Shown here: positions 1-64,000 of the stretch, piece by piece
Layout: each line of letters starts with the position of its first letter
How positions within the stretch are numbered: the stretch's first letter is position 1
NCBI RefSeq assembly: GCF_006716345.1
Contig: NZ_VFOX01000002.1
Span: 248,001-312,000, forward strand
Direction of reading: 5' to 3'
Source of the DNA: Microbacterium saperdae
Lineage (GTDB): Bacteria; Actinomycetota; Actinomycetes; Actinomycetales; Microbacteriaceae
Length of the DNA: 64,000 nucleotides
Made by a program: the position numbers and the translations under genes
Notes under the pieces: generated by a model
What the model saw: only the letters and a program-made list of their open reading frames with translations
The model's database searches: none
Told to the model about the DNA's origin: nothing

Positions 1-645
1 GTGCAGCAGGTGGGCCCGGGCCGCCGCGATCTGCCGCACGACCGCGACCGGATCGGTGGCGATCGTCTCGACCGTGACGCCCGGATCGGCGAGCTCCTCC
101 ACGCGGGCGGTGACGGCCGGATCCCCGGTGATCACGTGCAGCCCCACCGCCAGCCCCTGCAGCCGCGCCGCGACGATCGCGGTGGCGAGCGCATCCAGCT
201 GAGGCACCCCGTCGCGGTCGGCGGCCGAGAGCACCGCGACGATGCGGAGCGGCGCCTCGAAGGTGCGCTGAGCGACCTCGTGCACACGGCGGGCGACGCG
301 GGCGATGGGCCAGCGCGCGTCGAGGGCGACGAAGCCCCGTGGTTCGACGTACAACTGTTCCCACGGGAGCGCATCGGCGGCCGGCATCGCGAGGCGGAAG
401 TAGATGGTCGAGGGCGCGGTGTCGGCATCCACCCCGAGCGCCTGGTCGATGGCCTGCTTCGTCGGCCGATGACGGCCCAGCAACCGGGCGAGCTCCTCGC
501 CTCGTGCCTTCGCATCGGCACCCTGCAGCGGCTTGATGACCACCCGCCGGGGTACATCCATGTCCTCGATCTCCACCGACGACTTGAACAACGACACCAT
601 GGCCGATGCCTTGTCGACCGGGGTGAAGGCGACGATCATGCCCAT
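1..645 (-). CDS. CHAT-domain (caspase-like) protein, C-terminus beyond window
   Basis: The frame is open for 215 codons and runs off the window start, so the protein is partial. Residues 93-98 (LPWEQL) and the following hydrophobic run with a Phe-Val-Ala-Leu-Asp stretch match the entry to the CHAT (caspase HetF associated with TPRs) fold. Residues 132-150 (LRIVAVLS then PQLDALA) match its next strand and helix. The window ends at HLLH, about where the catalytic His-Gly motif should follow, so catalysis cannot be judged. The ATG overlaps the stop of the upstream gene (TGATG), which implies translational coupling. The same PWEQL pentapeptide occurs in that neighbour. CHAT proteases cleave partner proteins in death and defence systems; the target here is unknown. 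Confidence 0.7.
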   Translation of the reverse strand, partial: MGMIVAFTPVDKASAMVSLFKSSVEIEDMDVPRRVVIKPLQGADAKARGEELARLLGRHRPTKQAIDQALGVDADTAPSTIYFRLAMPAADALPWEQLYVEPRGFVALDARWPIARVARRVHEVAQRTFEAPLRIVAVLSAADRDGVPQLDALATAIVAARLQGLAVGLHVITGDPAVTARVEELADPGVTVETIATDPVAVVRQIAAARAHLLH

Positions 646-2081
646 CAGACACCTCCGAGGTGCTGTTGCACGAGGCTCTGGATGTCGGCGAGCGCCTGAC
701 TGGTCGCACTCTCATGCGCCTGCGACGCGGGAGTCTCCTCCGACGATGCGCGCGAGATCATCTCGGCCTGACGCGTCTCGATGAACCGCGACGCCGACGC
801 CGCCCAGCGCGGCACCTCCACAAGCTCCTCATACGACCCGGAGCCTGCCGGCTCGGGGAGCGAGGTCGAGGGGAGCGGCATCCGGGAGGCGGATGCCGCC
901 GGGACCCCGGGGAGCAGGATCGCCCGCAGCAGCGGCGCCTCCGAACCGGCCTCATCGGGCTCAGCCGCCGGGGCATCCAGCGCATCGACGATCGCCTCCG
1001 GCTGCAGGTAGCCGAACCACGACGGGTCGCTCGGCAGCTGCCGTTCCTGCCTGCTCGCGAGGAACGAGTGGATGTCGGCGAGCGCGGTGGCGTCCGGGTC
1101 CTGGCGGATCGCGCTGAACACGGTCGGCCCCGGCCGCAGCTGCCCGAGACGGTCGGCGACCATCCGCGCTCCCACGTCGACACGCCGCGACTCCGGGGCG
1201 GCGATCGACACGGTCGAGGCCCCGAGCATGTCGGCCATGAACCACAGGTCATCCGCGTCGACGGAACCACGGATGTCGCCGACTTCCGCCCCCGGGTGCC
1301 CGGCGACCGCGAGCATCGATCGCTCGGCGCTGGCGATCCCGACCGCGGCCACATGCACTGCCGAGACGGCGCGATCGGCGAGCTCTCCGGTGATCCACTC
1401 CATCCACAGCAGGCGAGGGTCGTCGTCGGACTCCAGGGAGCGCAGACCCGGCACCGAGCGCGGACCCCTCGTGATGCGCACGGCCTTCGCCGGCGCGTGC
1501 GCCGGGTCATGGAGCGTGACGGATGCCGGCAGCAGCCCCCGCCGCAGGGGCACGGCGGTTCTCGCATCCGGGAAGAGTTCGATCTCGACGCCGGGGATGC
1601 GCTCGTCGAGAGCCCAGACCAGCGCCCGCGCATGCGCAGCACCCCAGCGTGCGCGCGGGGGCTGGGTCACGATCACCGCGATGCGATGGATCCGTCCGAG
1701 CCGGACGGAGACGGGCAGATGATCGGGAACGCGGATGACGGGGATGCGGATGCGCTCGCCCAGCTGCTCCCACGGCGCCGCGCCGAGATAGCCGTAGGGC
1801 GGTTCGAGCCGCAGCCACAGCGCCGATTCGGCCCGCAGCTCGGCCCCCATCGTGTCCTCCACCGCGCGGCTCAGCGCCGACGGCATCCGCAAGCGCCCCT
1901 GCACGTCGGCCGAGACGTCCAGACCGAAGTCGGTGAGGTGATCAGTGCGTTCCCAGAAGGTCTGCTCCTGTCCGTCGACGAAGCCGGCGAGCCGTGATCG
2001 CACCTGCGGGGTGTGCTCGCTCAGGTCGAGCGCGACATGGAGCGCCGCGAGCTTCCATTTCCGCATGATCTGGTCGGCCAC
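645..2081 (-). CDS. CHAT-like protein without recognisable catalytic residues
   Basis: This 478-residue protein starts at a GTG with a GAGG box upstream, 10 bases after the hydrolase gene ends. PWEQL at residues 103-107 and the following strand (IPVIRVP) repeat the pattern of the downstream CHAT protein. The position expected for the catalytic His-Gly reads VHVAAVG (242-248). The position expected for the catalytic Cys reads STVSIAAPES (289-298), which has no Cys. I infer a CHAT-fold pseudo-protease used as partner or scaffold. The last 120 residues are Ala/Glu/Ser rich and look disordered with helix at the end. Family assignment is by pattern only, and a distinct uncharacterised family remains possible. 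Confidence 0.55.
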   Translation of the reverse strand: MADQIMRKWKLAALHVALDLSEHTPQVRSRLAGFVDGQEQTFWERTDHLTDFGLDVSADVQGRLRMPSALSRAVEDTMGAELRAESALWLRLEPPYGYLGAAPWEQLGERIRIPVIRVPDHLPVSVRLGRIHRIAVIVTQPPRARWGAAHARALVWALDERIPGVEIELFPDARTAVPLRRGLLPASVTLHDPAHAPAKAVRITRGPRSVPGLRSLESDDDPRLLWMEWITGELADRAVSAVHVAAVGIASAERSMLAVAGHPGAEVGDIRGSVDADDLWFMADMLGASTVSIAAPESRRVDVGARMVADRLGQLRPGPTVFSAIRQDPDATALADIHSFLASRQERQLPSDPSWFGYLQPEAIVDALDAPAAEPDEAGSEAPLLRAILLPGVPAASASRMPLPSTSLPEPAGSGSYEELVEVPRWAASASRFIETRQAEMISRASSEETPASQAHESATSQALADIQSLVQQHLGGV

Positions 2082-2091
2082 GGCAGCTGCC

Positions 2092-3405
2092 TCATCTCTT
2101 GGTCAGGGTGTGCAGCATCCACCAGGTGATCGGCTTGTTGACGTCGCCGTGGCCGCCGATGGCTTTCTCGCCGTCGATGAGCACGCTGCCGTTCACCGCC
2201 ACGATCTCGCCCGTGAGCTCATGCCGTTCCCCGGGCGCCAGCGCGTTCGGCGCGGTGAATGCGATGCCGCTGGGGCCGTACCCACCGAGTGCGCCGTAGG
2301 TGTCGGTGTCGCCGATCGCGGCCGCGTTGAACTCGCCGAGGTTGTCACCGCGGACGAAGAGGTGGAACACCTCGTGCAGCGGGAAGTCGTGCTCGGAGAA
2401 GGTGAGCATGATCGGACGTTCGACCCGCTCCGGGACGTTCGCGTAGCCCCCCTTCTTCCCCGTCTCCCCCACCTTCTTCGCAAAGCACCAGCGGTTGACC
2501 GCGGGCTGCAGCAGCAGGAGCGAATGCACGGATCTGCGGAGCTTCGTCCGCGCGATCGCGGAGAGCAGCACACGGGCACCGTAGGAGTGGCCGATCAGGT
2601 GCAGTCGCGCGCTGCTCTCGAGCAGCTGAGCCAGGACAGGCCCGACACCGTGTCGGCCGACCAGACCGGCGCGGGACTTGATCTTCCACACGCTCGCCAG
2701 GCGGAGGATCGTGCGCGGATCGAAGCCGCCTCCGGCGATCACGAATCGCTCCGCCTCCGCATCGGGTGCGTCCTCGACGATGACCCCGGCGATCCCGTCG
2801 TCTTCATACGGTTCGACGTTTCCGTCGAGCGCCGCCCACGCCATCAGGATCTGGTTCAGGTCCGGCGGGGCCATCGATGTCTCGTCCCGGTCCTTCCAGA
2901 GGCCGGACACGAGGCCGGCCGCCTGACGCGCATCGTCCTCATCGAGCAGCTCCACGCCGTCGAGGAGTTCGATCAGTGCGGCGCGGTTCTCCGCCGGGAG
3001 GGAATCACCGACCTCGTCGAGGAGTGCCTCGACGCTCCCCTCCGCCATCCCCTCCGATTCGGCGGTCGCCGCGATCGCGGGCCCCTCCTCCGATTGCTTC
3101 ACGAACCAGGTCGACGGCCAGATGATGCCGATCAGCACGGGGCGATAGTCATCGGGCACCGTGATCCCGAACTCCTCGCGCTGGGCGATGTAGCCCTGGA
3201 TGAAGTCCGTGTACTCCCGCTTCGCATCGGCGAACACGTTGTTCCAGCCGTGCGAGAACACGTACACGTCGGTCGCGGTCCGCGCGCGCTCGACCGCCAT
3301 CGCCGCAGTCTGCTTGCTGAGCAGCGAGCCGTCATGGCTGAATCGCAGAAGGAACAGGTCGGCGCTACCGCCATCGGGCAGTGCGATCTGGACAGGACCG
3401 ATCAT
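2092..3405 (-). CDS. Serine alpha/beta-hydrolase fused to long insertion, first gene of CHAT operon
   Basis: The protein has 437 residues from the ATG at 3405, which has a GGGGA box five bases upstream. In-frame codons further upstream lack a ribosome site. Residues 48-53 (YVFSHG) form the oxyanion-hole strand, and GHSYG at 272-276 is the nucleophile elbow with Ser274. Candidate acid and histidine residues lie in SEHDFPLH and in HGDVNKP near the C-terminus. An acidic helical insertion (about 110-235) separates the two halves. There is no signal peptide, so it is probably cytosolic. It resembles bacterial lipase- or esterase-like hydrolases found beside CHAT and effector genes. The substrate is unknown. 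Confidence 0.6.
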   Translation of the reverse strand: MIGPVQIALPDGGSADLFLLRFSHDGSLLSKQTAAMAVERARTATDVYVFSHGWNNVFADAKREYTDFIQGYIAQREEFGITVPDDYRPVLIGIIWPSTWFVKQSEEGPAIAATAESEGMAEGSVEALLDEVGDSLPAENRAALIELLDGVELLDEDDARQAAGLVSGLWKDRDETSMAPPDLNQILMAWAALDGNVEPYEDDGIAGVIVEDAPDAEAERFVIAGGGFDPRTILRLASVWKIKSRAGLVGRHGVGPVLAQLLESSARLHLIGHSYGARVLLSAIARTKLRRSVHSLLLLQPAVNRWCFAKKVGETGKKGGYANVPERVERPIMLTFSEHDFPLHEVFHLFVRGDNLGEFNAAAIGDTDTYGALGGYGPSGIAFTAPNALAPGERHELTGEIVAVNGSVLIDGEKAIGGHGDVNKPITWWMLHTLTKR

Positions 3406-3547
3406 GACAATCCCCGTTTCTGGGGTGCATGACCCCAGCGTCACACCCCAATGCGACAAGTGTCGACCCTGCAGAGGTCGCTGTCCAGACCCTGTTGGCG
3501 AGGGGATGCCACCCCAGGAGTCGCCTGTCAGGAGTAGCGTTCCGCGC

Positions 3548-4516
3548 ATGGCGATCTCTTCCGGCGTCCGTGACTGGCTGCTCGACTCCGATCCGAGCCT
3601 GCGCTGGCAGGTCGAGCGCGATCTCACAGGCGCCACCCCCCAGGTCTGGCAGGCGACGAGGGCCCGCGTGGCGACCGAGGGTTTCGGCGCCGCGCTGCTC
3701 GCGCGACAGGACCCCGACGGGCAGTGGGCGGGAGGGGCCTACTTCCCCGGCGGCTTCGCCGAGAGCCCCGAGGCCGATGCGCCCGGCCAGCCGTGGGTCG
3801 CCACCACCTGGACCTTGAAGGACCTGCGTGACGCGGGGGTGGACGCATCCGTCCTGCACGGCACCGCAGAGAAACTGGCGGCGAACAGCCGCTGGGAGTA
3901 CGAGGACCTGCCGTACTGGGACGGCGAGGTCGACGTGTGCATCAACGCGTTCACCCTCGCCACCGGAGCATGGCTCGGGGTCGACATGAGCGCGCTGGCC
4001 CGGTGGTTCGTGGATCATCGCCTCGCGGACGGCGGCTGGAACTGCGAAGCCGAGGAGGGGAGGTCGACGAGGTCGTCGTTCCACTCCACCCTCAACGCGG
4101 TGCGGGAGCTCCTGTACTACGAACAGCTCACCGGCGACGACTCCGCCCGCGATGCTCGGCACGGTGGCGAGGAGTACCTGTTGCGGCGCCGACTGCTCTA
4201 CCGACTGTCGACCGGAGAGCCGGTGGGCGACTTCGTTCACGAGTTCACGTATCCACATCGCTATCGCTACAGTGCGCTGACCGCGCTCGACCACTTCCGT
4301 GCGGTCTCCCTGCACGAGGGAAGCCGTCCGGATCCGCGACTCGACGATGCGGTGGCGCTCGTGCGCGGCTCCCGTCTCCCGGACGGGACCTGGCGCCAGG
4401 GTGCGCCGCTGCTCGGCCGCAGCTGGGTCTCGGTGGATGCCGCCGAAGGTGCTCCGTCCCGGTGGCTGACCCTGTTCGGGACCCGTGTCCTGGACTGGTG
4501 GGACGCCACTCACTGA
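3548..4516 (+). CDS. Terpenoid-cyclase/prenyltransferase-like alpha-toroid protein
   Basis: This 322-residue protein contains repeats of the squalene-hopene cyclase and prenyltransferase type: DPDGQWAGG near residue 58, LADGGWN near 160, and LPDGTW near 280. Such repeats form an alpha-alpha barrel. It is about half the length of a true squalene-hopene cyclase, and I do not see the DxDD protonation motif, so cyclase activity should not be assumed. Comparable single-domain toroid proteins of unknown function are common in actinobacteria. The gene is monocistronic, divergent from the CHAT operon, and followed by a 150-base gap with the LacI operator. The start is the ATG of MAISSGV; longer frames read back into the divergent promoter. 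Confidence 0.6.
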   Translation: MAISSGVRDWLLDSDPSLRWQVERDLTGATPQVWQATRARVATEGFGAALLARQDPDGQWAGGAYFPGGFAESPEADAPGQPWVATTWTLKDLRDAGVDASVLHGTAEKLAANSRWEYEDLPYWDGEVDVCINAFTLATGAWLGVDMSALARWFVDHRLADGGWNCEAEEGRSTRSSFHSTLNAVRELLYYEQLTGDDSARDARHGGEEYLLRRRLLYRLSTGEPVGDFVHEFTYPHRYRYSALTALDHFRAVSLHEGSRPDPRLDDAVALVRGSRLPDGTWRQGAPLLGRSWVSVDAAEGAPSRWLTLFGTRVLDWWDATH

Positions 4517-4587
4517 GGGCCTCGGCCGCCCACCGTGCATCGGTTCTCCCCCCATCCCCCTACACCTGGGGGACCTCGGCAACCCCA

Positions 4588-4617
4588 TTGACTTCTGCAA
4601 TCAAACCGGTTTACGCT
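4588..4617 (+). promoter_or_regulatory. Promoter with embedded LacI-family operator
   Basis: TTGACT (4588-4593) and TACGCT (4612-4617), 18 bases apart, form a sigma70-like promoter. The perfect 10-base palindrome AAACCGGTTT (4603-4612) sits in the spacer and touches the -10 box, the usual place for a LacI-family operator. It lies 50 bases before the LacI gene, so autorepression and control of the downstream uptake operon are inferred. Confidence 0.75.
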
Positions 4618-4666
4618 CACTGCCGTACCCACCTCGCTGCGTGGGTCATTCCCACGAGGAGGTGGC

Positions 4667-5698
4667 ATGAGCCGCACGACGATCGCCGATGTCGCTCGCG
4701 AAGCAGGCGTGACGAAGGCCACGGTCTCGCACGCACTGAGCGGCAATCGCCCCATCTCGGAAGAGACCAGGGCGAAGGTGCTGGCTGCGGCCGAGAAGCT
4801 GAACTGGGTGCCGAGCCAGAGCGCCAGAGCCCTCGCCACACGTCGGGCCAACGCCGTCGCCGTCGTGCTCGCCCGCGACCCTGAGGTCATCGCCAACGAC
4901 TCGTTCTTCCCCGCCTTCATCGCCGGGGTCGAGTCGGTGCTGTCCGAGACCGAGACCGCGCTGATCCTGCAGGTCGTGCCGGACCGGGAGGCCGAGGAGC
5001 GTGCCTACCGGGCACTCACCCACGGCCGCGCCGACGGCGCTCTGCTGCTCGATCTGCGCGACGACGACTGGCGCGTGCCGTTCCTCGACGACCTCGGCCT
5101 TCCGACCGTACTGGTCGGCGCATACGAGCAGCCCACCGCGTTCTCCTGCGTCCGCACCGATGACGCGGCTCCCGTCCGCGAGATCATCGGGCATCTGCGC
5201 GCTGCGGGCCATGAGCGCATCGCGCACGTCTCCGGCCCGCTCGACTACGTGCACTCGCGTGCCCGCGCCGACGCCTACATCGCCACGATGGGCGATGACG
5301 CCCTGCTGCGCGAGGGCGACTTCACCGCCGCGAGCGGTCGCGCCCTGACGGAGGAGCTGCTCGCCCTCCCCCAGCGTCCGACCGCCATCGTCTACTCGAA
5401 CGACACCATGGCGATCGCCGGTCTCTCGTTCGCCCGCTCGCAGAGTCTCGTCATCCCCGATGACCTCGCGATCTCCGGATTCGACGACGACCACCTGTCG
5501 GCGCATCTGTCCCCGGCGCTCACCAGCGTCTCATCCGACCCCGCGGCCCGAGGCCGCGCCGCCGCCCGCCTGCTGCGGGCAGACATCCTCGGAGCGCACC
5601 CGCGCACCGAGATCGTCGACTGCAACGTCGTGCACTTCCGCGAGAGCACCGCTGCGCCGTCGACCGCATCACCCACTGTGTCGAGGAGGACACCATGA
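4667..5698 (+). CDS. LacI-family transcriptional regulator of glycoside operon
   Basis: The 343-residue protein has the LacI helix-turn-helix at residues 4-25 (TIADVAREAGVTKATVSHAL), the hinge helix around 50-57, and a periplasmic-binding-protein-like ligand domain through residue 330. The start has a GAGGAGG box. The stop overlaps the ATG of the binding-protein gene, so it is the first gene of the operon it should control, through the AAACCGGTTT palindrome upstream. The inducer is probably the oligosaccharide handled by the GH130 enzyme four genes downstream; that is inference from context. Confidence 0.9.
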   Translation: MSRTTIADVAREAGVTKATVSHALSGNRPISEETRAKVLAAAEKLNWVPSQSARALATRRANAVAVVLARDPEVIANDSFFPAFIAGVESVLSETETALILQVVPDREAEERAYRALTHGRADGALLLDLRDDDWRVPFLDDLGLPTVLVGAYEQPTAFSCVRTDDAAPVREIIGHLRAAGHERIAHVSGPLDYVHSRARADAYIATMGDDALLREGDFTAASGRALTEELLALPQRPTAIVYSNDTMAIAGLSFARSQSLVIPDDLAISGFDDDHLSAHLSPALTSVSSDPAARGRAAARLLRADILGAHPRTEIVDCNVVHFRESTAAPSTASPTVSRRTP

Positions 5699-6966
5699 AG
5701 AAGATCCGTGCAGTCGCGCTCATCGGCGCCGTCGCGCTCGTCGCCACCGGATGCTCCGCCGGAGGCGGTGGAGAAGGGGACGCCGGCTCCGCCGAAGGCA
5801 CCGGCCCCATCAACGTCTGGCTCTCGAACAACGAGCAGGAGGTCGCCTGGGGCACGGCCGTGGTCGAGGCCTGGAACGCCGACCACCCCGATGAGAAGGT
5901 CACCGCGCAGGAGATCCCCGCCGGCTCCTCGTCGGAGGAAGCCATCACCGCCGCCATCACCGCCGGCACCGCACCGTGCCTGGTCTACAACGTCGCCCCG
6001 GCCGCCGTATCCGGCTGGGTCAAACAGGGCGGGCTCGTCGATCTCAGCACGTTCGAGGGCGGCAGCGACTACATCACCGAACGCAGCGGCTCGGTCGACG
6101 CCTACGCGACGGACAAGAGCTTCTACCAGCTGCCGTGGAAGTCGAACCCCGTCATGGTCATGTACAACAAGGCGCTGTTCGAGGCGGCGGGCATCGACCC
6201 GGAAGATCCCCAGATGAACACCTACGACGACTTCCTCGAGGGCTCTCGCGCCATCGTCGAGTCGGGCGTGCAGAGCGCCATCTGGCCGGCGCCGACCAGC
6301 GAGTTCTACCAGCCGTGGTTCGACTTCTACCCGCTGTACCTCGCTGAGACCGACGGCACCATGCTCGTGGAAGACGGCAAGTCCACCTTCGATGACGAGG
6401 CGGGCAAGACCGTCGCCGAGTTCTGGAAGACGTTCTACGACGAGAAGCTCGCACCGAACGAGGCGTCGACGGACGACGCGATGTCGGCCGGGACCACCGC
6501 CATGCAGCTCGCCGGCCCCTGGGCGATCCCGTCGTACGCCGACACGGTCGACGTCGGCTTCATGCCCGTGCCGACCAGCGACGGCCGCGAGAACCCCGTC
6601 ACGTTCGCGGACTCCAAGAGCGTCTCGATGTTCACGGCCTGCGAGAACCAGGCCACGGCATGGGAGTTCCTGCAGTTCTCCACGAGCGTCGAGAGCGATG
6701 GCGAGCTGCTCGAGCAGACCGGTCAGATGCCGATGCGCACCGACCTCACCGAGACCTACGGGGACTACTTCGACGCGAACCCGAACTACGTGGCGTTCGC
6801 GGAACAGGCCGAGGCGACCGCTGATGTGCCCAGCATCCCCAACTCCGTCGAGGCCTGGCAGGCCTTCCGCGACGAGTACTCCGCCGCGGTGATCTTCGGC
6901 AAGAACTCGATCGACGACTTCCTCGCGAACGCGGCGGAGAAGATCGACAAGCTCGTCGCCGAGTGA
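5695..6966 (+). CDS. Sugar ABC transporter substrate-binding lipoprotein
   Basis: This is a 423-residue family 1 extracellular solute-binding protein. The N-terminus is a lipoprotein signal (KK, hydrophobic core, ATGC lipobox with Cys at residue 20), followed by a Gly/Ser linker. The body has the typical periplasmic sugar-binding layout, with conserved stretches such as LPWKSNPVMVMYNKALFEAAG near residues 145-165. It overlaps the LacI stop by four bases and is followed four bases later by the permeases. It should deliver a mannoside or related oligosaccharide to the membrane complex; substrate identity is inferred from the enzymes downstream. No ATPase gene is present in the operon, so a shared MsiK-like ATPase is expected elsewhere. 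Confidence 0.9.
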   Translation: MKKIRAVALIGAVALVATGCSAGGGGEGDAGSAEGTGPINVWLSNNEQEVAWGTAVVEAWNADHPDEKVTAQEIPAGSSSEEAITAAITAGTAPCLVYNVAPAAVSGWVKQGGLVDLSTFEGGSDYITERSGSVDAYATDKSFYQLPWKSNPVMVMYNKALFEAAGIDPEDPQMNTYDDFLEGSRAIVESGVQSAIWPAPTSEFYQPWFDFYPLYLAETDGTMLVEDGKSTFDDEAGKTVAEFWKTFYDEKLAPNEASTDDAMSAGTTAMQLAGPWAIPSYADTVDVGFMPVPTSDGRENPVTFADSKSVSMFTACENQATAWEFLQFSTSVESDGELLEQTGQMPMRTDLTETYGDYFDANPNYVAFAEQAEATADVPSIPNSVEAWQAFRDEYSAAVIFGKNSIDDFLANAAEKIDKLVAE

Positions 6967-6970
6967 CATC

Positions 6971-7867
6971 GTGACCGACAACCGGCGGTTGCGCACCCGA
7001 TGGCTGGGTGCGCAACCGATCGGCGGCCTCTTCACGCTGCCGTACTTCGTCTTCGTGATCGCGATCTTCGCCTACCCGCTCGCGTTCGCGGTCTACATCG
7101 CCTTCCACGACTACTTCTTCACTGCGCCCAATGTCGAAGTCGACCGCCCCTTCGTGGGGTTCGACAACTTCGTCACGGTGCTCACGGACCCGCGGGTGCT
7201 GGACTCGTTCCGCAACACGCTCGTGTTCCTCGTGATCAACGTGCCGCTCACCGCGGTGCTGTCGCTCGTCCTGGCAGCCGCCCTGAACACCGGCATCCGC
7301 TGGGTCGCCGCGTATCGCGTGGCGTTCTACGTGCCGTACCTGACGGCGAGCGTCTCGCTCGTGGGCGTATGGATGCTGCTGTTCTCGGGCAACGGCCTGA
7401 TCAACACCGTGCTCGGCCCGCTCGCTCCCGATCCCTCGTGGCTCGTGAACAGCGGATTGGCGATGCCGATGATCGCGCTCTACGTGACCTGGAAACAGCT
7501 GGGCTTCTACATCCTGCTGTACCTCGCCGCGCTGCAGAACGTGCCCAAGGAGCTCTACGAGTCGGCCGAGACCGACGGCGCCGGCCCTTTCAAGCGCTTC
7601 GTGCACGTGACGATCCCCGGGGTGCGCAGCGCGACCACGCTCGTGCTGATCCTCTCGATCATCACCGGCGCCAACCTCTTCACCGAGCCGTACCTTCTCA
7701 CCAACGGCGGCGGCCCTGACGGGGCCTCCTCCACCCCGGTGCTGCTCATCTACCAGCTGGGCATCCAGCAGCAGAACCCCGACACGGCGGCGGCGATCGG
7801 CATGATCCTCGTGATCCTGGTCGGGATGCTGTCGCTGGCCGCCAACCGTGCAACCAGGGAGCGATGA
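6971..7867 (+). CDS. Sugar ABC transporter permease, MalF type
   Basis: The 298-residue membrane protein has about six transmembrane helices. Its cytoplasmic EAA loop near residues 194-215 (ESAETDGAGPFKRFVHVTIP) docks the ATPase. It starts with GTG four bases after the binding-protein stop and overlaps the second permease. The first helix (IGGLFTLPYFVFVIAIFAYPL) matches MalF/UgpA-like CUT1 permeases. It forms the inner-membrane channel with the next gene product. Confidence 0.9.
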   Translation: MTDNRRLRTRWLGAQPIGGLFTLPYFVFVIAIFAYPLAFAVYIAFHDYFFTAPNVEVDRPFVGFDNFVTVLTDPRVLDSFRNTLVFLVINVPLTAVLSLVLAAALNTGIRWVAAYRVAFYVPYLTASVSLVGVWMLLFSGNGLINTVLGPLAPDPSWLVNSGLAMPMIALYVTWKQLGFYILLYLAALQNVPKELYESAETDGAGPFKRFVHVTIPGVRSATTLVLILSIITGANLFTEPYLLTNGGGPDGASSTPVLLIYQLGIQQQNPDTAAAIGMILVILVGMLSLAANRATRER

Positions 7868-8706
7868 TGAAACGCCGACGTTCACTGCCCCGCATCCTGA
7901 GCATCATCCTGCTCACGGTCGCGGCGATCGGGTTCGCCTTCCCGTTCTACTTCATGCTGGTCGGGGCGTTCCAGGAGAACCCGACGAACTCGCCGAGCGA
8001 ACTGCTGCCCACCGGCGGCTGGACGGTCGACAACTTCCTCGCGATCGACTCGCGCATCGATCTGATGGGCTCGCTGCTCAACTCCCTGATCTTCACGGCG
8101 GGCGTGCTGCTCGGCACGGTCGTGTTCGGCCTGCTGGCCGGATACGCGATCGCGCGCCTCGACTTCCGCGGTCGCGGTGTCGTCTGGGTGCTGATGCTGC
8201 TCGTGCAGATGGTGCCGTTCCAGCTGCTGATGATCCCGCTCTACGTGCAGATCACCCGCAACTACGGTCTGGGCGACTCGTACATGGGCATGATCCTGCC
8301 GTTCCTGATCAACACGACGGCGGTGTTCATCTTCGTGCAGTTCTTCAAGGCGCTGCCCGTGGAGATCTTCGAGGCCGCCCGCATCGACGGTGCGGGCGAG
8401 ATCCGCCTGCTCACCTCGGTGGCCATCCCACTGATCCGTCCCGTACTGGTGACGGTGGTGCTGGTCACCTTCATCGGCCCCTGGAACGAGTTCCTGTGGC
8501 CGTTCCTGATCACGAAGGATGCGACGCTGCAGCCGCTCGCCGTCTCCCTCGCGAACTACATCTCCAACGTCGCGCAGTCCACTGCGAACCCGAACGGGGC
8601 GATCCTCGCCGGAGCCACGGCTCTCGCGTTCCCCGTCGTCATCCTGTTCGTCGTGTTCCAGCGCTTCTTCACCGCCACCGACCTCGGCGCGGCCGTCAAA
8701 GGCTAG
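7864..8706 (+). CDS. Sugar ABC transporter permease, MalG type
   Basis: The 280-residue protein has about six transmembrane helices. Its EAA motif is EAARIDGAGEIRLLTSVAIP near residues 174-193, and FIGPWNEFLWPFL near 205 is typical of the MalG/UgpE half of CUT1 transporters. The ATG overlaps the stop of the first permease by four bases, which suggests coupled synthesis of equal amounts. A second in-frame ATG directly follows and could also be used. Confidence 0.9.
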   Translation: MMKRRRSLPRILSIILLTVAAIGFAFPFYFMLVGAFQENPTNSPSELLPTGGWTVDNFLAIDSRIDLMGSLLNSLIFTAGVLLGTVVFGLLAGYAIARLDFRGRGVVWVLMLLVQMVPFQLLMIPLYVQITRNYGLGDSYMGMILPFLINTTAVFIFVQFFKALPVEIFEAARIDGAGEIRLLTSVAIPLIRPVLVTVVLVTFIGPWNEFLWPFLITKDATLQPLAVSLANYISNVAQSTANPNGAILAGATALAFPVVILFVVFQRFFTATDLGAAVKG

Positions 8707-8721
8707 CCAGAAAGGGCATCC

Positions 8722-9711
8722 ATGTTCACCGGAGCATCCTTCCCCCTCGGACCGTTCACGCCCCACGAGGGCAACCCGATCCTGCGCCCGCGCGGCGAGA
8801 GCTGGGAGTCCGCGAACCTCTACAACCCCGCCGCGATCGTCGACGGCGACGAGGTCGTGCTGCTGTATCGAGCCCACGCGGAGGACATCATCTCGCACAT
8901 CGGCATCGCCCGCTCGCGGGACGGCGTCACCTTCACCCGCGAGGATGCGCCGATCCTCTCGCCCTCGGAGGACTACGAGCGGTTCGGCTGCGAGGACCCC
9001 CGCATCGCGCTGATCGACGGCACCTACTACCTCACCTACACGGGCTGGGACCGCCGCAGCGCGCAGCTGTGCCTGGCGACCTCGACCGACCTGCGCACCT
9101 GGACCAAGCACGGCCCGCTGTTCGACGACTTCGACACGTTCAAGACCACGGATCCGCGCGGGTTCAACTGGTCGAAGGCCGGAGTCATCGTGCCGCAGCA
9201 GATGCACGGCAAGTGGTGGATGTACTTCGGCGAGGGTGCGATCTACTGGGCCACCAGCGACGACCTCATCCACTGGACACCGGGCACGCCCGACACCGAT
9301 CCGATGTACTCGCCGACGCCGGGCACCTGGGATGAGGCACTGGTCGAGATCGGCACCTCACCCGTGGTGACCGACAACGGACTGCTGCTCTTCCTCACCA
9401 ACGGCGCCACGCGCGTGGTGCACGACGACGGCACCGTCGACGTCGACTACCGCTGCGGGCAGATCGCGATCGACCCCGATGAACCCACCCGGGTGATCGC
9501 GCGGATGCAGGAGCCGTGGCTGCGCCCGCAGACGTTCGAGGACAGGCACGGCCTGGTCTCCAACGTGACCTTCGTGGAGGGGCTGGTGAAGTTCCAGGAC
9601 AAATGGTTCGCGTACTACGGCCAGTCCGACACGACCCTCGCGGTCGCCATCCACGATCCGGCCGAGTCGTGGGGTCGCGCGCTGCGCGAGTCCGGTTCCG
9701 GCACCCCCTGA
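8722..9711 (+). CDS. GH130-family beta-mannoside phosphorylase/mannosidase
   Basis: The 329-residue protein has the five-bladed propeller pattern of glycoside hydrolase family 130. Evidence includes NPILRP and NPAAI near residues 16-37, repeated SRDG/STDL blade motifs, and GCEDPRI near residues 92-98, the family signature with the EDPR core. There is no signal peptide, so it acts in the cytosol on imported oligosaccharide. GH130 members either phosphorolyse or hydrolyse beta-mannosides; sequence inspection does not decide which. It lies 15 bases after the permease gene, which makes it the likely first catabolic step for the transported sugar. It lacks the N-terminal extension of some larger GH130 enzymes. 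Confidence 0.8.
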   Translation: MFTGASFPLGPFTPHEGNPILRPRGESWESANLYNPAAIVDGDEVVLLYRAHAEDIISHIGIARSRDGVTFTREDAPILSPSEDYERFGCEDPRIALIDGTYYLTYTGWDRRSAQLCLATSTDLRTWTKHGPLFDDFDTFKTTDPRGFNWSKAGVIVPQQMHGKWWMYFGEGAIYWATSDDLIHWTPGTPDTDPMYSPTPGTWDEALVEIGTSPVVTDNGLLLFLTNGATRVVHDDGTVDVDYRCGQIAIDPDEPTRVIARMQEPWLRPQTFEDRHGLVSNVTFVEGLVKFQDKWFAYYGQSDTTLAVAIHDPAESWGRALRESGSGTP

Positions 9712-9759
9712 CCTCCCACACCCACCCCAGATCCACCGACCGCACGAAGAAGTGACGAC

Positions 9760-11799
9760 ATGGACACCTCACGACGCTCGTTCCTGACCATCGCGGCGAC
9801 GGCATCCGCCCTCGCCCTCCTCCCCGTCGACGCCGCCGTCGGCGCGACGACCACCACCCCCGGCGTGGCAGGATCGCTGCCGCTCGAGGCCGCCCGCCGC
9901 CCGCGCCTGACGAACCTCGCGCACCTGCGCTTCCTCCTGGCCGAGGTGCCCGTCGCACCGAGCACCACGCACACGACGTTCGGCATCGACACCCGGCCGA
10001 CCGTGCGCGCACCCTGGACCTACGCCGACACGGATGGGGCCGGCGGCTTCCGCCCGGTCGGCGGCGGCACGCGCGATGCGGTGACCGGGTACTGGACGCA
10101 GGGCGCCTACAACGCCGACGACATCGCCCGTGCGGCGATCGTGTTCCTGCGCGACTGGAAGGCCACCGGCGATGCGCAGAGCCGCGACGAGGCACGCGAT
10201 CTGCTGCGCTCCCTCGCCTTCCTGCAGACCGCGACCGGTCCGAACGCCGGGCGCGTGGTGCTGTGGCAGCAGGAGGACGGCACCCTGAACCCGAGCGCGA
10301 TTCCCGTCGAGCTGCCCGACCCCTCGGACTCCGCAGAGTCGTACTGGCTCGCGCGCAGCGTGTGGGCGTTCGGCGAGGGCTACGCGGCCTTCCGCCGCGA
10401 GGATGCCGCGTTCGCGGCCTTCCTGCTCGCACGTGTGCATCTGTGTCTCGACGCGCTCGGGAAGGAATCGCTCTCCCGCGCGGGGCAGTGGGTGCGCAGC
10501 GACGGCCGGAAGCTGCCCGCGTGGCTGATCGCCGGAGGGGCGGATGCCACGGCCGAAGCCATGCTCGGCCTGGCGGCTGCGGCCGAGGCAGGCGACGCCC
10601 GCAGCCGCAGCGCATTGCAGACCTACGGCGAAGGTGTGGCCGCGATGGCCACCGACCCCTCGAAGGGATGGCCGTTCGGCGCCGTGCTGCCGTGGACGGG
10701 TTCGCTCGGGTTCTGGCACGCGTGGGGCGCCGCCGCGCCGGAGGCCCTTGCCCGCGCCGGATCACTGCTGCGCCGCCGCGACTGGACCGCCGCCGGGATC
10801 GCCGACGCCGGCCGTTTCACGCCGCAGGTGCTCGCCTCGGGGGGACCGCACAACGCCTGGGCACCGCTGCCCGCCGAAGCGCAGATCGCCTACGGCGCGC
10901 ACGGTCGCGTCGCGGGAGCCCTGCAGGCCGCCGCCGTGGGTGGCGAAGGCCTGCGCGCCCTCGCGGGCCTGGCCGCCGGATGGTTCTTCGGAGCGAACAC
11001 CGCTGGCATCCCCGTGTACGACCCCGCGACCGGCGTGACCTTCGACGGCGTCGAGACCGACGGACGCGTGAACCGGAACTCCGGCGCGGAGTCGACGATC
11101 CACGGCCTGCTCACGATGCTGCTGCTCGACGCCCACCGCGACGTCGCCGACATCGCGACCTCGATCACCGGGCTGCGGTCCTTCTCGGGGCTGCGGGTGA
11201 TCGACGCCGAGAGTGCACGCCGGTCTGCCGGAGCCGTCGTCGAGACCCCGGCCGGCGGCGCCTGGACCGGCGAGGGCAACCTCTCCGGCGGGAAGTACGT
11301 GCGTCTGGCGAAGGGCGAGTGGGTCGAGTTCGACGTCACCGAGGCCGGCGGCATCCTGCACGGACTCGTCTGGCGTCAGGCTGCGGATGCCGGAGACGCG
11401 GTGTGGGAGGTGTTCCGCGGGCGCCGCAAGGTGTGGAGCACGAAGACCCCGGCCGGCGGCACAGGAGATCGCGGGCTGACCGAGGCCGACGGGATGCTGG
11501 TGCCCCAGCTCCTCGGCGGCGACCTGCCCGATTCCGCCGTGACCGTGCGCTGCACGAGTCGAGGTGACGTGCGCCTCGATGCGCTCGTCATCCAGCCCCG
11601 CATCGTGAACGCGGTGTACGCCACCAAGGCCGGGACAGCCGTGCTCTACGCCAATGGGACGCGCTCGGAGCAGCGGGTGCCGGCACTCGGCCGGGGGAAG
11701 GGCACGTCGTACGACGCCGACGGCTCATCCCGTGGTCCGGCCGTGCAGGGCGGAAAGGTGCGGGTCCGCGGCACGGGCTTCACGATCACACGGGGCTGA
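9760..11799 (+). CDS. Tat-exported alpha-barrel glycosidase-like protein
   Basis: The 679-residue protein begins with a twin-arginine signal (TSRRSFLTIAA) and a hydrophobic stretch ending at an Ala-x-Ala-like site. Residues about 45-460 carry helical-barrel features seen in GH9-like six-hairpin enzymes (YNADDIARAAIVFLRDW near 113, NRNSGAESTIHGLLTMLLL near 430). The C-terminal 200 residues are beta-rich and resemble a carbohydrate-binding or accessory sandwich. It is the last gene of the LacI operon and should act outside the membrane to release oligosaccharides for import. The exact family is uncertain and no catalytic pair can be named. Confidence 0.55.
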   Translation: MDTSRRSFLTIAATASALALLPVDAAVGATTTTPGVAGSLPLEAARRPRLTNLAHLRFLLAEVPVAPSTTHTTFGIDTRPTVRAPWTYADTDGAGGFRPVGGGTRDAVTGYWTQGAYNADDIARAAIVFLRDWKATGDAQSRDEARDLLRSLAFLQTATGPNAGRVVLWQQEDGTLNPSAIPVELPDPSDSAESYWLARSVWAFGEGYAAFRREDAAFAAFLLARVHLCLDALGKESLSRAGQWVRSDGRKLPAWLIAGGADATAEAMLGLAAAAEAGDARSRSALQTYGEGVAAMATDPSKGWPFGAVLPWTGSLGFWHAWGAAAPEALARAGSLLRRRDWTAAGIADAGRFTPQVLASGGPHNAWAPLPAEAQIAYGAHGRVAGALQAAAVGGEGLRALAGLAAGWFFGANTAGIPVYDPATGVTFDGVETDGRVNRNSGAESTIHGLLTMLLLDAHRDVADIATSITGLRSFSGLRVIDAESARRSAGAVVETPAGGAWTGEGNLSGGKYVRLAKGEWVEFDVTEAGGILHGLVWRQAADAGDAVWEVFRGRRKVWSTKTPAGGTGDRGLTEADGMLVPQLLGGDLPDSAVTVRCTSRGDVRLDALVIQPRIVNAVYATKAGTAVLYANGTRSEQRVPALGRGKGTSYDADGSSRGPAVQGGKVRVRGTGFTITRG

Positions 11800-11837
11800 T
11801 GGTGGGACGGGTGACGGACACGCCCACCGGCATCCGC

Positions 11838-11858
11838 TCTTTTGAATCGCTCAAAAGA
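11838..11858 (+). promoter_or_regulatory. Inverted repeat before Fur-family gene, probable operator
   Basis: TCTTTTGA (11838-11845) and TCAAAAGA (11851-11858) are perfect 8-base arms around ATCGC. The site lies 18 bases before the Fur-family ATG, so it probably covers the promoter or start region and mediates autoregulation of the regulator-catalase pair. It is not the classic Fur box; PerR/FurA boxes of this A/T-rich kind are common. Confidence 0.65.
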
Positions 11859-11875
11859 AGAGGTAGGGTCGAGAC

Positions 11876-12298
11876 ATGGAGACAGAACTCGACTCAGCGC
11901 TTCGCGGCGCCGGGCTTCGGGCGACCGCGGGCCGTGTCGCCGTTCTCGAGGCGCTGGACTCCATGGCCCATACGGATGCGGAGCGGATCTACCGCGCCGT
12001 GTCCGCCGTGCTGCCGACCACGTCGATCCAGTCGGTGCACAACATCCTCGCGGACCTGACGACGGCGGGACTCATCCGCCGGATCGAACCGGCAGGCTCC
12101 GCAGCCCTCTATGAGCGGCGCATCGGCGACAACCACCACCACGTCGTCTGCACCTCCTGTGGTGCAGTCGGCGATGTGGACTGCGTGGTCGGCGAAGCGC
12201 CGTGCCTCACCCCGTCGTCAGCCGGGGGATTCACCGTCCAGACAGCCGAAGTCACCTTCTGGGGCCTCTGCCCCAGCTGCCAGAACGCCGCGCAGTAG
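11876..12298 (+). CDS. Fur-family peroxide/metal regulator (FurA/PerR-like)
   Basis: This 140-residue protein has the Fur winged-helix N-terminal half (LRATAGRVAVLEAL, then SIQSVHNILADLTTAGLIRRI) and the metal-binding C-terminal half (HHHVVCTSCG with CxxC near 94-97, and CPSC at 133-136). The two CxxC pairs indicate a structural zinc site. It sits 75 bases before catalase, the standard actinobacterial furA-katA arrangement, so a role as peroxide-responsive repressor of catalase is the best reading. An inverted repeat directly upstream is the likely operator. Confidence 0.88.
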   Translation: METELDSALRGAGLRATAGRVAVLEALDSMAHTDAERIYRAVSAVLPTTSIQSVHNILADLTTAGLIRRIEPAGSAALYERRIGDNHHHVVCTSCGAVGDVDCVVGEAPCLTPSSAGGFTVQTAEVTFWGLCPSCQNAAQ

Positions 12299-12373
12299 CT
12301 CGACGCGCCCGCCCCTTCTCGCCACCCGCGAGACAGGGCTGTTCGTCGCGCCTGCGCGCAGAAGGAGAAGAAC

Positions 12374-13840
12374 ATGACGAATCCTGCCACCCACCAGCCC
12401 GCCACCACGACGCAGACCGGCACCCCGGTCGCCAGCGACGCCCACTCGCTCACCGTCGGAGCCGACGGCCCCACCGTGCTCCACGACCGCTACCTGGTCG
12501 AGAAGCTCGCCTCGTTCAACCGCGAGCGGGTGCCGGAGCGCAACCCGCACGCGAAGGGCGGCGGCGCGTTCGGAGAGTTCGTCGTCACGGAAGACGTCTC
12601 GGCGTACACACGCGCCGCGGTGTTCCAGCCGGGAGCCACGAGCGAGACGCTGCTGCGCTTCTCGTCGGTCGCCGGCGAGCAGGGCTCCCCCGACACCTGG
12701 CGCGACGTGCGCGGCTTCGCGCTGCGCTTCTACACCTCGGAGGGAAACCTCGATATCGTCGGCAACAACACCCCGACGTTCTTCCTGCGCGACGCCATGA
12801 AGTTCCCCGACTTCATCCACTCGCAGAAGCGCCTCGGCGACTCCGGCCTGCGCGACGCCGACATGCAGTGGGACTTCTGGACCCTCTCGCCCGAGACCGC
12901 GCACCAGGTCACCTACCTCATGGGCGACCGTGGTCTGCCCCGCAGCTGGCGCCACATGAACGGCTACGGCTCGCACACCTACCAGTGGATCAACGCCGCG
13001 GGCGAGCGCTTCTGGGTGCAGTACCACTTCCTCTCGGCGCAGGGCGTGGAGGAGATGGGAGCAGACGAGGCGCAGCAGCTCGCCGGATCGGATGCCGACT
13101 TCTACCGCCGCGACCTGTTCGACGCGATCGACCGCGGCGAGCACCCCTCGTGGGACGTGTACGTGCAGATCATGCCGTACGCCGAGGCGAAGGACTACCG
13201 CTTCAACCCGTTCGACCTCACCAAGACGTGGTCGAAGAAGGACTACCCGCGCATCAAGGTCGGCACCTTCACGCTGAACCGCAATCCGCAGAACTTCTTC
13301 GCCGAGATCGAGCAGGCCGCGTTCTCGCCGGGGAACCAGGTGCCCGGCACCGGCATCTCCCCCGACAAGATGCTCATGGCGCGTGTGTTCGCGTACTCCG
13401 ACGCCCAGCGCTACCGCATCGGCGCGAACTACAACCAGCTGCCCGTGAACCAGGCGCACGCCGCCGAGACGCGCAACTACATGCACGAGGGTCAGATGCA
13501 GTACCGGCACAACGATGCCGCGCACCGCGTCTACACGCCGCACTCGTTCGGTCCATCCGGCGGCCCGGTCGCCGACCCGGTCGCAGGCGTCGAGGCGAGC
13601 TGGGAGTCCGACGGCGAGCTGATGCGCGCGGCCGCGACTCTGCACCTCGACGATGACGACTTCGGGCAGGCGGGCACGCTCTACCGCACGGTGTTCGACG
13701 ACGCGCAGCGGGCTCGGTTCCTCGAGACCCTCACCGGTCAGGGCCGCTCCCTCACGATCGACGTCATCCGCGAGCGCTTCTTCCAGTACTGGACGAACGT
13801 GGATGCCGCCCTCGGCGAGGCCCTGCGCCGCGAGGTCTGA
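12374..13840 (+). CDS. katA: Monofunctional heme catalase
   Basis: The 488-residue protein decomposes hydrogen peroxide. Conserved pieces include [13 protein letters not shown] with the distal His near residue 56, [27 protein letters not shown], the distal Asn region [11 protein letters not shown], and the heme-ligand motif [21 protein letters not shown] with the proximal Tyr. Length and the lack of a C-terminal flavodoxin-like domain place it among small-subunit catalases. A strong AGAAGGAG box precedes the ATG. It follows the Fur-family gene and is probably derepressed by peroxide through it. Confidence 0.95.
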
Positions 13841-13861
13841 GTCGAGGCTCGATCAGCCTCA

Positions 13862-13968
13862 CGGTTGTTGCCCCACCGAGACCCACCACTCCCGCCCAGG
13901 CCCACCACCCCGCGCGTCGCAGGCGGTGGGTCTCGGCGGGAGTGGTGGGTCTCGGCGCCCGGCAACCG
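13862..13968. repeat. Large compound palindrome between catalase and HxlR gene
   Basis: Two perfect 21-base arms (13876-13896 and 13935-13955) rich in CCCACCACTCCCG are flanked by a second nested pair, CGGTTG (13862-13867) and CAACCG (13963-13968). The right half contains a tandem GGTGGGTCTCGGCG (13925 and 13944). It lies between convergent genes, so it could act as a bidirectional terminator. Its length and nesting are unusual for one and suggest a palindromic intergenic element. Confidence 0.75.
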
Positions 13969-14004
13969 CGCGCGTCTGCTCCCGGCGCGCGGCCGGGCCG
14001 GGGC

Positions 14005-14442
14005 TCAGTGCGCGGCGTCGTAGCGGGCGCGGGACTCCTCGATCGCGGGGTGGTTCGCAAGCGCCCAGTCGCCGATCGTGCGGGCCATCGGGATGAGCGT
14101 GGCGCCGAGGTCGGTGAGCTCGTACTCCACCCGCGGCGGCACCTCGGCGTAGACGGTCCGTGCGACCAGGCCATCGCGCTCGAGCTGGCGGAGCGTGAGG
14201 GTCAGCATCCGCTGGGAGATCCCGGGGATGTGCTTCAGGAGCTCCGTGAACCGCAGCCGGTCCCCGCGGAGGGTGGCGATCACGAGCAGGGACCACTTGT
14301 CGCCGACCCGGTCGAGCACCTCGCGGATCGCGCGGCCCGCGTTCTCATCGATCGAGCAGGAACTCTCATAGCCGGGGAATCCCGCGGCGTTCCGCACCTC
14401 GATGTACGCCAGTGACATCGGTGTGCCTTTTGCAGCCGCCAT
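14005..14442 (-). CDS. HxlR-family transcriptional regulator
   Basis: The protein has 145 residues from the ATG at 14442, which has GGAG seven bases upstream; ATGs at 14448 and 14418 are alternatives. It shows the HxlR winged helix: a Cys-containing N-terminal stretch (ESSCSIDENAGRAIREVL), DRVGDKWSLLVIATL, RFTELLKHIPGISQRMLTLTLRQLERDGLVAR and the wing VEYELTDLGATLIP. HxlR proteins sense redox or electrophile stress, often through a Cys. It is divergent from a DoxX gene and the shared 62-base region contains a GTTAC-N5-GTAAC repeat, so it probably controls both. Confidence 0.88.
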   Translation of the reverse strand: MAAAKGTPMSLAYIEVRNAAGFPGYESSCSIDENAGRAIREVLDRVGDKWSLLVIATLRGDRLRFTELLKHIPGISQRMLTLTLRQLERDGLVARTVYAEVPPRVEYELTDLGATLIPMARTIGDWALANHPAIEESRARYDAAH

Positions 14443-14460
14443 CCGCATGCTCCATTCTTG

Positions 14461-14475
14461 GTTACTGATCGTAAC
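14461..14475. promoter_or_regulatory. GTTAC-N5-GTAAC operator for HxlR regulator
   Basis: The inverted repeat GTTAC (14461-14465) TGATC GTAAC (14471-14475) lies between the divergent HxlR and DoxX genes, 30 bases before the DoxX ATG. HxlR-family operators commonly have this form. Binding here would repress both directions. Confidence 0.7.
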
Positions 14476-14504
14476 AAGGTCACAGAACAGAACCAAGGAG
14501 TTCC

Positions 14505-14870
14505 ATGCTCATCGCCCTCTGGATCGTCAACGGCCTGCTGGCCCTCGCCATGCTGGGCGGAGGCGGCATGAAGCTCATCACGCCGAAGCCCACGCTCGCC
14601 GAGCGGGGCATGGCCTGGACCGAGGACTTCTCCGCCCCGGTGGTCAAGCTCATCGCCGGGCTCGAGGTCGTCGGCGCCATCGGCCTGATCCTGCCCCTGC
14701 TGACCGGGATCGCACCGATCCTCACCCCGATCGCGGGCACCGGGCTCGCGATTATCATGATCGGGGCGACCGTCGTGCACGTGCGACGCAAGGAACCCTT
14801 CGCTCCTGCGCTGGTACTCGCACTGCTGGCGATCGCAAGTGCAGTGCTCGGTTTCCTCGTCGTCGCCTGA
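14505..14870 (+). CDS. DoxX-family membrane protein
   Basis: The 121-residue protein has four predicted transmembrane helices and the DoxX pattern (GGGGMKLITPKPTLAERG, then AGLEVVGAIGLILPLLTG). DoxX-like proteins of this subfamily sit in the membrane in oxidative or thiol-stress gene sets, but no reaction is established for this one. It is divergently transcribed from an HxlR regulator with a palindromic operator between, so induction by electrophile or redox stress is inferred. AAGGAG precedes the ATG at optimal distance. Confidence 0.85.
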   Translation: MLIALWIVNGLLALAMLGGGGMKLITPKPTLAERGMAWTEDFSAPVVKLIAGLEVVGAIGLILPLLTGIAPILTPIAGTGLAIIMIGATVVHVRRKEPFAPALVLALLAIASAVLGFLVVA

Positions 14871-14998
14871 GGTTCAGCGCGTCGGGTGGCGGGCGTGGGC
14901 TCACGCTCCCCGCCTGACGCAGCGGGTCGGAGATCGACGACGGTGCGTGACCGGTCGGCGAGACCAGGCGCGAGCCCGCCCCGCGACACAGGAGGACA

Positions 14999-15808
14999 AT
15001 GGATGCCGTGGCTGTTCCTCTCTCCGATCTCACCTCCATGCCCGACGCTCAACAGGTCTACGCCGCCGACGGGACCCGGCTCGCCACGTACACCTGGGGT
15101 GAGCTCGATGCCCCCGTCGTCGTCACGGTGCACGGCTTCGCGTCGAGCGCCCGCGACAACTGGGTCCTGACCGGGTGGGTGCGCGAGCTGACGAGCGCCG
15201 GATACCGCGTGCTCGCGCTCGACCAGCGCGGCCACGGACACAGCGAGAAGCCGCATCAGCCCGAGGACTACAGCATCCGCACGCTCGTCACCGATGTCGA
15301 GACCGTCATGGACGCCTACCTCGTCGACGATGCCGTCTACGTCGGCTACTCGCTCGGCGCGCGCGTGGGCTGGGAGGTCGTGCGCGACCTGCCGCAGCGC
15401 ATCGGAAGAGCGGTGCTCGGCGGCGTGCCGGACGGCATCCCGCTCGCCCGACTCGACCTCGACCAGGTGCGGGCATACATCGCCGACGGCACGCCGGTCA
15501 GCGACACCACGACGCAGAACTACATCGCCCTGACCGAGCGTGTGCCCGGAAACGACCTGAGCGCATTGGTCGCTCTCGCCGAGGGCATGCGGTCATCCGG
15601 CGCGATCGACCCCGACCCGACGGACGCTCCGACCCGCCCGATCCTGTTCGCGACCGGCTCGAAGGACGCCATCATCGAAGGCTCTCGGGCCCTGGCATCC
15701 GCCGCCCCCGACGCCCGCTTCTTCGAGATCCCGAACCGGAACCACTTCAACGCCCCCGGCTCGCGCGACTTCAAGGAAGCGGCGCTGGCGTTCCTCGGCG
15801 AGGGCTGA
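14999..15808 (+). CDS. Alpha/beta-fold hydrolase
   Basis: The 269-residue protein shows VTVHGFASS (oxyanion strand, near 41-49), DQRGHGHSEKP (near 75-85), the nucleophile elbow GYSLGA with Ser near 115, and a C-terminal NRNHFN carrying the probable catalytic His. This is a classical epoxide hydrolase/haloperoxidase/esterase-like core with a small cap, and the Ser nucleophile favours an esterase or lactonase. No signal peptide is visible. The gene stands alone between DoxX and the msr pair. The substrate is unknown. Confidence 0.85.
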   Translation: MDAVAVPLSDLTSMPDAQQVYAADGTRLATYTWGELDAPVVVTVHGFASSARDNWVLTGWVRELTSAGYRVLALDQRGHGHSEKPHQPEDYSIRTLVTDVETVMDAYLVDDAVYVGYSLGARVGWEVVRDLPQRIGRAVLGGVPDGIPLARLDLDQVRAYIADGTPVSDTTTQNYIALTERVPGNDLSALVALAEGMRSSGAIDPDPTDAPTRPILFATGSKDAIIEGSRALASAAPDARFFEIPNRNHFNAPGSRDFKEAALAFLGEG

Positions 15809-15825
15809 CACGGCCCTCGCGTCGC

Positions 15826-15892
15826 GAAGGAGATCTCACGGGATGAAGGAGCCCCTGCGGCATCCGCTCCTTCATCCCGTGAGATCTCCTTC
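15826..15892. repeat. Perfect 27-base inverted repeat with 13-base loop
   Basis: The arms 15826-15852 and 15866-15892 are exact reverse complements and start with GAAGGAGATCTC. The loop 15853-15865 is CCCTGCGGCATCC. It starts 17 bases after the alpha/beta-hydrolase stop. Without a U-run and with such long perfect arms it is stronger than a normal terminator hairpin and resembles an intergenic palindromic element. Confidence 0.85.
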
Positions 15893-15920
15893 ATTCCGCG
15901 CGCGGTCCGGGCACGAAGAA

Positions 15921-15948
15921 GGCCCTCCGCCTCGAGGGGCGAAGGGCC
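15921..15948 (-). terminator. Terminator hairpin of msrBA operon
   Basis: GGCCCT (15921-15926) pairs with AGGGCC (15943-15948), and an inner CGCC/GGCG pair continues the stem. It ends 12 bases beyond the msrA stop codon on the minus strand. It is GC-rich with no strong U-tract, as is common in actinobacteria. Confidence 0.6.
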
Positions 15949-15960
15949 GGAGAGCGGCGG

Positions 15961-16509
15961 TCAGACGGCCGCGCTCTCCTCGCGCTTCGGCAGCACCCAG
16001 CCCGCACGCGGGAAGTGGCACGTGTAGCCGTTGGGGTACTTGATCAGGTAGTCCTGGTGCTCTTCCTCGGCCTCCCAGAACGGACCCTCGGGCTCGATCG
16101 TGGTGACGGCCTTGGCCGGCCAGAGACCGGAGGCGTCGACGTCGGCGATCGTGTCGCGCGCGACGGTCTCCTGCTCGGGGCTGAGCGGGAAGATCGCGGA
16201 CCGGTAGCTCGATCCGATGTCGTTGCCCTGACGGTCCTTGGTGGACGGGTCGTGGATCTGGAAGAAGAACGCCAGGATGTCGCGGTACGTGGTCGCGGTC
16301 GGATCGAAGACGATCTCGACCGCCTCCGCGTGACCCGGGTGGTTGCGGTACGTCGCATGGGCGTTCGAGCCGCCCGTGTAACCCACGCGGGTGCCGAGCA
16401 CTCCGGGCTGCCGGCGGATCAGGTCTTCCATGCCCCAGAAACAGCCACCGGCGAGCACGGCGGTCTCGGCTCCGGGGGTGCGGGTGATGGTTCCGGTGTC
16501 GTCGGTCAT
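15961..16509 (-). CDS. msrA: Peptide-methionine (S)-S-oxide reductase
   Basis: The 182-residue enzyme reduces the S epimer of methionine sulfoxide. The active-site motif GGCFWGMED (near residues 21-29) carries the catalytic Cys, and GYTGG, the HAEAVEI stretch and the [16 protein letters not shown] segments are typical MsrA. I start it at the ATG at 16509, which overlaps the stop of msrB by four bases. The frame stays open far upstream through msrB in a different phase, but that extension is not protein-like. Confidence 0.95.
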
Positions 16510-16982
16510 GACTGCTCCTCGGCGTTGTCGGCGGTCTGGTGGGTGAAGAGGGTGCTGTAGCGACCGTACCCCTCCTCCTCGAGCCGGTCGGCCGGCACGA
16601 AACGGAGAGCGGCGGAGTTCATGCAGTAACGCAATCCTCCCGCGTCGCGGGGCCCGTCGTCGAAGACGTGGCCGAGGTGACTGTCGGCACCGGTCGAGCG
16701 CGCCTCGGTGCGCGTCATGAAGAGCTTCCGATCGGTGCGGGTCGTGACGGCATCCGCATCGATGGGCTTGGTGAAGCTCGGCCATCCCGTGCCGCTGTCG
16801 AACTTGTCGATCGAGGTGAACAGGGGCTGGCCCGAGACGACGTCGACGTAGATGCCGTCTTCGTGGTTGTTCCAGTACGCGTTGCGGAAGGGGGGCTCGG
16901 TGCCGTCCTCCTGCGTGACCTCGTACTGCAGGTGGGTGAGGTCGCTGACGGCCTCGGACGTCTTGCGGTAGTCGTTCGACAC
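16506..16982 (-). CDS. msrB: Peptide-methionine (R)-S-oxide reductase
   Basis: The 158-residue enzyme reduces the R epimer of methionine sulfoxide. It shows [15 protein letters not shown], the [11 protein letters not shown] motif, [11 protein letters not shown] and the catalytic-Cys motif [14 protein letters not shown]. The zinc-binding CxxC pairs of some MsrBs are absent, as in the zinc-free subclass. The GTG start at 16982 has an AGGAGA box. Four-base overlap with msrA makes a two-gene repair operon. Confidence 0.95.
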
Positions 16983-17127
16983 GATCTGTCTCCTTGTCTG
17001 ACGCGGCTGGCTGCAGCGTCTGATGATCACAACCAGCGAGGCGGCCGTTTTGGTCCCGCAGGGCTGGGAGCGCGCTGTGAGTTTCCGCGGACCGCCCCCA
17101 CGCCGCGAACATGAGACGATGCCGGGG

Positions 17128-17943
17128 ATGGATGCCGTTGACGAAGAACTCCGCACGCTGCGCGCGCGTGCCTACGGTCCGCACGCGGACATCGCGAACG
17201 ACCCGGCGGCTGTGCGACGCCTCGACGAACTGGAAGCCCTGCGCTCGGCACACCGCTCGGAGTCGATGATCTCGGATGCCGCTCCGCCGGTGGTGGCCGA
17301 CGTCGCGCCGGAGGCTGTGCGGATGCCGGATGCCCCCGCCCCTGGCATCTCCGAGGGACTGTCCGACCTCGACGCACTGTTCCCTGCCGCGGAGCATCCC
17401 GCACCCGCGGCGGAGACGACCGCACCCCGGGAGCCCACCGGCCCGCGTCGCTACCGACGGCGCACGCTGTGGATCGTCTCCGCCACCGCTGCCGCGCTGG
17501 CGGCCGGCCTCACGTACGCCGTGGTGTCGTTCGCCCCGGTCTCGGCGTCGTCCGGGGCGCCGCAGATCGCGACGCTGACCCCCACCCCGGAGGTCGAGAT
17601 TCCCGTGGGATTCATCGGAGCCGTCGAGGACGCCGTGGCCTTCGAGTTCCACGGGCTCACGCTCTTCGTCGGTGGAGGCTTCAGCGGAATGGGTGACGAG
17701 GAGGGCGCCTGCCTCCTCGCGATCGACAGCGGCAGCGTCCCGACCGAAGATCTCGAAACGTCCGGCTGGAGTGCCGACGGCCCGATCTACAACGGCTGCA
17801 GCGTCGGCGCGTTCCCCGCCACCGTCGAGATCCCGCTCACCGTCGATGCGCCGAAAGAACTGCGTGCGGCCTTCCCCGACGGCACCGCGCTGCAGTTCGT
17901 GCTCGACGGCGACCGGGTCGGCGTCTTCCTCGACAGCGAGTAG
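17128..17943 (+). CDS. Single-pass membrane protein of unknown function
   Basis: The 271-residue protein has an acidic, Ala/Pro-rich cytoplasmic N-terminus with a helical [22 protein letters not shown] segment. One transmembrane helix follows at about 115-138 ([21 protein letters not shown]), then an extracytoplasmic beta-rich domain of 130 residues. Two Cys in the outer domain (GACLL and YNGCSV) could form a disulfide. I recognise no family. The start could also be the ATG three codons upstream at 17119. It is divergent from msrB, which does not define its role. Confidence 0.75.
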
Positions 17944-18019
17944 CGGGGCCGACGTCCCCTCCGGCGACACACGATGTGGATATAGTTTCTCGTCTGCACA
18001 TTGAAGCTGGGGGACGCAC

Positions 18020-18937
18020 ATGTCGGTTGGTCTGCTCGCCGTCGTCGACGACATTCTGAGCGCGGCGATGAAGGCCTCGGCCAAAGCCGCCGGCGTCGTG
18101 ATCGATGACGCGGCCGTCACTCCGCAGTACGTGCAGGGCATCACTCCCGCACGCGAGCTGCCGGTGGTCGCCAAGATCGCGGTCGGATCGCTGGCGAACA
18201 AGTTCGTCATCATCATCCCGATCGCCCTGCTGCTCACCGCGTTCGCGCCCTGGGTGCTGCCGTACCTGCTGATCCTGGGCGGCGCGTACCTCTGCTTCGA
18301 AGGCGCCGAGAAGGTGCTGGAGTGGTTCGGCGTGCAGCACGGCCACGCGGAAGAGGGCGACCGCAACGAGAACAAGCTGGTGTGGGGCGCGGTGCGCACC
18401 GACCTGATCCTCTCGACCGAGATCATGCTCATCTCGCTCGCGAACCTCGAAGCCGGCCTCGACATCTGGACGACCCTCGCGATCCTCGCCGTCATCGCAC
18501 TCATCATGACCGGCGTCGTCTACGGCGCGGTCGCGCTGCTGGTGAAGATCGACGACATCGGCCTCAAGATGGCGAAGAGCCGCGAGAAGCGAGTGCGTCA
18601 CACCGGCATGCGCATCGTGCGCTCGATGCCGGGGGTCTTCCGCTTCATCAGCATCCTCGGCACCGTCGCGATGCTCTGGGTCGGCGGCCACCTGCTGCTC
18701 GTGAACCTCGGCGAGGTCGGCCTGCACTTCGGTGCCGACGTGCTGCACGGCATCGAGCACCTGCTCGAGCCGCTCGGACCCGTGATCGTCTGGATCGGCG
18801 ACACCCTGTTCTCGGCGGTCGCCGGACTCGTCGCCGGGCTGATCATCGTGGGCATCGTGCTCGGGATCGCGCGGATCCTGGGCAAGAAGCCGAGCTTCCA
18901 CGAAGGCGAGGAGTCCCCCGCCGACGTGCACGCCTGA
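18020..18937 (+). CDS. DUF808-family multi-pass membrane protein
   Basis: The 305-residue protein matches the DUF808/YedI family: [11 protein letters not shown] at the N-terminus, a [23 protein letters not shown] stretch, then five or so transmembrane helices (for example [25 protein letters not shown]). The middle segment [21 protein letters not shown] and [23 protein letters not shown] are conserved in the family. Its function is not known. The TATAGT element near 17982 could be its -10 box. Confidence 0.85.
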
Positions 18938-18954
18938 CCGTCGGCCGAGGCCTC

Positions 18955-19710
18955 TCACGGCCGGGTGTGATCCGCGCTGCGCAGCCACTCGTCGAAGGTG
19001 ATCTCGCCCTGGAGGGCATCCGCGCCTCCGCGCAACGAGCCGGATGCGAGTCCCCTGCCGTACGCGCCCGGCAGTCGCAGGTCGATCACCCGGCGACGGA
19101 TGCCGTCGAAGGCGAGTTGCCGTCGCGCGGCGTCGGCGAGCGTCTCGTCGCGCGGCCCGACCAGGTCCGGTGCACGGCCGGCCGCACCGGCTTCCGCCAC
19201 CCGCACGAGGTGAGCCGCGACTTCGCGGGCGGCGACCGGCCGCATGAGCGTGCGCGGCATCGGCGCGAACGGTCCGCTCACCAGGCCGAGGATCTGCCCC
19301 GCGAACTCGTGGAACTGGCCAGCCCGGGCGATCGTGAACGGCACGGGCCCCGCGGAGACGGCCCGTTCCTGGGCGAGCTTGCCCGCGTAGTACGAGGTGT
19401 CGATGTCATCGATCCCGACGATCGACAGCACGACGTGATGACCGACACCGGCCTGCTCCTCGGCTGCGAGCAGATGGTGCGCCGCCGTCTCGAAGAAGCT
19501 CTTCGACTTCTTCGCCGAGAGCGTGGTGGCGAGGTTGGTGACGTCGATCACGGCATCCGCTCCGGCGAGCGCGCCGGCGAGCCCCTCGCCCGTCAGGACA
19601 TCCGTGCCGTTCACCCTGCTGAGCACGACGATGTCGTGACCGGCGGCGCGCACGTGCTCCGTGACGTGGCGCCCGACGGTTCCGGTGCCTCCTGCGATGG
19701 CGATCCTCAT
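18955..19710 (-). CDS. NAD(P)-binding Rossmann oxidoreductase, ECF41-linked
   Basis: The 251-residue protein begins with a dinucleotide-binding GGTGTVGRHV loop (residues 7-16) and has the atypical short-chain/NmrA-like layout, with ADAVIDVTNL and IVGIDDIDTSYYAGKLAQE (Tyr/Lys near 120). It lies divergent from an ECF41 sigma factor. ECF41 genes are known to pair with carboxymuconolactone decarboxylase, oxidoreductase or epimerase genes, and this is the oxidoreductase/epimerase type. The substrate is unknown. It converges with the DUF808 gene 17 bases away. Confidence 0.8.
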   Translation of the reverse strand: MRIAIAGGTGTVGRHVTEHVRAAGHDIVVLSRVNGTDVLTGEGLAGALAGADAVIDVTNLATTLSAKKSKSFFETAAHHLLAAEEQAGVGHHVVLSIVGIDDIDTSYYAGKLAQERAVSAGPVPFTIARAGQFHEFAGQILGLVSGPFAPMPRTLMRPVAAREVAAHLVRVAEAGAAGRAPDLVGPRDETLADAARRQLAFDGIRRRVIDLRLPGAYGRGLASGSLRGGADALQGEITFDEWLRSADHTRP

Positions 19711-19747
19711 GGGGTTCCCTTCGTTCCGGGTGCTCTGCGCGTCACCC

Positions 19748-19773
19748 TGTCACATCTCCGACGATGGCGCGTG
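19748..19773 (+). promoter_or_regulatory. Possible ECF41-type promoter before sigma gene
   Basis: TGTCACA (19748-19754) is identical to the -35 motif described for ECF41 sigma factors, and CGTG (19770-19773, 15-base spacer) is close to their CGTC -10. It would give autoregulation of the sigma gene starting at 19825. The shorter spacer and one -10 mismatch keep confidence low. Confidence 0.4.
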
Positions 19774-19824
19774 CCCCGGTGTGAGGTCGGTAGTCTTCGA
19801 GTGCATCCGCTGCGAGGAGAGAAC

Positions 19825-20805
19825 GTGCACGACGACCTGGATGCGGTGCTCCGCGAGCGCCGCCGGCTTCTGGCCGTCGCCTACCGCATGACCGGGACCC
19901 TCGCCGACGCCGAGGACGTCGTGCAGGAGACGTTCGTGCGCTGGTATCGGCAGACGGATGCCGAACGCGACGCCATCCTGAACCTCGGCGCCTGGCTGAC
20001 CACCGTCGCCAGTCGGATCTCACTCGATCTGCTGACCTCGGCCCGCAAGCGCCGTGAACAGTACGTGGGGCAGTGGCTGCCGGAGCCGGTGCCCTCCGAC
20101 GCGTTCGCGGACAGCGGCCGGTTCTCGGCATCCTCGCGCGAGATCACCGATCCGCTCGAGCGGGTGTCGTTCGACGATTCGGTGTCGACAGCACTGCTGG
20201 TCGTGCTGGAGTCGATGACTCCGTCCGAGCGCGTGGCCTTCGTGCTGCACGACATCTTCGACGTGCCGTTCCCCGAGATCGCCGAGATCCTCGACCGCTC
20301 GCCCGCCGCCGTGCGCCAGCTCGCGACGTCGGCGCGTCGCCATGTGCGCGAGAACCGCGCCACGGCAGTACCCCGAGCGGAGCACGACCGAGTGGTGCGC
20401 GCGTTCCGCACCGCGACGCTCACGGGAGGCGTCGAGGAACTGATCCGGGTGCTCGCGCCCGACGTCGAGCTGCGCAGCGACGGCGGCGGAGTGGTGCGCG
20501 CCGCGCTCAACATCGTCAGCGGCGCCGACCGCGTCGCGCGGTTCCTGCTCGGGATCGCCCAGAAGAATCCGCAGCTCGAGGCCGCCGAGCTGCAGACCGG
20601 AGACGGCCTCGCCTTCCTGTTCCGCGCCGAGGGCGACGTCGCATCGGTCATGAACTTCGCGGTCGAGGACGGACGGATCAGCCGGGTGTGGATCGTGCTG
20701 AATCCGGCGAAACTGACCTCGTGGCGTGGCGGTTCCGACGGGGAAGACGCGGCCGTCTCCGGCGGCCCCGGAACCCCCGACGTCGACGAATCACGGACGT
20801 TCTGA
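19825..20805 (+). CDS. sigJ: ECF41-group RNA polymerase sigma factor (SigJ-like)
   Basis: The protein has 326 residues from the GTG with a GAGGAG box. Sigma region 2 (residues 10-75, AYRMTGTLADAEDVVQETFVRW) and region 4 (about 118-170, HDIFDVPFPEIAEILDRSPAAVRQLATSARRHV) are followed by a 130-residue SnoaL-like C-terminal domain. All three ECF41 hallmarks are visible: WLPEP in the linker (near 86), a DGGG motif (near 217) and NPAKL at the end (near 293). In this group the C-terminal extension acts in place of an anti-sigma factor. The likely target is the divergent oxidoreductase. Confidence 0.92.
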   Translation: MHDDLDAVLRERRRLLAVAYRMTGTLADAEDVVQETFVRWYRQTDAERDAILNLGAWLTTVASRISLDLLTSARKRREQYVGQWLPEPVPSDAFADSGRFSASSREITDPLERVSFDDSVSTALLVVLESMTPSERVAFVLHDIFDVPFPEIAEILDRSPAAVRQLATSARRHVRENRATAVPRAEHDRVVRAFRTATLTGGVEELIRVLAPDVELRSDGGGVVRAALNIVSGADRVARFLLGIAQKNPQLEAAELQTGDGLAFLFRAEGDVASVMNFAVEDGRISRVWIVLNPAKLTSWRGGSDGEDAAVSGGPGTPDVDESRTF

Positions 20806-20927
20806 CGGATCACGGAGAGGTCGTCGACGAGACCTCCGGGACCCGTCATCCTCTCGGCGATCCGTCGCCCTCCGCATCCTGCTAACGTCAGCGGTGCGCG
20901 CCCGAAGCGCAGACGCAGGAGACCCCA

Positions 20928-21446
20928 GTGCAGATCAGGGATGCGGTCGTCGCCGACCTCGAGACGATCACCGAGATTCACAACCACGCCGTGGTGCACA
21001 CCACCGCGATCTGGAACGACGATGCGGTCGACATAGACGATCGTGCGGCCTGGCTCGCCGACCGCACCGCGGGCGGCTTCCCCGTGATCGTCGCCGCCGA
21101 CGACACCGGCGTGGTCGGCTACGCATCGTTCGGGGGCTTCCGTCCGCACAGCGGATTCCGCCAGACCGTCGAGCATTCGGTCTACGTGCGGGGCGACCAG
21201 CAAGGGCGCGGTGTCGGCAGGACGCTCATGCAGGAACTCATCGAACGGGCGCGGGCCCGCGGGGTGCATGTCATGGTCGCGGCGGTCGAGAGCGGCAACG
21301 TGGGATCGATCCGCCTGCACGAGAAGCTCGACTTCCACGAGGTGGGGCGCATGCCGCAGGTCGGCGCGAAGTTCGGCCGCTGGCTCGACCTGAGCCTGCT
21401 GCAGCTGATCCTCGACGAGCGCACCGCTCCCGACCCCGCGTCCTGA
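20928..21446 (+). CDS. GNAT N-acetyltransferase, phosphinothricin-acetyltransferase-like
   Basis: The 172-residue protein starts at GTG. The sequence follows PAT/MnaT proteins: IRDAVVADLETITEIHNHAV, the substrate-loop Trp-Asn (TAIWND), YASFGGFRPHSGFRQTVEHSVYV, and the acetyl-CoA loop QQGRGVGRTLMQEL near 90-103. Such enzymes acetylate small amines such as phosphinothricin or methionine sulfone/sulfoximine. The gene is 11 bases upstream of pnuC and may be co-transcribed, though no functional link is obvious. Confidence 0.88.
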   Translation: MQIRDAVVADLETITEIHNHAVVHTTAIWNDDAVDIDDRAAWLADRTAGGFPVIVAADDTGVVGYASFGGFRPHSGFRQTVEHSVYVRGDQQGRGVGRTLMQELIERARARGVHVMVAAVESGNVGSIRLHEKLDFHEVGRMPQVGAKFGRWLDLSLLQLILDERTAPDPAS

Positions 21447-21457
21447 ACGGAGACACG

Positions 21458-22171
21458 ATGGATGCGTTGCAGTGGCTCGTGGAGGCGTTCAACTCCCAGT
21501 GGGTGCTGCCCGGTGGGCAGACGCTCCTGGTGCGGGAGGTGGTCGGCAACGTCTTCGGACTCGCGAGCGCGATCGGCGGCATGCGCCGCAAGGTGTGGGC
21601 GTGGCCGGTGGGCATCATCGGCAACCTGCTCCTGCTGACCGTGTTCCTCGGGTCGATCCTCAGCCCGGACCACTCGCTGCCGCATCTGCTCGGGCAGGCG
21701 GGACGCCAGGTCATGTTCATCGCGGTCGCGATCTACGGCTGGATCCGCTGGCGCAACGCCTCGGGCGGGCGCGTGACCCCGCGCTGGGCGCCCACGAGCG
21801 CCCGCATCGGCATGGTGCTCGTGATGGTCGTCGGCACCGTCGCCCTGACGCCGCTGTTCCGTGCACTCGGTTCGTGGGAGCCGGTGTGGGCGGACGCCTG
21901 GACCTTCGTCGGCTCGCTGCTCGCGACGTACGGCATGGCCCGCGGATGGACCGAGTTCTGGCTGGTCTGGATCGCGGTCGACGTGGTGGGCGTGCCGCTG
22001 CTGTTCAGCTCGGGCTACTACGCCACCGGACTCATGTACGTCTTCTACGGGCTGTTCACCGCGACCGGATTCGTGATCTGGTCGCGCGCACAGGTGAAGG
22101 CGTCCGCGACGCCGGTCGAGATCCTGCCCCCTGACCCGAGTCCGCGGCGCGCGGAAAGCGACGCCGGCTGA
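21458..22171 (+). CDS. pnuC: Nicotinamide riboside/mononucleoside transporter PnuC
   Basis: The 237-residue membrane protein has about seven helices. PnuC features include the N-terminal REVVGNVFGLASAIGGMRRKVWAWPVGIIGN segment, GQAGRQVMFIAVAIYGWIRW, and the C-terminal WFIxVDVVGVPLLF-like WIAVDVVGVPLLFSSGYY. It should import a vitamin B3 nucleoside such as nicotinamide riboside by facilitated diffusion; a cytosolic kinase would trap it. The ATG is preceded by GGAG. No riboswitch or repressor site was recognised upstream. Confidence 0.88.
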   Translation: MDALQWLVEAFNSQWVLPGGQTLLVREVVGNVFGLASAIGGMRRKVWAWPVGIIGNLLLLTVFLGSILSPDHSLPHLLGQAGRQVMFIAVAIYGWIRWRNASGGRVTPRWAPTSARIGMVLVMVVGTVALTPLFRALGSWEPVWADAWTFVGSLLATYGMARGWTEFWLVWIAVDVVGVPLLFSSGYYATGLMYVFYGLFTATGFVIWSRAQVKASATPVEILPPDPSPRRAESDAG

Positions 22172-22175
22172 CACC

Positions 22176-22255
22176 GGCTCGGGAGGAGTTCTCCCCTTCG
22201 GGCGGACGATTCAGCCCGGATGCTCCGCCCGAGGCCGAGTTCTCCGCCCGGGCGC
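22176..22255. repeat. Intergenic palindromic repeat, copy A
   Basis: This is about 80 bases beginning GGCTCGGGAGGAG, sharing the core GACGATTC, CCGGATGCTCC and GCCGAGTTCTCC with copy B at 31081-31160. One base gap is needed and identity is roughly 80%. GGGAGGAGTTCTCC at the left and CGAGTTCTCCGCCCG at the right give it a palindromic character. It starts four bases after the pnuC stop. Confidence 0.75.
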
Positions 22256-22349
22256 CCGTCAGGAGGACAGCGTCCGTGGACTCAGTGTCGAGAGCAGACG
22301 CAGCTTCTCCTGGCTCTACAGCCCGAACGGGCCAGGGCGCGTGGGTGGG

Positions 22350-22454
22350 ATGCCCACCGAGCAGCCCCTGTACGCCCCGCTGAAGAGCGCAGAGGACGCG
22401 TCACGCATCTGGCGGATCTCGGAGCAGCTGGTCGGCGTCACCTTCCCGCGGTGA
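22350..22454 (+). pseudogene. Possible C-terminal remnant of a dehydrogenase gene
   Basis: A 34-codon frame ends in AEDASRIWRISEQLVGVTF, which resembles the tail of short-chain dehydrogenases (LWELSEELTGV type). The preceding 100 bases show no matching body in any frame. I read it as a decayed gene end beside an intergenic repeat; chance resemblance is possible. Confidence 0.3.
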
Positions 22455-22463
22455 CCGGCCCGT

Positions 22464-22643
22464 TCAGTCGTCGCTGCGGCTGAACACCGAGCGCAGGAAG
22501 AAGAAGACGCCTGCGGCGACGACGAGGACGATCGCGAGTTTCGCGATGAACCACAGCACCGAGAAGAGCGCGCTGACCAGCCACCACGCGATCACCACGG
22601 CGAGGATGACACCGACGACGGTCCAGAGCGAGTTCTTGGTCAT
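22464..22643 (-). CDS. Small two-helix membrane protein
   Basis: The 59-residue protein starts MTKNSLWTVVG and ends FSRSDD. Two hydrophobic stretches (about 7-26 and 30-50, VVAAGVFFFLRS) indicate two membrane passes, and the C-terminus is charged. The frame is supported by codon third-position GC and by similarity in style to small actinobacterial membrane proteins. Its function is unknown. It stands alone on the minus strand. Confidence 0.65.
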   Translation of the reverse strand: MTKNSLWTVVGVILAVVIAWWLVSALFSVLWFIAKLAIVLVVAAGVFFFLRSVFSRSDD

Positions 22644-22944
22644 GACTCCAGCCTACGGCGACCACGGAACGGTGATCGCCGGGCCCTGCGCAGGAACTTC
22701 GCCGGGCACTTTCGGACATGGGGGGCGATAAACCCCTGGTCGGGGAGATCAGTTAACTCTCGTGTTATCTCCCACTGAGAAGTCGAACTTCCGGCTTATG
22801 TGGCATGCAGAGATAATCAATCACGAAAGGTCTTGTTCGATCCAGACCTCCCCACCCGACGAGCAACGGAGCCGTCGATGATGACGTTCCGTGCTTCGTG
22901 ACATTCGAGCGATGGTGCCCCCGGCACCATGGAAGGACTCTGTC
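22644..22944 (+). other. Regulatory-looking leader before oligopeptide-type operon
   Basis: No gene was found in this 301-base gap. It holds GGGAGAT (22743-22749) and ATCTCCC (22767-22773), an inverted pair around an AT-richer core containing GTTAAC. Close to the start codon lies ATGGTGCC-CCC-GGCACCAT (22912-22930), a perfect 8-base-arm palindrome directly adjoining the GGAAGGA ribosome site at 22931-22937. The second could hide the ribosome site or bind a regulator. Confidence 0.55.
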
Positions 22945-24519
22945 ATGCCCATTTCACAGCACCTCCGCCGGCACGAGAGCCGCACGGCCCACCGCTGGAT
23001 CGGTGCCGTCGCATTCGGCGCCGCATCCATCCTCGTCCTCGCGGGTTGCGGCGGATCCGCCGATTCCGGAGACTCCGGATCAGGATCGCAGACCCTGACA
23101 TTCGGCCTCTCCGCCGAACCCGCCACCCCGATCACCGGCATGCAGCAGGGAGGCGCGGTGAACCAGCTGCTCACCATGGTGCATCGCGGACTGATGACCT
23201 ACGACGAGAGCGGCGCGGTCGCACCGGGCCTCGCCGAGTCGGTCGACACCACCGACCCCACCCGCTACGTCTTCACTCTGCGGCCGGACCTCACCTTCCA
23301 CGACGACACGCCCCTCACCGCCGAGAACGTCAAGAACTCCCTGGACTACTACCGCGACCCGGAGAACGGCTCGCAGCTCGCAGCCGGGCTCAAGGACATC
23401 ACCGAGATCACGACCGACGGCGACACCGTCACGATCACCCTCGCGCAGCCGAACACGGCGTTCCTGCAGTACCTCGCGCTCCCGTTCGCCGCGATCGTCC
23501 CCGATGCATCGCTCAACGCCGAGACCCCGAACTGGGTCGGCGCCGGTCCGTTCGAGATGACGGATCTCGAGCAGGGCATCGGTCTCACGGTCGAGAAGAG
23601 CGACAACTACTACGACGCGGATGACGTGGCACTGGACAGCATCGAGGTGAAGTTCTACCCCGATGGGGAGGCACGCACCAACGCACTGCTCAGCGGCGAT
23701 GTCGACATGATCGAGTACGTGCCGTGGGAGAACTTCCAGCGCGTATCCGACGCCGGTCTGACGGTGGACGCCCAGCAGGGGCCGTTCCAGTACGTGCAGT
23801 TCAACGTCACCGACGGGCCGTTCGCCGAGCCGAAGGTGCGCCAGGCCGTCGCCTACGCGTTGAACCGTGAGAACGCGGTGCTCGCGGCTTTCCAGAGCAA
23901 CGGCGCTCCGCTCAACGGCATCGTCATCCCCGAGGACGACCCGGCCTACGACCCCGCCGCTGCCGACCTGTGGAGCTACGACCCCGAGAAGGCGAAGGAG
24001 CTCCTCGCCGAGGCCGGGTACCCCGACGGCTTCTCCGCCACGCTGCTGTCGACCTCGCAGTACACCTTCCTGCAGGACAACGCCCTCTCCGTGCAGGAGG
24101 ATCTGCGCGCGATCGGCATCGACGTCACGCTCGACGCGCCGGACTGGTCGACCCGCGTCAGCAAGGGCAACGCCGGCGAGTACGACATCGCGGTCTCCGG
24201 TGACGCCGGCGTCGTCACCGATCCCTCGTACCTGCTGAACTGGGTCGTCGACAGCCGCAACTTCAACGTCGGCTGGGGCTACTCCAACGACACGCTGCGC
24301 GGGCTCATCGAAGAGGGTCTCCGCTCCAGCGACGACGATGCCAAGCGCGACATCTACGCGCAGGTCGCCGAGCTCTGGGCGGAGGAGGTGCCCTTCGCGT
24401 CGATCAACACGCGAGAGCAGGCCTACGCCTACAACGACAAGGTGAGCGGCTTCGAGACCCTGCCCGGGTTCCTCGTCTTCTACAGCTCGCTCAACCTCGC
24501 GCACGCCTCGGTGGAGTAA
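22945..24519 (+). CDS. ABC transporter substrate-binding lipoprotein, DppA/OppA family
   Basis: The 524-residue family 5 solute-binding protein has a lipoprotein signal ending at LAGC (Cys about residue 35) and a Gly/Ser-Asp linker. The DppA-like body includes VNQLLTMVHRGLMTYDESG, the LRPDLTFHDDTPLTAENVKNSL motif and VRQAVAYALNRE. It captures peptides, opines or similar amides outside the cell. It starts a seven-gene operon with permeases, ATPase, regulator and two catabolic enzymes, so the ligand is probably an amide cleaved by the nitrilase-family gene. Confidence 0.92.
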   Translation: MPISQHLRRHESRTAHRWIGAVAFGAASILVLAGCGGSADSGDSGSGSQTLTFGLSAEPATPITGMQQGGAVNQLLTMVHRGLMTYDESGAVAPGLAESVDTTDPTRYVFTLRPDLTFHDDTPLTAENVKNSLDYYRDPENGSQLAAGLKDITEITTDGDTVTITLAQPNTAFLQYLALPFAAIVPDASLNAETPNWVGAGPFEMTDLEQGIGLTVEKSDNYYDADDVALDSIEVKFYPDGEARTNALLSGDVDMIEYVPWENFQRVSDAGLTVDAQQGPFQYVQFNVTDGPFAEPKVRQAVAYALNRENAVLAAFQSNGAPLNGIVIPEDDPAYDPAAADLWSYDPEKAKELLAEAGYPDGFSATLLSTSQYTFLQDNALSVQEDLRAIGIDVTLDAPDWSTRVSKGNAGEYDIAVSGDAGVVTDPSYLLNWVVDSRNFNVGWGYSNDTLRGLIEEGLRSSDDDAKRDIYAQVAELWAEEVPFASINTREQAYAYNDKVSGFETLPGFLVFYSSLNLAHASVE

Positions 24520-24524
24520 GTCCT

Positions 24525-25478
24525 GTGCTGTTCTTCATCCTGAAGCGGGTGGCGATGGGGGTGGGACTGGTCCTGCTGGTCCTCACCCTCATCTTCTCCG
24601 CACTCCAACTCGTTCCGGGCGACCCCGCCGTGCTGCTGCTCAGCACCGGCGACGGCGGGGCGCCCAGCCCGGAGGCCGTCGAGAAGCTGAGAGAGCAGCT
24701 GGGACTCAACCAGCCGCTGCTCACCCAGTACTTCTCGTTCCTCAGCGGTGTGTTCACCGGAGATCTCGGCGAATCGTTCCGCACCTCGCAGCCCGTGCTC
24801 GAGGCGATCGGCGCCCGACTCCCCCGCACCCTGATGCTGGTCGTGTTCGCCACCGTCCTGTCGATCGTGATCGGCGTCGCGATGGGCGCCATCGCCGCAC
24901 GCCGCGGCGGATGGGTCGACACGCTGGTCACCGCACTCAGCTCGATCGGCGTCGCCCTCCCGGTGTTCGTGTTCGGCGCCGTGCTGATCCTGCTCTTCTC
25001 GATCACGCTGAAGTGGTTCCCGGCGGGCGGGTATGTGGATCCCTCCAAGGATCTGCTCGGCTCGCTCGCCAGCCTCACCCTGCCGGCGATCGCCCTCGCG
25101 GTCGGCTTCGCGGCGCAGATCGCCCGGATGACGCGATCGGCCGTGCTGGAGGTGCAGACCCAGGACTGGGTCCGCACCGCCAAGTCGATCGGCCTCGCAC
25201 CCTTCACCGTGTTCCGCCGGCATGTGCTGCGCAACTCGCTCACGCCGGTCGTGACGGTCGTCGGCATCGGCTTCGGCACGCTGCTCGGCTCGACCGTGCT
25301 GGTCGAGCGGGTCTTCAACTACCCCGGCCTGTCGAGCCTGCTCGTCGACGGCGTCACCACCCGTGACTACCCGGTGGTCCAGGGCGTGGTGATCGTGATC
25401 GCCCTGCTGTTCATCGCGATCAACATCGTCGTCGACATCATCTATGGAATCCTCGACCCCCGAGTGAGGCGAGCATGA
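24525..25478 (+). CDS. ABC transporter permease, DppB type
   Basis: The 317-residue protein starts at GTG five bases after the binding-protein stop. It has an N-terminal helix (LKRVAMGVGLVLLVLTLIFSALQLVPGDPA) typical of DppB/OppB. The cytoplasmic ATPase-docking loop is VRTAKSIGLAPFTVFRRHVLRNSLTP near 215-240. About six transmembrane helices are predicted. It overlaps the next permease by four bases. Confidence 0.92.
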   Translation: MLFFILKRVAMGVGLVLLVLTLIFSALQLVPGDPAVLLLSTGDGGAPSPEAVEKLREQLGLNQPLLTQYFSFLSGVFTGDLGESFRTSQPVLEAIGARLPRTLMLVVFATVLSIVIGVAMGAIAARRGGWVDTLVTALSSIGVALPVFVFGAVLILLFSITLKWFPAGGYVDPSKDLLGSLASLTLPAIALAVGFAAQIARMTRSAVLEVQTQDWVRTAKSIGLAPFTVFRRHVLRNSLTPVVTVVGIGFGTLLGSTVLVERVFNYPGLSSLLVDGVTTRDYPVVQGVVIVIALLFIAINIVVDIIYGILDPRVRRA

Positions 25479-26320
25479 AACTCAGCCCCCGCATCCGCCA
25501 GGCGATCACGCCTCTGCGGAGCGTCATGGTGGTCTACCTCCTGGTGATCATCATCCTGATGGCGTTCGCGCCGCTGCTCGCGCCGTACGATCCCATCGCC
25601 CAGAACGTCGCCCTGCGTCTGCAGCCGCTGTTCAGCCCCGGCCACCTGCTCGGCACCGACGAGCTGGGGCGCGACATCCTCTCGCGCATCATGTTCGGTG
25701 CACAGGTCGAGCTGTTCATCGCCCTCGGCGCCACGCTGCTCGCCACCGTGCTGGGCACGCTGCTCGGTCTGCTGGGGGGCTACTTCAACGGACTCACCGA
25801 GGTCGTGACGATGCGCCTCATGGTCGACGTCATCCTGGCGTTCCCGCCGATCGTGCTCGCGCTCCTCGCCGTCACCCTGTACGGCCCTGGACCGATCACG
25901 CTCATCATCGCGATGGGTGTGCTGTTCGCCCCGATCTTCGCCCGCATCACCTACGGCCAGGTGCTGTCGACCAAGCGCGAGGAGTACGTCGACGCGGCCC
26001 GCACCTTCGGGGCCCCCACGATCGTGGTGCTGTTCCGCACGGTGCTGGCGAACGTGTCGGCACCGATCATCGTGCAGTTCTCGCTCACGATGGCCGCCGC
26101 GATCCTGATGGAGTCCGGGCTCAGCTACCTGGGCCTGGGCGTGGTCCCGCCGACCCCGTCCTGGGGCTCGATGGTCGCCGCAGGGCAGCGGTACCTGACC
26201 ACCGACCCGCATGTGCTGCTCGTGCCGGGCACCGTGATCGTGCTGACGATCCTCGCGTTCGGCATCCTCGGCGACGCCCTGCGTGATCTCCTCGACCCGA
26301 AAGCGAAGAAGCGCTCATGA
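25475..26320 (+). CDS. ABC transporter permease, DppC type
   Basis: The 281-residue protein shows the DppC signature: a start helix, then FAPLLAPYDPIAQNVALRLQ and HLLGTDELGRDILSRIMFGAQ near 50-75. The EAA-like loop is EEYVDAARTFGAPTIVVLFRTVLANVSAPI near 170-198, and GLSYLGLGVVPPTPSWGSMVAAG follows at about 215. It pairs with the DppB-type permease. It overlaps both neighbours by four bases, indicating tight coupling. Confidence 0.92.
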   Translation: MKLSPRIRQAITPLRSVMVVYLLVIIILMAFAPLLAPYDPIAQNVALRLQPLFSPGHLLGTDELGRDILSRIMFGAQVELFIALGATLLATVLGTLLGLLGGYFNGLTEVVTMRLMVDVILAFPPIVLALLAVTLYGPGPITLIIAMGVLFAPIFARITYGQVLSTKREEYVDAARTFGAPTIVVLFRTVLANVSAPIIVQFSLTMAAAILMESGLSYLGLGVVPPTPSWGSMVAAGQRYLTTDPHVLLVPGTVIVLTILAFGILGDALRDLLDPKAKKRS

Positions 26321-28002
26321 ACGAACCGCTGCTGCAGGTCGACGGTCTCTCCGTCGAGTTCCAGACGCCGGACGGCTGGCGACAGGTCACGTACGACGTG
26401 TCCTTCCGCGTCGATCGGCGCAAGACCCTCGCCCTCGTCGGCGAATCAGGGTCCGGCAAGTCGGTCACCGCGATGTCGATCCTGGATCTGCTCCCCGCCA
26501 ACGCCCGACGCACCGGACGCATCCTGTTCGACGGCGTCGACCTCGTCCCTCTGCGCGACAAGGGGCTGCGGCCCCTGCGCGGCTCCCGGATCGCGACGAT
26601 CTTCCAGGAGCCGATGACAGCGCTGAACCCGGTGTACACGATCGGTCACCAGCTGGCCGAGGCCCTCACCAGCCATCATGATCTCGATCGCAAGACCGTC
26701 AGGGACCGCGCGATCCAGTTGCTGCGCGATGTGCACATGCCCGACCCGGAGGAGAAGGTCGATCACTATCCGCACCAGCTCTCCGGCGGGCAGCGGCAGC
26801 GCGCCATGATCGCGATGGCGATCTCGTCCGAGCCCGATCTGCTGATCGCCGACGAGCCGACGACGGCTCTCGACGTCACCGTGCAGGCCGAGATCCTCGA
26901 TCTGATCTCCGAGATCCAGGAGCGGATGGGGATGGCGGTACTGATCATCACGCACGACATGGGCGTGGTGGCCGATGTCGCCGACGACGTCGTGGTCATG
27001 AAGGACGGCCGCGTCGTGGAGGGCGCCCCGTCGGCCGAACTGTTCCGCTCCCCGAAGGAGGAGTACACGCGGGCGCTGCTCGCCGCGGTGCCGCACCTGG
27101 GCAAGGCCGACGACTTCCTCTCGGCCGCGCGGAACAAGCTGCGCATCGACGGCGTCACCGCCGCCACGCCGCTGCCGGAGACGGTGCTGCGGCTGCAGGA
27201 TGCCGTCATCCGCTACCCCGGTCGCTGGCGCCGCCCCGGGTTCCAGGCCATCAACGGCATCGATCTGGAAGTCGCGCGCGGTGAGATCGTCGGCCTGGTG
27301 GGCGAATCCGGCTCGGGGAAGTCGACGATCGGCAAGGCCGCGATCGGCCTGCTGCCCGTGAGCGAAGGGGTGCTGGAGGTCCGCGGCGAGCGCATCACCG
27401 GTCGTCCTGGTCGCGCGCTGCGGCAACTGCGCCGACACGTGACGATGGTGTTCCAGGACCCCGCATCGTCGCTGAATCCTCGACGCACGATCGGCCAGGC
27501 CATCTCCGACCCGCTGCTCTGGCAGGGGCTCGTGCGCGACCCCCGCGCCCGGCGGAAGCGCGCGAGGGAACTGCTCGAACAGGTGCAGCTCAACCCGGAC
27601 TGGTGCGACCGCTTCCCGCACGAGCTGTCGGGCGGCCAGCGCCAGCGCATCGGCATCGCCAGGGCGATCGCCACCGACCCGGTGCTCATGATCGCCGACG
27701 AGCCGACCTCGGCGCTCGACGTCTCCGTGCAGGCGCAGGTGCTGGATCTGTTCCTCGCCCTGCAGCGCGAGCTCGGGTTCTCCTGCCTCTTCATCAGTCA
27801 CGACCTCTCGGTCGTCGAGACCCTGTCGAACCGGGTCGTGGTGCTGCGGCACGGCGATGTGATCGAGGAGGGGCCGACCGAGGATGTGCTGCACCATCCG
27901 TCCGACGAGTACACGAGACGTCTGATCGCCGCCGCGCCGGTGCCCGATCCTGAGATCCAACAGGTGCGCCGTGCCGAGCGCCTCGCGTTGAGGAGGGCGT
28001 AG
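26317..28002 (+). CDS. Fused DppD-DppF ABC transporter ATPase
   Basis: The 561-residue protein contains two complete nucleotide-binding domains. The first has Walker A GESGSGKS at 42-49, LSGGQRQR near 155 and LLIADEPTTALDV. The second has Walker A GESGSGKS near 329-336, ELSGGQRQR near 434 and MIADEPTSALDV. Each ends with the oligopeptide-type C-terminal extension with EYTRxL. The fusion powers both permeases from one polypeptide, as in several actinobacterial dipeptide importers. Confidence 0.93.
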   Translation: MNEPLLQVDGLSVEFQTPDGWRQVTYDVSFRVDRRKTLALVGESGSGKSVTAMSILDLLPANARRTGRILFDGVDLVPLRDKGLRPLRGSRIATIFQEPMTALNPVYTIGHQLAEALTSHHDLDRKTVRDRAIQLLRDVHMPDPEEKVDHYPHQLSGGQRQRAMIAMAISSEPDLLIADEPTTALDVTVQAEILDLISEIQERMGMAVLIITHDMGVVADVADDVVVMKDGRVVEGAPSAELFRSPKEEYTRALLAAVPHLGKADDFLSAARNKLRIDGVTAATPLPETVLRLQDAVIRYPGRWRRPGFQAINGIDLEVARGEIVGLVGESGSGKSTIGKAAIGLLPVSEGVLEVRGERITGRPGRALRQLRRHVTMVFQDPASSLNPRRTIGQAISDPLLWQGLVRDPRARRKRARELLEQVQLNPDWCDRFPHELSGGQRQRIGIARAIATDPVLMIADEPTSALDVSVQAQVLDLFLALQRELGFSCLFISHDLSVVETLSNRVVVLRHGDVIEEGPTEDVLHHPSDEYTRRLIAAAPVPDPEIQQVRRAERLALRRA

Positions 28003-28004
28003 CG

Positions 28005-28922
28005 ATGGAGACTCGACGACTGGAGATCTTCGTCGCACTGGTCGACGCCGGAGGCTTCAAACAGGCCGCCGCGAGCCTCTTCATCACGCCGCCCGCACTG
28101 TCGCAGCAGATCTCGCGGCTCGAGAAGGATGTCGGCGTCGCGCTGATCGACCGGACGATGCGCCCGATCGTGCCCACCGAGGCGGGGCGGGAGTTCTACT
28201 TCCGCTGCCGCCGGGTGCTCGAGGCGATGCAGCACATCACTCAGCTCCTCGATGACGAGCGCAGCCACGAGTTCGGCCGCGTACGCGTGGGCATCGTGCC
28301 GGCCATGATGTACAGCACGCCGGCGAAGGCGGTGCGTCGGTTCATCCGTGCGCATCCGGCCGCCAATGTGCAGGTGCGCAGCATCGCGACCTCGCTGCTG
28401 ATCGATGAGCTGGAGCAGGGGTCCATCGACGTGGCGGTGCTGCTCACCCAACCGGACGTGAAGGACCTGTCCTCGACGACGCTGTTCAGCGAGGAGTACC
28501 TCGCCTGCCTGCCGGTGGATCACGCGCTGGCCGATCAGGAGGAGATCAGCTTCGCGGAGCTGCGCAGCGAGCGCATCCTCCAGGGGCCCCGCGTGGCCAA
28601 CCCGGCGGGCTACGACGCGGTCGTCGCGGCGTGCATGCGTGCCGGCTTCTCCCCGCGCACGCTCGAGGTGATGGGTTCCTACATGGATCACGCCGCGATG
28701 GTGTCGGCGGGCATGGGCGTGGGATTCATCCCGGAGTCGCTGTCCGACATCCACCCGCACGACGTCGTCTATCGGCGACTGGTCAATCCGTCCGTGGGTC
28801 TCACGGCGTCGATCTCATGGTTCGAGCGCCGTCTCGATTCCGTGGGGCGGGCGTTCGTCCGCCACTGCATCACCGAGCTCTCCGATCTGGAGGGCCTCAC
28901 CCCTACCGAAGGAGAATCATGA
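28005..28922 (+). CDS. LysR-family regulator inside transporter operon
   Basis: The 305-residue protein has a LysR winged helix at 1-60 (METRRLEIFVALVDAGGFKQAAASLFITPPALSQQISRLEKDVG) and an inducer-binding domain from about 90. It starts two bases after the ATPase stop and overlaps the amidohydrolase start by four bases. LysR genes are usually divergent from their targets, so this internal co-oriented position is less common. It probably senses the imported compound or a breakdown product and controls the operon promoter near 22.9 kb. Confidence 0.88.
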   Translation: METRRLEIFVALVDAGGFKQAAASLFITPPALSQQISRLEKDVGVALIDRTMRPIVPTEAGREFYFRCRRVLEAMQHITQLLDDERSHEFGRVRVGIVPAMMYSTPAKAVRRFIRAHPAANVQVRSIATSLLIDELEQGSIDVAVLLTQPDVKDLSSTTLFSEEYLACLPVDHALADQEEISFAELRSERILQGPRVANPAGYDAVVAACMRAGFSPRTLEVMGSYMDHAAMVSAGMGVGFIPESLSDIHPHDVVYRRLVNPSVGLTASISWFERRLDSVGRAFVRHCITELSDLEGLTPTEGES

Positions 28923-29716
28923 AGTTCGCGATCGGCCAGATGGTCTCCGGCGCAGACAAGGTCGCCAACCTCGCGGAGATCGCGAGGTTGACCGAAGAGG
29001 CGGCCTCCGCCGGCGCACGCCTCGTGGTCTTCCCCGAGTTCGCCATGTTCGACGTGCCGAAGCTCGACGAGGAGTTCATCAAGGAGGGTGAGTCGCTCGA
29101 CGGTCCCTTCGTCTCCGGACTCGCCGCGCTCGCGCGCCGGACCGGCGTGGCGATCGTCGCGGGGATGCTCGAGACGATCGAGGGCGAGGCTCGTGGGTAC
29201 AACACGCTGGTGCTCGTGACTCCGGAAGAGGGACTCTCGCGGGTCTATCACAAGCTCCACCTGTACGACGCTTTCGGGTTCCTGGAATCGGACCACATCC
29301 GTCCCGGCGACATCGCAGGACCGGTCACCTTCACGATCGACGACATCACCGTCGGGATGCTGACCTGCTACGACCTGCGCTTCCCCGAAGTGGCGCGCGA
29401 GCATGCGGATGCCGGAGTCGATCTGCTGCTGTATCCGGCGGCCTGGATGCCGGGCGCGCGCAAGGAGGACCACTGGAACACCCTCGCCCGCGCTCGGGCC
29501 ATCGAGAACACGCTCTACGTCGCCGCCGTCTCACAGGGACCGGCGATCGGCACCGGCGGCAGCATCATCGTCGATCCGATGGGCATCACGCTCGGCGAGA
29601 TCGGCGAGCGCAGCGGCATCGCGGTCGCGGATGCCACGCCGCAGCGCGTCGCCGAGGTGCGCTCGGTGAACCCCTCACTCGCCAACCGTCGATTCACCGT
29701 GGTCGCCTCGGCCTGA
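28919..29716 (+). CDS. Carbon-nitrogen hydrolase (nitrilase superfamily amidase)
   Basis: The 265-residue protein starts at the ATG at 28919; the frame upstream is shadow coding within the LysR gene. The catalytic triad can be placed: Glu40 in VVFPEF, Lys112 in VYHKLHLYD, and Cys150 in MLTCYDLRFPE. This LTCYDLRFPE form groups with omega-amidase/N-carbamoyl-amidase-like branches rather than nitriles. Set inside an ABC import operon, it probably cleaves the imported amide in the cytosol. Confidence 0.88.
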   Translation: MKFAIGQMVSGADKVANLAEIARLTEEAASAGARLVVFPEFAMFDVPKLDEEFIKEGESLDGPFVSGLAALARRTGVAIVAGMLETIEGEARGYNTLVLVTPEEGLSRVYHKLHLYDAFGFLESDHIRPGDIAGPVTFTIDDITVGMLTCYDLRFPEVAREHADAGVDLLLYPAAWMPGARKEDHWNTLARARAIENTLYVAAVSQGPAIGTGGSIIVDPMGITLGEIGERSGIAVADATPQRVAEVRSVNPSLANRRFTVVASA

Positions 29717-29747
29717 CGCCGTCGCCACAGAACTGAAAGGAAGAAAC

Positions 29748-30509
29748 ATGACTCACACGCTCAAGCAGGGCGCCTGGCTCTCGGATGGAAGCAGCGCGAT
29801 CGGCGAGATCGTCGCCGGGCTCGGCTACGACTTCGTCGTACTCGACATCGAACACGGCTCCTTCGACCTCTCGATCCTCGAGCGCTTCATCCCGCTGCTC
29901 AAGGGCCTCGGCCTCGAAGTGCTGTCCAAGGTCCTCGTACCCGAGCGCGGCGCCATCCAGCAGGCCCTCGACTTCGGTTCGGACGGCGTGATCATCCCCC
30001 ACATCGAGAGCCTCGAGCACGCGAAGCGCATCACGGACTTCGCGAAGTTCCCCCCGCTCGGCTCGCGCAGCCTCGCGGGTGGTCGCACCATGAGCTACCG
30101 CGGATACTCCGACGAGTGGATCGCCGCGCAGGATCGCGACATCAAGGTGTTCCCGATGGTGGAGGACCCGGGTGCGCTCCGCGATGTCGAGGCGATCGCC
30201 GCGCTGCCGACCGTCGACGGCATCTTCATCGGCCCCGGCGACCTCGCCGCGATGAGCGGTCGCGGCGCCTACCGTCAGACCGAGGCGGACTTCGACGACT
30301 TCCGCAAGGTGATCGCCGCGGCCCGGGCCAACGACAAGCCCTGGGTGCTGCCGGCCTGGACCACGATCGAGAAGGAGTTCGCGATCGCCGAGAACGCCGA
30401 CTACGTGCTGCTCACGATGCAGCACGCCGCGATCTCGGAGGGCTACGGCAACGCGCGCGCGCTGATGGACGACCTCATCGCGAAGGCGCCGGTGCCCGCG
30501 GCGTCCTGA
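29748..30509 (+). CDS. HpcH/HpaI-type class II aldolase
   Basis: The 253-residue protein follows the HpaI pattern: GAWLSDGSSAIGEIVAGLGYDFVVLDIEHG at the N-terminus, GVIIPHIES (metal-binding Glu) near 83, RSLAGGRTMSYRG near 105, and IFIGPGDLAAMSG near 157 with the second acidic ligand. These enzymes use a divalent metal to cleave 4-hydroxy-2-oxo acids into pyruvate or oxaloacetate plus an aldehyde. As the last operon gene it would process the acid left after deamidation. AAAGGAAG precedes the ATG. Confidence 0.87.
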   Translation: MTHTLKQGAWLSDGSSAIGEIVAGLGYDFVVLDIEHGSFDLSILERFIPLLKGLGLEVLSKVLVPERGAIQQALDFGSDGVIIPHIESLEHAKRITDFAKFPPLGSRSLAGGRTMSYRGYSDEWIAAQDRDIKVFPMVEDPGALRDVEAIAALPTVDGIFIGPGDLAAMSGRGAYRQTEADFDDFRKVIAAARANDKPWVLPAWTTIEKEFAIAENADYVLLTMQHAAISEGYGNARALMDDLIAKAPVPAAS

Positions 30510-30518
30510 CCCCGACCC

Positions 30519-30553
30519 CGAAGCCCCCGCGCACCCCCGGCGCGGGGGCTTCG
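30519..30553 (+). terminator. Strong terminator hairpin after aldolase gene
   Basis: CGAAGCCCCCGCGC (30519-30532) and its exact complement (30540-30553) form a 14-base GC-rich stem with loop ACCCCCG. It starts ten bases after the aldolase stop and ends the seven-gene operon; it is symmetric enough to serve the opposing cupin gene too. Confidence 0.85.
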
Positions 30554-30576
30554 TCGTGCCTGCGCGGCGAGGATGA

Positions 30577-31002
30577 CTACTCTGCTGACGCGGCCAGCCG
30601 CCAATCGGCGAAGTCGAACCCCGGCGACACGACGCACGAGACCAGCACCTCGAGGTCATCGAGCGGGCGTGCCGCCTGCCAGACTCCGGCGGGCACGAGC
30701 ACCTGGGCGGCATCCGTCGGCCCGAGCACGATCGTGGAGGCGGCGCCCGGCTCGGCAGCGTCGCCTCCGAGGCTCAGTTCGAGCCGCCCCGGCCCGTGCC
30801 AGAGCCACATCTCGTCACTCGTGACGACATGCCATTCGCTCCGCTCGGCGGGCAGCAGCAGGTAGTGGATGCAGGTCGCCGCGGGCCGCGCGCCGTTCGG
30901 AGTCTCGACCGCGATCGGGCTGGTCCAGGTGCGTCGGAACCATCCGCCCTCGGGGTGGGCGGCGAGGTCGAGCCGTTCAGCGGTGTCGGGGCGCGATGTC
31001 AT
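30577..31002 (-). CDS. Cupin, DUF985 family
   Basis: The 141-residue protein starts at the ATG with a GGAGG box. It contains LDLAAHPEGGWFRRTW at the N-terminus, CIHYLLLPAERSEWHVVTSDEMWLWHGPG and PAGVWQAARPLDDLEVLVSCVVSPGFDFADW, the standard layout of DUF985 (YML079w-like) cupins. Such proteins form a small beta-barrel with an unidentified sugar-like ligand. The gene converges on the transporter operon and shows no partner. Confidence 0.88.
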   Translation of the reverse strand: MTSRPDTAERLDLAAHPEGGWFRRTWTSPIAVETPNGARPAATCIHYLLLPAERSEWHVVTSDEMWLWHGPGRLELSLGGDAAEPGAASTIVLGPTDAAQVLVPAGVWQAARPLDDLEVLVSCVVSPGFDFADWRLAASAE

Positions 31003-31080
31003 CGGAATCCTCCGGAGTCGGGGCAGCGGCGCGACCTGCGCTCGATCAGCGTAGACGCCTGGAGGTACCGGGTGCGCGCG

Positions 31081-31160
31081 GGTTCGGGAGGAGATCTGCC
31101 GTCCGGAGGACGATTCTGGCCGGATGCTCCTCCCGACGCCGAGTTCTCCTCCCGAACCCC
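31081..31160. repeat. Intergenic palindromic repeat, copy B
   Basis: This is the partner of the repeat at 22176-22255. The outer arms 31080-31097 and 31142-31159 (GGGTTCGGGAGGAG and complement) pair over 18 positions with one mismatch, and an inner GGAGGA/TCCTCC pair lies within. It sits between the divergent cupin and AhpD-like genes, so it is not at a gene end as copy A is. Confidence 0.8.
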
Positions 31161-31242
31161 TGGCCACACGACGTCACACATCCGCGGGCTGCGCCGTCGT
31201 ACTGGTGGAGGCGCGCCCGCGCCCCGGAACGAAGGAGATGAC

Positions 31243-31692
31243 GTGTCGCACGTGAACATCGGCAAGGTCTACGCAGCCCCCTACAAGGCGATGCTCGAGT
31301 TCAGCGCCCAGGCCGCCGCGGCCGGAGTGGATGCCGGGCTGTCGCCGCTGCTGGTCGAGCTGGTCAAGATCCGCGCCTCGCAGCTGAACGGCTGCGCGTT
31401 CTGTCTGAAGATGCACGTCGCCGACGCGGTCAAGGCCGGGGAGACGGCTGACCGCCTCGCCGTGCTCGCGGGTTGGTGGGAGTCGCAGTACTTCAGCGCC
31501 GAGGAGCAGGCCGCTCTGCAGATCGCCGAGCGCGTGACCCTGCTGAGCGACCACGGGCGTCTCGCCGATCGCGGTATCGACGTCGACGGTGTGCTCACCG
31601 AGCAGCAGATCGCCGCGGTCACCTGGCTCGCCGTCGTGATCAACAGCTGGAACCGCATCGCAGTCAGCAGCCACTACCCCGTCGCCCCCTGA
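31243..31692 (+). CDS. Carboxymuconolactone decarboxylase/AhpD-like protein
   Basis: The 149-residue all-helical protein starts at GTG with GAAGGAG upstream. The diagnostic motif NGCAFCLKMH (CxxC followed by His, near 50-59) is the AhpD-type redox centre, preceded by LVELVKIRASQ. AhpD-like proteins use the CxxC pair in peroxide-linked thiol chemistry, and many family members are uncharacterised. The gene is followed by an iron-containing redox protein pair, but the 107-base gap makes co-transcription uncertain. Confidence 0.88.
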   Translation: MSHVNIGKVYAAPYKAMLEFSAQAAAAGVDAGLSPLLVELVKIRASQLNGCAFCLKMHVADAVKAGETADRLAVLAGWWESQYFSAEEQAALQIAERVTLLSDHGRLADRGIDVDGVLTEQQIAAVTWLAVVINSWNRIAVSSHYPVAP

Positions 31693-31799
31693 GACGCGGA
31701 CGGTCCCGAGCGGACCTGAACGAGCGGCGGGAGTCAAGACCCTTTCCGCTGCCGTTCAGCCGGGTCAGACTGCCTCTCATCCGATCGATGGGAAGCACC

Positions 31800-32840
31800 G
31801 TGAGCCCGACCGCCGTCCGTACTGCGACAACCACAGACCTGCAGGAGCGGGGTCCGCTGAGCGCCGCTCTCGTGCGCCGCCTCACCGGCCACGAGGAGTC
31901 CGACCATTTCGCTCACGCGGAAGCGGCGATCGCCCGAACCGGCGACATCGTGCGCGACGACGACATCCAGCTCTCGCTCTTCCTCCTGTTCGCCTCGTCG
32001 TACGGCGCGCTCCCGCAGATCGATCCCGCACGGGAATGGGACCCGGACCTGATCGCGACGCGGCGTCTTCTGGAGACGGCCTTCGAGCGCGCGCTACGGG
32101 ACTCCGTGCCGGTGCCGCCGAACCCGGAGGCCACGGTCGACGCCGTCGGTCGCGCACTCTTCGCACTGGCGGAGGCCGACACCGGCCCCAGCCTGTCGCG
32201 GTACGTCGCGAAGAAGGCGACGTCGGAGCAGGCCCGTGAGTTCTTCATCCAGCGTTCGATCTACACGCTGCACGAGGCCGATCCGCATTCCTGGGCGATC
32301 CCCCGTCTGCACGGGCGCGCCAAGGCCGCGCTCGTCGAGATCCAGTCCGACGAGTACGGCGGCGGGCGTCCCGACCGTGTGCACGCCACGATCTTCGCGA
32401 AGGCGATGCGGGGTGCGGGGCTCGACGACACCTATGGTGCGTACCTGGAGCAGGCACCCGCCATCACTCTCGCCTCGCACAACATGATGTCGATGTTCGG
32501 CATCAACCGCCGGTTGGTGGGGGCGATCGTCGGCCACCTGGCCGCTTTCGAGATCACCTCCTCGATCCCCAACCGTCTCTACGGCGACGGGATGCGCCGG
32601 CTCGGCTTCGGCGATGACGTGACCGACTACTTCGACGAACATGTCGAAGCGGATGCCGTCCACGAGCAGATCGCGGCGCGCGACCTCGCCGGTGGCCTGG
32701 CCGAGGACCGTCCCGAGCTGCTGTCCGACATCATGTTCGGCGCATCCGCCTGCCTGACCGTCGACGGGTGGGCGGCCGGGCACATGCTCGATGCCTGGGA
32801 ACGCGGCGAGTCGTCGCTCCGAACGGTCGACCCCGCATGA
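31800..32840 (+). CDS. Heme-oxygenase-like diiron (iron-containing redox) protein
   Basis: The 346-residue protein starts at the GTG at 31800, which has GGGAAG just upstream; the in-frame ATG at 31788 lacks a ribosome site. The EIQSDEYGGG motif near residues 180-189 and EHVEADAVHE near 280-289 supply the Glu/His iron ligands of the heme-oxygenase-like diiron family. The reaction is not known. Its stop overlaps the start of a CDGSH iron-sulfur gene, a pairing often seen for this family and consistent with electron supply. Confidence 0.82.
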   Translation: MSPTAVRTATTTDLQERGPLSAALVRRLTGHEESDHFAHAEAAIARTGDIVRDDDIQLSLFLLFASSYGALPQIDPAREWDPDLIATRRLLETAFERALRDSVPVPPNPEATVDAVGRALFALAEADTGPSLSRYVAKKATSEQAREFFIQRSIYTLHEADPHSWAIPRLHGRAKAALVEIQSDEYGGGRPDRVHATIFAKAMRGAGLDDTYGAYLEQAPAITLASHNMMSMFGINRRLVGAIVGHLAAFEITSSIPNRLYGDGMRRLGFGDDVTDYFDEHVEADAVHEQIAARDLAGGLAEDRPELLSDIMFGASACLTVDGWAAGHMLDAWERGESSLRTVDPA

Positions 32841-33043
32841 GCGCCGCCGACCGCGAGGCGACCATCACGCCCTACCCCGACGGCCCCCTGCTGGTGCGAG
32901 GCGCTGTCGAGCTGCGTACGACCGAGGGCGAGCCGATCCAACCACGTCGCCGTACGGTCGCACTGTGCCGGTGCGGACTCTCGACCATCAAGCCGTTCTG
33001 CGACGGCACGCACAAGGCCGCGGGGTTCCGCACCGACGCGTGA
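32837..33043 (+). CDS. CDGSH-type iron-sulfur protein
   Basis: The 68-residue protein contains CRCG...FCDGTHKAAGF (near 45-64), which supplies the three Cys and one His that bind a [2Fe-2S] cluster, as in mitoNEET-like proteins. It overlaps the preceding gene by four bases (ATGA), so the two are made together. It is probably the electron-transfer partner of the diiron protein. Confidence 0.92.
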   Translation: MSAADREATITPYPDGPLLVRGAVELRTTEGEPIQPRRRTVALCRCGLSTIKPFCDGTHKAAGFRTDA

Positions 33044-33060
33044 CCGCCGCCGGAGTGGTC

Positions 33061-33393
33061 TCAGCCTCCGACGAGGTCTCCCCCGGCAGCGCGCCAGTCG
33101 ATGAGGCCTCTGGCCATGTTGGCCGCGTCGAATCCGAGTTCGGTGAGCAGTGACGCCGCCCCGCTCGACAGGAGGCCGCCGGTGCAGAAGGTGATGAGCA
33201 GGCGATCGTCGGGAAGCTCATCGGCACGCTCCTCGAGCTGCGCCAAGGGGATGTGGATCGAACCGGGGATGTGACGGCGTCGCCAGTCCTGCTCCCTCCG
33301 CACGTCGACCACGACCGCGCCGGCCGCGATGAGCTCGATCGATTTCGCGGCACTGACAGCGCGTGGTCGACGGAAGAAGGACCTCATGGTCAT
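33061..33393 (-). CDS. Rhodanese-domain protein
   Basis: This 110-residue single-domain protein has VVVDVRREQDWRRRHIPGSIHIPLAQLEER and the catalytic loop FCTGGLLSS with Cys near 69. It should carry sulfane sulfur as a persulfide in the cytosol. A GGAGG box precedes the ATG, and the start overlaps the end of the DUF3817-like gene by four bases, making it the last gene of the MarR operon. A second in-frame ATG two codons later is possible. Confidence 0.9.
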   Translation of the reverse strand: MTMRSFFRRPRAVSAAKSIELIAAGAVVVDVRREQDWRRRHIPGSIHIPLAQLEERADELPDDRLLITFCTGGLLSSGAASLLTELGFDAANMARGLIDWRAAGGDLVGG

Positions 33394-33653
33394 CGGCGGA
33401 CCTCCGTGCGCACGTTGATGAGGGTGAACAAACCGCCCAGCACCGGGATCAGGGCCAGCAGTCTGGTGCGCAGGAGCAGATCACGACCGAGCACGGCGGT
33501 GACGGCGACGGTGAGGTAGAGCGCGCCGTGCACGGGTCCGAGCAGGGAGGCGACCCCGTCGATGTGGACGGTCACGAGGTTGCCGAGGAGCACGGCGATG
33601 CTCAGCAGTTCGAGCACCGACAACACCTCGAGCGCGCGCAGAATCGGTCTCAT
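33390..33653 (-). CDS. Small membrane protein, DUF3817-like
   Basis: The protein has 87 residues from the ATG at 33653, which overlaps the upstream stop. Three transmembrane helices (LRALEVLSVLELLSIAVLLGNLV, the GPVHGALYLTVAVTAVLG segment, and RLLALIPVLGGLFTLINV) and the GPVHG motif match DUF3817. Its function is unknown. It is coupled to both neighbours by four-base overlaps. Confidence 0.75.
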   Translation of the reverse strand: MRPILRALEVLSVLELLSIAVLLGNLVTVHIDGVASLLGPVHGALYLTVAVTAVLGRDLLLRTRLLALIPVLGGLFTLINVRTEVRR

Positions 33654-34096
33654 TCGGCACCCGGCCGCACGATCATGAGCACGACGACGACGGCCCACAG
33701 CACGTTGAAGACGCCGGTCAGCATTCGCATCCCGCGTTGGCCGCGCACATCGAGAGGCGCGATCAGCGCGTCGCGCTGCGCGGGCACGATGCGCAGCGCG
33801 AGCAGTCCGCCGGCCACCGCGGTGAGCACCATCGCCACGGTGATCCAGATCTCGCCGAGCCGCCCTTGCACGGCGGCGAGGGCGAGTCCGACGAGCGGGA
33901 CGACGAGCGCCAGCACGCCGTAGGTGCGGGTGATGCGGTGAAGCAGTCGGGCGACGTCGGCGCCCCCGTCCTCGGGCTCGCGCCCTGCGCCGACGGATCG
34001 CGGGGCGAAGCGCGGGAAGAGGCTCGTGGTCACGGCGACAGGACCGACGAAGAGGATGCCGGCGAGCACGTGCACGGCGAGAAGGGTGTTTTCCAC
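33650..34096 (-). CDS. Four-helix membrane protein, DUF2269-like
   Basis: The 148-residue protein starts at GTG and has about four transmembrane helices, including NTLLAVHVLAGILFVGPVAVTTSLFPRFAP, typical of DUF2269/CopD-like small membrane proteins. No metal-binding motif stands out. The GTG lies inside the right part of an 11-base-arm palindrome that also covers the marR stop codon, so the hairpin or operator directly affects its expression. Confidence 0.7.
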   Translation of the reverse strand: MENTLLAVHVLAGILFVGPVAVTTSLFPRFAPRSVGAGREPEDGGADVARLLHRITRTYGVLALVVPLVGLALAAVQGRLGEIWITVAMVLTAVAGGLLALRIVPAQRDALIAPLDVRGQRGMRMLTGVFNVLWAVVVVLMIVRPGAE

Positions 34097-34119
34097 ACCT
34101 TTAGTCTAACTAAAGGTGT
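34095..34119. promoter_or_regulatory. 11-base-arm palindrome over marR stop and next start
   Basis: ACACCTTTAGT (34095-34105), CTA, ACTAAAGGTGT (34109-34119) is a perfect inverted repeat. It encodes the last codons and the TAG stop of marR and overlaps the GTG start of the next gene. The TTTAGT-N3-ACTAAA core looks like a MarR operator. Confidence 0.75.
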
Positions 34120-34534
34120 CGCGTCCCGTCATCAGTTCTGCGACATGCGCTCTCAGCGCCTCCGTGAGTCCGGGATGAGCGGCAGCGAACCGGGCATCCA
34201 GCTCGGCCAGCCGCACACCGGCCTCTACGAGCAGCTGCTCCCCCGCGCCCGTCACCTGCAGCTGCGATGCGGCGCCGGCACGAGCTGTGGCATCCTCGAC
34301 CAGCCCATCATCCTTGAACGCGGCGACCGCGACATGGGCGCTGGGCGCCGTGATCCGGGACCTGCGCGCGAGCTCGCTGAACGAGATCCCGGGTGTCGCG
34401 CGGATGTGCCCGAGCAGCGCGTACTTGCGCGAGGTCAGGCCGAGCGGCTTCAGAGCCTCCGCGAACGCCTCCTGCCACACACCCACCACGGTCAGCAGAG
34501 TGACCGTAGGGCTGAACGGTGGAGGGACGGGCAT
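34106..34534 (-). CDS. MarR-family transcriptional regulator
   Basis: The 142-residue protein has the MarR winged helix: LTSRKYALLGHIRATPGISFSELARRSRITAPSAHVAVAAFKDDGLVEDAT and the wing QLQVTGAGEQLL. It leads a four-gene minus-strand operon (two membrane proteins, rhodanese). Its own 3' end is part of a perfect palindrome that is the best candidate operator. The ligand is unknown; rhodanese in the operon hints at a sulfur or oxidant signal. Confidence 0.85.
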   Translation of the reverse strand: MPVPPPFSPTVTLLTVVGVWQEAFAEALKPLGLTSRKYALLGHIRATPGISFSELARRSRITAPSAHVAVAAFKDDGLVEDATARAGAASQLQVTGAGEQLLVEAGVRLAELDARFAAAHPGLTEALRAHVAELMTGRDTFS

Positions 34535-34585
34535 CTGATCAGGCTACTGGTCGCGCGTCGGGCGCGGCCCTCAGTCCACGCCCGC

Positions 34586-34603
34586 TTCAGCCCCGATTCA
34601 GCC
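34586..34603 (+). promoter_or_regulatory. Two TTCAGCC direct repeats before response regulator
   Basis: TTCAGCC at 34586-34592 and 34597-34603, 11 bases apart, lie just upstream of the response-regulator ATG. They match the TTCAGG boxes ahead of the PepSY gene and suggest autoregulation by the OmpR-type regulator. Confidence 0.55.
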
Positions 34604-34624
34604 GCCGACCGCCACACTGGAGGA

Positions 34625-35302
34625 ATGCGGATCCTGGTGGTGGACGACGAGGTGCGTCTGGCGGAGGGCGTCCGGCGTGGACTCGAGGCGGAAGGCTTCG
34701 CCGTCGACGTCGCGCACAACGGCGTCGACGGGCTCTGGCGCGCCCGCGAGACCCGCTACGACGCGATCGTGCTCGACCTCATGATGCCGGGGATGAGCGG
34801 TTGGAAGGTGTGCGAGGCCCTGCGTGCCGAGGAGAACTGGACTCCGGTGCTCATGCTCACCGCGAAGGACGGCGAGTGGGACCAGGTCGAGGCGCTCGAG
34901 ACCGGCGCCGACGACTATGTCACCAAACCCTTCTCATTCGCGATCCTCGTCGCGCGCATCCGCGCTCTCGTGCGGCGCGGTGCCGTCGCACGACCCACGA
35001 TCCTGGAGGCGGGCGATCTGCGACTCGATCCCGCCGCGCATCGCGTGTGGCGCGGTGAGACACCCGTGCCGCTGACCGCGCGCGAGTTCGCCGTGCTCGA
35101 GTACCTGCTCCGCCACCGCGGCCAGGTGCTGTCGAAGCGCGCCCTGATCGAGGGCGTGTGGGACGACGACTTCGACGGCGATCCGAACATCGTGGAGGTC
35201 TACGTCGGGCACTTGCGCCGCAAGCTCGACAAGCCGTTCGGTCGCGAGGCGATCGAGACGGTGCGTGGTGCGGGATACCGTCTGGCGGCCGACGGTGGCT
35301 GA
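34625..35302 (+). CDS. OmpR-type response regulator
   Basis: The 225-residue protein has a receiver domain with the acidic pocket at Asp7-Asp8, phosphoacceptor Asp51 (VLDLMMPG) and Lys101 (VTKPF). It is followed by a winged-helix DNA-binding domain (LTAREFAVLEYLLRHRGQVLSKRALIEGVW ... VEVYVGHLRRKLDKP). GGAGG precedes the ATG. The histidine kinase gene overlaps its end by eight bases. Likely targets are its own promoter and the downstream PepSY gene, both preceded by TTCAG repeats. Confidence 0.94.
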   Translation: MRILVVDDEVRLAEGVRRGLEAEGFAVDVAHNGVDGLWRARETRYDAIVLDLMMPGMSGWKVCEALRAEENWTPVLMLTAKDGEWDQVEALETGADDYVTKPFSFAILVARIRALVRRGAVARPTILEAGDLRLDPAAHRVWRGETPVPLTAREFAVLEYLLRHRGQVLSKRALIEGVWDDDFDGDPNIVEVYVGHLRRKLDKPFGREAIETVRGAGYRLAADGG

Positions 35303-36611
35303 GCGCGGCTGGCGCTCGGTCCGTGGTCGCACGACGCTCGGTGCGACCCTCGTCGTCGCCGTCGCCCTGCTGATCGGCGCGTTCTCGTTCTACGGCGTGC
35401 TCAGCGCCAGCGTGCACAGCAACGCCGAACGCGCGGCCGAGCAGCGGATCTCTGAGCTCACCGAACGTGGTGACGGTCCGGGTGGGCGGACCATCGACTC
35501 GCTGGACGACGAGATCGTGCAGCTCCTCGGCGAGGACGGCTCTGTGCGGGCGGCCAGCGAAGACGCCCGCGAGGCACTCGGATCGACACCGCTCCCGCTC
35601 TCCGATGACCCGCAGACCATGACGATCGACGGCGAGCCGATGCTGATCGTGTCGGATGACCTCGACGACGATCAGACACTCGTGCTGGCCGTGTCGGTCG
35701 AGGACGGCGCCGAGACGCTGGCGACGGTCGCGACCCTGCTCGCGGTCGCGGTTCCGTTGCTGCTGCTTCTCGTCGCCGTGACGACCTGGCTCGTGGTCGG
35801 TCGCGCCCTGCGACCGGTGACCCGTATCCGCCAGGAGGTCGACGGCATCACCGCGGAGCGACTGCATCAGCGCATCGCCGTGCCGGAATCCGCGGACGAG
35901 ATCGCCGCGCTCGCGACGACCATGAACGGGATGCTGGACCGCCTCGACGCGTCCGCCGCGGCCCAGCGGCGGTTCATCTCCGACGCCTCGCACGAGCTGA
36001 GGTCCCCGCTCGCGACGATCCGTCAGCACGCGGAACTCGCCCAGGCGCATCCCGACATCACCAGCATCGGCGAGTTGTCCGAGGTCGTCTCGGAAGAGGG
36101 CCTCCGGTTGCAGGGCATCGTGGAGTCGCTGCTGCTCCTCGCCCGCCTCGACGAGGGTGCGAGCGGGCGCGAGGAGCCCGTCGACCTCGACGACATCGCG
36201 CTCGGCGAGGTGCGCCGGCTCCGCGCCGCGGGCCTCGATGTCGACGGGTCGGGCATCCGCGCGGCACGCGTGAACGGCGATCCGCGTCTGCTCGGACAGC
36301 TGTTGCGCAACCTCGCCGACAACGCCACCCGCCACCGCCGTGAGCGCATCGCGATCGGGGTGGAGCCGTCCGACGCGCACGTGTTCGTGACGATCGAGGA
36401 TGACGGGGCCGGGGTTCCAGCGGAGGAACGGGAGCGCATCTTCGAGCGCTTCGTGCGGCTCGACGAGGCCCGCAGCCGGGATGCCGGCGGCAGCGGACTC
36501 GGGCTGGCGATCGTGCGCGGCATCGCTGCGTCCGCCGGGGGAACCGTGACCGTCGACGACTCTCGCTGGGGCGGCGCGAGGTTCGTCGTCACCCTGCCGC
36601 TCGCCCGCTGA
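35295..36611 (+). CDS. Sensor histidine kinase
   Basis: The protein has 438 residues from the GTG at 35295; a GTG at 35265 is an alternative. It has two transmembrane helices (about 15-35 and 155-178) around an acidic 115-residue sensor domain, then a HAMP segment (RALRPVTRIRQEVDGIT). The His phosphoacceptor motif DASHELRSPLATIRQHAE lies near residue 235. The ATP-binding region carries LLRNLADNATRH (N box), DDGAGVP (G1) and GGSGLGLAIVRGIA (G2). It phosphorylates the preceding response regulator. The acidic sensor suggests divalent cations or cationic peptides. Confidence 0.93.
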   Translation: MAERGWRSVRGRTTLGATLVVAVALLIGAFSFYGVLSASVHSNAERAAEQRISELTERGDGPGGRTIDSLDDEIVQLLGEDGSVRAASEDAREALGSTPLPLSDDPQTMTIDGEPMLIVSDDLDDDQTLVLAVSVEDGAETLATVATLLAVAVPLLLLLVAVTTWLVVGRALRPVTRIRQEVDGITAERLHQRIAVPESADEIAALATTMNGMLDRLDASAAAQRRFISDASHELRSPLATIRQHAELAQAHPDITSIGELSEVVSEEGLRLQGIVESLLLLARLDEGASGREEPVDLDDIALGEVRRLRAAGLDVDGSGIRAARVNGDPRLLGQLLRNLADNATRHRRERIAIGVEPSDAHVFVTIEDDGAGVPAEERERIFERFVRLDEARSRDAGGSGLGLAIVRGIAASAGGTVTVDDSRWGGARFVVTLPLAR

Positions 36612-36632
36612 GCCAGAGGGAACGCGGGCATT

Positions 36633-36671
36633 CCTGAAGAGGTCTTCAGGACGCTTCAGGGTGGCTTCAGG
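36633..36671 (+). promoter_or_regulatory. Phased CTTCAGG boxes, probable response-regulator site
   Basis: CTTCAGG occurs at 36644-36650, 36654-36660 and 36665-36671, spaced 10 and 11 bases, and in inverted form (CCTGAAG) at 36633-36639. One-turn spacing on a single DNA face is typical of OmpR/PhoB-type tandem binding. The PepSY gene starts 22 bases later. Confidence 0.75.
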
Positions 36672-36693
36672 GCCTCCGCGCGAACATCGACAT

Positions 36694-37527
36694 ATGGACG
36701 ACAAGAACCTCACCCCCGACCAGACTCCCGAGCCCTCGACCACCCCCGACGCTCCGACCGTGCCGGTCGCGCCGGCAGCGGCACCCCCCGGCGCCGCGCC
36801 CGACGCCACGGCGCAGTACCCGACGGCCGGCCAGCATCCCGCGCCGGCAGCGCCTGCCGCTGACGCGCCGAAGCCGCGCCGCACCCGCGCCCTGCTCATC
36901 GGCGGAGGCATCGCCGCCGCCGTGCTCCTCGCCGGCGGAGGGATCGCTGTCGGCGCCGCGATCGGTGACGAGTTCGGCGACGACGACGATCACTCCTCGG
37001 TCTCCGACGACGCGCGGCATGACGACGGCCCCGCCGATCGCGGCGACCAGCGCGACGACCGGGATGAGGACGGTGGAGCCGCATCGAACGGAGGCGCGGC
37101 CGTGACCGGCATCGGCACCGCCTCAGCCGATGAGCTGGTGGCCATCGCGGATGCGGCCCGCGGCGCCGCCGACGGAGATGTCACCTCGATCGACGCCAAG
37201 CGCGACGGCACCTGGGAGGTGCAGCTCACCGCCGCGAACGGTGACGAGACCGACGTGCGCGTCGACGCGGACCTCGGTACGAGCATCGTCTCCACCGACC
37301 CCGCGGACGGCGATGACACCGGCCCGGCGCTCACGCTCGACGAGGCGACCATCCGCGCGCTCGTGACGGCCGCGCTCGATGAGGCCGACGGGATGATCAC
37401 GGACCTCGACGTGGACAGTGACGACGTCAGCCCCTACGACGCCTCCGTGCTCACGACCGACAACCGCTCGATCGACATCGACTTCGACTCCGCGTTCGCG
37501 GTGGTCGGCACCGACATCGACGACTGA
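36694..37527 (+). CDS. PepSY-like single-pass membrane protein under two-component control
   Basis: The 277-residue protein has a Pro/Ala-rich cytoplasmic N-terminus (1-65) and one transmembrane helix (about 67-90, ALLIGGGIAAAVLLAGGGIAVG). A strongly acidic, His-containing linker (DDDDHSSVSDDARHDDG) follows, then two repeated PepSY-like modules (AIADAARGAADGDVTSIDAKRDGTWEVQLTAANG... and LVTAALDEADGMITDLDVDS). PepSY modules often inhibit proteases or interact with membrane kinases. Its place after an OmpR-type system and phased boxes suggests feedback on the sensor. Confidence 0.75.
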   Translation: MDDKNLTPDQTPEPSTTPDAPTVPVAPAAAPPGAAPDATAQYPTAGQHPAPAAPAADAPKPRRTRALLIGGGIAAAVLLAGGGIAVGAAIGDEFGDDDDHSSVSDDARHDDGPADRGDQRDDRDEDGGAASNGGAAVTGIGTASADELVAIADAARGAADGDVTSIDAKRDGTWEVQLTAANGDETDVRVDADLGTSIVSTDPADGDDTGPALTLDEATIRALVTAALDEADGMITDLDVDSDDVSPYDASVLTTDNRSIDIDFDSAFAVVGTDIDD

Positions 37528-37564
37528 GGCCGGAGCGCCCGGCACTCGTCCGCCGGATGCGCGA

Positions 37565-37603
37565 AGGACCGGATGCCTCGCACTCGCGAGGGCATCCGGT
37601 CCT
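37565..37603. terminator. Bidirectional terminator between PepSY and transporter genes
   Basis: Perfect 13-base arms AGGACCGGATGCC (37565-37577) and its complement (37591-37603), with a 13-base loop, lie between convergent genes ending at 37527 and 37610. Confidence 0.85.
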
Positions 37604-37609
37604 GTGGTC

Positions 37610-38911
37610 TCAGCGCACGCCGCTGCGCCGGCGCAGCGTCTCCGGCAGCATGAGCACGATCACGATGAACATCACCGCAGACACGGCGATCAGGTAGAAG
37701 CTCGGAGCGATCGCGGTGCCGGTCGCGGCGACGAGTGCGGCAGCGACGAACGGGCTGGTCCCGCCGACGGCGGCAGTACCGATGTTGTTGCCCAGCGCGA
37801 CGCCGGTCATACGGATCTCGGCGGGGAACAGTTCGGTCTGGGTCACTGTCACCGACACGCTGAGGCAGGCCGCGAGGATGGCGAAGATCGCCAGTCCGAA
37901 GAACGCCAGCAGCAGGTTGTGGGAGCTGAGCAGCAGGAAGATCGGCACCGCCAGCACGGCCAGACCGATGATCGCCCCCAGGATGAGCCAGCGTCGTCCG
38001 AGACGATCGCTCACGAGGCCGACCACGAGGCACATCGGCGCATAGACGAGCTGCGCAGACAAGGCGATGAAGGTCGCCTGCGTGGGATCCAGCTCCACCG
38101 TCGCCACCAGGTAGTTGATGAAGTACGTGTTGAAGTAGTAGAACGTGATGCCGGTCATCGAGGCGAGCGCGATCGCGAGGATGATCGCACGAGGGTTGTC
38201 GCGGAAGAGCGTGCGGAGCGGGGACTTGGCGACCTTCTCGGACTTGACGAGCTCCTTGAACGCCGCCGTCTCCTCGGTGCGGCGACGCAGGTAGAGGCCG
38301 ATGAGCGCGAGCGGCAGCGCCATCAGGAACGGCACGCGCCATCCCCAGGCCTCGAACTGCTCGGTCGGCAGCGTCGTACGCAGGGTCAGCACGACCAGGC
38401 TCGCCAGGATCGTTCCGACCGACGACGACATCGACAGCCAGCTCGACCAGAAGCCGCGGCGGTGGGCGGGGGCGTTCTCGACGATGAACGTCGCGGCACC
38501 CGCGAACTCGCCACCCACGGAGAATCCCTGGATGCAGCGCGCGAGCACGAGCAGGATCGGCGCCAGGATGCCCACGGTTGCGTAGGTGGGAAGAAGACCG
38601 ATGCCGGCGGTCGAGATGCCCATCACGAGGATGCTGAGCGACAGCGCGATCCGGCGCCCCCGTCGATCACCGAGGGATCCGAAGAACGCCGCACCGATGG
38701 GCCGGAACAGGAACGCGACGCCGAAGGTCGCCAGGGACGCCAGCAGCGAGAGGGCAGGGCTCTCATTCGGGAAGAACAGCGAGCCGATGACGACGGCGAC
38801 CAACCCGTATGCGACGAAGTCGAAGTACTCCATGACATTGCCCAGCAGCGCCGCGGTGACCGCGGTGACTTTGGGCTTGGATGCCGTCTGTGGTGATTCG
38901 GTGGTGCTCAT
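37610..38911 (-). CDS. MFS transporter, metabolite:H+ symporter type
   Basis: The protein has 433 residues from the ATG at 38911. It shows twelve helices with the MHS features NVMEYFDFVAYGLVAVVIGSLFFP (helix 1), the loop motif GSLGDRRGRR near 79, the GFSVGGEFAGA segment near 128, and a second loop GLVSDRLGRR near 290. This subfamily (KgtP, ShiA, ProP-like) imports organic acids or betaines with protons. It is the third gene of the XRE-cupin/amidohydrolase cluster, so it probably imports the amidohydrolase substrate. Confidence 0.92.
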   Translation of the reverse strand: MSTTESPQTASKPKVTAVTAALLGNVMEYFDFVAYGLVAVVIGSLFFPNESPALSLLASLATFGVAFLFRPIGAAFFGSLGDRRGRRIALSLSILVMGISTAGIGLLPTYATVGILAPILLVLARCIQGFSVGGEFAGAATFIVENAPAHRRGFWSSWLSMSSSVGTILASLVVLTLRTTLPTEQFEAWGWRVPFLMALPLALIGLYLRRRTEETAAFKELVKSEKVAKSPLRTLFRDNPRAIILAIALASMTGITFYYFNTYFINYLVATVELDPTQATFIALSAQLVYAPMCLVVGLVSDRLGRRWLILGAIIGLAVLAVPIFLLLSSHNLLLAFFGLAIFAILAACLSVSVTVTQTELFPAEIRMTGVALGNNIGTAAVGGTSPFVAAALVAATGTAIAPSFYLIAVSAVMFIVIVLMLPETLRRRSGVR

Positions 38912-39006
38912 TCGCGGGTCTCCTTTGACACAACTGTGGACGTGCGGGCGTTCTTTCGGGTGACGGGTTCTGCGGGTGTGGACGGTGGTGCGGGAGGGAG
39001 GAACGG

Positions 39007-40374
39007 TCAGCGGGGCAGGCCGTAGAGCTCGGCGACGTTTCCGCCGAGCACGCGCTCCGCGAGCATGGATGTCTGCGCCGCCGTCCAGATCCGCGCCGAC
39101 AGCCCCTGCTGGAGCACGGTCTCGAGCGCTTCTCTGGCGAGGAGCGTGGCCCCGACGTGGATCTCCGGGTGCGCGGTGTCGGTGCCGTAGGCGACCTTGT
39201 GCGCCGGAAGGAACTCCAGCCACTCCTGGAGCACGCGCACCGTGAGGTGGGAGTGCAGGTACGGCATCCAGGAGTAGTCGAGGTAGACGTTGCCGAGCGA
39301 ATGCGCGAGCGCGCCGAGCTGCGACGCGTACGGGTAGCCGCCATGGATCAGGACGACCCGGAGCCGGTTGAGGGAAGGGGTGTTGAGGAACTCTTCGAGG
39401 AGCAGCGGGTTCGCGTTGGCGATCCGCAGTCCGGGCTCGCTGTGGCCGATGCCGGAGTGGATCTGCACGGGCAGTTCCCACTCGACGGCGAGATGAGCGA
39501 TCTCGCTCACGAGGTAGTCGCTGAGCTGCTTGCGAGCGACCGGCTGCGTCGACCCCGCCGGAGCCGTGCGGAGTGCGTCGTAGGCGGCTCGCGCATCCAC
39601 GACGTCGACGTGCTCGAAGTGCAGCGTTCGAAGGTACGCGGAGACGATCTTGAAACCGACGACACCGGCATCCACCCGCCGGCGGAGGGAGCGCGCCACG
39701 AACTCGCGGTACTCCCCGAGCGTCGCATGCGGCGAATCCCGTCCGTCGGCAGCCAGCTCGACGGTCAGCTTCTCGGAGAGGATGTCGGCGAACCGCTGGG
39801 CATCGAAGCCGCGGCCCACGTACGTGTCGTGCCCGAAAGGGAACATGTACGGATCGATGCGCGCGATCTGGCGGTAGCGCTCGACCGGCCACTCGTGCGG
39901 GTCGAGGTCGGGAACGTCCGTCAACACCATCCGCGTCGTGGAGGCGGTCAGCGCGTCGTCGTAGAGACTCCGGTAGTCCTCGAGCCGCGTGCGGGCGGAG
40001 GCGAGTTGGGCCTCGCGGCTTCCGCTGCCGTAGAGCGCGTCGCATCCCAGGGTGAGGGCCCGGTCGAATGCGGTCGTGCGGTAGAGCTCACGGGCCTCGT
40101 CGCGCAGTGCGGGGATGCGGTGGCGATCGGCGAGAGCGGCCGCCGCCGCGTGATCACCCGCACGGTTCGCTCGCACGAACTGCTGGTACGCGTCCGCCGG
40201 GATCCTCGACTCGACGTAGCCCGCAGCGATCTCGGTCTCCAAGGAGTCGAAGGTGGCGAGCTTCTCCCCCGGTCGCACGTAGGCGGCGTGGGAGTGATGG
40301 TCGATCGCGGGTACGGAACCGGTGATCTCGAGGCCGTGTGCGGGCACGGAAAAGGGCATGACTGACGTACTCAT
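39007..40374 (-). CDS. FluG-like metal-dependent amidohydrolase
   Basis: The 455-residue TIM-barrel hydrolase has DHHSHA (near 25-30, metal-binding HxH), FKIVSAYLRTL (near 233), VQIHSGIGHSEPGLR (near 294), VLIHGGYPYASQLG (near 328) and YGTDTAHPEI (near 385). The layout matches the amidohydrolase-2 branch that is fused to glutamine synthetase in FluG and stands alone in bacterial gamma-glutamyl or related catabolic clusters. The exact substrate is unknown. It lies between the transporter and an XRE-cupin regulator on the same strand. Confidence 0.82.
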   Translation of the reverse strand: MSTSVMPFSVPAHGLEITGSVPAIDHHSHAAYVRPGEKLATFDSLETEIAAGYVESRIPADAYQQFVRANRAGDHAAAAALADRHRIPALRDEARELYRTTAFDRALTLGCDALYGSGSREAQLASARTRLEDYRSLYDDALTASTTRMVLTDVPDLDPHEWPVERYRQIARIDPYMFPFGHDTYVGRGFDAQRFADILSEKLTVELAADGRDSPHATLGEYREFVARSLRRRVDAGVVGFKIVSAYLRTLHFEHVDVVDARAAYDALRTAPAGSTQPVARKQLSDYLVSEIAHLAVEWELPVQIHSGIGHSEPGLRIANANPLLLEEFLNTPSLNRLRVVLIHGGYPYASQLGALAHSLGNVYLDYSWMPYLHSHLTVRVLQEWLEFLPAHKVAYGTDTAHPEIHVGATLLAREALETVLQQGLSARIWTAAQTSMLAERVLGGNVAELYGLPR

Positions 40375-40459
40375 GGGTGATTCCTCTTCTCAGCGGATCG
40401 GTGTCCGCTGGTGATGTGAACGGGCAGAGCGCCCGGTTTCCTGCGTCGCGGCTATGCGC

Positions 40460-41029
40460 TCACTGTTGACGCAGCGTCGACGGCGGGCTCACGACCCACA
40501 CCGCCTCGCCGACTTCTTCTCCGACGTTGGTGATCATGTGCGAGATGTTGGTGCGGAAGTCGAGGCTGTCGCCCGGGCCCAGCAGGAACTCCTCACCACC
40601 GAGCTCGAACGAGAAGGTGCCGCGAAGAACGATCACGACCTCGCGGGAGTTTCCGTGGGTGTAGTCGTGACCACCGCTGAACGCACCGGGTTCGTACTCG
40701 GTGACGGCGACATCGACCTCCCCCACGGGCGGCCGGGTGATGCTGTAGCTGCGCACACCTTCCTCCGTCACCAGCAGGGGCCGCTCCTCGCGGCGCAGCA
40801 CGCGACCGGTCGTCGGTTGGGACGCATCGAAGAGCTCCGCGAAGGTCAGCCCGAGGGCGGAAGCGATCCGACGCAGCGCGTCGAAGCTCGCGTTGGCCTT
40901 GCCGTTCTCGATCTGACTGATGGAGGCCGGGCTGAGCTCGGCGGTCTCGGCCAGCGCGCGGAGGGAGATCCGGTGCGCCCGGCGGACGGCGCGGATCCGC
41001 ACCCCCAACGCCTTGCGGTCATCATCCAT
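40460..41029 (-). CDS. XRE-family regulator with cupin sensor domain
   Basis: The 189-residue protein has a helix-turn-helix at 10-64 (IRAVRRAHRISLRALAETAELSPASISQIENGKANASFDALRRIASALG) and a cupin_2 sensor at about 105-180 (GGHDYTHGNSREVVIVLRGTFSFELGGEEFLLGPGDSLDF). PuuR and related polyamine or amino-acid catabolism repressors have this design. It leads the minus-strand cluster with the amidohydrolase and transporter, which it probably controls. Confidence 0.92.
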   Translation of the reverse strand: MDDDRKALGVRIRAVRRAHRISLRALAETAELSPASISQIENGKANASFDALRRIASALGLTFAELFDASQPTTGRVLRREERPLLVTEEGVRSYSITRPPVGEVDVAVTEYEPGAFSGGHDYTHGNSREVVIVLRGTFSFELGGEEFLLGPGDSLDFRTNISHMITNVGEEVGEAVWVVSPPSTLRQQ

Positions 41030-41042
41030 AGAGCACGCTCCT

Positions 41043-41070
41043 CACTGAACGTTCAAGTTCGTCTTCAGTG
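41043..41070 (-). promoter_or_regulatory. Operator-like repeats before XRE-cupin gene
   Basis: CACTGAA (41043-41049) and TTCAGTG (41064-41070) form an inverted repeat, and TGAACGTTCA (41046-41055) is a perfect palindrome inside it. They lie 14-40 bases upstream of the regulator start, suited to autorepression. Confidence 0.6.
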
Positions 41071-41182
41071 AACAGTATTGTTTAGCGCACGCCGGGATGT
41101 CAACGGGCAGTTTCCGCACAGGCCACGACCCGTTGCCTGCGACGCTCCGGTGAGGCCTCGGTCAGGCCGTTAGCATTCAAGG

Positions 41183-41410
41183 ATGACGAACTCCGGTCCG
41201 ATCGACGACGTATCCATCGGCGGCGACATGATCCGCCTCGGCCAGTTCCTGAAGTACTCGGGTCTGCTCGATTCCGGCGGCGACGCCAAGGAGGTCGTGA
41301 TCGACGGATACGTGACCGTCAACGGCGAGGTCGATCGCCGCCGCGGGCGCCAGCTGCACGACGGCGACCTGGTGAGCTTCGAGGGACGCACGGTCCGCGT
41401 CCGCCCCTGA
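41183..41410 (+). CDS. S4-domain RNA-binding protein
   Basis: This 75-residue protein is almost entirely an S4 domain (IRLGQFLKYSGLLDSGGDAKEVVIDGYVTVNGEVDRRRGRQLHDGDLVSFEG), similar to the YaaA/RlbA-like small S4 proteins. It should bind structured RNA, perhaps on the ribosome. It is followed 39 bases later by a methyltransferase gene. Confidence 0.9.
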   Translation: MTNSGPIDDVSIGGDMIRLGQFLKYSGLLDSGGDAKEVVIDGYVTVNGEVDRRRGRQLHDGDLVSFEGRTVRVRP

Positions 41411-41449
41411 CGGAGCGCCGCCGAGCACCCACCCACGCAAGGACCACCC

Positions 41450-42280
41450 ATGCCGGACCCCTCCTCCTACGACCTCAACCGAGCCAACTGGGACGAGCGC
41501 GCGCCCTTGCATCTCGCCTCTCGCGAGTACGCCGTGCAGTCCTTCGTGGATGACCCGGGCCGGCTGTCCGACGTCGTCACTTTCGACCGCGACCGCCTCG
41601 GCGACCTGCACGGGCTGAAGGCCGTGCATCTGCAGTGCCACATCGGCACCGACACGATATCGCTCGGGCGTCTGGGCGCCGATGTCACCGGCCTGGACTT
41701 CTCGGCCGCCGCGATCGCGGGCGCTCGCGACCTCGCCGCGCGGGCGAACAGCAGGGCTGTGTTCGTCGAGGCGAGCGTCGACGACGCCGTCTCCGCGCTC
41801 GGCGAAGGGCGCTTCGACCTCGTCTACACCGGGATCGGCGCCCTGTGCTGGCTGCCGGATATCACCGCCTGGGCACGCACGGTGTCGTCGCTGCTCGCCC
41901 CCGGTGGACGCCTCTTCATCCGCGAGGGCCATCCGGTGCTCTGGGCGATCGACGAGGAGCAGACGAGTGGGCTCGTACTGGGATATCCGTACTTCGAGCA
42001 GCCCGAGCCGCTCGTCTGGGACGACTCGACCACCTACGTCGAGACCGACGAGAGCATCAAGGCCTCCGTCACTCACGAGTGGAATCACGGCATCGGCGAG
42101 ATCCTGACCGCAGTCCTGGAGGCCGGGCTGACCATCACGCAGTTCGTCGAGCACACCAGCGTCCCCTGGGAGGCCCTGCCCGGGCGCATGCACCTGGATG
42201 ACGACGGCGAGTGGATGCTGAGCGAGCATGCGGAGCGGCTGCCGCTGACGTACACGCTGCAGGCGGTCAAGACCGCCTGA
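41450..42280 (+). CDS. SAM-dependent methyltransferase
   Basis: The 276-residue class I methyltransferase has VHLQCHIGTDTISLGRLGADVTGLDFSAAAI, with motif I near 59-66 and the acidic ribose-binding Asp near 83. The FDLVYTGIGALCWLPDI segment (motif IV) lies near 125. The N-terminal YDLNRANWDERAPLH is typical of a conserved actinobacterial group with unknown acceptor. No partner gene identifies the substrate. Confidence 0.88.
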   Translation: MPDPSSYDLNRANWDERAPLHLASREYAVQSFVDDPGRLSDVVTFDRDRLGDLHGLKAVHLQCHIGTDTISLGRLGADVTGLDFSAAAIAGARDLAARANSRAVFVEASVDDAVSALGEGRFDLVYTGIGALCWLPDITAWARTVSSLLAPGGRLFIREGHPVLWAIDEEQTSGLVLGYPYFEQPEPLVWDDSTTYVETDESIKASVTHEWNHGIGEILTAVLEAGLTITQFVEHTSVPWEALPGRMHLDDDGEWMLSEHAERLPLTYTLQAVKTA

Positions 42281-42298
42281 GCAGCCCGCAGACCTCCG

Positions 42299-43273
42299 TC
42301 ACGGTGTGGGGGCGCCACCCGCGGCACGACCGAATCGCGCCGCCAGGCGGTCGAACGCGACGGAGAGCTCCTCGCCGTCGATCACCTCGATGTCGATGTC
42401 GAGCTGCGAGACCCACAGGGCGAGACGGTGTGGATCGTCGGCTCCCAGCTCGACCCGACAGGTCACCTCATCGACCTCCTCGATGTCGACGGGGATGACG
42501 ATCTTCGCCGCGAGCACGGCGGCGGGCGCATGTACGAGCATCCGGGCGCGATACTTCCAGCTCGCGCGGATCACGCGACCGACCACGTAGTCCACGACGC
42601 TCCCTTCCGGGATCACGCGAGGGCGGAACCGCGCGCCCGTCTGCGCCGGCGCGCTCATGCGATCGACGCGGAAGACCCGCCAGTCGTCGCGCTCGAGATC
42701 CCACGCCAGCAGATACCACAGCGGTCCCCAGCTCACGAGCCGCTGCGGCTCGGTGTGCCGCGCCTCTTCCCTGCCCCCGGGCTTCGTGTATCCGAACCGC
42801 AGACGTTCATGACCGCGGATCGCGAAGGCGACCTGGCCGAGCGCGGCGAGGTCGAGCGAGGGCTCCGTGCCGACCACGACGCTCGTCGCACCACGGACCG
42901 CGTCGACGCGCCGTCGCAGACGCGAAGGCAGCACCTGCTCGAGCTTCGCGAGCGCGGTGAGCGACGTCTCCTCCACACCGAGACGCGACGTGGCCACGGA
43001 TCCCAGTCCGACCGCGACGGCGACGGCCTCGTCGTCGTCGAGCAGCAGCGGCGGCATCGCCGTGCCCGCGACCAGCTGATACCCGCCCGCGACTCCGGGG
43101 CGCGCGTCCACGGGGTAGCCGAGGGACCGCAGCTTGCCGATGTCGCTGCGGACGGTCCGCGTGCTGACACCGAGACGCTCGGCGAGCGCGGAACTCGTCC
43201 AGTCGCGCGTGAGCTGCAACAGGGAGAGCAGTTCCAGCAGGCGAGCCGATGTCTCCAACATGCTGTCGATCAT
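42299..43273 (-). CDS. WYL-domain transcriptional regulator
   Basis: The 324-residue protein has an HTH_11 domain (ETSARLLELLSLLQLTRDWTSSALAERLGVSTRTVRSDIGKLRSLGYPVDA) followed by a WYL sensor region (GPLWYLLAWDLERDDWRVFRVDRM near 195) and its C-terminal extension. An ATG four codons later (43261) is an equally likely start. It is divergent from an epoxide hydrolase gene with a 51-base gap, so it probably regulates that gene. Confidence 0.9.
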   Translation of the reverse strand: MIDSMLETSARLLELLSLLQLTRDWTSSALAERLGVSTRTVRSDIGKLRSLGYPVDARPGVAGGYQLVAGTAMPPLLLDDDEAVAVAVGLGSVATSRLGVEETSLTALAKLEQVLPSRLRRRVDAVRGATSVVVGTEPSLDLAALGQVAFAIRGHERLRFGYTKPGGREEARHTEPQRLVSWGPLWYLLAWDLERDDWRVFRVDRMSAPAQTGARFRPRVIPEGSVVDYVVGRVIRASWKYRARMLVHAPAAVLAAKIVIPVDIEEVDEVTCRVELGADDPHRLALWVSQLDIDIEVIDGEELSVAFDRLAARFGRAAGGAPTP

Positions 43274-43324
43274 CTCAGCAATTGCGGAAGCTCGTCTTCC
43301 TCATTGGTTGAGAGCGTGGATGCC

Positions 43325-44461
43325 ATGACCGAGAACACCGCACTCATCCCCTTCCGCATCGACATCGCTCAGGCGGACATCGACGACCTGCACGATCGGC
43401 TGGCACGCAACCGCTGGCCTCACCCCGTTCCGGGCCGCGACGACCGCACGGACTTCCGCCGTGGCATCCCCCTGACGTATCTGCAGGAGCTCGCCGACCG
43501 CTGGGGCGACGGGTTCGACTGGCGTGCGCAGGAGGCGAAGCTCAACGAGCACGAGCAGTTCACCACCGTCGTGGACGGACAGACCTTCCACCTGGTGCAT
43601 GCCCGCTCGACGAACCCGGATGCCGTCCCCCTGCTGCTGAGCCACGGCTGGCCCGGATCCTTCGTGGAGTACCAGCGGCTTCTCCCGCTGCTGGCCGAAG
43701 ACTTCCACGTCATCATCCCTTCACCGCCGGGCTTCGGGTTCTCCACGCCGCTCTCGGGATCGGGATGGGAGCTGGCGCGCACGACGGACGCCTACGCCGA
43801 GATCATGACGCGGCTCGGCTATGCCAGGTTCGCGGCCCACGGCACTGACATGGGCGCGGGCATCGTCGGACGCCTCGCCGCCGTGCACTCCGAGCGCGTG
43901 ATCGGCACGCACGTGGGCGGCGATCGCACCTGGCTCGGCCTGGTCGGCACCAAGTTCCCCTCCCCTGCCGACCTGTCCCCCGCAGAGATCGCGCAGCTGG
44001 AGGAAGCGCATGCGGAGAGTGCGGCGGAGCGCGGGTACCTCGAGATGCACAACCACCGCCCCGACACGATCGGCCCGGCGCTCACCGACTCCCCGGTCGG
44101 GCTGTTGGCGTGGATCGCCGAGAAGTTCAAGCGCAGGATCGATGGTGGCCACCGGTCGCCGGATGTCGACGTCGATCAGCTCCTCACGAGCATCAGCGTG
44201 TACTGGTTCACCCGCAGCGGCGCATCGAGCGTGCAGTTCTACTACGAGGCGGAACACGCAGAGCTCGACTTCGTGATGGGCATCGGGGTGCCGTCCGGGT
44301 GGGCCGTGTTCGACGCGCATCCGCTCGTCCGACGCACGATGGACCCGTTCGGTGCGATCGGACACTGGAACGAATTCGCCGTCGGCGGGCACTTCCCCGG
44401 GATGGAGGAGCCGGCGCTGCTCGCGGGGGACATCCGGGCGTTCGTGCGTGGGATCAGCTGA
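43325..44461 (+). CDS. Epoxide hydrolase (EHN plus alpha/beta-hydrolase)
   Basis: The 378-residue protein has the N-terminal epoxide-hydrolase domain (IPFRIDIAQADIDDLHDRLARNRWP, residues 8-110) and the alpha/beta core. The oxyanion loop is LSHGWPGSFVEY near 102-113, the nucleophile elbow HGTDMGAG has Asp near 178, and the C-terminal VGGHFPGMEEP carries the catalytic His. The Asp nucleophile supports true epoxide hydrolysis. A GTG at 43316 is an alternative start. Confidence 0.9.
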   Translation: MTENTALIPFRIDIAQADIDDLHDRLARNRWPHPVPGRDDRTDFRRGIPLTYLQELADRWGDGFDWRAQEAKLNEHEQFTTVVDGQTFHLVHARSTNPDAVPLLLSHGWPGSFVEYQRLLPLLAEDFHVIIPSPPGFGFSTPLSGSGWELARTTDAYAEIMTRLGYARFAAHGTDMGAGIVGRLAAVHSERVIGTHVGGDRTWLGLVGTKFPSPADLSPAEIAQLEEAHAESAAERGYLEMHNHRPDTIGPALTDSPVGLLAWIAEKFKRRIDGGHRSPDVDVDQLLTSISVYWFTRSGASSVQFYYEAEHAELDFVMGIGVPSGWAVFDAHPLVRRTMDPFGAIGHWNEFAVGGHFPGMEEPALLAGDIRAFVRGIS

Positions 44462-44509
44462 GGTCGCGACCGGTGGGCTGCGGGACGTTCTCGCAGTCCG
44501 CCTCCCGGG

Positions 44510-45166
44510 TCAGACCGCGGTCGCGCTGATCGACGCGTGCGGGCGGCGGCCCTCCTGCACCCGCGCATCGCTGTCGACGACGGCGAATCCCGCGTCGTCG
44601 AGCAGTGCTGTCATCCCCGATATCGACCAGTAGTGCGCGGTGGTCACGGCATGCGAGAACGGTTCGCCATCCACCCCGTCGAAGAAGCCGAGGAGGAGGC
44701 CGCCGCCGTCTCGCACCACGCGGCGGGCGGCTGCGAGGAGCGACGGAAGCTCGTGCGGATCGGCGTGGATCACCGAGTACCAGGCGAGTACCCCACTGAA
44801 TGCGCCCGGCGCGACACCGGTGTCGGCGAGCGACGCGACCCGAAACGGGACGTGCGGAAACCGCGAGGAGGCATGGTCGATGAACTCCGGCACGAGATCG
44901 ATGCCTTCGATGTCGTGTCCGCGATCGGCGAGGAATGCGGTCCACTGCCCCGGGCCGCAGCCCGCGTCGAGAATGCGGCCGTCGATGGCCGCCGCCCACC
45001 GCCCGATGCGTTCCCGGTCGACCTGATCCATCTGCTCGATGGCGCCGAGGAGGGCCGCGTACTCCGCCGCGCGTGCGGAGTAGCTCGCTCGCACGCGCCC
45101 GTCGCTCACCGCCTGCCGAGGCGCGGAGGCTCCTGGGGGGAGAGACGACACGGGGATGGATTCCAC
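44510..45166 (-). CDS. SAM-dependent methyltransferase
   Basis: The 218-residue protein starts at GTG and has ILDAGCGPGQWTAFLADRGHDIEGIDLVPEFI (motifs I and II, near 65-95) and LAWYSVIHADPHELPSLLAAARRVVRDGGGLLLGFF (motifs IV-V). Similar proteins in actinobacteria are annotated only as class I methyltransferases. It is divergent from the next membrane-protein gene. Confidence 0.87.
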   Translation of the reverse strand: MESIPVSSLPPGASAPRQAVSDGRVRASYSARAAEYAALLGAIEQMDQVDRERIGRWAAAIDGRILDAGCGPGQWTAFLADRGHDIEGIDLVPEFIDHASSRFPHVPFRVASLADTGVAPGAFSGVLAWYSVIHADPHELPSLLAAARRVVRDGGGLLLGFFDGVDGEPFSHAVTTAHYWSISGMTALLDDAGFAVVDSDARVQEGRRPHASISATAV

Positions 45167-45270
45167 GTTGGCGAGCTTAGGTCGTCGGCTCGACTGCTGG
45201 CATGCTCAGTACGAGCAGAGGCACGCCCCCACGACGCGGACGGCACGCTGCAACGGAGAGGACGCAGGCA

Positions 45271-45792
45271 ATGACGATCATTCGACTGGGCCGACCGACG
45301 CCATGGCGTGGCATCATCACCAGCCTCGTCATGGGCGCGGGCGCAACGGTCATCGGCATGCTGCTCGCCCTCTTCAGCTCGCACCCCGAGAACTCACCGC
45401 TCCTGTTGTTGTTCCTCCTGCTCCCTGCGATCGTCATCCCGTGTCTGATCGCGCTCAATCAGTACGCGGAGTTCGATCCGCAGACGGGGCTGATCCGCAT
45501 CAACGGCACTGCGCCCGTTCCGCTCTCGCGCATCGACCGGGCCCGCACGCGGACGTTCCGCGGTGTCAGCAGCATCGACCTCGGTACCGGGCCGACGCGC
45601 AAGGAGCGCTTCATGGTGGCGAACGGTCCGTTCGGGAGTCCACGGGTGGAGCGCGACTGGGTACGCCATCTGTTGCCCTACACCGGACTCCCGCGCCGAG
45701 GGCAGATGCTCGACGCGGGAATCGGCACGGAGAACCTGGGCTCGGAGACCCTCGAAGACGTGCAGATCTTCGCACAGGATTCGCTCAAGTGA
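45271..45792 (+). CDS. Two-helix membrane protein with cytoplasmic beta domain
   Basis: The protein has 173 residues from the ATG of MTIIRLG. Two adjacent transmembrane helices (about 12-32 and 40-60, LLLLFLLLPAIVIPCLIAL) are followed by a 100-residue soluble domain beginning with FDPQTGLIRINGTAPVPLSRIDRA, a pattern seen in PH-like membrane proteins. Its function is unknown. A frameshifted lipoprotein gene follows 28 bases downstream. Confidence 0.75.
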   Translation: MTIIRLGRPTPWRGIITSLVMGAGATVIGMLLALFSSHPENSPLLLLFLLLPAIVIPCLIALNQYAEFDPQTGLIRINGTAPVPLSRIDRARTRTFRGVSSIDLGTGPTRKERFMVANGPFGSPRVERDWVRHLLPYTGLPRRGQMLDAGIGTENLGSETLEDVQIFAQDSLK

Positions 45793-45820
45793 CCCGGCGG
45801 GCTCGCGACAGGAACGGGAC

Positions 45821-46365
45821 ATGATCATGGCGACACGTGAGACGCGGGGCCGGGCGACGAGCTCGATGGCGACGATCGCGGTCTGCGCGATCGCTCTGAC
45901 CGGATGCATGGTTCCCTCCGCACCGGAGGGCCAGAAGCCTCGGCGGCCGGAAGCCTGACTCTCGAGGAGGCGAAGGCGGGGGCGATCGACATCCGCGACA
46001 CGCTCGCGGCGTTGTACCCCGAAGAGGACATCGCGGACATCCGCGCGAATGCGACCTCGAAGGCACTCATGCCCTGCGATGGTGAGGAGGAGTTCGCCTG
46101 GCCCGGTCGCACCACCATCACCGTGGCCGGCGCCGTCGACAAGGACGACGCGCTGGATGCTGTCGCCGACGGGTGGGGCGAGCGTGCGGGATGGACGGTC
46201 GATCGCACGACGTCCGACAAGGGCTTCCCCCGCCTGGTGCTCAATCATGACGACGGCACCCACGTAAACATCGCTTACTTCTACGACGGCGATGAGCTCT
46301 GGGTCGACGTGGTGTCGCCGTGCTTCACACTCCCCGGGGGCCTCACCCTGGGAGGCGAGTACTGA
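45821..46365 (+). pseudogene. Lipoprotein gene split by a frameshift
   Basis: The first frame codes a lipoprotein signal (MATIAVCAIALTGC, Cys near 29) and stops at 45956-45958. The second frame continues with EASAAGSLTLEEAKAGAIDIRDTLAALYPEEDIADIR and a complete acidic domain ending LGGEY at 46365. The two overlap over GGGCCAGAAGCCTCGGCGGC, so one net base change joins them into a normal protein of about 180 residues. A sequencing error, a recent mutation or slippage are all possible. The mature domain has two Cys (MPCDG and SPCF) that may form a disulfide. Confidence 0.7.
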
Positions 46366-46429
46366 TCCCTCCGGATCCGTGCAGGTTGCCGATCCGGGCT
46401 CGCGATGAGACGGCAGCCCGGCATTTCCG

Positions 46430-46660
46430 TCAGACCGATCCGTTCGGAGTGAACGGGCTCGAGGGACCGTGGTGACGGCGGGTCTCGGGGTCGATCCAGT
46501 TGCCCGAACCGGTCATCCGGTGCCAGCGCTTGTGGAACGCGAGATCGGTGCCGTCTGCTTCGACCACAGCCGCACCGCACAGATCGCAGATGCGCAGGAT
46601 GACGATGTCACCGTCTGCGGTCTTGATCGAGAACGACCCCGTCGGAAATACGACGCCCAT
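46430..46660 (-). CDS. Small zinc-ribbon-like protein
   Basis: This 76-residue protein carries CDLCGAAV (CxxC near 25-28) and FHKRWHRM (His pair near 42-46), enough for one zinc site of C2H2 geometry. It is preceded by an AGGAGGAG box. The rest is beta-strand at the N-terminus and a disordered Pro/Arg tail. Its function is unknown. It lies 115 bases from the dnaB stop on the same strand. Confidence 0.7.
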   Translation of the reverse strand: MGVVFPTGSFSIKTADGDIVILRICDLCGAAVVEADGTDLAFHKRWHRMTGSGNWIDPETRRHHGPSSPFTPNGSV

Positions 46661-46775
46661 CGTGCTCCTCCTCTCGCGCCCTCACCGACCGTGGAGGTCG
46701 GGTTCGAGGGTCCTCTGAGGGTAGCTGAGCACGCCCCACGCCGACGCGTCGTGTCGGCCTGGAACCCACAATCAA

Positions 46776-48149
46776 TCAGTGGAAGTCGCCGCCGGGGGCC
46801 ATATCCATGAAGCGCGAGTAGTGACCCTGGAACGCGACGGTGATGGTCGCGGTCGGGCCGTTACGGTGCTTGGCGACGATCAGGTCGGCCTCGCCGGGAC
46901 GCACGTCCTTGTCATACACGGAGTCGCGGTGCAGCAGGATCACCATGTCGGCATCCTGCTCGATCGAGCCGGACTCACGGAGGTCGCTGATCGCGGGCTT
47001 CTTGTCGGTGCGCTGCTCGGGACCACGGTTCAGTTGCGACAGGGCGATGACCGGAACCTGCAGCTCCTTGGCGATGAGCTTGAGGCTACGCGAGAACTCC
47101 GAGACCTCCTGCTGACGCGACTCGACGCGCTTGCCCGAGGTCATGAGCTGCAGGTAGTCGATGATGACCATGCGCAGGCCCTCGCGCTGCTTGAGCCGAC
47201 GGCACTTCGCGCGGATCTCGACCAGCGTCATGTTGGGGCTGTCGTCGATGTAGAGCGGGGCGTCGTTGATGCGCCCACGGGTGGCGGCGACCGTGGTCCA
47301 GTCGCGGGGGTCGAGGTTTCCCTTACGCATGTTCTGCAGCGGGATCTGACCCTCGGCGCTGAGCAGACGCATCGCGATCTCGCTCTTGCCCATCTCGAGG
47401 GAGAAGAACACCGACGGGATGTTGTGGCCGATGGACGCCGATCGCGCGAAGTCGAGCGCGAGCGTCGACTTACCCATCGCGGGTCGCGCGGCGACGACGA
47501 TCATCTGCCCACCATGCAGGCCGTTGGTGAGCTCATCGAGCTCCTTGAAACCGGTGGGGACGCCGGTCATGGAGCCATCGCGGCCGCTGGCGGCCTCGAT
47601 CTCCTCGAGTGCGGCATCCACGGCGATCTGCAGCGGGACGTAGTCCTCGGCCGTCTCGGATCCGGTGATCGAGTAGATCTCCGCCTGGGCGTTGTTGACG
47701 ATGTCGGTGGCGTCGCCCTCGCCCGCGTAGCCGAGCTGCACGATGCGCGTGCCGGCGTCGACCAGGCGACGAAGGATCGCGCGCTCCGAGACGATGCCCG
47801 CGTAGTAGCCGGCGTTGGCGGCCGTCGGAACGATCGAGGTGAGCGTGTGCAGGTAGTCGGCGCCGCCGGCTCGGCCGAGCTCACCCGTCTTGATGAGCTC
47901 GTCGGTGACGGCGACGACGTCGGTCGGCTCGCCGTGCGAGTACAGAGAGAGGACCGCTTCGAAGATCAGCTCGTGCTTGGGGATGTAGAAGTCGGCACCC
48001 TTGAGCGTCTCGATCACATCGGCGACGGCGTCTTTCGAGAGCAGCATGCCACCCAGGGCGCTCTGCTCCGCGAGGAGGTCGTGCGGCGGCACGCGTTCGG
48101 GAGAGCGCTGCCCTCCGAGGCGGTCCTGCGAGATGTCCGCGATCGACAC
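46776..48149 (-). CDS. dnaB: Replicative DNA helicase DnaB
   Basis: The protein has 457 residues from the GTG with GGGAG upstream. The N-terminal helicase domain (VPPHDLLAEQSALGGMLLSKDAV) is joined to the RecA-like motor with Walker A ARPAMGKSTLAL near 214-225, Walker B MVIIDYLQLM near 318 and the arginine-finger region KHRNGPT near 430. It forms the hexameric ring that unwinds the fork. No intein interrupts it. It is separated from the rplI operon by two opposite-strand genes, and DnaA-box-like sites lie in its upstream region. Confidence 0.97.
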   Translation of the reverse strand: MSIADISQDRLGGQRSPERVPPHDLLAEQSALGGMLLSKDAVADVIETLKGADFYIPKHELIFEAVLSLYSHGEPTDVVAVTDELIKTGELGRAGGADYLHTLTSIVPTAANAGYYAGIVSERAILRRLVDAGTRIVQLGYAGEGDATDIVNNAQAEIYSITGSETAEDYVPLQIAVDAALEEIEAASGRDGSMTGVPTGFKELDELTNGLHGGQMIVVAARPAMGKSTLALDFARSASIGHNIPSVFFSLEMGKSEIAMRLLSAEGQIPLQNMRKGNLDPRDWTTVAATRGRINDAPLYIDDSPNMTLVEIRAKCRRLKQREGLRMVIIDYLQLMTSGKRVESRQQEVSEFSRSLKLIAKELQVPVIALSQLNRGPEQRTDKKPAISDLRESGSIEQDADMVILLHRDSVYDKDVRPGEADLIVAKHRNGPTATITVAFQGHYSRFMDMAPGGDFH

Positions 48150-48676
48150 ACTGCTCCCTTCGATGCGACTTTCATTGACGTCGTGGCGCCGCTGCAGGAA
48201 GCGGCGCTGGATCCGCTTCGACTGTGCGACGGGCACCTGCACAGCGAATCAGGCACCCCCGACATTCGGTCGCTCGCTAACGCTACGAGGGGCGCTATCC
48301 ACATGCAACACAGCCTGTGGATAACCCTGTGCAAAGTGTGCGAACAAGATCGGAGTGTCTGTGCACAACCGCTGTGGATAACTCGGTGGAGGGTCCGAAC
48401 TTGAAACTTTTTTAGCCGCCCGGATCAGGGGTTTTCCCTTTCCCCAGCCTGTGGATGGGAAAGAGCTTCAATATTCGATTGAAGGTTGCCTCTCGCGAGG
48501 CGGCATGTGCAGAACCTGGGGAAAGTCAAGCTCGGATTCTCCCGGGCGCGTCACGGAACGACATGCCCGGCATTGCGCGGAAAACCCCCTAGACAGGGGG
48601 TGCACCTGGGAGTAAGGTCTCCGGCAATCGATGCACTTCGTGTGAACGTGCGTTGCCTTCGGAGGGGGAGGTTGAC
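48150..48676. promoter_or_regulatory. dnaB upstream region with DnaA-box-like cluster
   Basis: No gene lies in this 527-base gap. TGTGGATAA, the complement of the perfect DnaA box TTATCCACA, occurs at 48316-48324 and 48373-48381. Near matches occur at 48295-48303 (CTATCCACA) and 48450-48458 (TGTGGATGG). AT-rich tracts (a T6 run near 48407-48412) and an inverted repeat CTTCAAT/ATTGAAG (48466-48484) follow. It separates divergent genes and may hold both promoters. Confidence 0.65.
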
Positions 48677-49681
48677 GTGGATGCTCGGGCCACCCGACGC
48701 GGCGTACCCGCCGGCGTCATCTGGGGTGGCCTCGGCGTGCTCCTCTGGTCCGCATTCGCGATCTTCACCGGCGGTTCCGCCCACGCGGACGAGAGCGATG
48801 AGGGTCCGCTCGACGAGATCACGTCCCTCGTCGGCCAGACGGTCACCTCGGTCGCCACACCGGTCGTCACGCAGGTCGTGGCTCCCGTCGTGACCCAGGT
48901 CGTCGCCCCCGTCGTCCAGACCGTGGTCGCTCCCGTGCAGCAGGCCGCCCCGGCGGTCGTGCAGACGGTCGCGCAGACCGTGGCCGCCGTCCCCGTGGTC
49001 GGTCCGGCCGCAGCCCCCGTGGTGAAGGTGGTCGCTGACACGACGCAGGCCGTCACCGCCCCGGTCACAGACCTCCTCACCGACTCCCCCGTCGCACAGA
49101 TCACCGATCCGATCCTCGACGTCGTCACCGGTCTTCCCGTCGTCGGAGGTCTCGTCGACGACCTCGGCGTGACCGAGGTGGTCCGAGATGTCGTCGGCGT
49201 CGTCGATGACACGACCGGGCTCATCGGCGGAGTAGCTGCCGAAACTCTTCCGCCGGTGCTCGAAGCCCTCGAACCGACGACTCCCGGTACCGGTCCCGAG
49301 CCGGGCGCTCCTTCCTCGCCCACCGTCTCCGGCACGGATCCGGCAGCAGCGGCGATCCTCACGCCCCGCGCCGGTGGTCCGGGCTCATCGGCTGTGCCCG
49401 CGCACGCTCCTGGCGAGGTCGCTGCCTCCCTGTCCGTCCTCGGCCTGAACGACGATGCGACTCCGGCAGACCTCCCTGCGGATGGCGCCCCCGGTGCCCC
49501 ACCGGGGGCTCCCGCATCCCCGACTTCCTCCGCCGGCCCCGGCGGAGCCTCCTCGTACACCCATGCTCGCCTCGGCGACTCCGGCGTGCCCCCGCTCCGT
49601 GCCTGGGAGCGGGCTGCCGGCGCATCCGACGACGTCCTTCCGGCGTCTCCGGTCGCCGACGCCGACGTCTCTCCTGACTGA
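48677..49681 (+). CDS. Secreted Val/Pro repeat protein beside chaplin-like gene
   Basis: The protein has 334 residues from the GTG with GGAGG upstream. A signal-like helix (GVIWGGLGVLLWSAFAIFTGGSAHA, about 8-36) is followed by short tandem VVTQVVAPV/VVQTVVAPV units at about 55-115. Further Val/Asp-rich segments (VVGGLVDDLGVTEVV) then lead to a Pro/Gly/Ala-rich tail. There is no sortase motif. The alternating hydrophobic pattern could form beta or amyloid-like surfaces. It precedes the chaplin-like gene on the same strand, 103 bases away, so a joint cell-surface role is inferred. Confidence 0.65.
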   Translation: MDARATRRGVPAGVIWGGLGVLLWSAFAIFTGGSAHADESDEGPLDEITSLVGQTVTSVATPVVTQVVAPVVTQVVAPVVQTVVAPVQQAAPAVVQTVAQTVAAVPVVGPAAAPVVKVVADTTQAVTAPVTDLLTDSPVAQITDPILDVVTGLPVVGGLVDDLGVTEVVRDVVGVVDDTTGLIGGVAAETLPPVLEALEPTTPGTGPEPGAPSSPTVSGTDPAAAAILTPRAGGPGSSAVPAHAPGEVAASLSVLGLNDDATPADLPADGAPGAPPGAPASPTSSAGPGGASSYTHARLGDSGVPPLRAWERAAGASDDVLPASPVADADVSPD

Positions 49682-49784
49682 CGGGTTGTCACGTCGTTCC
49701 CCGTGAACGACAGATGCTGTGCTGCGCGCACCCCAGATGCGCACGCACATCCCCGACACCCCACACCCAGTCAGGAGCAACATC

Positions 49785-51476
49785 ATGCGTACATATCTGA
49801 AGCGTGCCCTCTGGGGGACGCTCATCGCCGGCGGGATCACCCTGCTCGGCGCGACGGCCGCGAATGCGGCCGAGACATCCGGCGAGGACGGACTCCTCTC
49901 CGGCACCCAGGCAGTGGCACCGGTCTCCGCACCGCTCACCGTCGTCGGCAACGCGATCTCGGTGCTCGGCACCTCGACCGCCCCGGCTCCGGCCCCAGCC
50001 CCGGCACCGGCCCCTGCCCCGGCACCGGCACCGGCACCCGCCCCTGCACCGGTGACGAGCGGCGAATCCGGCACCGCCTCCGGCACTCAGGCCGCGGTGA
50101 CCGTCACCGTTCCCGTCACCGTGACGGGCAACGCGGTGAGCCTTCTCGGCACCTCTTCGACCAGCACTCCGACCGCGGTTTCCCAGAGTGAGGCTCCCCA
50201 GGCCCAGACTCCCGCGGCCGGGGTGCCTTCCCTCACGACCAACGGCATCGACGGCGTGCTCTCGGGCACGCAGGCGCTGCTGCAGGTCGATGTGCCGGTG
50301 ACCGTCACCGGCAACTCGGTGTCGCTGCTCGGCACCAGTGGTACCAACGCCCCGGCAGGGCAGGGAGCCGCAGCACCGGCCTCCCCCGCCCCGAGCGAGG
50401 CCGCCACGGATGGATCGGATGGCGTCGGCAGCGGAACCCAGGTCGTCGCTCCGATCACCGCACCGGTGACGGTCGGCGGCAACGCGATCTCGATCCTCGG
50501 CGACAGCAGCGTCACCGCGAACCCGAGAGCATCCGCACCCACACCCGCATCGACGCCGGCTCCGTCCGGCGGCACCTCGGGCGATGATTCGCTCCTGGGC
50601 GGAAGCCAGGTTACGGCTCCCATCGCCGCTCCGATCACGCTGGTCGGCAACGCGATCACCGTCGGCGGCACCAGCGCCGTGTCAGGACCTGCTCCGGCGA
50701 CACCCGCCCCGGCGGGCCCGGTCGGGAACGCCCCGGCAGCTCCGGCGACGTCCGGCGAGAACGGCGTCGGAGGCGGCACCCAGGTGATCGCCCCCGTCAC
50801 GGCTCCCGTCGCCATCGGCGGCAATGCGATCGGCGTCCTCGGTGACAGCAGTGTCTCCGGTGGCGCGGGCACGCCCGCACCGGCATCCACGCCCGGCACT
50901 CCTGCCGAGACGTCAGGTGACGATGCGATCCTCGGTGGCACGCAGGTGATCGCGCCGGTCAGCGCACCGGTCTCAGTCGTCGGCAACGCAATCGGGGTGC
51001 TCGGTGACAGCACTGTCACCGGAGGTGCAGGCGCCGCGCCGGCACCGACCGCTCCCCTCACGGGAGGCGGCCTCACCACCGGTCTGGACTCGATCCTCGG
51101 CGGCACGCAGCTGGCGCTCCCGGTCACCCTGCCGATCACGATCGGCGGCAACGCCATCGCGGTCGCCGGCGAGAGCACGGTCACCACGCCGGGGACGACG
51201 CCGGGAACCGACCCCGGCACTGACCCCGGAACCGACCCGGGCACCGATCCCGGCACTGACCCGGGAACCGACCCCGGAACCGATCCGGGAACCGACCCGG
51301 GAACCGACCCCGACGCCCTCGTCGGAGCGGGTACGGCATCCGGTGCGGCCACGGCCGCGGCAGCGGAGGGCCTCGCCATGACCGGCGGCGCTCCTGCGCC
51401 GGGCGTGCTCGTGATCGGAGTGCTGCTGCTCCTCGGTGGTCTCGCCCTCCTGCGTCGTCGCACGATGACGGCGTAG
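49785..51476 (+). CDS. Chaplin-like eight-repeat surface protein with LAMTG sortase signal
   Basis: The protein has 563 residues from the ATG with AGGAG upstream. The signal peptide is LIAGGITLLGATAANA. Eight units of about 35 residues follow, each of the form SGxxxxLGGTQVxAPVxAPVxxxGNAIxVLGxS, which matches the chaplin domain core (Asn-Gly turn, Gly-Asn-x-Val/Ile) but without its Cys pair. Linkers are Pro/Ala rich, including a long (PA)n run near residue 70, and a TDPG repeat (about nine units) comes before the end. The C-terminus has LAMTG, a hydrophobic helix and RRR, the class E sortase signal. It should be wall-anchored and may coat the surface. Confidence 0.78.
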   Translation: MRTYLKRALWGTLIAGGITLLGATAANAAETSGEDGLLSGTQAVAPVSAPLTVVGNAISVLGTSTAPAPAPAPAPAPAPAPAPAPAPAPVTSGESGTASGTQAAVTVTVPVTVTGNAVSLLGTSSTSTPTAVSQSEAPQAQTPAAGVPSLTTNGIDGVLSGTQALLQVDVPVTVTGNSVSLLGTSGTNAPAGQGAAAPASPAPSEAATDGSDGVGSGTQVVAPITAPVTVGGNAISILGDSSVTANPRASAPTPASTPAPSGGTSGDDSLLGGSQVTAPIAAPITLVGNAITVGGTSAVSGPAPATPAPAGPVGNAPAAPATSGENGVGGGTQVIAPVTAPVAIGGNAIGVLGDSSVSGGAGTPAPASTPGTPAETSGDDAILGGTQVIAPVSAPVSVVGNAIGVLGDSTVTGGAGAAPAPTAPLTGGGLTTGLDSILGGTQLALPVTLPITIGGNAIAVAGESTVTTPGTTPGTDPGTDPGTDPGTDPGTDPGTDPGTDPGTDPGTDPDALVGAGTASGAATAAAAEGLAMTGGAPAPGVLVIGVLLLLGGLALLRRRTMTA

Positions 51477-51767
51477 CCGCAGCCCCGGCGGTGCGGGAGT
51501 CCTCGGGGGAGGAGACCTTGCACCGCCGGTGCGCGGGTGCGTCGACCGTCGCGGAGACCGGGCACTGCGTCCCGGCATCCTGCACCGTCGCAGCCCGCGC
51601 GACATCGCGGGTGCCTCGCGGGGATTCCTCTCCGCGGGGCATCCGCCGCGCCATCGGCACGAATCGGCGACGTGTCGGAGCTATCGGCCCGGAGACGCCG
51701 AACGCCCCCTGTCCCGAAGGGCAGAGGGCGTTCGTGCGTCGACGGGCTCAGAGCCCGAGGAACAGAA
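51477..51767. other. Gap between surface-protein gene and rplI
   Basis: No convincing gene is visible in either direction. The stretch is GC-rich with short frames only; the one structured element is the rplI-side terminator at 51700-51733. Confidence 0.5.
51700..51733 (-). terminator. Terminator of rpsF-ssb-rpsR-rplI operon
   Basis: GAACGCCC (51700-51707) pairs with GGGCGTTC (51726-51733), and an inner CTG/CAG and CCC/GGG pairing extends the stem around GAA. It lies 34 bases beyond the rplI stop. Confidence 0.8.
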
Positions 51768-52220
51768 TTACTTGGCGGCGACGACCTGCAGCGTGATGAC
51801 CGCAGTCACGTCGTCGTGCAGACGAACGGTGGCCTCGTGGTCACCGGTCGACTTGATCGGCGCCGTGATGTGCACCTTGCGCTTGTCGATCGCACCGAGA
51901 CCGGCAGCCGCGACAGCGTCGGCGACGTGCTCGGTCTTGACCGAACCGAAGAGGCGACCAGCGGCGCCCGCCTTGACGGCGAGACGGACCTTGGTGCCCT
52001 CGATGGCGGTCTTCAGTGCGACAGCGTCGTCACGGTCGTGGATCGCGCGTGCCTGACGCGCGGCCTGGATCGATGCGACCTGCTTTTCGCCACCGCGGGT
52101 CCACGCCGTAGCGAAACCCTGGGGGATGAGGAAGTTACGGGCGTACCCGTTCTTGACCTCGACCACGTCACCGGCACTACCCAGCCCGGCGACCTCGTTC
52201 GTGAGAATCAGCTTTGCCAT
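51768..52220 (-). CDS. rplI: 50S ribosomal protein L9
   Basis: The 150-residue protein has the L9 N-terminal domain [37 protein letters not shown], a long connecting helix, and the C-terminal rRNA-binding domain. It is the last gene of the rpsF operon, starting 11 bases after rpsR. Confidence 0.98.
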
Positions 52221-52231
52221 CTCGATACCCC

Positions 52232-52486
52232 TTACCGGCCGGCGCCAGCGTAGGGCAGGAGCGCCATTTCGCGTGCGTTCTTGATCGCCGTGGCGATCAG
52301 ACGCTGCTCCTGCACCGAGACACCGGTGATACGACGGGCACGGATCTTGCCGCGCTCCGAGACGAACTTGCGGAGGGTGGCGACATCCTTGTAATCGATG
52401 AGGCCGACCCGGATGGACTTCGCGGGAGCGGCGTTCTTCGCGCCCTTCCGCGGCTTGCGGCGGTCGCCGCTCGACTTTCCAGCCAT
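52232..52486 (-). CDS. rpsR: 30S ribosomal protein S18
   Basis: The 84-residue protein contains [50 protein letters not shown], the conserved S18 core that pairs with S6. The basic N-terminal tail is typical. No zinc CxxC is present, so it is the Cys-minus form. It lies 68 bases after ssb. Confidence 0.98.
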
Positions 52487-52554
52487 TGTTGTTCCTTAAT
52501 GATGAGCGGATGCCGTCTCCGAGATGAACTCGGGAGACGGATCCAGAAAGTTGT

Positions 52555-53064
52555 TCAGAAGGGGGTGTCGTCGCCGAAGCTGCCCGGAGTGCTCCAGGCA
52601 TCCGCGCTGGTCGACGAGCCGGGCGTGGACCACGGCTCCTCCGACACCTGCTGCGCGGGACGGGACTGTCCACCACCGGCACCGCCAGCACCGCCGGTCG
52701 ACGCCGCACGGGTGACCTGCGCGGTCGCGTACCGGAGCGAGGGGCCGATCTCGTCGACCTCCAGCTCGATCGCGGTGCGCTGGTTGCCCTCGCGGTCCTG
52801 GTAGGAGCGCTGACGCAGACGGCCCTGCGCGATGACGCGCATGCCCTTGGTCAGCGAACCCGCCACGTGCTCGGCGAACTCGCGCCAGACGGACGCACGG
52901 AGGAACAGCGCATCGCCGTCCTTCCACTCGTTCGCGGCGCGGTCGAAGTTCCGAGGCGTCGATGCGATGGTGAAGTTCGCCACCGGCAGCCCGTTCTGCG
53001 TGTAACGCAGCTCGGGGTCGGCCGTGAGGTTGCCCACAACGGTGATGACGGTTTCGCCGGCCAT
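52555..53064 (-). CDS. ssb: Single-stranded DNA-binding protein
   Basis: The 169-residue protein has an OB-fold at 1-110 ([31 protein letters not shown], then [29 protein letters not shown]), a Gly-rich linker and the partner-binding acidic tip DDTPF. It starts five bases after the rpsF stop. It protects single-stranded DNA at the fork alongside DnaB. Confidence 0.97.
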
Positions 53065-53069
53065 GGCGC

Positions 53070-53438
53070 TTAGGCCTTCGCAGCCTTGGCGGCCTTGCGG
53101 GCAGCCTTCTCTTCGGAGCGCTTGGCTTCGAATGCGGCCATTGCCTGAGCCTCTTCGGCACGGAGGACCTTGGTGCGCATGATCTGCTCGTTCAGCTTCA
53201 GCTGACGGTCGAGCTCCTGCGTGGCCTCGCTGGTTGCGGTGAAGTTGACGACGGCGTAGATGCCCTCGTTCTTCTTCTGGATCTCGTAGGCCAGACGGCG
53301 CTTACCCCAGATGTCGACCTTGTCAATCGAGCCACCATCGTTGGTGATGACCTTCAGGAACTTGTCGAGCGTAGGTGCGACCTGGCGCTCGTCGATCTCG
53401 GGGGTCAGAATGACCATGAGTTCGTACTGGTGCGTCAC
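53070..53438 (-). CDS. rpsF: 30S ribosomal protein S6
   Basis: The 122-residue protein starts at GTG with a strong AAGGAGG box. [30 protein letters not shown] and [24 protein letters not shown] are the conserved S6 segments; the Lys/Ala/Glu-rich tail is common in actinobacteria. It is the first gene of the operon. AGTCTA at 53554-53559 (TAGACT on the coding strand) is a plausible -10 box. Confidence 0.97.
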
Positions 53439-53590
53439 TTACCCACCTCCTTCGGACTAGAACGGCTCTCGGGGCTTTCCCGGGAGCAGGAGGGTGTGTG
53501 AACGTGTCCGCCCGAAGCATCCGAATGGACGCCGGTAGGCAGACAACCTGCCCAGTCTAGCGGAGTCCCGGGCGTGGCGCGAACGCACGA

Positions 53591-53607
53591 CCGCCCGGAG
53601 AGGGCGG
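53591..53607 (-). terminator. Probable terminator of ADP-ribosylglycohydrolase operon
   Basis: CCGCCC (53591-53596), GGAGA loop and GGGCGG (53602-53607), extended by CGA/TCG pairs outside. It lies about 50 bases past the last operon gene on the minus strand. Confidence 0.55.
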
Positions 53608-53658
53608 AGAGGTCGCGCGATGCGCGGATCCGTCTCCGCCCTCAGCGGGCAATGGCCA

Positions 53659-54654
53659 TCAGCCGGCGATCACCTCTGCCACCGTGCGTCCAGCCAACGC
53701 CGGTATGCCGAGACCCGTGAGGCGGATGCCATCGGCTTCCAGTCCCGCGGGAATCCAGTCCTCTCCGAACAGCACGGCCGCCGCGGCGCCGGCCAACGCA
53801 GGGAGAGACGCGGCGTTGCGCGGCTGAGCGAGTGCTCCGAGCAGCAGGTCGTCAGCGCTCCGCGCCGTCGCCACGTGGGCGAGCAGGAAACCGAACGTCT
53901 CGGGAGCCGCGATCGGGTAGCTGTAGACCCAGTCCCCCACCTGCGTGCTCAGGCGTCGCGCACGATCCAGGGGGCCCGTCGCGTCGGCCGCGACGTGCAT
54001 CGAGGTGTCGGCCATCCGGCGGCTCCAGGTGTTCTCGGGGAGTTGCGTCACAGCGAGGTGCACGGCGTCGGCCGCGGACGCGCCGTCGACCAGTGCGCCG
54101 AACAGCGCCGCGCTGGCCCTCGCGCACCACAGGCCGTCGAGGGAGTGGGTGACGGCAGCGTCGGCGTGCGCGGCATCGACCGCTCCGCCTGATCCGTGCA
54201 CGGCGACCGCCGCGATGGCGCGCACGGTGGCGATGTCATCGAAGTAGTGCGCGTTGTCGTGCCCTGACTGCGGGGGCTCGGCGCCGCCTCGCAGATTCTG
54301 CAGCGCGAGCTTGGTGCCGATGCGGGCACGCAACCCGCCGGCGGGGTCGGCCTCGAGCTCGGCGAGCTCACGCCACTCGCTCAAACCCAGCTCCCGCGCA
54401 TGCTGCCGAGCGGAGAACGCGAACCACTCGACGTTCTCTCCCGCTCCGGGATGCAGGGTGCGAGGCGGCGCCGCATGGGTGAACGGGCGCGGCACCGTGG
54501 TGGTGCGGTCGTCGTCACCGAGCTTCGACAGGATGCGCACCCTGTTGACGCGCTTGGGCGGGAGTGCATACACGCGGAAGTCGGCGTTCATCGACGACGC
54601 GGACTCGCCGGCGACGATGCCCCGGGTGAACAGATCGATCAGGGGGGTGGTCAT
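53659..54654 (-). CDS. ADP-ribosylglycohydrolase-fold protein 4, active site degenerate
   Basis: The protein has 331 residues from the ATG that overlaps the upstream stop by four bases. All-helical layout, position and tail similarity place it with its three upstream paralogues. However, the usual motifs are missing: no GDAxG near the N-terminus (GIVAGESASSMNAD instead) and no DxDT near residue 290 (ALAQPRNAASLPALAGAAAAVLFG instead). The first part also has a distinct stretch RVYALPPKRVNRVRILSKLGDDDRT. I infer loss of metal-dependent hydrolysis or a changed chemistry. It is the last gene of the operon. Confidence 0.6.
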   Translation of the reverse strand: MTTPLIDLFTRGIVAGESASSMNADFRVYALPPKRVNRVRILSKLGDDDRTTTVPRPFTHAAPPRTLHPGAGENVEWFAFSARQHARELGLSEWRELAELEADPAGGLRARIGTKLALQNLRGGAEPPQSGHDNAHYFDDIATVRAIAAVAVHGSGGAVDAAHADAAVTHSLDGLWCARASAALFGALVDGASAADAVHLAVTQLPENTWSRRMADTSMHVAADATGPLDRARRLSTQVGDWVYSYPIAAPETFGFLLAHVATARSADDLLLGALAQPRNAASLPALAGAAAAVLFGEDWIPAGLEADGIRLTGLGIPALAGRTVAEVIAG

Positions 54655-55646
54655 GCGCGCGCCTCCTCGACGATACGGGTCAGGGTGTCGGCGGCATCCA
54701 GCGGATGGATCCCGGCCATGGAACGGATGCACGACCCCACGACGGGGCGCAGTCCCGCCACCCATTCCTCGGGCAGATCGCCGATGCCGGAGATCGCACC
54801 GCCGATGCAGCCGGCGATCGCTGCGGTGGTGTCGGCGTCGCGCCCCATGTTGACGGCGAACAGGATGCTCTCGGCCGCTCGGCCGTCCGCGTGCAGCACC
54901 GATGCCATGGCGAGGCCCACCGCCTCGGGAGCGAGATCGGCCCAGAAGTAGTCCGCCACGGCCAGGCGATCGTGCAATGCGAGCGCGAGCGCGTCGTCAT
55001 CGAGTCCGGAGTGCACCAGATCGCGGGCGTCGCGAAGGTTGCGGGCCGTCCAGCTGTCGGCAGGGATCGCCGCGAGCCCCGCGTCGTAGCAGGCGGCGGC
55101 ATCCGCCCCGGTGAGAGCAGTGGTCACGGCGACGGCGACCACCACGCCGGCCCAGATGCCCTCGGTCGTGTGGCTCACGGCGCCGTCGGCTTCAGCCAGG
55201 CGACGGGCGAGCTCGACATCGCCGTCCGCGACGATGCCGAGCGGGCTGACCCGCATCGCGAGCCCGTCGCTCCAGCCGTGCATCGTGTCACCGCTCAGCG
55301 GGGGGCGGATGCCGCGACGCAGGTTGTCGATCGCCGCCATCTCGCTGAATCCCCCACCCTTGAAGTCGTCGGCCTGCGGGAGCACGTCCTCGATCCAGGT
55401 CTGTGCGAAGTCCTCAGCCGTGGCCCCGACGCCCACGCGCTGGACGGTCTTGGCGGTCAGCAGGGCGTATTCGGTGTCATCGCTGCCGGCGGGCTCCGGG
55501 TCGAGATATCCGGTCACCCGCCCGTGCGCGGCCTGGATCTCTGCGGCGGAGAACCCTTCGACCGGCCGCCCGATCGCATCGCCGATGGCGAGCCCGGCCA
55601 GCGAACCGCGCGCGCGGTCCTTCAGGGTCGGCGTGGGAGAAGTCAT
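54651..55646 (-). CDS. ADP-ribosylglycohydrolase-family protein 3
   Basis: The protein has 331 residues from the ATG at 55646 (AAGGA box); an ATG two codons earlier is less well placed. The family motifs are complete: GLAIGDAIGRPVEG near 15-28, SDDTEYALL near 53 (acidic metal site), and NMGRDADTTAAIAGCIGGAISG near 270 (DxDT site). These bind the two Mg ions that attack the N- or O-glycosidic bond of ADP-ribose. It probably acts on a small imported riboside; see operon context. Confidence 0.85.
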   Translation of the reverse strand: MTSPTPTLKDRARGSLAGLAIGDAIGRPVEGFSAAEIQAAHGRVTGYLDPEPAGSDDTEYALLTAKTVQRVGVGATAEDFAQTWIEDVLPQADDFKGGGFSEMAAIDNLRRGIRPPLSGDTMHGWSDGLAMRVSPLGIVADGDVELARRLAEADGAVSHTTEGIWAGVVVAVAVTTALTGADAAACYDAGLAAIPADSWTARNLRDARDLVHSGLDDDALALALHDRLAVADYFWADLAPEAVGLAMASVLHADGRAAESILFAVNMGRDADTTAAIAGCIGGAISGIGDLPEEWVAGLRPVVGSCIRSMAGIHPLDAADTLTRIVEEARA

Positions 55647-55667
55647 GAACATCCTTGTCTGTCGGGG

Positions 55668-57017
55668 TCAGCGGGTGGGGAGCAGGGCGAGCGTGCGATG
55701 GGCGAGCGCGTCGATCTCGACCCCGTCGAGCCCGGGCAGGCTCGTCGCGATGCGGTTCTGCAGCGGATCGATGAAGTGCGCGGGCAGGCCGTCGATGCCG
55801 GCGAGTCCGCCCAGGACCGAACCGACGGTGGCACCCGCCGAGTCGGTGTCCCACCCCGTGATCACGGCGAGTGGCACTCCCCGTGTGAACTCGCCGCCGC
55901 TGCGGGCGAGCGCGAAGGCGATCAGCGCCGCGTTGTTGATCGTGTGCACCCAGTGCAGGTGTCCGTACGCGGCGTGCAGAGCGTCGATCGCGGCGGAGTC
56001 GTCGAGCTCGCCCCGCCCGAGCGCCACGCCGAAGTCGATGGCCTCCCGCAGTTCGCTGCCCGCGGGCACCGCAGTGGAGGCGAGGTCGAGCACCTCGTCG
56101 ACGGATGCCGCGACGAGTGAGGCCGAGGTGAGCGCTGCCGCCCACATCGCTCCCCAGAGCCCGTTGCGGGTATGGCTGAGGCGGGCATCCGTCCAGGCCA
56201 TACGGGCGGCCTCGGCGATGTCGCCCGGGTTGATCCACCCGTAGACGTCGGTGCGGATGAGCGCGCCGATCCACTCGCGGAACGGATTGCGCACGCGGGC
56301 CGCCTCATCCGGACGGTAGCCGTCGAGGAGGTTGCGGTACGCGATGCGCTCTGCCGTGAAAGTGCGGCCGGCGGGCAGATCGGCCAACCACGCCTGGGCG
56401 ATGTCGTCGGTGGTGAAGCCGCGGCCGGCGGTCTCGAGCACCCGAAGGTTGAGCAACGGGTAGTTGAGATCGTCGTCCTCGGGCATCCCGGCGATGTTCT
56501 CGATCAGGGAGTTGACGGCCGAGCGCCGGTTCCACGGCCAGCGGCGCGCGACATCGTCCGGGAGGCCCTGCGCGGTGAAGTAGTCCGTGAGCGGCCAACG
56601 ACCCGTCGCCCGGAGGATCTCCTCGATACCCGCGCGCGGGATCTTCTCGACGGGCTTGCCCCACAGGCATCCCGCCGAACGTCCGGCCCATGCGCCGTGG
56701 ATGCGGCCACGGAGCGCGGCGTCAGCCGGCGTCGCGATCGGTGCGGGCATACCGGTGAGCACCGCCCGCACCTCATCCCACGTCGTCGCCTCGGACTCCG
56801 CGGACACGACCTCGTCGATCTCGACCAGCAGCGCACGGGCCAGCGTCCGGAGGCCGTCGGGTGCCGCCTCCGCCGTCGCCCCGCCACGCACCGGGTCGAG
56901 CGCGCCGCCCGCCGCAGTCCAGCGGGCGACGATCGCCTCGACGTCCTTCCCTTCCGCGCGCGCCTGCACCAGCTCATGCGGCAGCAGGTCCTCCGGCTGC
57001 GCCCAGGTCAGGCGCAT
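55668..57017 (-). CDS. ADP-ribosylglycohydrolase-family protein 2 with N-terminal extension
   Basis: The 449-residue protein has about 100 extra residues before the family domain. Motifs are altered but present: GAWAGRSAGCLWGKPVEKI near 108-126, GMPEDDDLNYPLLN near 180, and GWDTDSAGATVGSVLGGLAG near 390. The Trp-rich first motif places it in a divergent branch. The ATG at 57017 overlaps the upstream stop (TGATG); a GTG just before it is possible. Confidence 0.8.
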   Translation of the reverse strand: MRLTWAQPEDLLPHELVQARAEGKDVEAIVARWTAAGGALDPVRGGATAEAAPDGLRTLARALLVEIDEVVSAESEATTWDEVRAVLTGMPAPIATPADAALRGRIHGAWAGRSAGCLWGKPVEKIPRAGIEEILRATGRWPLTDYFTAQGLPDDVARRWPWNRRSAVNSLIENIAGMPEDDDLNYPLLNLRVLETAGRGFTTDDIAQAWLADLPAGRTFTAERIAYRNLLDGYRPDEAARVRNPFREWIGALIRTDVYGWINPGDIAEAARMAWTDARLSHTRNGLWGAMWAAALTSASLVAASVDEVLDLASTAVPAGSELREAIDFGVALGRGELDDSAAIDALHAAYGHLHWVHTINNAALIAFALARSGGEFTRGVPLAVITGWDTDSAGATVGSVLGGLAGIDGLPAHFIDPLQNRIATSLPGLDGVEIDALAHRTLALLPTR

Positions 57018-58165
57018 CACGCCTCCCGGAGCGACGCTACGCGACGCAGGTCGGCCTCGGCACGAGCCGCGTCCTTCTGCATGACATCCACCGCGACGCC
57101 CGACAACAGCGCCGCGTACTCGTCGAAGTCGACCCTGCTGGCCGTCGCGATGGCGTCGAGGATGTCCGAGGGGATCACGGCCTGACCGCCGATGCCCGCG
57201 GCCAGGCTTCCGGCCATCGACGCGATGGAGTCGGAGTCGCGACCGTAGTTCACTGCACCGAGCACGGTGGGGAGGAACGCGCCGTCATGCGCGACGAGGA
57301 AGCCGAGCGCGACGGGCAGCTCCTCGATCGACTTGGTCCGAGACGGCACCCGCGCGTCCATGAGCGGCTCGCGATAGGCGTCTCCCACGGTGTCGAAGGG
57401 ACGGATGGCGTCGCGCAGAGCCCGCCCGATCTGCTCCTCGTCGGCGCCGGGGGCCAGCCCTCGGGCCGCATCGACGACCGCCCGGATGGCTGCCGCCGTG
57501 CCGTCGTGGGCGACGCGCAGCGCGGCGTCGATCACCGAGTCGACCGTGGCGTCGAGAGCGACGGATGCCGCGACCGCAGCCGCGAACACCCCCGCGGCCT
57601 CCCGCCCGTAGCTCGACTGGTGGGCGCCAGCGACGTCGATCGCCTCGGCGTAGGCCGCTTCGGGGTTACCGGCGTTGACGATGCCGACCGGGGCCATGTA
57701 CATCGCTGCACCGCAGTTGACGACGTTCCCGACGCCGGCCTCGCGCGGGTCGACATGGCCGTACTGCAGACGGGTGACCAGCCACTTCTCGGCGAGGAAG
57801 ATGCGCTGCAGCAGGATCGATTCGCGCTCCAGCTCCGGGATCCACCGGATCTCGGTCTGCAGCAGCGGCACGAGCAGCTCGGCGACGGCGAACGCATCGA
57901 TGTGGTCTCGCCGCTCCGCGTACACCCGGATCAGAGCCTGCGTCATCAGGGTGTCATCCGTGATGTGCCCATCACCCTTGTGGTACGGACTGACCGGTCG
58001 AGCGGTCTGCCAGTCCAGGTGGTACGGCGGGACGATGCCCGTGATCGGGCCCCCGTACCGTTCCTTGATCTTCTCCGGACTGAAGCCTTCGGCCGCCCCG
58101 CCCAGGGCGTCGCCGATGGCCGACCCCGCGAGCACGGCCGCCGTGCGTTCCCGAATCCAGCTCAT
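57017..58165 (-). CDS. ADP-ribosylglycohydrolase-family protein 1
   Basis: The 382-residue protein starts at ATG with GAGG. Full motifs are visible: AGSAIGDALGGAAEGFSP near 14-30, GHITDDTLMTQAL near 66-78, and NYGRDSDSIASMAGSLAAGIGG near 315-336, with DSDS replacing the usual DTDT. It is the first of four consecutive paralogues and follows the sugar-binding lipoprotein gene. The substrate is unknown. Family members cleave ADP-ribose from protein or small molecules, but the linked sugar importer argues for an extracellular glycoside. Confidence 0.85.
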   Translation of the reverse strand: MSWIRERTAAVLAGSAIGDALGGAAEGFSPEKIKERYGGPITGIVPPYHLDWQTARPVSPYHKGDGHITDDTLMTQALIRVYAERRDHIDAFAVAELLVPLLQTEIRWIPELERESILLQRIFLAEKWLVTRLQYGHVDPREAGVGNVVNCGAAMYMAPVGIVNAGNPEAAYAEAIDVAGAHQSSYGREAAGVFAAAVAASVALDATVDSVIDAALRVAHDGTAAAIRAVVDAARGLAPGADEEQIGRALRDAIRPFDTVGDAYREPLMDARVPSRTKSIEELPVALGFLVAHDGAFLPTVLGAVNYGRDSDSIASMAGSLAAGIGGQAVIPSDILDAIATASRVDFDEYAALLSGVAVDVMQKDAARAEADLRRVASLREA

Positions 58166-58216
58166 GCCATTCCTCTCTTATAGGTGGGGCGGATGCGCGC
58201 ATCCGCCCCACCGTCG

Positions 58217-59509
58217 TCAACCGTTGACCTGTGCCCAGCCGTCATCGAGCTCGGACGCCAGGCCCTTGTCGTCGATCTCTCCGCCCAGGAACTTCTGGAA
58301 CGCGGGAGTCGCGACGGTGTCCTTCCAGCGCACGAATCCGTTCGCCTGCAGGAAGGCCGGTCCGTCGAGGCCCTCTGCCGACTGCACGATCTCGGGCCAC
58401 CCGTTCTGGTCGGCCGTCTGTTCGGCGAGCGCCTCGCGTGCCGAGATCGTCGTGGGGATGAGTCCGTCGGCGATGTTCATCTTCACGAGGTTGTCGGTCT
58501 GCATGAAGTAGTCGAGGAACTTCGCGGCCTGCTTCTGGTACGGCGAGTCGATGTTGATCGACAGCGTCTGCGGGTTGGCGGCCTGCACCGCGCCCTCGGA
58601 TCCGGCGAGCGGCGGCAGCACGATCCAGTCCATGTCGGCCGGGGCGTCCGTGGCGATGTTCGCCACCTGGTACGAACCCTGCACGGTCATGGCGGCCTTG
58701 CCGGCGTAGAACGTCGCCAACACGTCGGAGCCCGACTGCGTGACCCCGATCGGGTCGACAGAGCCGTCCTCGATCATCGACCGCACGCGGTTCGGCACCT
58801 CGAGGTCGGCATCCTTCACGTCGACCTTCATGTCTTCGCCCTCGCCGGTGAAGTACTCGGAACCGAAGCCCATGCCGAGGCTCATGAACGCCGCGGTCGG
58901 GCTCTTCAGTCCCCAGGTGATGCCGTGGACGTCGCCGGACGTCGTGGCCTTCGCGATCTCGTCGAGTTCATCCCAGGTCATGGAATCCCCGGTGGGGATA
59001 TCGACGCCGGCTGCCTCGAGCAGCGTCTTGTTCGCGAACACGACGTACGTCTGCAGCTCCGTCGGGGCGCCGATCATCTGGTCGTCCACGGTGACCGAGG
59101 CCAGCACACCCGGGTCGATGTCGTCGATGGTCTCCTTGCTGAGCAGTTCGCTCAGGTCGGCCACGTAGCCGTCGCGGGCGAAGGGCACGATGCCGAGAAC
59201 CTCGTAGTGGATGATGTCGGGCGCGACTTCGCCGGCGAACTGCGTCGTCAGCTTGTCGTCCAGGCTGTCGGTCGGCGCCTGCACGATGTCGACCTGGATA
59301 TCGGGGTTGTCCTCGTTCCAGGCGTCGACGATCTCCTTGGTCGCTTCGATCGCGGCCGGCTGGTCGGAGAAGGACTGGAAGGTGATCGATACCGGCTCGC
59401 CGTCGCCGGCGTCGTCGGTCGTGTCGCCGCCCGCGGAGCAGGACGCGAGGGTCAGCGCCGTCACCGCGGCTGCGGCGAGCGCGATGGACGCGCGATGAAG
59501 CTTCTTCAC
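58217..59509 (-). CDS. Sugar ABC transporter substrate-binding lipoprotein
   Basis: This 430-residue family 1 binding protein has a signal ending LASC (Cys near 24). The body includes EIVDAWNEDNPDIQVDIVQAPT, TELQTYVVFANKTLLEAAGVD and the TVQGSYQVANIA segment near 260. It is encoded between the permeases and the ADP-ribosylglycohydrolase array, all on one strand. No ATPase is in the operon, so a shared one is expected. Confidence 0.92.
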   Translation of the reverse strand: MKKLHRASIALAAAAVTALTLASCSAGGDTTDDAGDGEPVSITFQSFSDQPAAIEATKEIVDAWNEDNPDIQVDIVQAPTDSLDDKLTTQFAGEVAPDIIHYEVLGIVPFARDGYVADLSELLSKETIDDIDPGVLASVTVDDQMIGAPTELQTYVVFANKTLLEAAGVDIPTGDSMTWDELDEIAKATTSGDVHGITWGLKSPTAAFMSLGMGFGSEYFTGEGEDMKVDVKDADLEVPNRVRSMIEDGSVDPIGVTQSGSDVLATFYAGKAAMTVQGSYQVANIATDAPADMDWIVLPPLAGSEGAVQAANPQTLSINIDSPYQKQAAKFLDYFMQTDNLVKMNIADGLIPTTISAREALAEQTADQNGWPEIVQSAEGLDGPAFLQANGFVRWKDTVATPAFQKFLGGEIDDKGLASELDDGWAQVNG

Positions 59510-59557
59510 TTCATACCTCTTTCTCTCTGTGATGGGAATTGCGGGAAGTCTGTACGT

Positions 59558-60466
59558 TCAGCCCTTGACCGCTCCGGAGAGCAGGCCGGTGGCGAGTCGC
59601 TTCTGCAGCAGCGTGAAGAAGACGATGCTCGGGATGCTCGACAGCAGCGCACCGGCGGCGAGCGGCCCGACCGCCACCTTCCCCTCACCTCCGACGAACG
59701 TGCTGAGCGCGATGGGAAGGGTGTAGTTCTCCGGCGACTGCAGCAGCACCAGGGCGAAGAAGAACTCGTTGTACGCCGAGACGAAGCTGAACATCGCGGT
59801 CGCCACGAGCCCGGGCATCAGCAGCGGGAACACGACCCGCTGCAGCGTGCGCGCCTTGTTGGCCCCGTCGATCGACGCCGCCTCCTCGATGTCATACGGG
59901 ATCGCGGCGACATAGCCCTGCAGCATCCACAGGGAGAACGGCAGGGTGTAGACGGAGTACACCGCGACGAGCCCGAGCAGAGAGTCGACCAAGCCGACCG
60001 AGCGCAGGATGAAGAACAACGGGATGACGATCAGGATCACCGGGAAGATCTGACTCACCAGGATGTAGCCCACCCCGATCGAGCGGAGCTTTCCCTGGTA
60101 CCGCGCCATGACGTAGGCACCGGGGATCGACAGCAGGGTGACGATGATCGTCGTGGCGACGGCGACGAGAAGGCTGTTGCCCGCCGCGCGTACGAGGCCC
60201 TGCCGTTCCAGTGCCACCACGAAGTTGTCGATCGTGGGCTGCAGCGGGAAGAGGTTGACCGCGAGGGAGTTGATCTCGGCCGAGGACTTGAAGGCGGTCG
60301 AGATCAGCCACAGCAGCGGGAAGCCGAGGAAGATCAGGAAGCCCGCGAGCGCCACGTACTGCAGGATGCGGACCAGCGGCTTCTTCGTGCGCTGATTCAT
60401 CTTCCTGCGCTGCCGCTTCGGCGCGTTCTGCGTGACCATCGTCCGGGTCGCCGTGCTCTGGTTCAT
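59558..60466 (-). CDS. Sugar ABC transporter permease, MalG type
   Basis: The protein has 302 residues from the ATG at 60466, which overlaps the first permease stop by four bases. The N-terminus is basic, followed by about six helices. The EAA loop is EEAASIDGANKARTLQRVVFPLL near 212-234, and SFVSAYNEFFFALVLLQSP near 245 is typical of CUT1. It pairs with the next listed permease. Confidence 0.92.
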   Translation of the reverse strand: MNQSTATRTMVTQNAPKRQRRKMNQRTKKPLVRILQYVALAGFLIFLGFPLLWLISTAFKSSAEINSLAVNLFPLQPTIDNFVVALERQGLVRAAGNSLLVAVATTIIVTLLSIPGAYVMARYQGKLRSIGVGYILVSQIFPVILIVIPLFFILRSVGLVDSLLGLVAVYSVYTLPFSLWMLQGYVAAIPYDIEEAASIDGANKARTLQRVVFPLLMPGLVATAMFSFVSAYNEFFFALVLLQSPENYTLPIALSTFVGGEGKVAVGPLAAGALLSSIPSIVFFTLLQKRLATGLLSGAVKG

Positions 60467-61404
60467 CGGGGGCTCCTCTCCGGACGCAGCTGGCGCCACA
60501 GGGCGATCACCAGGATGACGATGAGGAAGATCACGATGACATCCCCCATCGCCGCCGCACCGCCGGTGTTACGGGACTTGAAGGCCTCGAGGTACGTGAA
60601 GAGCATCGGCAGCATCGTGCGGCCTCCGGGACCGCCCTCGGTCATGACGTAGACGATGCCGAAAGAGTTGAAGTTCCAGATGAAGCTGAGGCTGGCGATC
60701 GAGAAGATCACGGGCCGCAGGGCCGGCAGCGTGACGCTGACGAAGCGGCGCCAGGTGCTCGCGCCGTCGACCGCAGCGGCCTCGAGGAGCTCGCCGGGCA
60801 CCTGCTGCAGACCAGCCAGCAGCACCACGGTGTTCTGCGGCATTCCGACCCAGACGCCGACGAGGATGACGGCGGGGAGGGCCAGGCCGAAGTCGCCGAG
60901 CCAGTTGATGTTCTCCGGCCCTCCGAGCGATTCGATGAGCCAGTTCAGCGGGCCGTTGGTCGGCGAGTAGATCATCTGCCACATCACGGCGACGACGACG
61001 GGCGGCATCGCCCACGGGATGAGCGCGAGAACGCGGGTGATTCCGCGGAAGCGCAGATCCGTGTTGAGCAGCAGCGCGAGCGACAGCCCGCCGATCAGCT
61101 GCAGCGCGGTGACGGTGACGGCCCAGATCATGCCGATGCCGAACGACTGCCAGAACTGCGTGTCGGAGCCGAGCTTGATGAAGTTCTCGAACCCGATGAA
61201 CTGCGTCTCGTGGTGCCGGGCGAGGCGGGAATCGGTGAACGCCGTCGCAACACCGATGAACAGCGGGATCACGCTGAGCGCCAAGATGGGGATCAGAGTC
61301 GGGATGACGAGACCGAGCGCCTCGTTGCGACGCGAACGGGCGAGGCCGCCCGGCTTGGGCGTGACCCCCTTCGCGGTGGTGTTCTTCACGGCAGTCGTGC
61401 TCAT
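60463..61404 (-). CDS. Sugar ABC transporter permease, MalF type
   Basis: The protein has 313 residues from the ATG that overlaps the LacI stop by four bases. The frame is open well upstream but that part lies in the LacI gene. It has about six helices, and the EAA loop is EAAAVDGASTWRRFVSVTLPAL near 205-226. The TEGGPGGRTMLPMLFTYLEAF loop is usual for MalF-like proteins. Confidence 0.92.
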   Translation of the reverse strand: MSTTAVKNTTAKGVTPKPGGLARSRRNEALGLVIPTLIPILALSVIPLFIGVATAFTDSRLARHHETQFIGFENFIKLGSDTQFWQSFGIGMIWAVTVTALQLIGGLSLALLLNTDLRFRGITRVLALIPWAMPPVVVAVMWQMIYSPTNGPLNWLIESLGGPENINWLGDFGLALPAVILVGVWVGMPQNTVVLLAGLQQVPGELLEAAAVDGASTWRRFVSVTLPALRPVIFSIASLSFIWNFNSFGIVYVMTEGGPGGRTMLPMLFTYLEAFKSRNTGGAAAMGDVIVIFLIVILVIALWRQLRPERSPR

Positions 61405-62423
61405 GCGGATTCCCCGATCGTCGACGCACGGATCACGAGCGTGGCCTCGACCGTCTCCCGCCGCGTGGGACGCGACGGATCGGCGAAGCGCTCGCTGAGC
61501 ATGCGCGCCGCGATCCGTCCCCGTCGCTCCGACTGGAGGGAGACCGATGTCAACGGCGGGCTGTAGAGCGCAGCCAGGTCGGTGTCGTCGATGCCCGTCA
61601 CGGCGATGTCCTCCGGAACGCGCAGACCCTGTCGTCGGATCGCGTTGATGGCGCCGATCGCGATCAGGTCGTTCGCGCACACGATCGCGTCAATCGGTTC
61701 GCCGGTCTCTCTCTTCGCGGCGAGCAGGCGTTCTGCGGCATCCACTCCTGCGCCGACCGTGAAGTCGGTCGCGGTGATCTGCAGGGCGTCGGTACGCACC
61801 AGACCATGCCGCTCCACGGCGGCGGCGAAGCCGGCACGACGCGCCGCACCCGGGTTGGTGTTGCCCGGGCCGTTGATCACGCCGATGCGCGCGCGCCCGA
61901 TGTCGACCAGGTGGTCGACCACCATTCCGACCGCGACCGCCGAGTCGACGAACACGCTGTCGATGCTCAGCTCCGAGTGCAGGGTGCCGATGACCACGAC
62001 GGGCACGACCGTGTCGGCGAGCGCCTGTCGAAGAGCGGGAGTCACGCGCAACGGCGAGATGATCAGCCCGTCACCGGCGCCCATGCTGAGCATGCGCACG
62101 AGCTCCACCGTCTGGTCAGGGCGACGGCCGGTCGCCGAGACGCTGATGCGCGTCGTCTCTCCCAGCTCCTCCTCGATCGCGCGCAGCATCTGCACGTAGT
62201 TCGGGTTGCCGATGTCGTCCACCGCGAAGACGACCTGGGGATGACCGCCCAGCCGTAGCGAACGGGCCGTGGCGTCGGGCAGGTAGCCGATGCGCTTGGC
62301 CGCCATGCGCACCTTGCGCACCATCTCCGGGCTTGCGGAGCGACCGGTGAGCGCACGCGATGCGGACGCCAGCGAGACGCCGGCCGCAGCGGCGACCTCG
62401 TGCAGAGTCGGCTTCGTCCCCAT
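61401..62423 (-). CDS. LacI-family regulator of glycohydrolase operon
   Basis: The 340-residue protein has the LacI helix-turn-helix at 5-26 (LHEVAAAAGVSLASASRALT), a hinge helix, and a ligand domain (VVDHLVDIGRARIGVINGPG, VTGIDDTDLAALYSPPLTSV). It is the first gene of the eight-gene minus-strand operon and should bind the two GGAAACGTTTCC palindromes just upstream. Recognition-helix residues fit the CG-centred operator class. GAGGAG precedes the ATG. Confidence 0.92.
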   Translation of the reverse strand: MGTKPTLHEVAAAAGVSLASASRALTGRSASPEMVRKVRMAAKRIGYLPDATARSLRLGGHPQVVFAVDDIGNPNYVQMLRAIEEELGETTRISVSATGRRPDQTVELVRMLSMGAGDGLIISPLRVTPALRQALADTVVPVVVIGTLHSELSIDSVFVDSAVAVGMVVDHLVDIGRARIGVINGPGNTNPGAARRAGFAAAVERHGLVRTDALQITATDFTVGAGVDAAERLLAAKRETGEPIDAIVCANDLIAIGAINAIRRQGLRVPEDIAVTGIDDTDLAALYSPPLTSVSLQSERRGRIAARMLSERFADPSRPTRRETVEATLVIRASTIGESA

Positions 62424-62440
62424 GGTTCTCCTCGTTGAGC

Positions 62441-62478
62441 GGAAACGTTTCCATCACGCGATTTGGAAACGTTTCCAA
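62441..62478 (-). promoter_or_regulatory. Two LacI operators
   Basis: GGAAACGTTTCC occurs at 62441-62452 and again at 62465-62476, where it extends to a 16-base palindrome (62463-62478). Centres are 24 bases apart. Both lie downstream of the predicted start of transcription, so repression by blockage is likely. Confidence 0.88.
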
Positions 62479-62502
62479 TTCGGCGATGATCGGGCTCCAG
62501 GG

Positions 62503-62531
62503 AATCTAGGCGGACTCCCGTCGGGTGTCAA
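62503..62531 (-). promoter_or_regulatory. Strong sigma70-type promoter of glycohydrolase operon
   Basis: On the minus strand TTGACA (62531-62526) and TAGATT (62508-62503) are 17 bases apart, close to the consensus for the housekeeping sigma factor. The -35 box overlaps the stop codon of the preceding CitE-like gene. The operators follow about 25 bases downstream. Confidence 0.82.
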
Positions 62532-63331
62532 GACCTCGGTTCGACCGACCTCAGGATCTGCTCGGCGCGCCCCCGCATCGCCGGGTCGACCATCTCCCCC
62601 GACGAGAGCGTCGCGACCCCTCCCCCCCGCAGCGTGGAGACGACCTCCTGCGCCCAGGCCACATCGGCTTCGCTCGGGGCGAAGACCGCAGCGATCACCG
62701 CGAGCTGCCGCGGATGCGCGGCCATGCGGCCGTACAGACCGAGATCGGCCGCGCGGCGGGTGTCATCAGCAAGCCCTTCGAGATCACGGATCGCGGGATA
62801 CACCGATGCCATGGGTGCCGGCAGCCCGGCGGCGCGCGCCGCGAACAGCATCGAGAGTCGCGCATGGGTGATCGCCGGCTCACCTCCCCCGACCTCGCTG
62901 CGCAGATCGCTCTCCCCGAGCGCGAGCGCGAGCACGGCCGGATGCTCGGCGATCGCGACAGCGTTGATCACCCCTCGAGCGGACTCGAGCAGAGCGACGA
63001 GCGGTCGCCCCGGCGCGAGCGCGACCGCCCGGTCGAGATCGTCGACGCTCTCGACCTTCGGCAGTCGGATGCCCACGTCGGGAGCGAGTGCCGACACGGC
63101 CCGCAGATCTCCCTCGTCGCCCGCATTCACGCGCACCTGCACCGCGGCACTCCCCCGCTGTCCGTCGCGCAGCCACTGGACCACGGCGTCACGCGCTGCC
63201 GACTTGCGCTCCGGAGCCACGGCATCCTCGAGGTCGAACACCACGAGATCCGCGCCGCTCTCCTCCGCCGACCGGAAGCGATCGGGCCGGTCTCCCGGCA
63301 CGTAGAGGCCCGTGCGGTAGTGGGCGGTCAT
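62528..63331 (-). CDS. CitE-like CoA-ester lyase (HpcH/HpaI superfamily)
   Basis: The 267-residue protein contains GLYVPGDRPDRFRSAEESGADLVVFDLEDAVAPERK (residues 7-42, with the Arg and acidic metal site), VRVNAGDEGDL near 70, and LLESARGVINAVAIAEHP near 115 with the metal-binding Glu. CitE-like stand-alone lyases act on malyl-, citramalyl- or similar CoA esters. Its ATG overlaps the stop of the CoA-transferase gene (TGATG), so CoA activation followed by C-C cleavage is the likely pathway. Confidence 0.88.
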   Translation of the reverse strand: MTAHYRTGLYVPGDRPDRFRSAEESGADLVVFDLEDAVAPERKSAARDAVVQWLRDGQRGSAAVQVRVNAGDEGDLRAVSALAPDVGIRLPKVESVDDLDRAVALAPGRPLVALLESARGVINAVAIAEHPAVLALALGESDLRSEVGGGEPAITHARLSMLFAARAAGLPAPMASVYPAIRDLEGLADDTRRAADLGLYGRMAAHPRQLAVIAAVFAPSEADVAWAQEVVSTLRGGGVATLSSGEMVDPAMRGRAEQILRSVEPRS

Positions 63332-64000
63332 CACACCGCTCCCGCACTGCGGAGGTCGGCGATCTCGGCATCCGAGAATCCGGCGCCGCGGAGAACCTCG
63401 TCCGTGTCGGCACCGTGACCTCGCCCGGCCCACCGGATCGATCCGGGCGTGCGCGACAGACGGAACAGCACGTTCTGCATCGCGATGTCGCCGAGGTCTT
63501 CGTCTTCGACGCGCACGACCGTGCCCAGAGCGCGGTACTGCGGATCCTCGACCACACCGCGCACGTCGTAGACCGGAGCGATGGCAGCGGATGCCGCCTC
63601 GAACACCGCGACGACCTCGTCGGCATCGTGGGCGCCGATCCAGGACTGCACCGCGTCGTCGAGTTCATCCGCATGCAGCGCCCGCTCATGGCCGGAACGG
63701 AACCAGGGCTCTTCGATCAGCTCGCCGCGGCCGACCACGGTCATCACGCGCTCGGCGATGGACTGCGAGCTGGTCGACACCGCCAGCCACACGCCGTCGC
63801 GTGACCGGTAGACGTTGCGCGGAGCATTGTTGACGGAGCGGTTGCCGGTACGGGGCTGCACCATGCCGAGCTGATCCCACGCGGTGATCTGCCCGCCCAG
63901 CAGCATCAGGATCGGCTCGATGATCGCCATGTCGACGACCTGCCCGTGGCCGTCGCGCTCGGCGGTTCGCAGTGCGGCCATGACGGCATAGGCCGTCGCG
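63331..64000 (-). CDS. Class III CoA-transferase (CaiB/BaiF), N-terminus beyond window
   Basis: The frame enters from the window end with AYAVMAALRTAERDGHGQVVDMAIIEPILMLLG, the family III signature (GxGQxVDxxLLE type). It continues with GNRSVNNAPRNVYRSRDGVWLAVSTSSQSIAERVM and the C-terminal small-domain motif PVYDVRGVVEDPQYRALGTVV. About the C-terminal half of a 400-residue protein is present; the catalytic Asp lies outside. It transfers CoA between carboxylic acids and is coupled to the CitE-like gene. Confidence 0.9.
   Translation of the reverse strand, partial: ATAYAVMAALRTAERDGHGQVVDMAIIEPILMLLGGQITAWDQLGMVQPRTGNRSVNNAPRNVYRSRDGVWLAVSTSSQSIAERVMTVVGRGELIEEPWFRSGHERALHADELDDAVQSWIGAHDADEVVAVFEAASAAIAPVYDVRGVVEDPQYRALGTVVRVEDEDLGDIAMQNVLFRLSRTPGSIRWAGRGHGADTDEVLRGAGFSDAEIADLRSAGAV

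Follow-up and report, generated by a model that had tools for sequence, protein, structure and literature searches.

The PF03747 family has been studied as an eraser of ADP-ribosylation, and the flap Glu, (S/T)DD and DxD(S/T) are metal-ligand motifs of ARH/DraG hydrolases. The ribose-utilisation (rus) locus of Bacteroides combines an ADP-ribosylglycohydrolase with ribokinases and nucleoside hydrolases; it is not known to comprise a CUT1 importer, CaiB/CitE genes or a four-gene array. In Bifidobacterium, the RbsR, RbsR2 and RbsR3 regulons serve ribose and nucleoside use (PMC4746261), and the terms "ADP-ribosylglyco" and "CoA-transferase" do not occur in the main text of that article. The operon analysed here, in which four PF03747 genes follow a sugar importer, is widespread, yet apparently undescribed: no paper on it was found in the open-access literature searched.

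The gene set, its conservation, its operators, the ligand residues and the alternation of two gene modules reported below were all read from sequence. The window, a stretch of 64,000 nucleotides from Microbacterium saperdae, carries eight tightly coupled minus-strand genes at 53659-62423, as delineated by ORF analysis. A LacI-family regulator of 340 aa (61401..62423; PF00356, 1.8e-07; PF13377, 2.3e-37) is followed by importer permease 1 (313 aa, 60463..61404; PF00528, 4e-23), permease 2 (302 aa, 59558..60466; PF00528, 6.5e-20) and a solute-binding lipoprotein of 430 aa (SBP, 58217..59509; PF01547, 7e-35), whose LASC lipobox was recognised by eye. Next come the ARH-fold genes, hereafter g1 (382 aa, 57017..58165; PF03747, 9.4e-44), g2 (449 aa from ATG, 55668..57017; 1.1e-43), g3 (331 aa, 54651..55646; 2.1e-52) and g4 (331 aa, 53659..54654; 2.5e-13). 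Overlaps of 4 bp join LacI to permease 1, permease 1 to permease 2 and g3 to g4, and g1 and g2 overlap by 1 bp; the gaps measure 48 bp (permease 2-SBP), 51 bp (SBP-g1) and 21 bp (g2-g3). ORFs and Pfam matches bear out the genes, sizes and coupling given in an earlier note, which had described an importer operon with four consecutive PF03747 genes on one strand. That note overlooked, directly upstream and on the same strand, a CitE/HpcH-type C-C lyase of 267 aa (62528..63331; PF03328, 4.5e-32) and a CaiB-type, family III CoA-transferase (63331..64000, running past the window edge; PF02515, 4.2e-42); in relatives, both belong to the operon itself.

Judged from gene order, a conserved actinobacterial operon exists in two forms, and the window array represents one of them; in relatives the operon reads LacI-importer-g1-g2-ribokinase-[Y or g3+g4]-CaiB-CitE, Y being a protein not found in the window. 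A neighbourhood survey, as the earlier note had proposed, found the same eight-gene order intact in 10 of the 149 genomes of a genus sample, own genome included, and the order is therefore not due to chance; the operon was also traced by g1 in 55 of 345 class-sampled genomes. Since Streptomyces-type loci moreover hold the same four ARH-fold genes in the order g3-g4-g1-g2, four in a row is not unique. The loci compared below (the locus set) come mostly from the 80 best-scoring among at least 571 relatives, a choice that favours close relatives and is not a random sample; 113 g1 loci were reduced to 104 distinct ones by identity of the last 250 residues of g1, and loci L160-L195, on short stretches, were left out of the context, g4 and palindrome counts. 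Once the 16 of 104 loci whose block lacks g2 or CaiB had been set aside, 88 distinct complete loci of the locus set could be scored: 65 hold Y, 21 hold g3+g4, one (L210) holds both and one neither, this last holding a g3.

Two copies of the perfect palindrome GGAAACGTTTCC lie upstream of the LacI gene (62465..62476 and 62441..62452, by pattern search), and no further exact copy exists in the 4.3 Mb genome, where versions with one mismatch occupy three other sites and a reversed control pattern has no match. These two sites are stronger regulatory evidence than the promoter. The single strong promoter announced in the earlier note does have a counterpart, a minus-strand box TTGACA-17-TAGATT at 62503..62531, but with one box found against 0.5 expected in a pattern count it says little by itself. 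Within the locus set, an AACGTT-core palindrome was absent at 34 of 89 LacI genes, and an operator sought upstream of CaiB was found in none of 93 regions. The top NCBIfam model of the regulator is RbsR, at 168 bits and under the cut-off of 382. The pair of PF00528 permeases, together with a binding protein of family 1, identifies a CUT1-type sugar ABC importer; in structure comparison, the nearest solved chains to the SBP are generic sugar-binding proteins, giving no ligand. No ATPase gene is present in the operon, and a shared ATPase is therefore assumed.

In a profile search g1-g4 are the only four PF03747 matches of the genome, with 150.6, 150.4, 179 and 50.8 bits, respectively, all above the cut-off of 26.2. 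They are divergent paralogues (25-29% mutual identity over alignments of at least 100 residues), and g2 has about 100 additional N-terminal residues. The sequences of g1, g2 and g3 contain the flap Glu, (S/T)DD and DxD(S/T) ligands of a catalytically competent ARH/DraG enzyme, with EDD in g2. Across the locus set, these residues are present in 103-104 of 104 g1, 98-99 of 100 g2 and 28-29 of 29 g3 orthologues. Two such residues of ARH3, Asp77 and Asp78, are reported as required for hydrolysis (PMC5552275). The three proteins are predicted to be Mg-dependent furanosidases acting on an imported conjugate. As they share the fold of ARH3, and g1-g3 also have metal ligands of its kind (PMC5552275), the proteins might instead be protein de-ADP-ribosylases of the DraG/ARH1/ARH3 type unrelated to the importer; we set this aside as highly implausible on account of their constant position in a catabolic operon and of equivalog scores that are far too low (best 62.5 against 337 bits for DraG TIGR02662, and best 44.5 against 490 bits for Tri1 NF041672).

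The fourth protein has lost its metal site, which the earlier note had overlooked, and does not carry the ligands of a competent ARH/DraG enzyme. It matches PF03747 at profile positions 95-286 only. In window-type g4 the flap Glu and the DxD pair are kept in 0 of 11 proteins and SDD is replaced by G-(E/D)-(N/A) in all 11, whereas other g4 keep SDD in 14 of 15 and miss the first Asp of DxD. With all metal-ligand positions replaced in the window type, and a structure model of low confidence around residues 22-70, g4 could be read as a decaying, functionless duplicate. That is very unlikely, given that the eight closest pairs have dN/dS values of 0.058-0.127, roughly as in g2, that an HDN...DD pocket motif is retained in 25 of 25 aligned g4, and that g4-like genes follow a g3-like gene in 36 of 36 distinct cases counted in the locus set. 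Since the metal ligands are lost yet purifying selection persists, g4 probably accompanies g3 as a partner that is non-catalytic or has been re-purposed. The gene caller was home-made and overlooked both g4 and the kinase gene in L024, which is thus a false case of g3 without g4. In L212, the stretch between g3 and g1 holds no called gene.

Because g4 has no metal ligands and always stands behind g3, the putative g3-g4 pair looks like one functional unit, elsewhere replaced by the single protein Y. This speaks against the earlier proposal that the paralogues handle successive bonds or variants, and a reading with four successive bonds was dropped. Y was modelled for one protein, from Amycolatopsis (L090), as a GH129/GH13-like barrel with an additional EgtB/FGE-like domain; its structure matches to GH129/GH13 have 10-16% identity among the matches listed, and Pfam finds nothing over its first 490 residues. 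As g3+g4 alternates with a protein so modelled, it probably does the glycosidase's job. A single origin of the exchange was considered and rejected: the g1 tree needs more than one change, and being unrooted it also fits a swap plus a reversal.

By adding a ribokinase-like gene and a glycosidase-barrel protein, the relatives' operon strengthens the importer-linked catabolic role on a riboside-like or other glycoside that had been suggested earlier. The window's own operon contains no ribokinase gene; elsewhere in the genome there are five ribokinase-like genes at 41-48% identity and four weaker ones. As none of them lies in the operon, we can only infer that the kinase is probably supplied in trans by one of these genes. 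The nearest solved chains to the relatives' operon kinase are ribokinases, and its GGKGANQA motif is kept, which argues for ribose. The sugar could instead be another cis-diol furanose, e.g. apiose of acylated plant glycosides, used by the PfkB kinase directly or as the ketose: the kinase (L036) reaches 235.1 bits with TIGR02152, under the cut-off of 299.65, and in several genera the operon ends with secreted feruloyl-esterase-like proteins. The operon gene calls, where few flanking ORFs are annotated, showed neither an isomerase nor an apiose-type gene, and this alternative appears rather improbable.

The part of CaiB in the window scores 145 bits against a PF02515 cut-off of 23.3, placing it in CoA-transferase family III; as called in the genome (L196) the protein has 386 aa, and stands at 67% to a CaiB from a type-B operon. 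CitE residues R67, E116 and D142, conserved in 91 of 91 proteins from the locus set, are equivalent to Arg64, Glu112 and Asp138 of the beta-hydroxyacyl-CoA lyase Rv2498c, whose roles are taken from PMC6689899; Glu and Asp were matched by alignment and Arg was placed by an RxNAG motif. CaiB resembles a succinyl-CoA-type CoA-transferase and CitE a citramalyl-CoA/(R)-HMG-CoA lyase, all of CaiB, CitE and the ribokinase-like proteins falling under NCBIfam equivalog cut-offs (about 141 against 375 bits for CitE with RipC NF038242). Together, transferase and lyase point to an organic-acid part in the substrate, which should already be a beta-hydroxy acid since no hydratase gene was seen in the operon. 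Additional esterases are carried by 17 loci of the locus set. In the window form, CaiB-CitE sits upstream of the operators and no operator was found at CaiB, so co-regulation of CaiB is at most putative there.

The operon might also serve plain ribonucleoside or NAD/ADP-ribose salvage, with ARH-fold proteins freeing ribose from N- or O-ribosides and CaiB/CitE present by chance or loosely linked. In L042 and L043, isolated g3+g4 pairs indeed lie beside genes for an adenosine deaminase, two inosine-uridine nucleoside hydrolases and a phosphorylase-family protein (of the two loci, L042 was tested), and type-C clusters (L051-L053) join a g2-like gene to nucleoside hydrolase and PfkB kinase genes, without CaiB/CitE. 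A CoA lyase and an esterase would nevertheless be superfluous in a nucleoside pathway, and 88 of the 104 distinct loci of the locus set have CaiB, g1 and g2 in a single block, the median overlap of CaiB with CitE, as with Y, being 4 bp; we consider salvage unlikely.

We rather favour, with somewhat more confidence than doubt, import and breakdown of an acid-bearing furanoside; the substrate and enzyme activities are deduced from the gene content. LacI would repress from the two GGAAACGTTTCC sites until released, presumably by the substrate itself or one of its breakdown products, and the binding lipoprotein and permeases, with the assumed ATPase, would bring in the glycoside. Inside the cell g1, g2 and g3 would hydrolyse the conjugate in a Mg-dependent manner, g3+g4 jointly performing the step done by Y in most relatives. 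The freed pentose, most likely ribose, would be phosphorylated by the ribokinase, which is operon-encoded in most relatives. The freed hydroxy-acid, likely of the citramalate, malate or 3-hydroxy-3-methylglutarate type, and probably released by an esterase in some relatives, would be converted by CaiB to its CoA thioester, which CitE would split into acetyl-CoA and a keto acid. A more specific proposal is tentative: acid-acylated or acid-capped furanosides would be degraded by a so far undescribed pathway, widespread in actinobacteria, whose ARH-fold proteins have become true glycosidases. Catalytic g3 and its partner g4, with its HDN...DD pocket and lost metal site, would perform the same chemistry as the unrelated Y and would have been swapped with it more than once, and CaiB-CitE would consume an acid akin to citramalate or (R)-3-hydroxy-3-methylglutarate.

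The presence of two to four PF03747 genes in a conserved importer operon suggests that many members of the family may serve as furanosidases in nutrient acquisition. Because g3+g4 alternates with a glycosidase-fold protein unrelated to it, the function can be tested by exchanging one for the other, and g4 exemplifies how a degenerate enzyme is retained as an obligate partner. If the substrate does contain an acid, CoA-transferase/lyase pairs would be linked to glycoside breakdown.

Compared with the PF03747 proteins DraG, ARH1, ARH3 and MJ1187, g1-g4 have the common fold and g1-g3 the metal-ligand motifs; they differ in lying inside a sugar-importer operon and far under the DraG and Tri1 equivalog cut-offs, and g4 lacks the ligands. 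The Bacteroides rus locus is likewise a nutrient locus in which ribose kinases accompany an ARH-fold gene. Y differs from GH129/GH13 glycosidases by its low identity and its added EgtB/FGE-like domain. With the Bifidobacterium RbsR/RbsR2/RbsR3 regulons, as reported in PMC4746261, the operon shares a LacI-family regulator, a ribokinase, ribose/nucleoside use and an AACGTT-core operator, whereas those regulons have nucleoside hydrolases in place of the ARH-fold genes. Finally, the itaconate (Rip) pathway, the Rv2498c lyase and human SUGCT/CLYBL likewise employ a CoA-transferase and then a PF03328 C-C lyase (reported in PMC6689899 and PMC12460153); unlike these, the operon analysed here shows no hydratase gene, and its transferase/lyase pair is tied to glycosidases.

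An earlier note had placed eight genes on one strand, here the minus strand, at 53659-62423, coding for LacI, two importer permeases (P1 and P2), a binding lipoprotein (SBP) and four ADP-ribosylglycohydrolase (ARH)-fold proteins (g1 to g4). Their positions, common direction and close packing were confirmed, and all four tail genes matched PF03747 in a profile search; genome-wide, that search returned four PF03747 genes, which are g1 to g4 themselves. Judged by sequence, these are old paralogues, because their mutual identity is only 25-29% (alignments of at least 100 residues).

The extent first given to the operon proved too small, since in relatives it also holds RbsK (a PfkB kinase with ribokinases nearest), Y (about 650 residues), CaiB (CoA-transferase family III) and CitE (a lyase in PF03328), the last two by profile match. 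Loci with g1 relatives were taken from database genomes (the top-scoring 80 among at least 571) and from further genomes, with genes called by script. Before de-duplication, this set contains the dominant layout LacI-P1-P2-SBP-g1-g2-RbsK-Y-CaiB-CitE in 39 loci, and the same layout with a terminal esterase in 11. The order in Streptomyces-type loci is g3-g4-g1-g2-RbsK-CaiB-CitE, while in the window's form CaiB-CitE stands directly upstream of LacI and the kinase, if present, after g4. Median spacing is a 4-base overlap at g1/g2, g2/RbsK, RbsK/Y, Y/CaiB, CaiB/CitE and g3/g4. In six Streptomyces-type loci (L145, L153, L159, L207, L209 and L215), genes for proteins of about 1500 and 243 residues adjoin g3 in the opposite direction. 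Loci L051, L052 and L053 (type C) cluster a g2-like ARH gene with an inosine-uridine nucleoside hydrolase, a sugar importer, a PfkB kinase and a 561-613-residue protein with a weak carbohydrate-binding domain match.

The genes g1, g2 and CaiB share one block in 88 distinct loci, drawn in part from the top-scoring 80 among at least 571. Of these, 65 hold Y alone, 21 g3+g4 alone, one both and one neither. Database genomes (best 80 of at least 571) contributed 52 Y and 6 g3+g4 loci, and the others 13 Y, 14 g3+g4, one both and one neither, plus the window itself (g3+g4). The locus counted as neither (L212) holds a g3, with an adjoining stretch without a called gene; L210, the sole locus with both modules, also has an esterase gene. 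On the g1 tree (87 rows, unrooted and partly long-branched), g3+g4 forms two groups that lie well apart, one Streptomyces-type and the other the Microbacterium group nested among Y forms, and the form labels require 3 changes versus a shuffled mean of 19.9. This distribution is as expected if Y and g3+g4 perform the same job.

The genes g3 and g4 travel together: a g3-like gene lies immediately upstream, on the same strand, of 36/36 distinct g4-like genes, including pairs outside this operon, and g4 follows 36 of the 43 g3-like genes. Among the seven g3 without g4, that of L024 is a gene-calling error and that of L158 lies at a contig edge. Whereas g1, g2 and g3 retain their metal-ligand residues, g4 of all groups lacks the flap glutamate and, in the last motif, the first Asp, and window-type g4 (11 sequences) has lost nearly all ligand residues. 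An HDN...DD motif is nevertheless present in 25/25 aligned g4. The eight closest g4 pairs have dN/dS values of 0.058-0.127, versus 0.088-0.187 for g2; a ninth g4 pair, from L025, gives 0.303. The predicted g4 model retains the ARH fold, human ARH1 being its best match among solved structures (E 6.9e-4), with moderate confidence (pLDDT 76) and a minimum around residues 22-70. Our interpretation is that g4 serves g3 as a partner. In L042 (5997-11145) the pair adjoins genes for an adenosine deaminase, two nucleoside hydrolases and a phosphorylase-family protein, which suggests a nucleoside-linked role there and in L043, where the setting is similar; in L198-L203 such pairs adjoin LacI, importers and ribokinases.

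In the genus sample, PF03747 is present in 54 of 149 genomes, and LacI-P1-P2-SBP-g1-g2-g3-g4 is intact in 10, the window's genome counted. Eleven of the 149 carry g1-g2 alone, within the Y layout. Genome G005 (L024) has a shuffled order, g1-g3-g4-kinase-g2', and its g2' is closer to type-C g2 than to the window's g2. The copy in G091 (L034) appears fragmented, and assembly errors are likely; this genome is rated 68% complete though on one contig. In the class-wide sample, g1 is found at E ≤ 1e-50 in 55 of 345 genomes (12 of 126 genera).

For the acid branch, the nearest solved protein to CaiB is human succinate-hydroxymethylglutarate CoA-transferase, and those to CitE are an acyl-CoA lyase beta chain and Rv2498c. 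Rv2498c has been shown to cleave (S)-citramalyl-CoA and (R)-HMG-CoA with site residues Arg64, Glu112 and Asp138, and the same study cautions against assigning PF03328 substrates from sequence alone (PMC6689899); equivalents of the three residues are present in 91/91 CitE. An esterase-labelled gene occurs in 17 distinct loci, and in the block of 0/21 g3+g4-only loci. Of two tested, one is secreted-type and feruloyl-esterase-like with a CylK-like second part, and the other, from a Nocardioides, lies within the operon between Y and CaiB.

The strong promoter previously claimed has its consensus box, but this is weak evidence taken alone. Between it and LacI stand two perfect palindromes of 12 bases, GGAAACGTTTCC; the 4.3 Mb genome has three one-mismatch sites but no further exact copy, and the reversed control pattern had 0 matches there. 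AACGTT-core palindromes lie upstream of LacI in 55/89 loci of both operon forms (Y 35/64, g3+g4 17/20, other 3/5), but upstream of 0/864 genes of eleven operon families other than LacI; 1/17 esterases has one, and CaiB has none (0/93). The signal is the AACGTT core rather than palindromy, because any 12-base palindrome occurs in 42/195 background regions. In L210 the esterase gene is oppositely oriented, with an operator palindrome upstream.

Elsewhere in the window, a plus-strand gene (49785-51476) encodes a secreted repeat protein of 563 residues. Four chaplin-type PF03777 stretches precede its DPGT repeats, a membrane anchor lies at the C-terminus, and several relatives have orthologues at 58-65%.

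The proposed mechanism is the best-supported one, with a putative substrate. At first sight the operon resembles a plain sugar operon, but no description of its gene content was found in the open-access literature searched.
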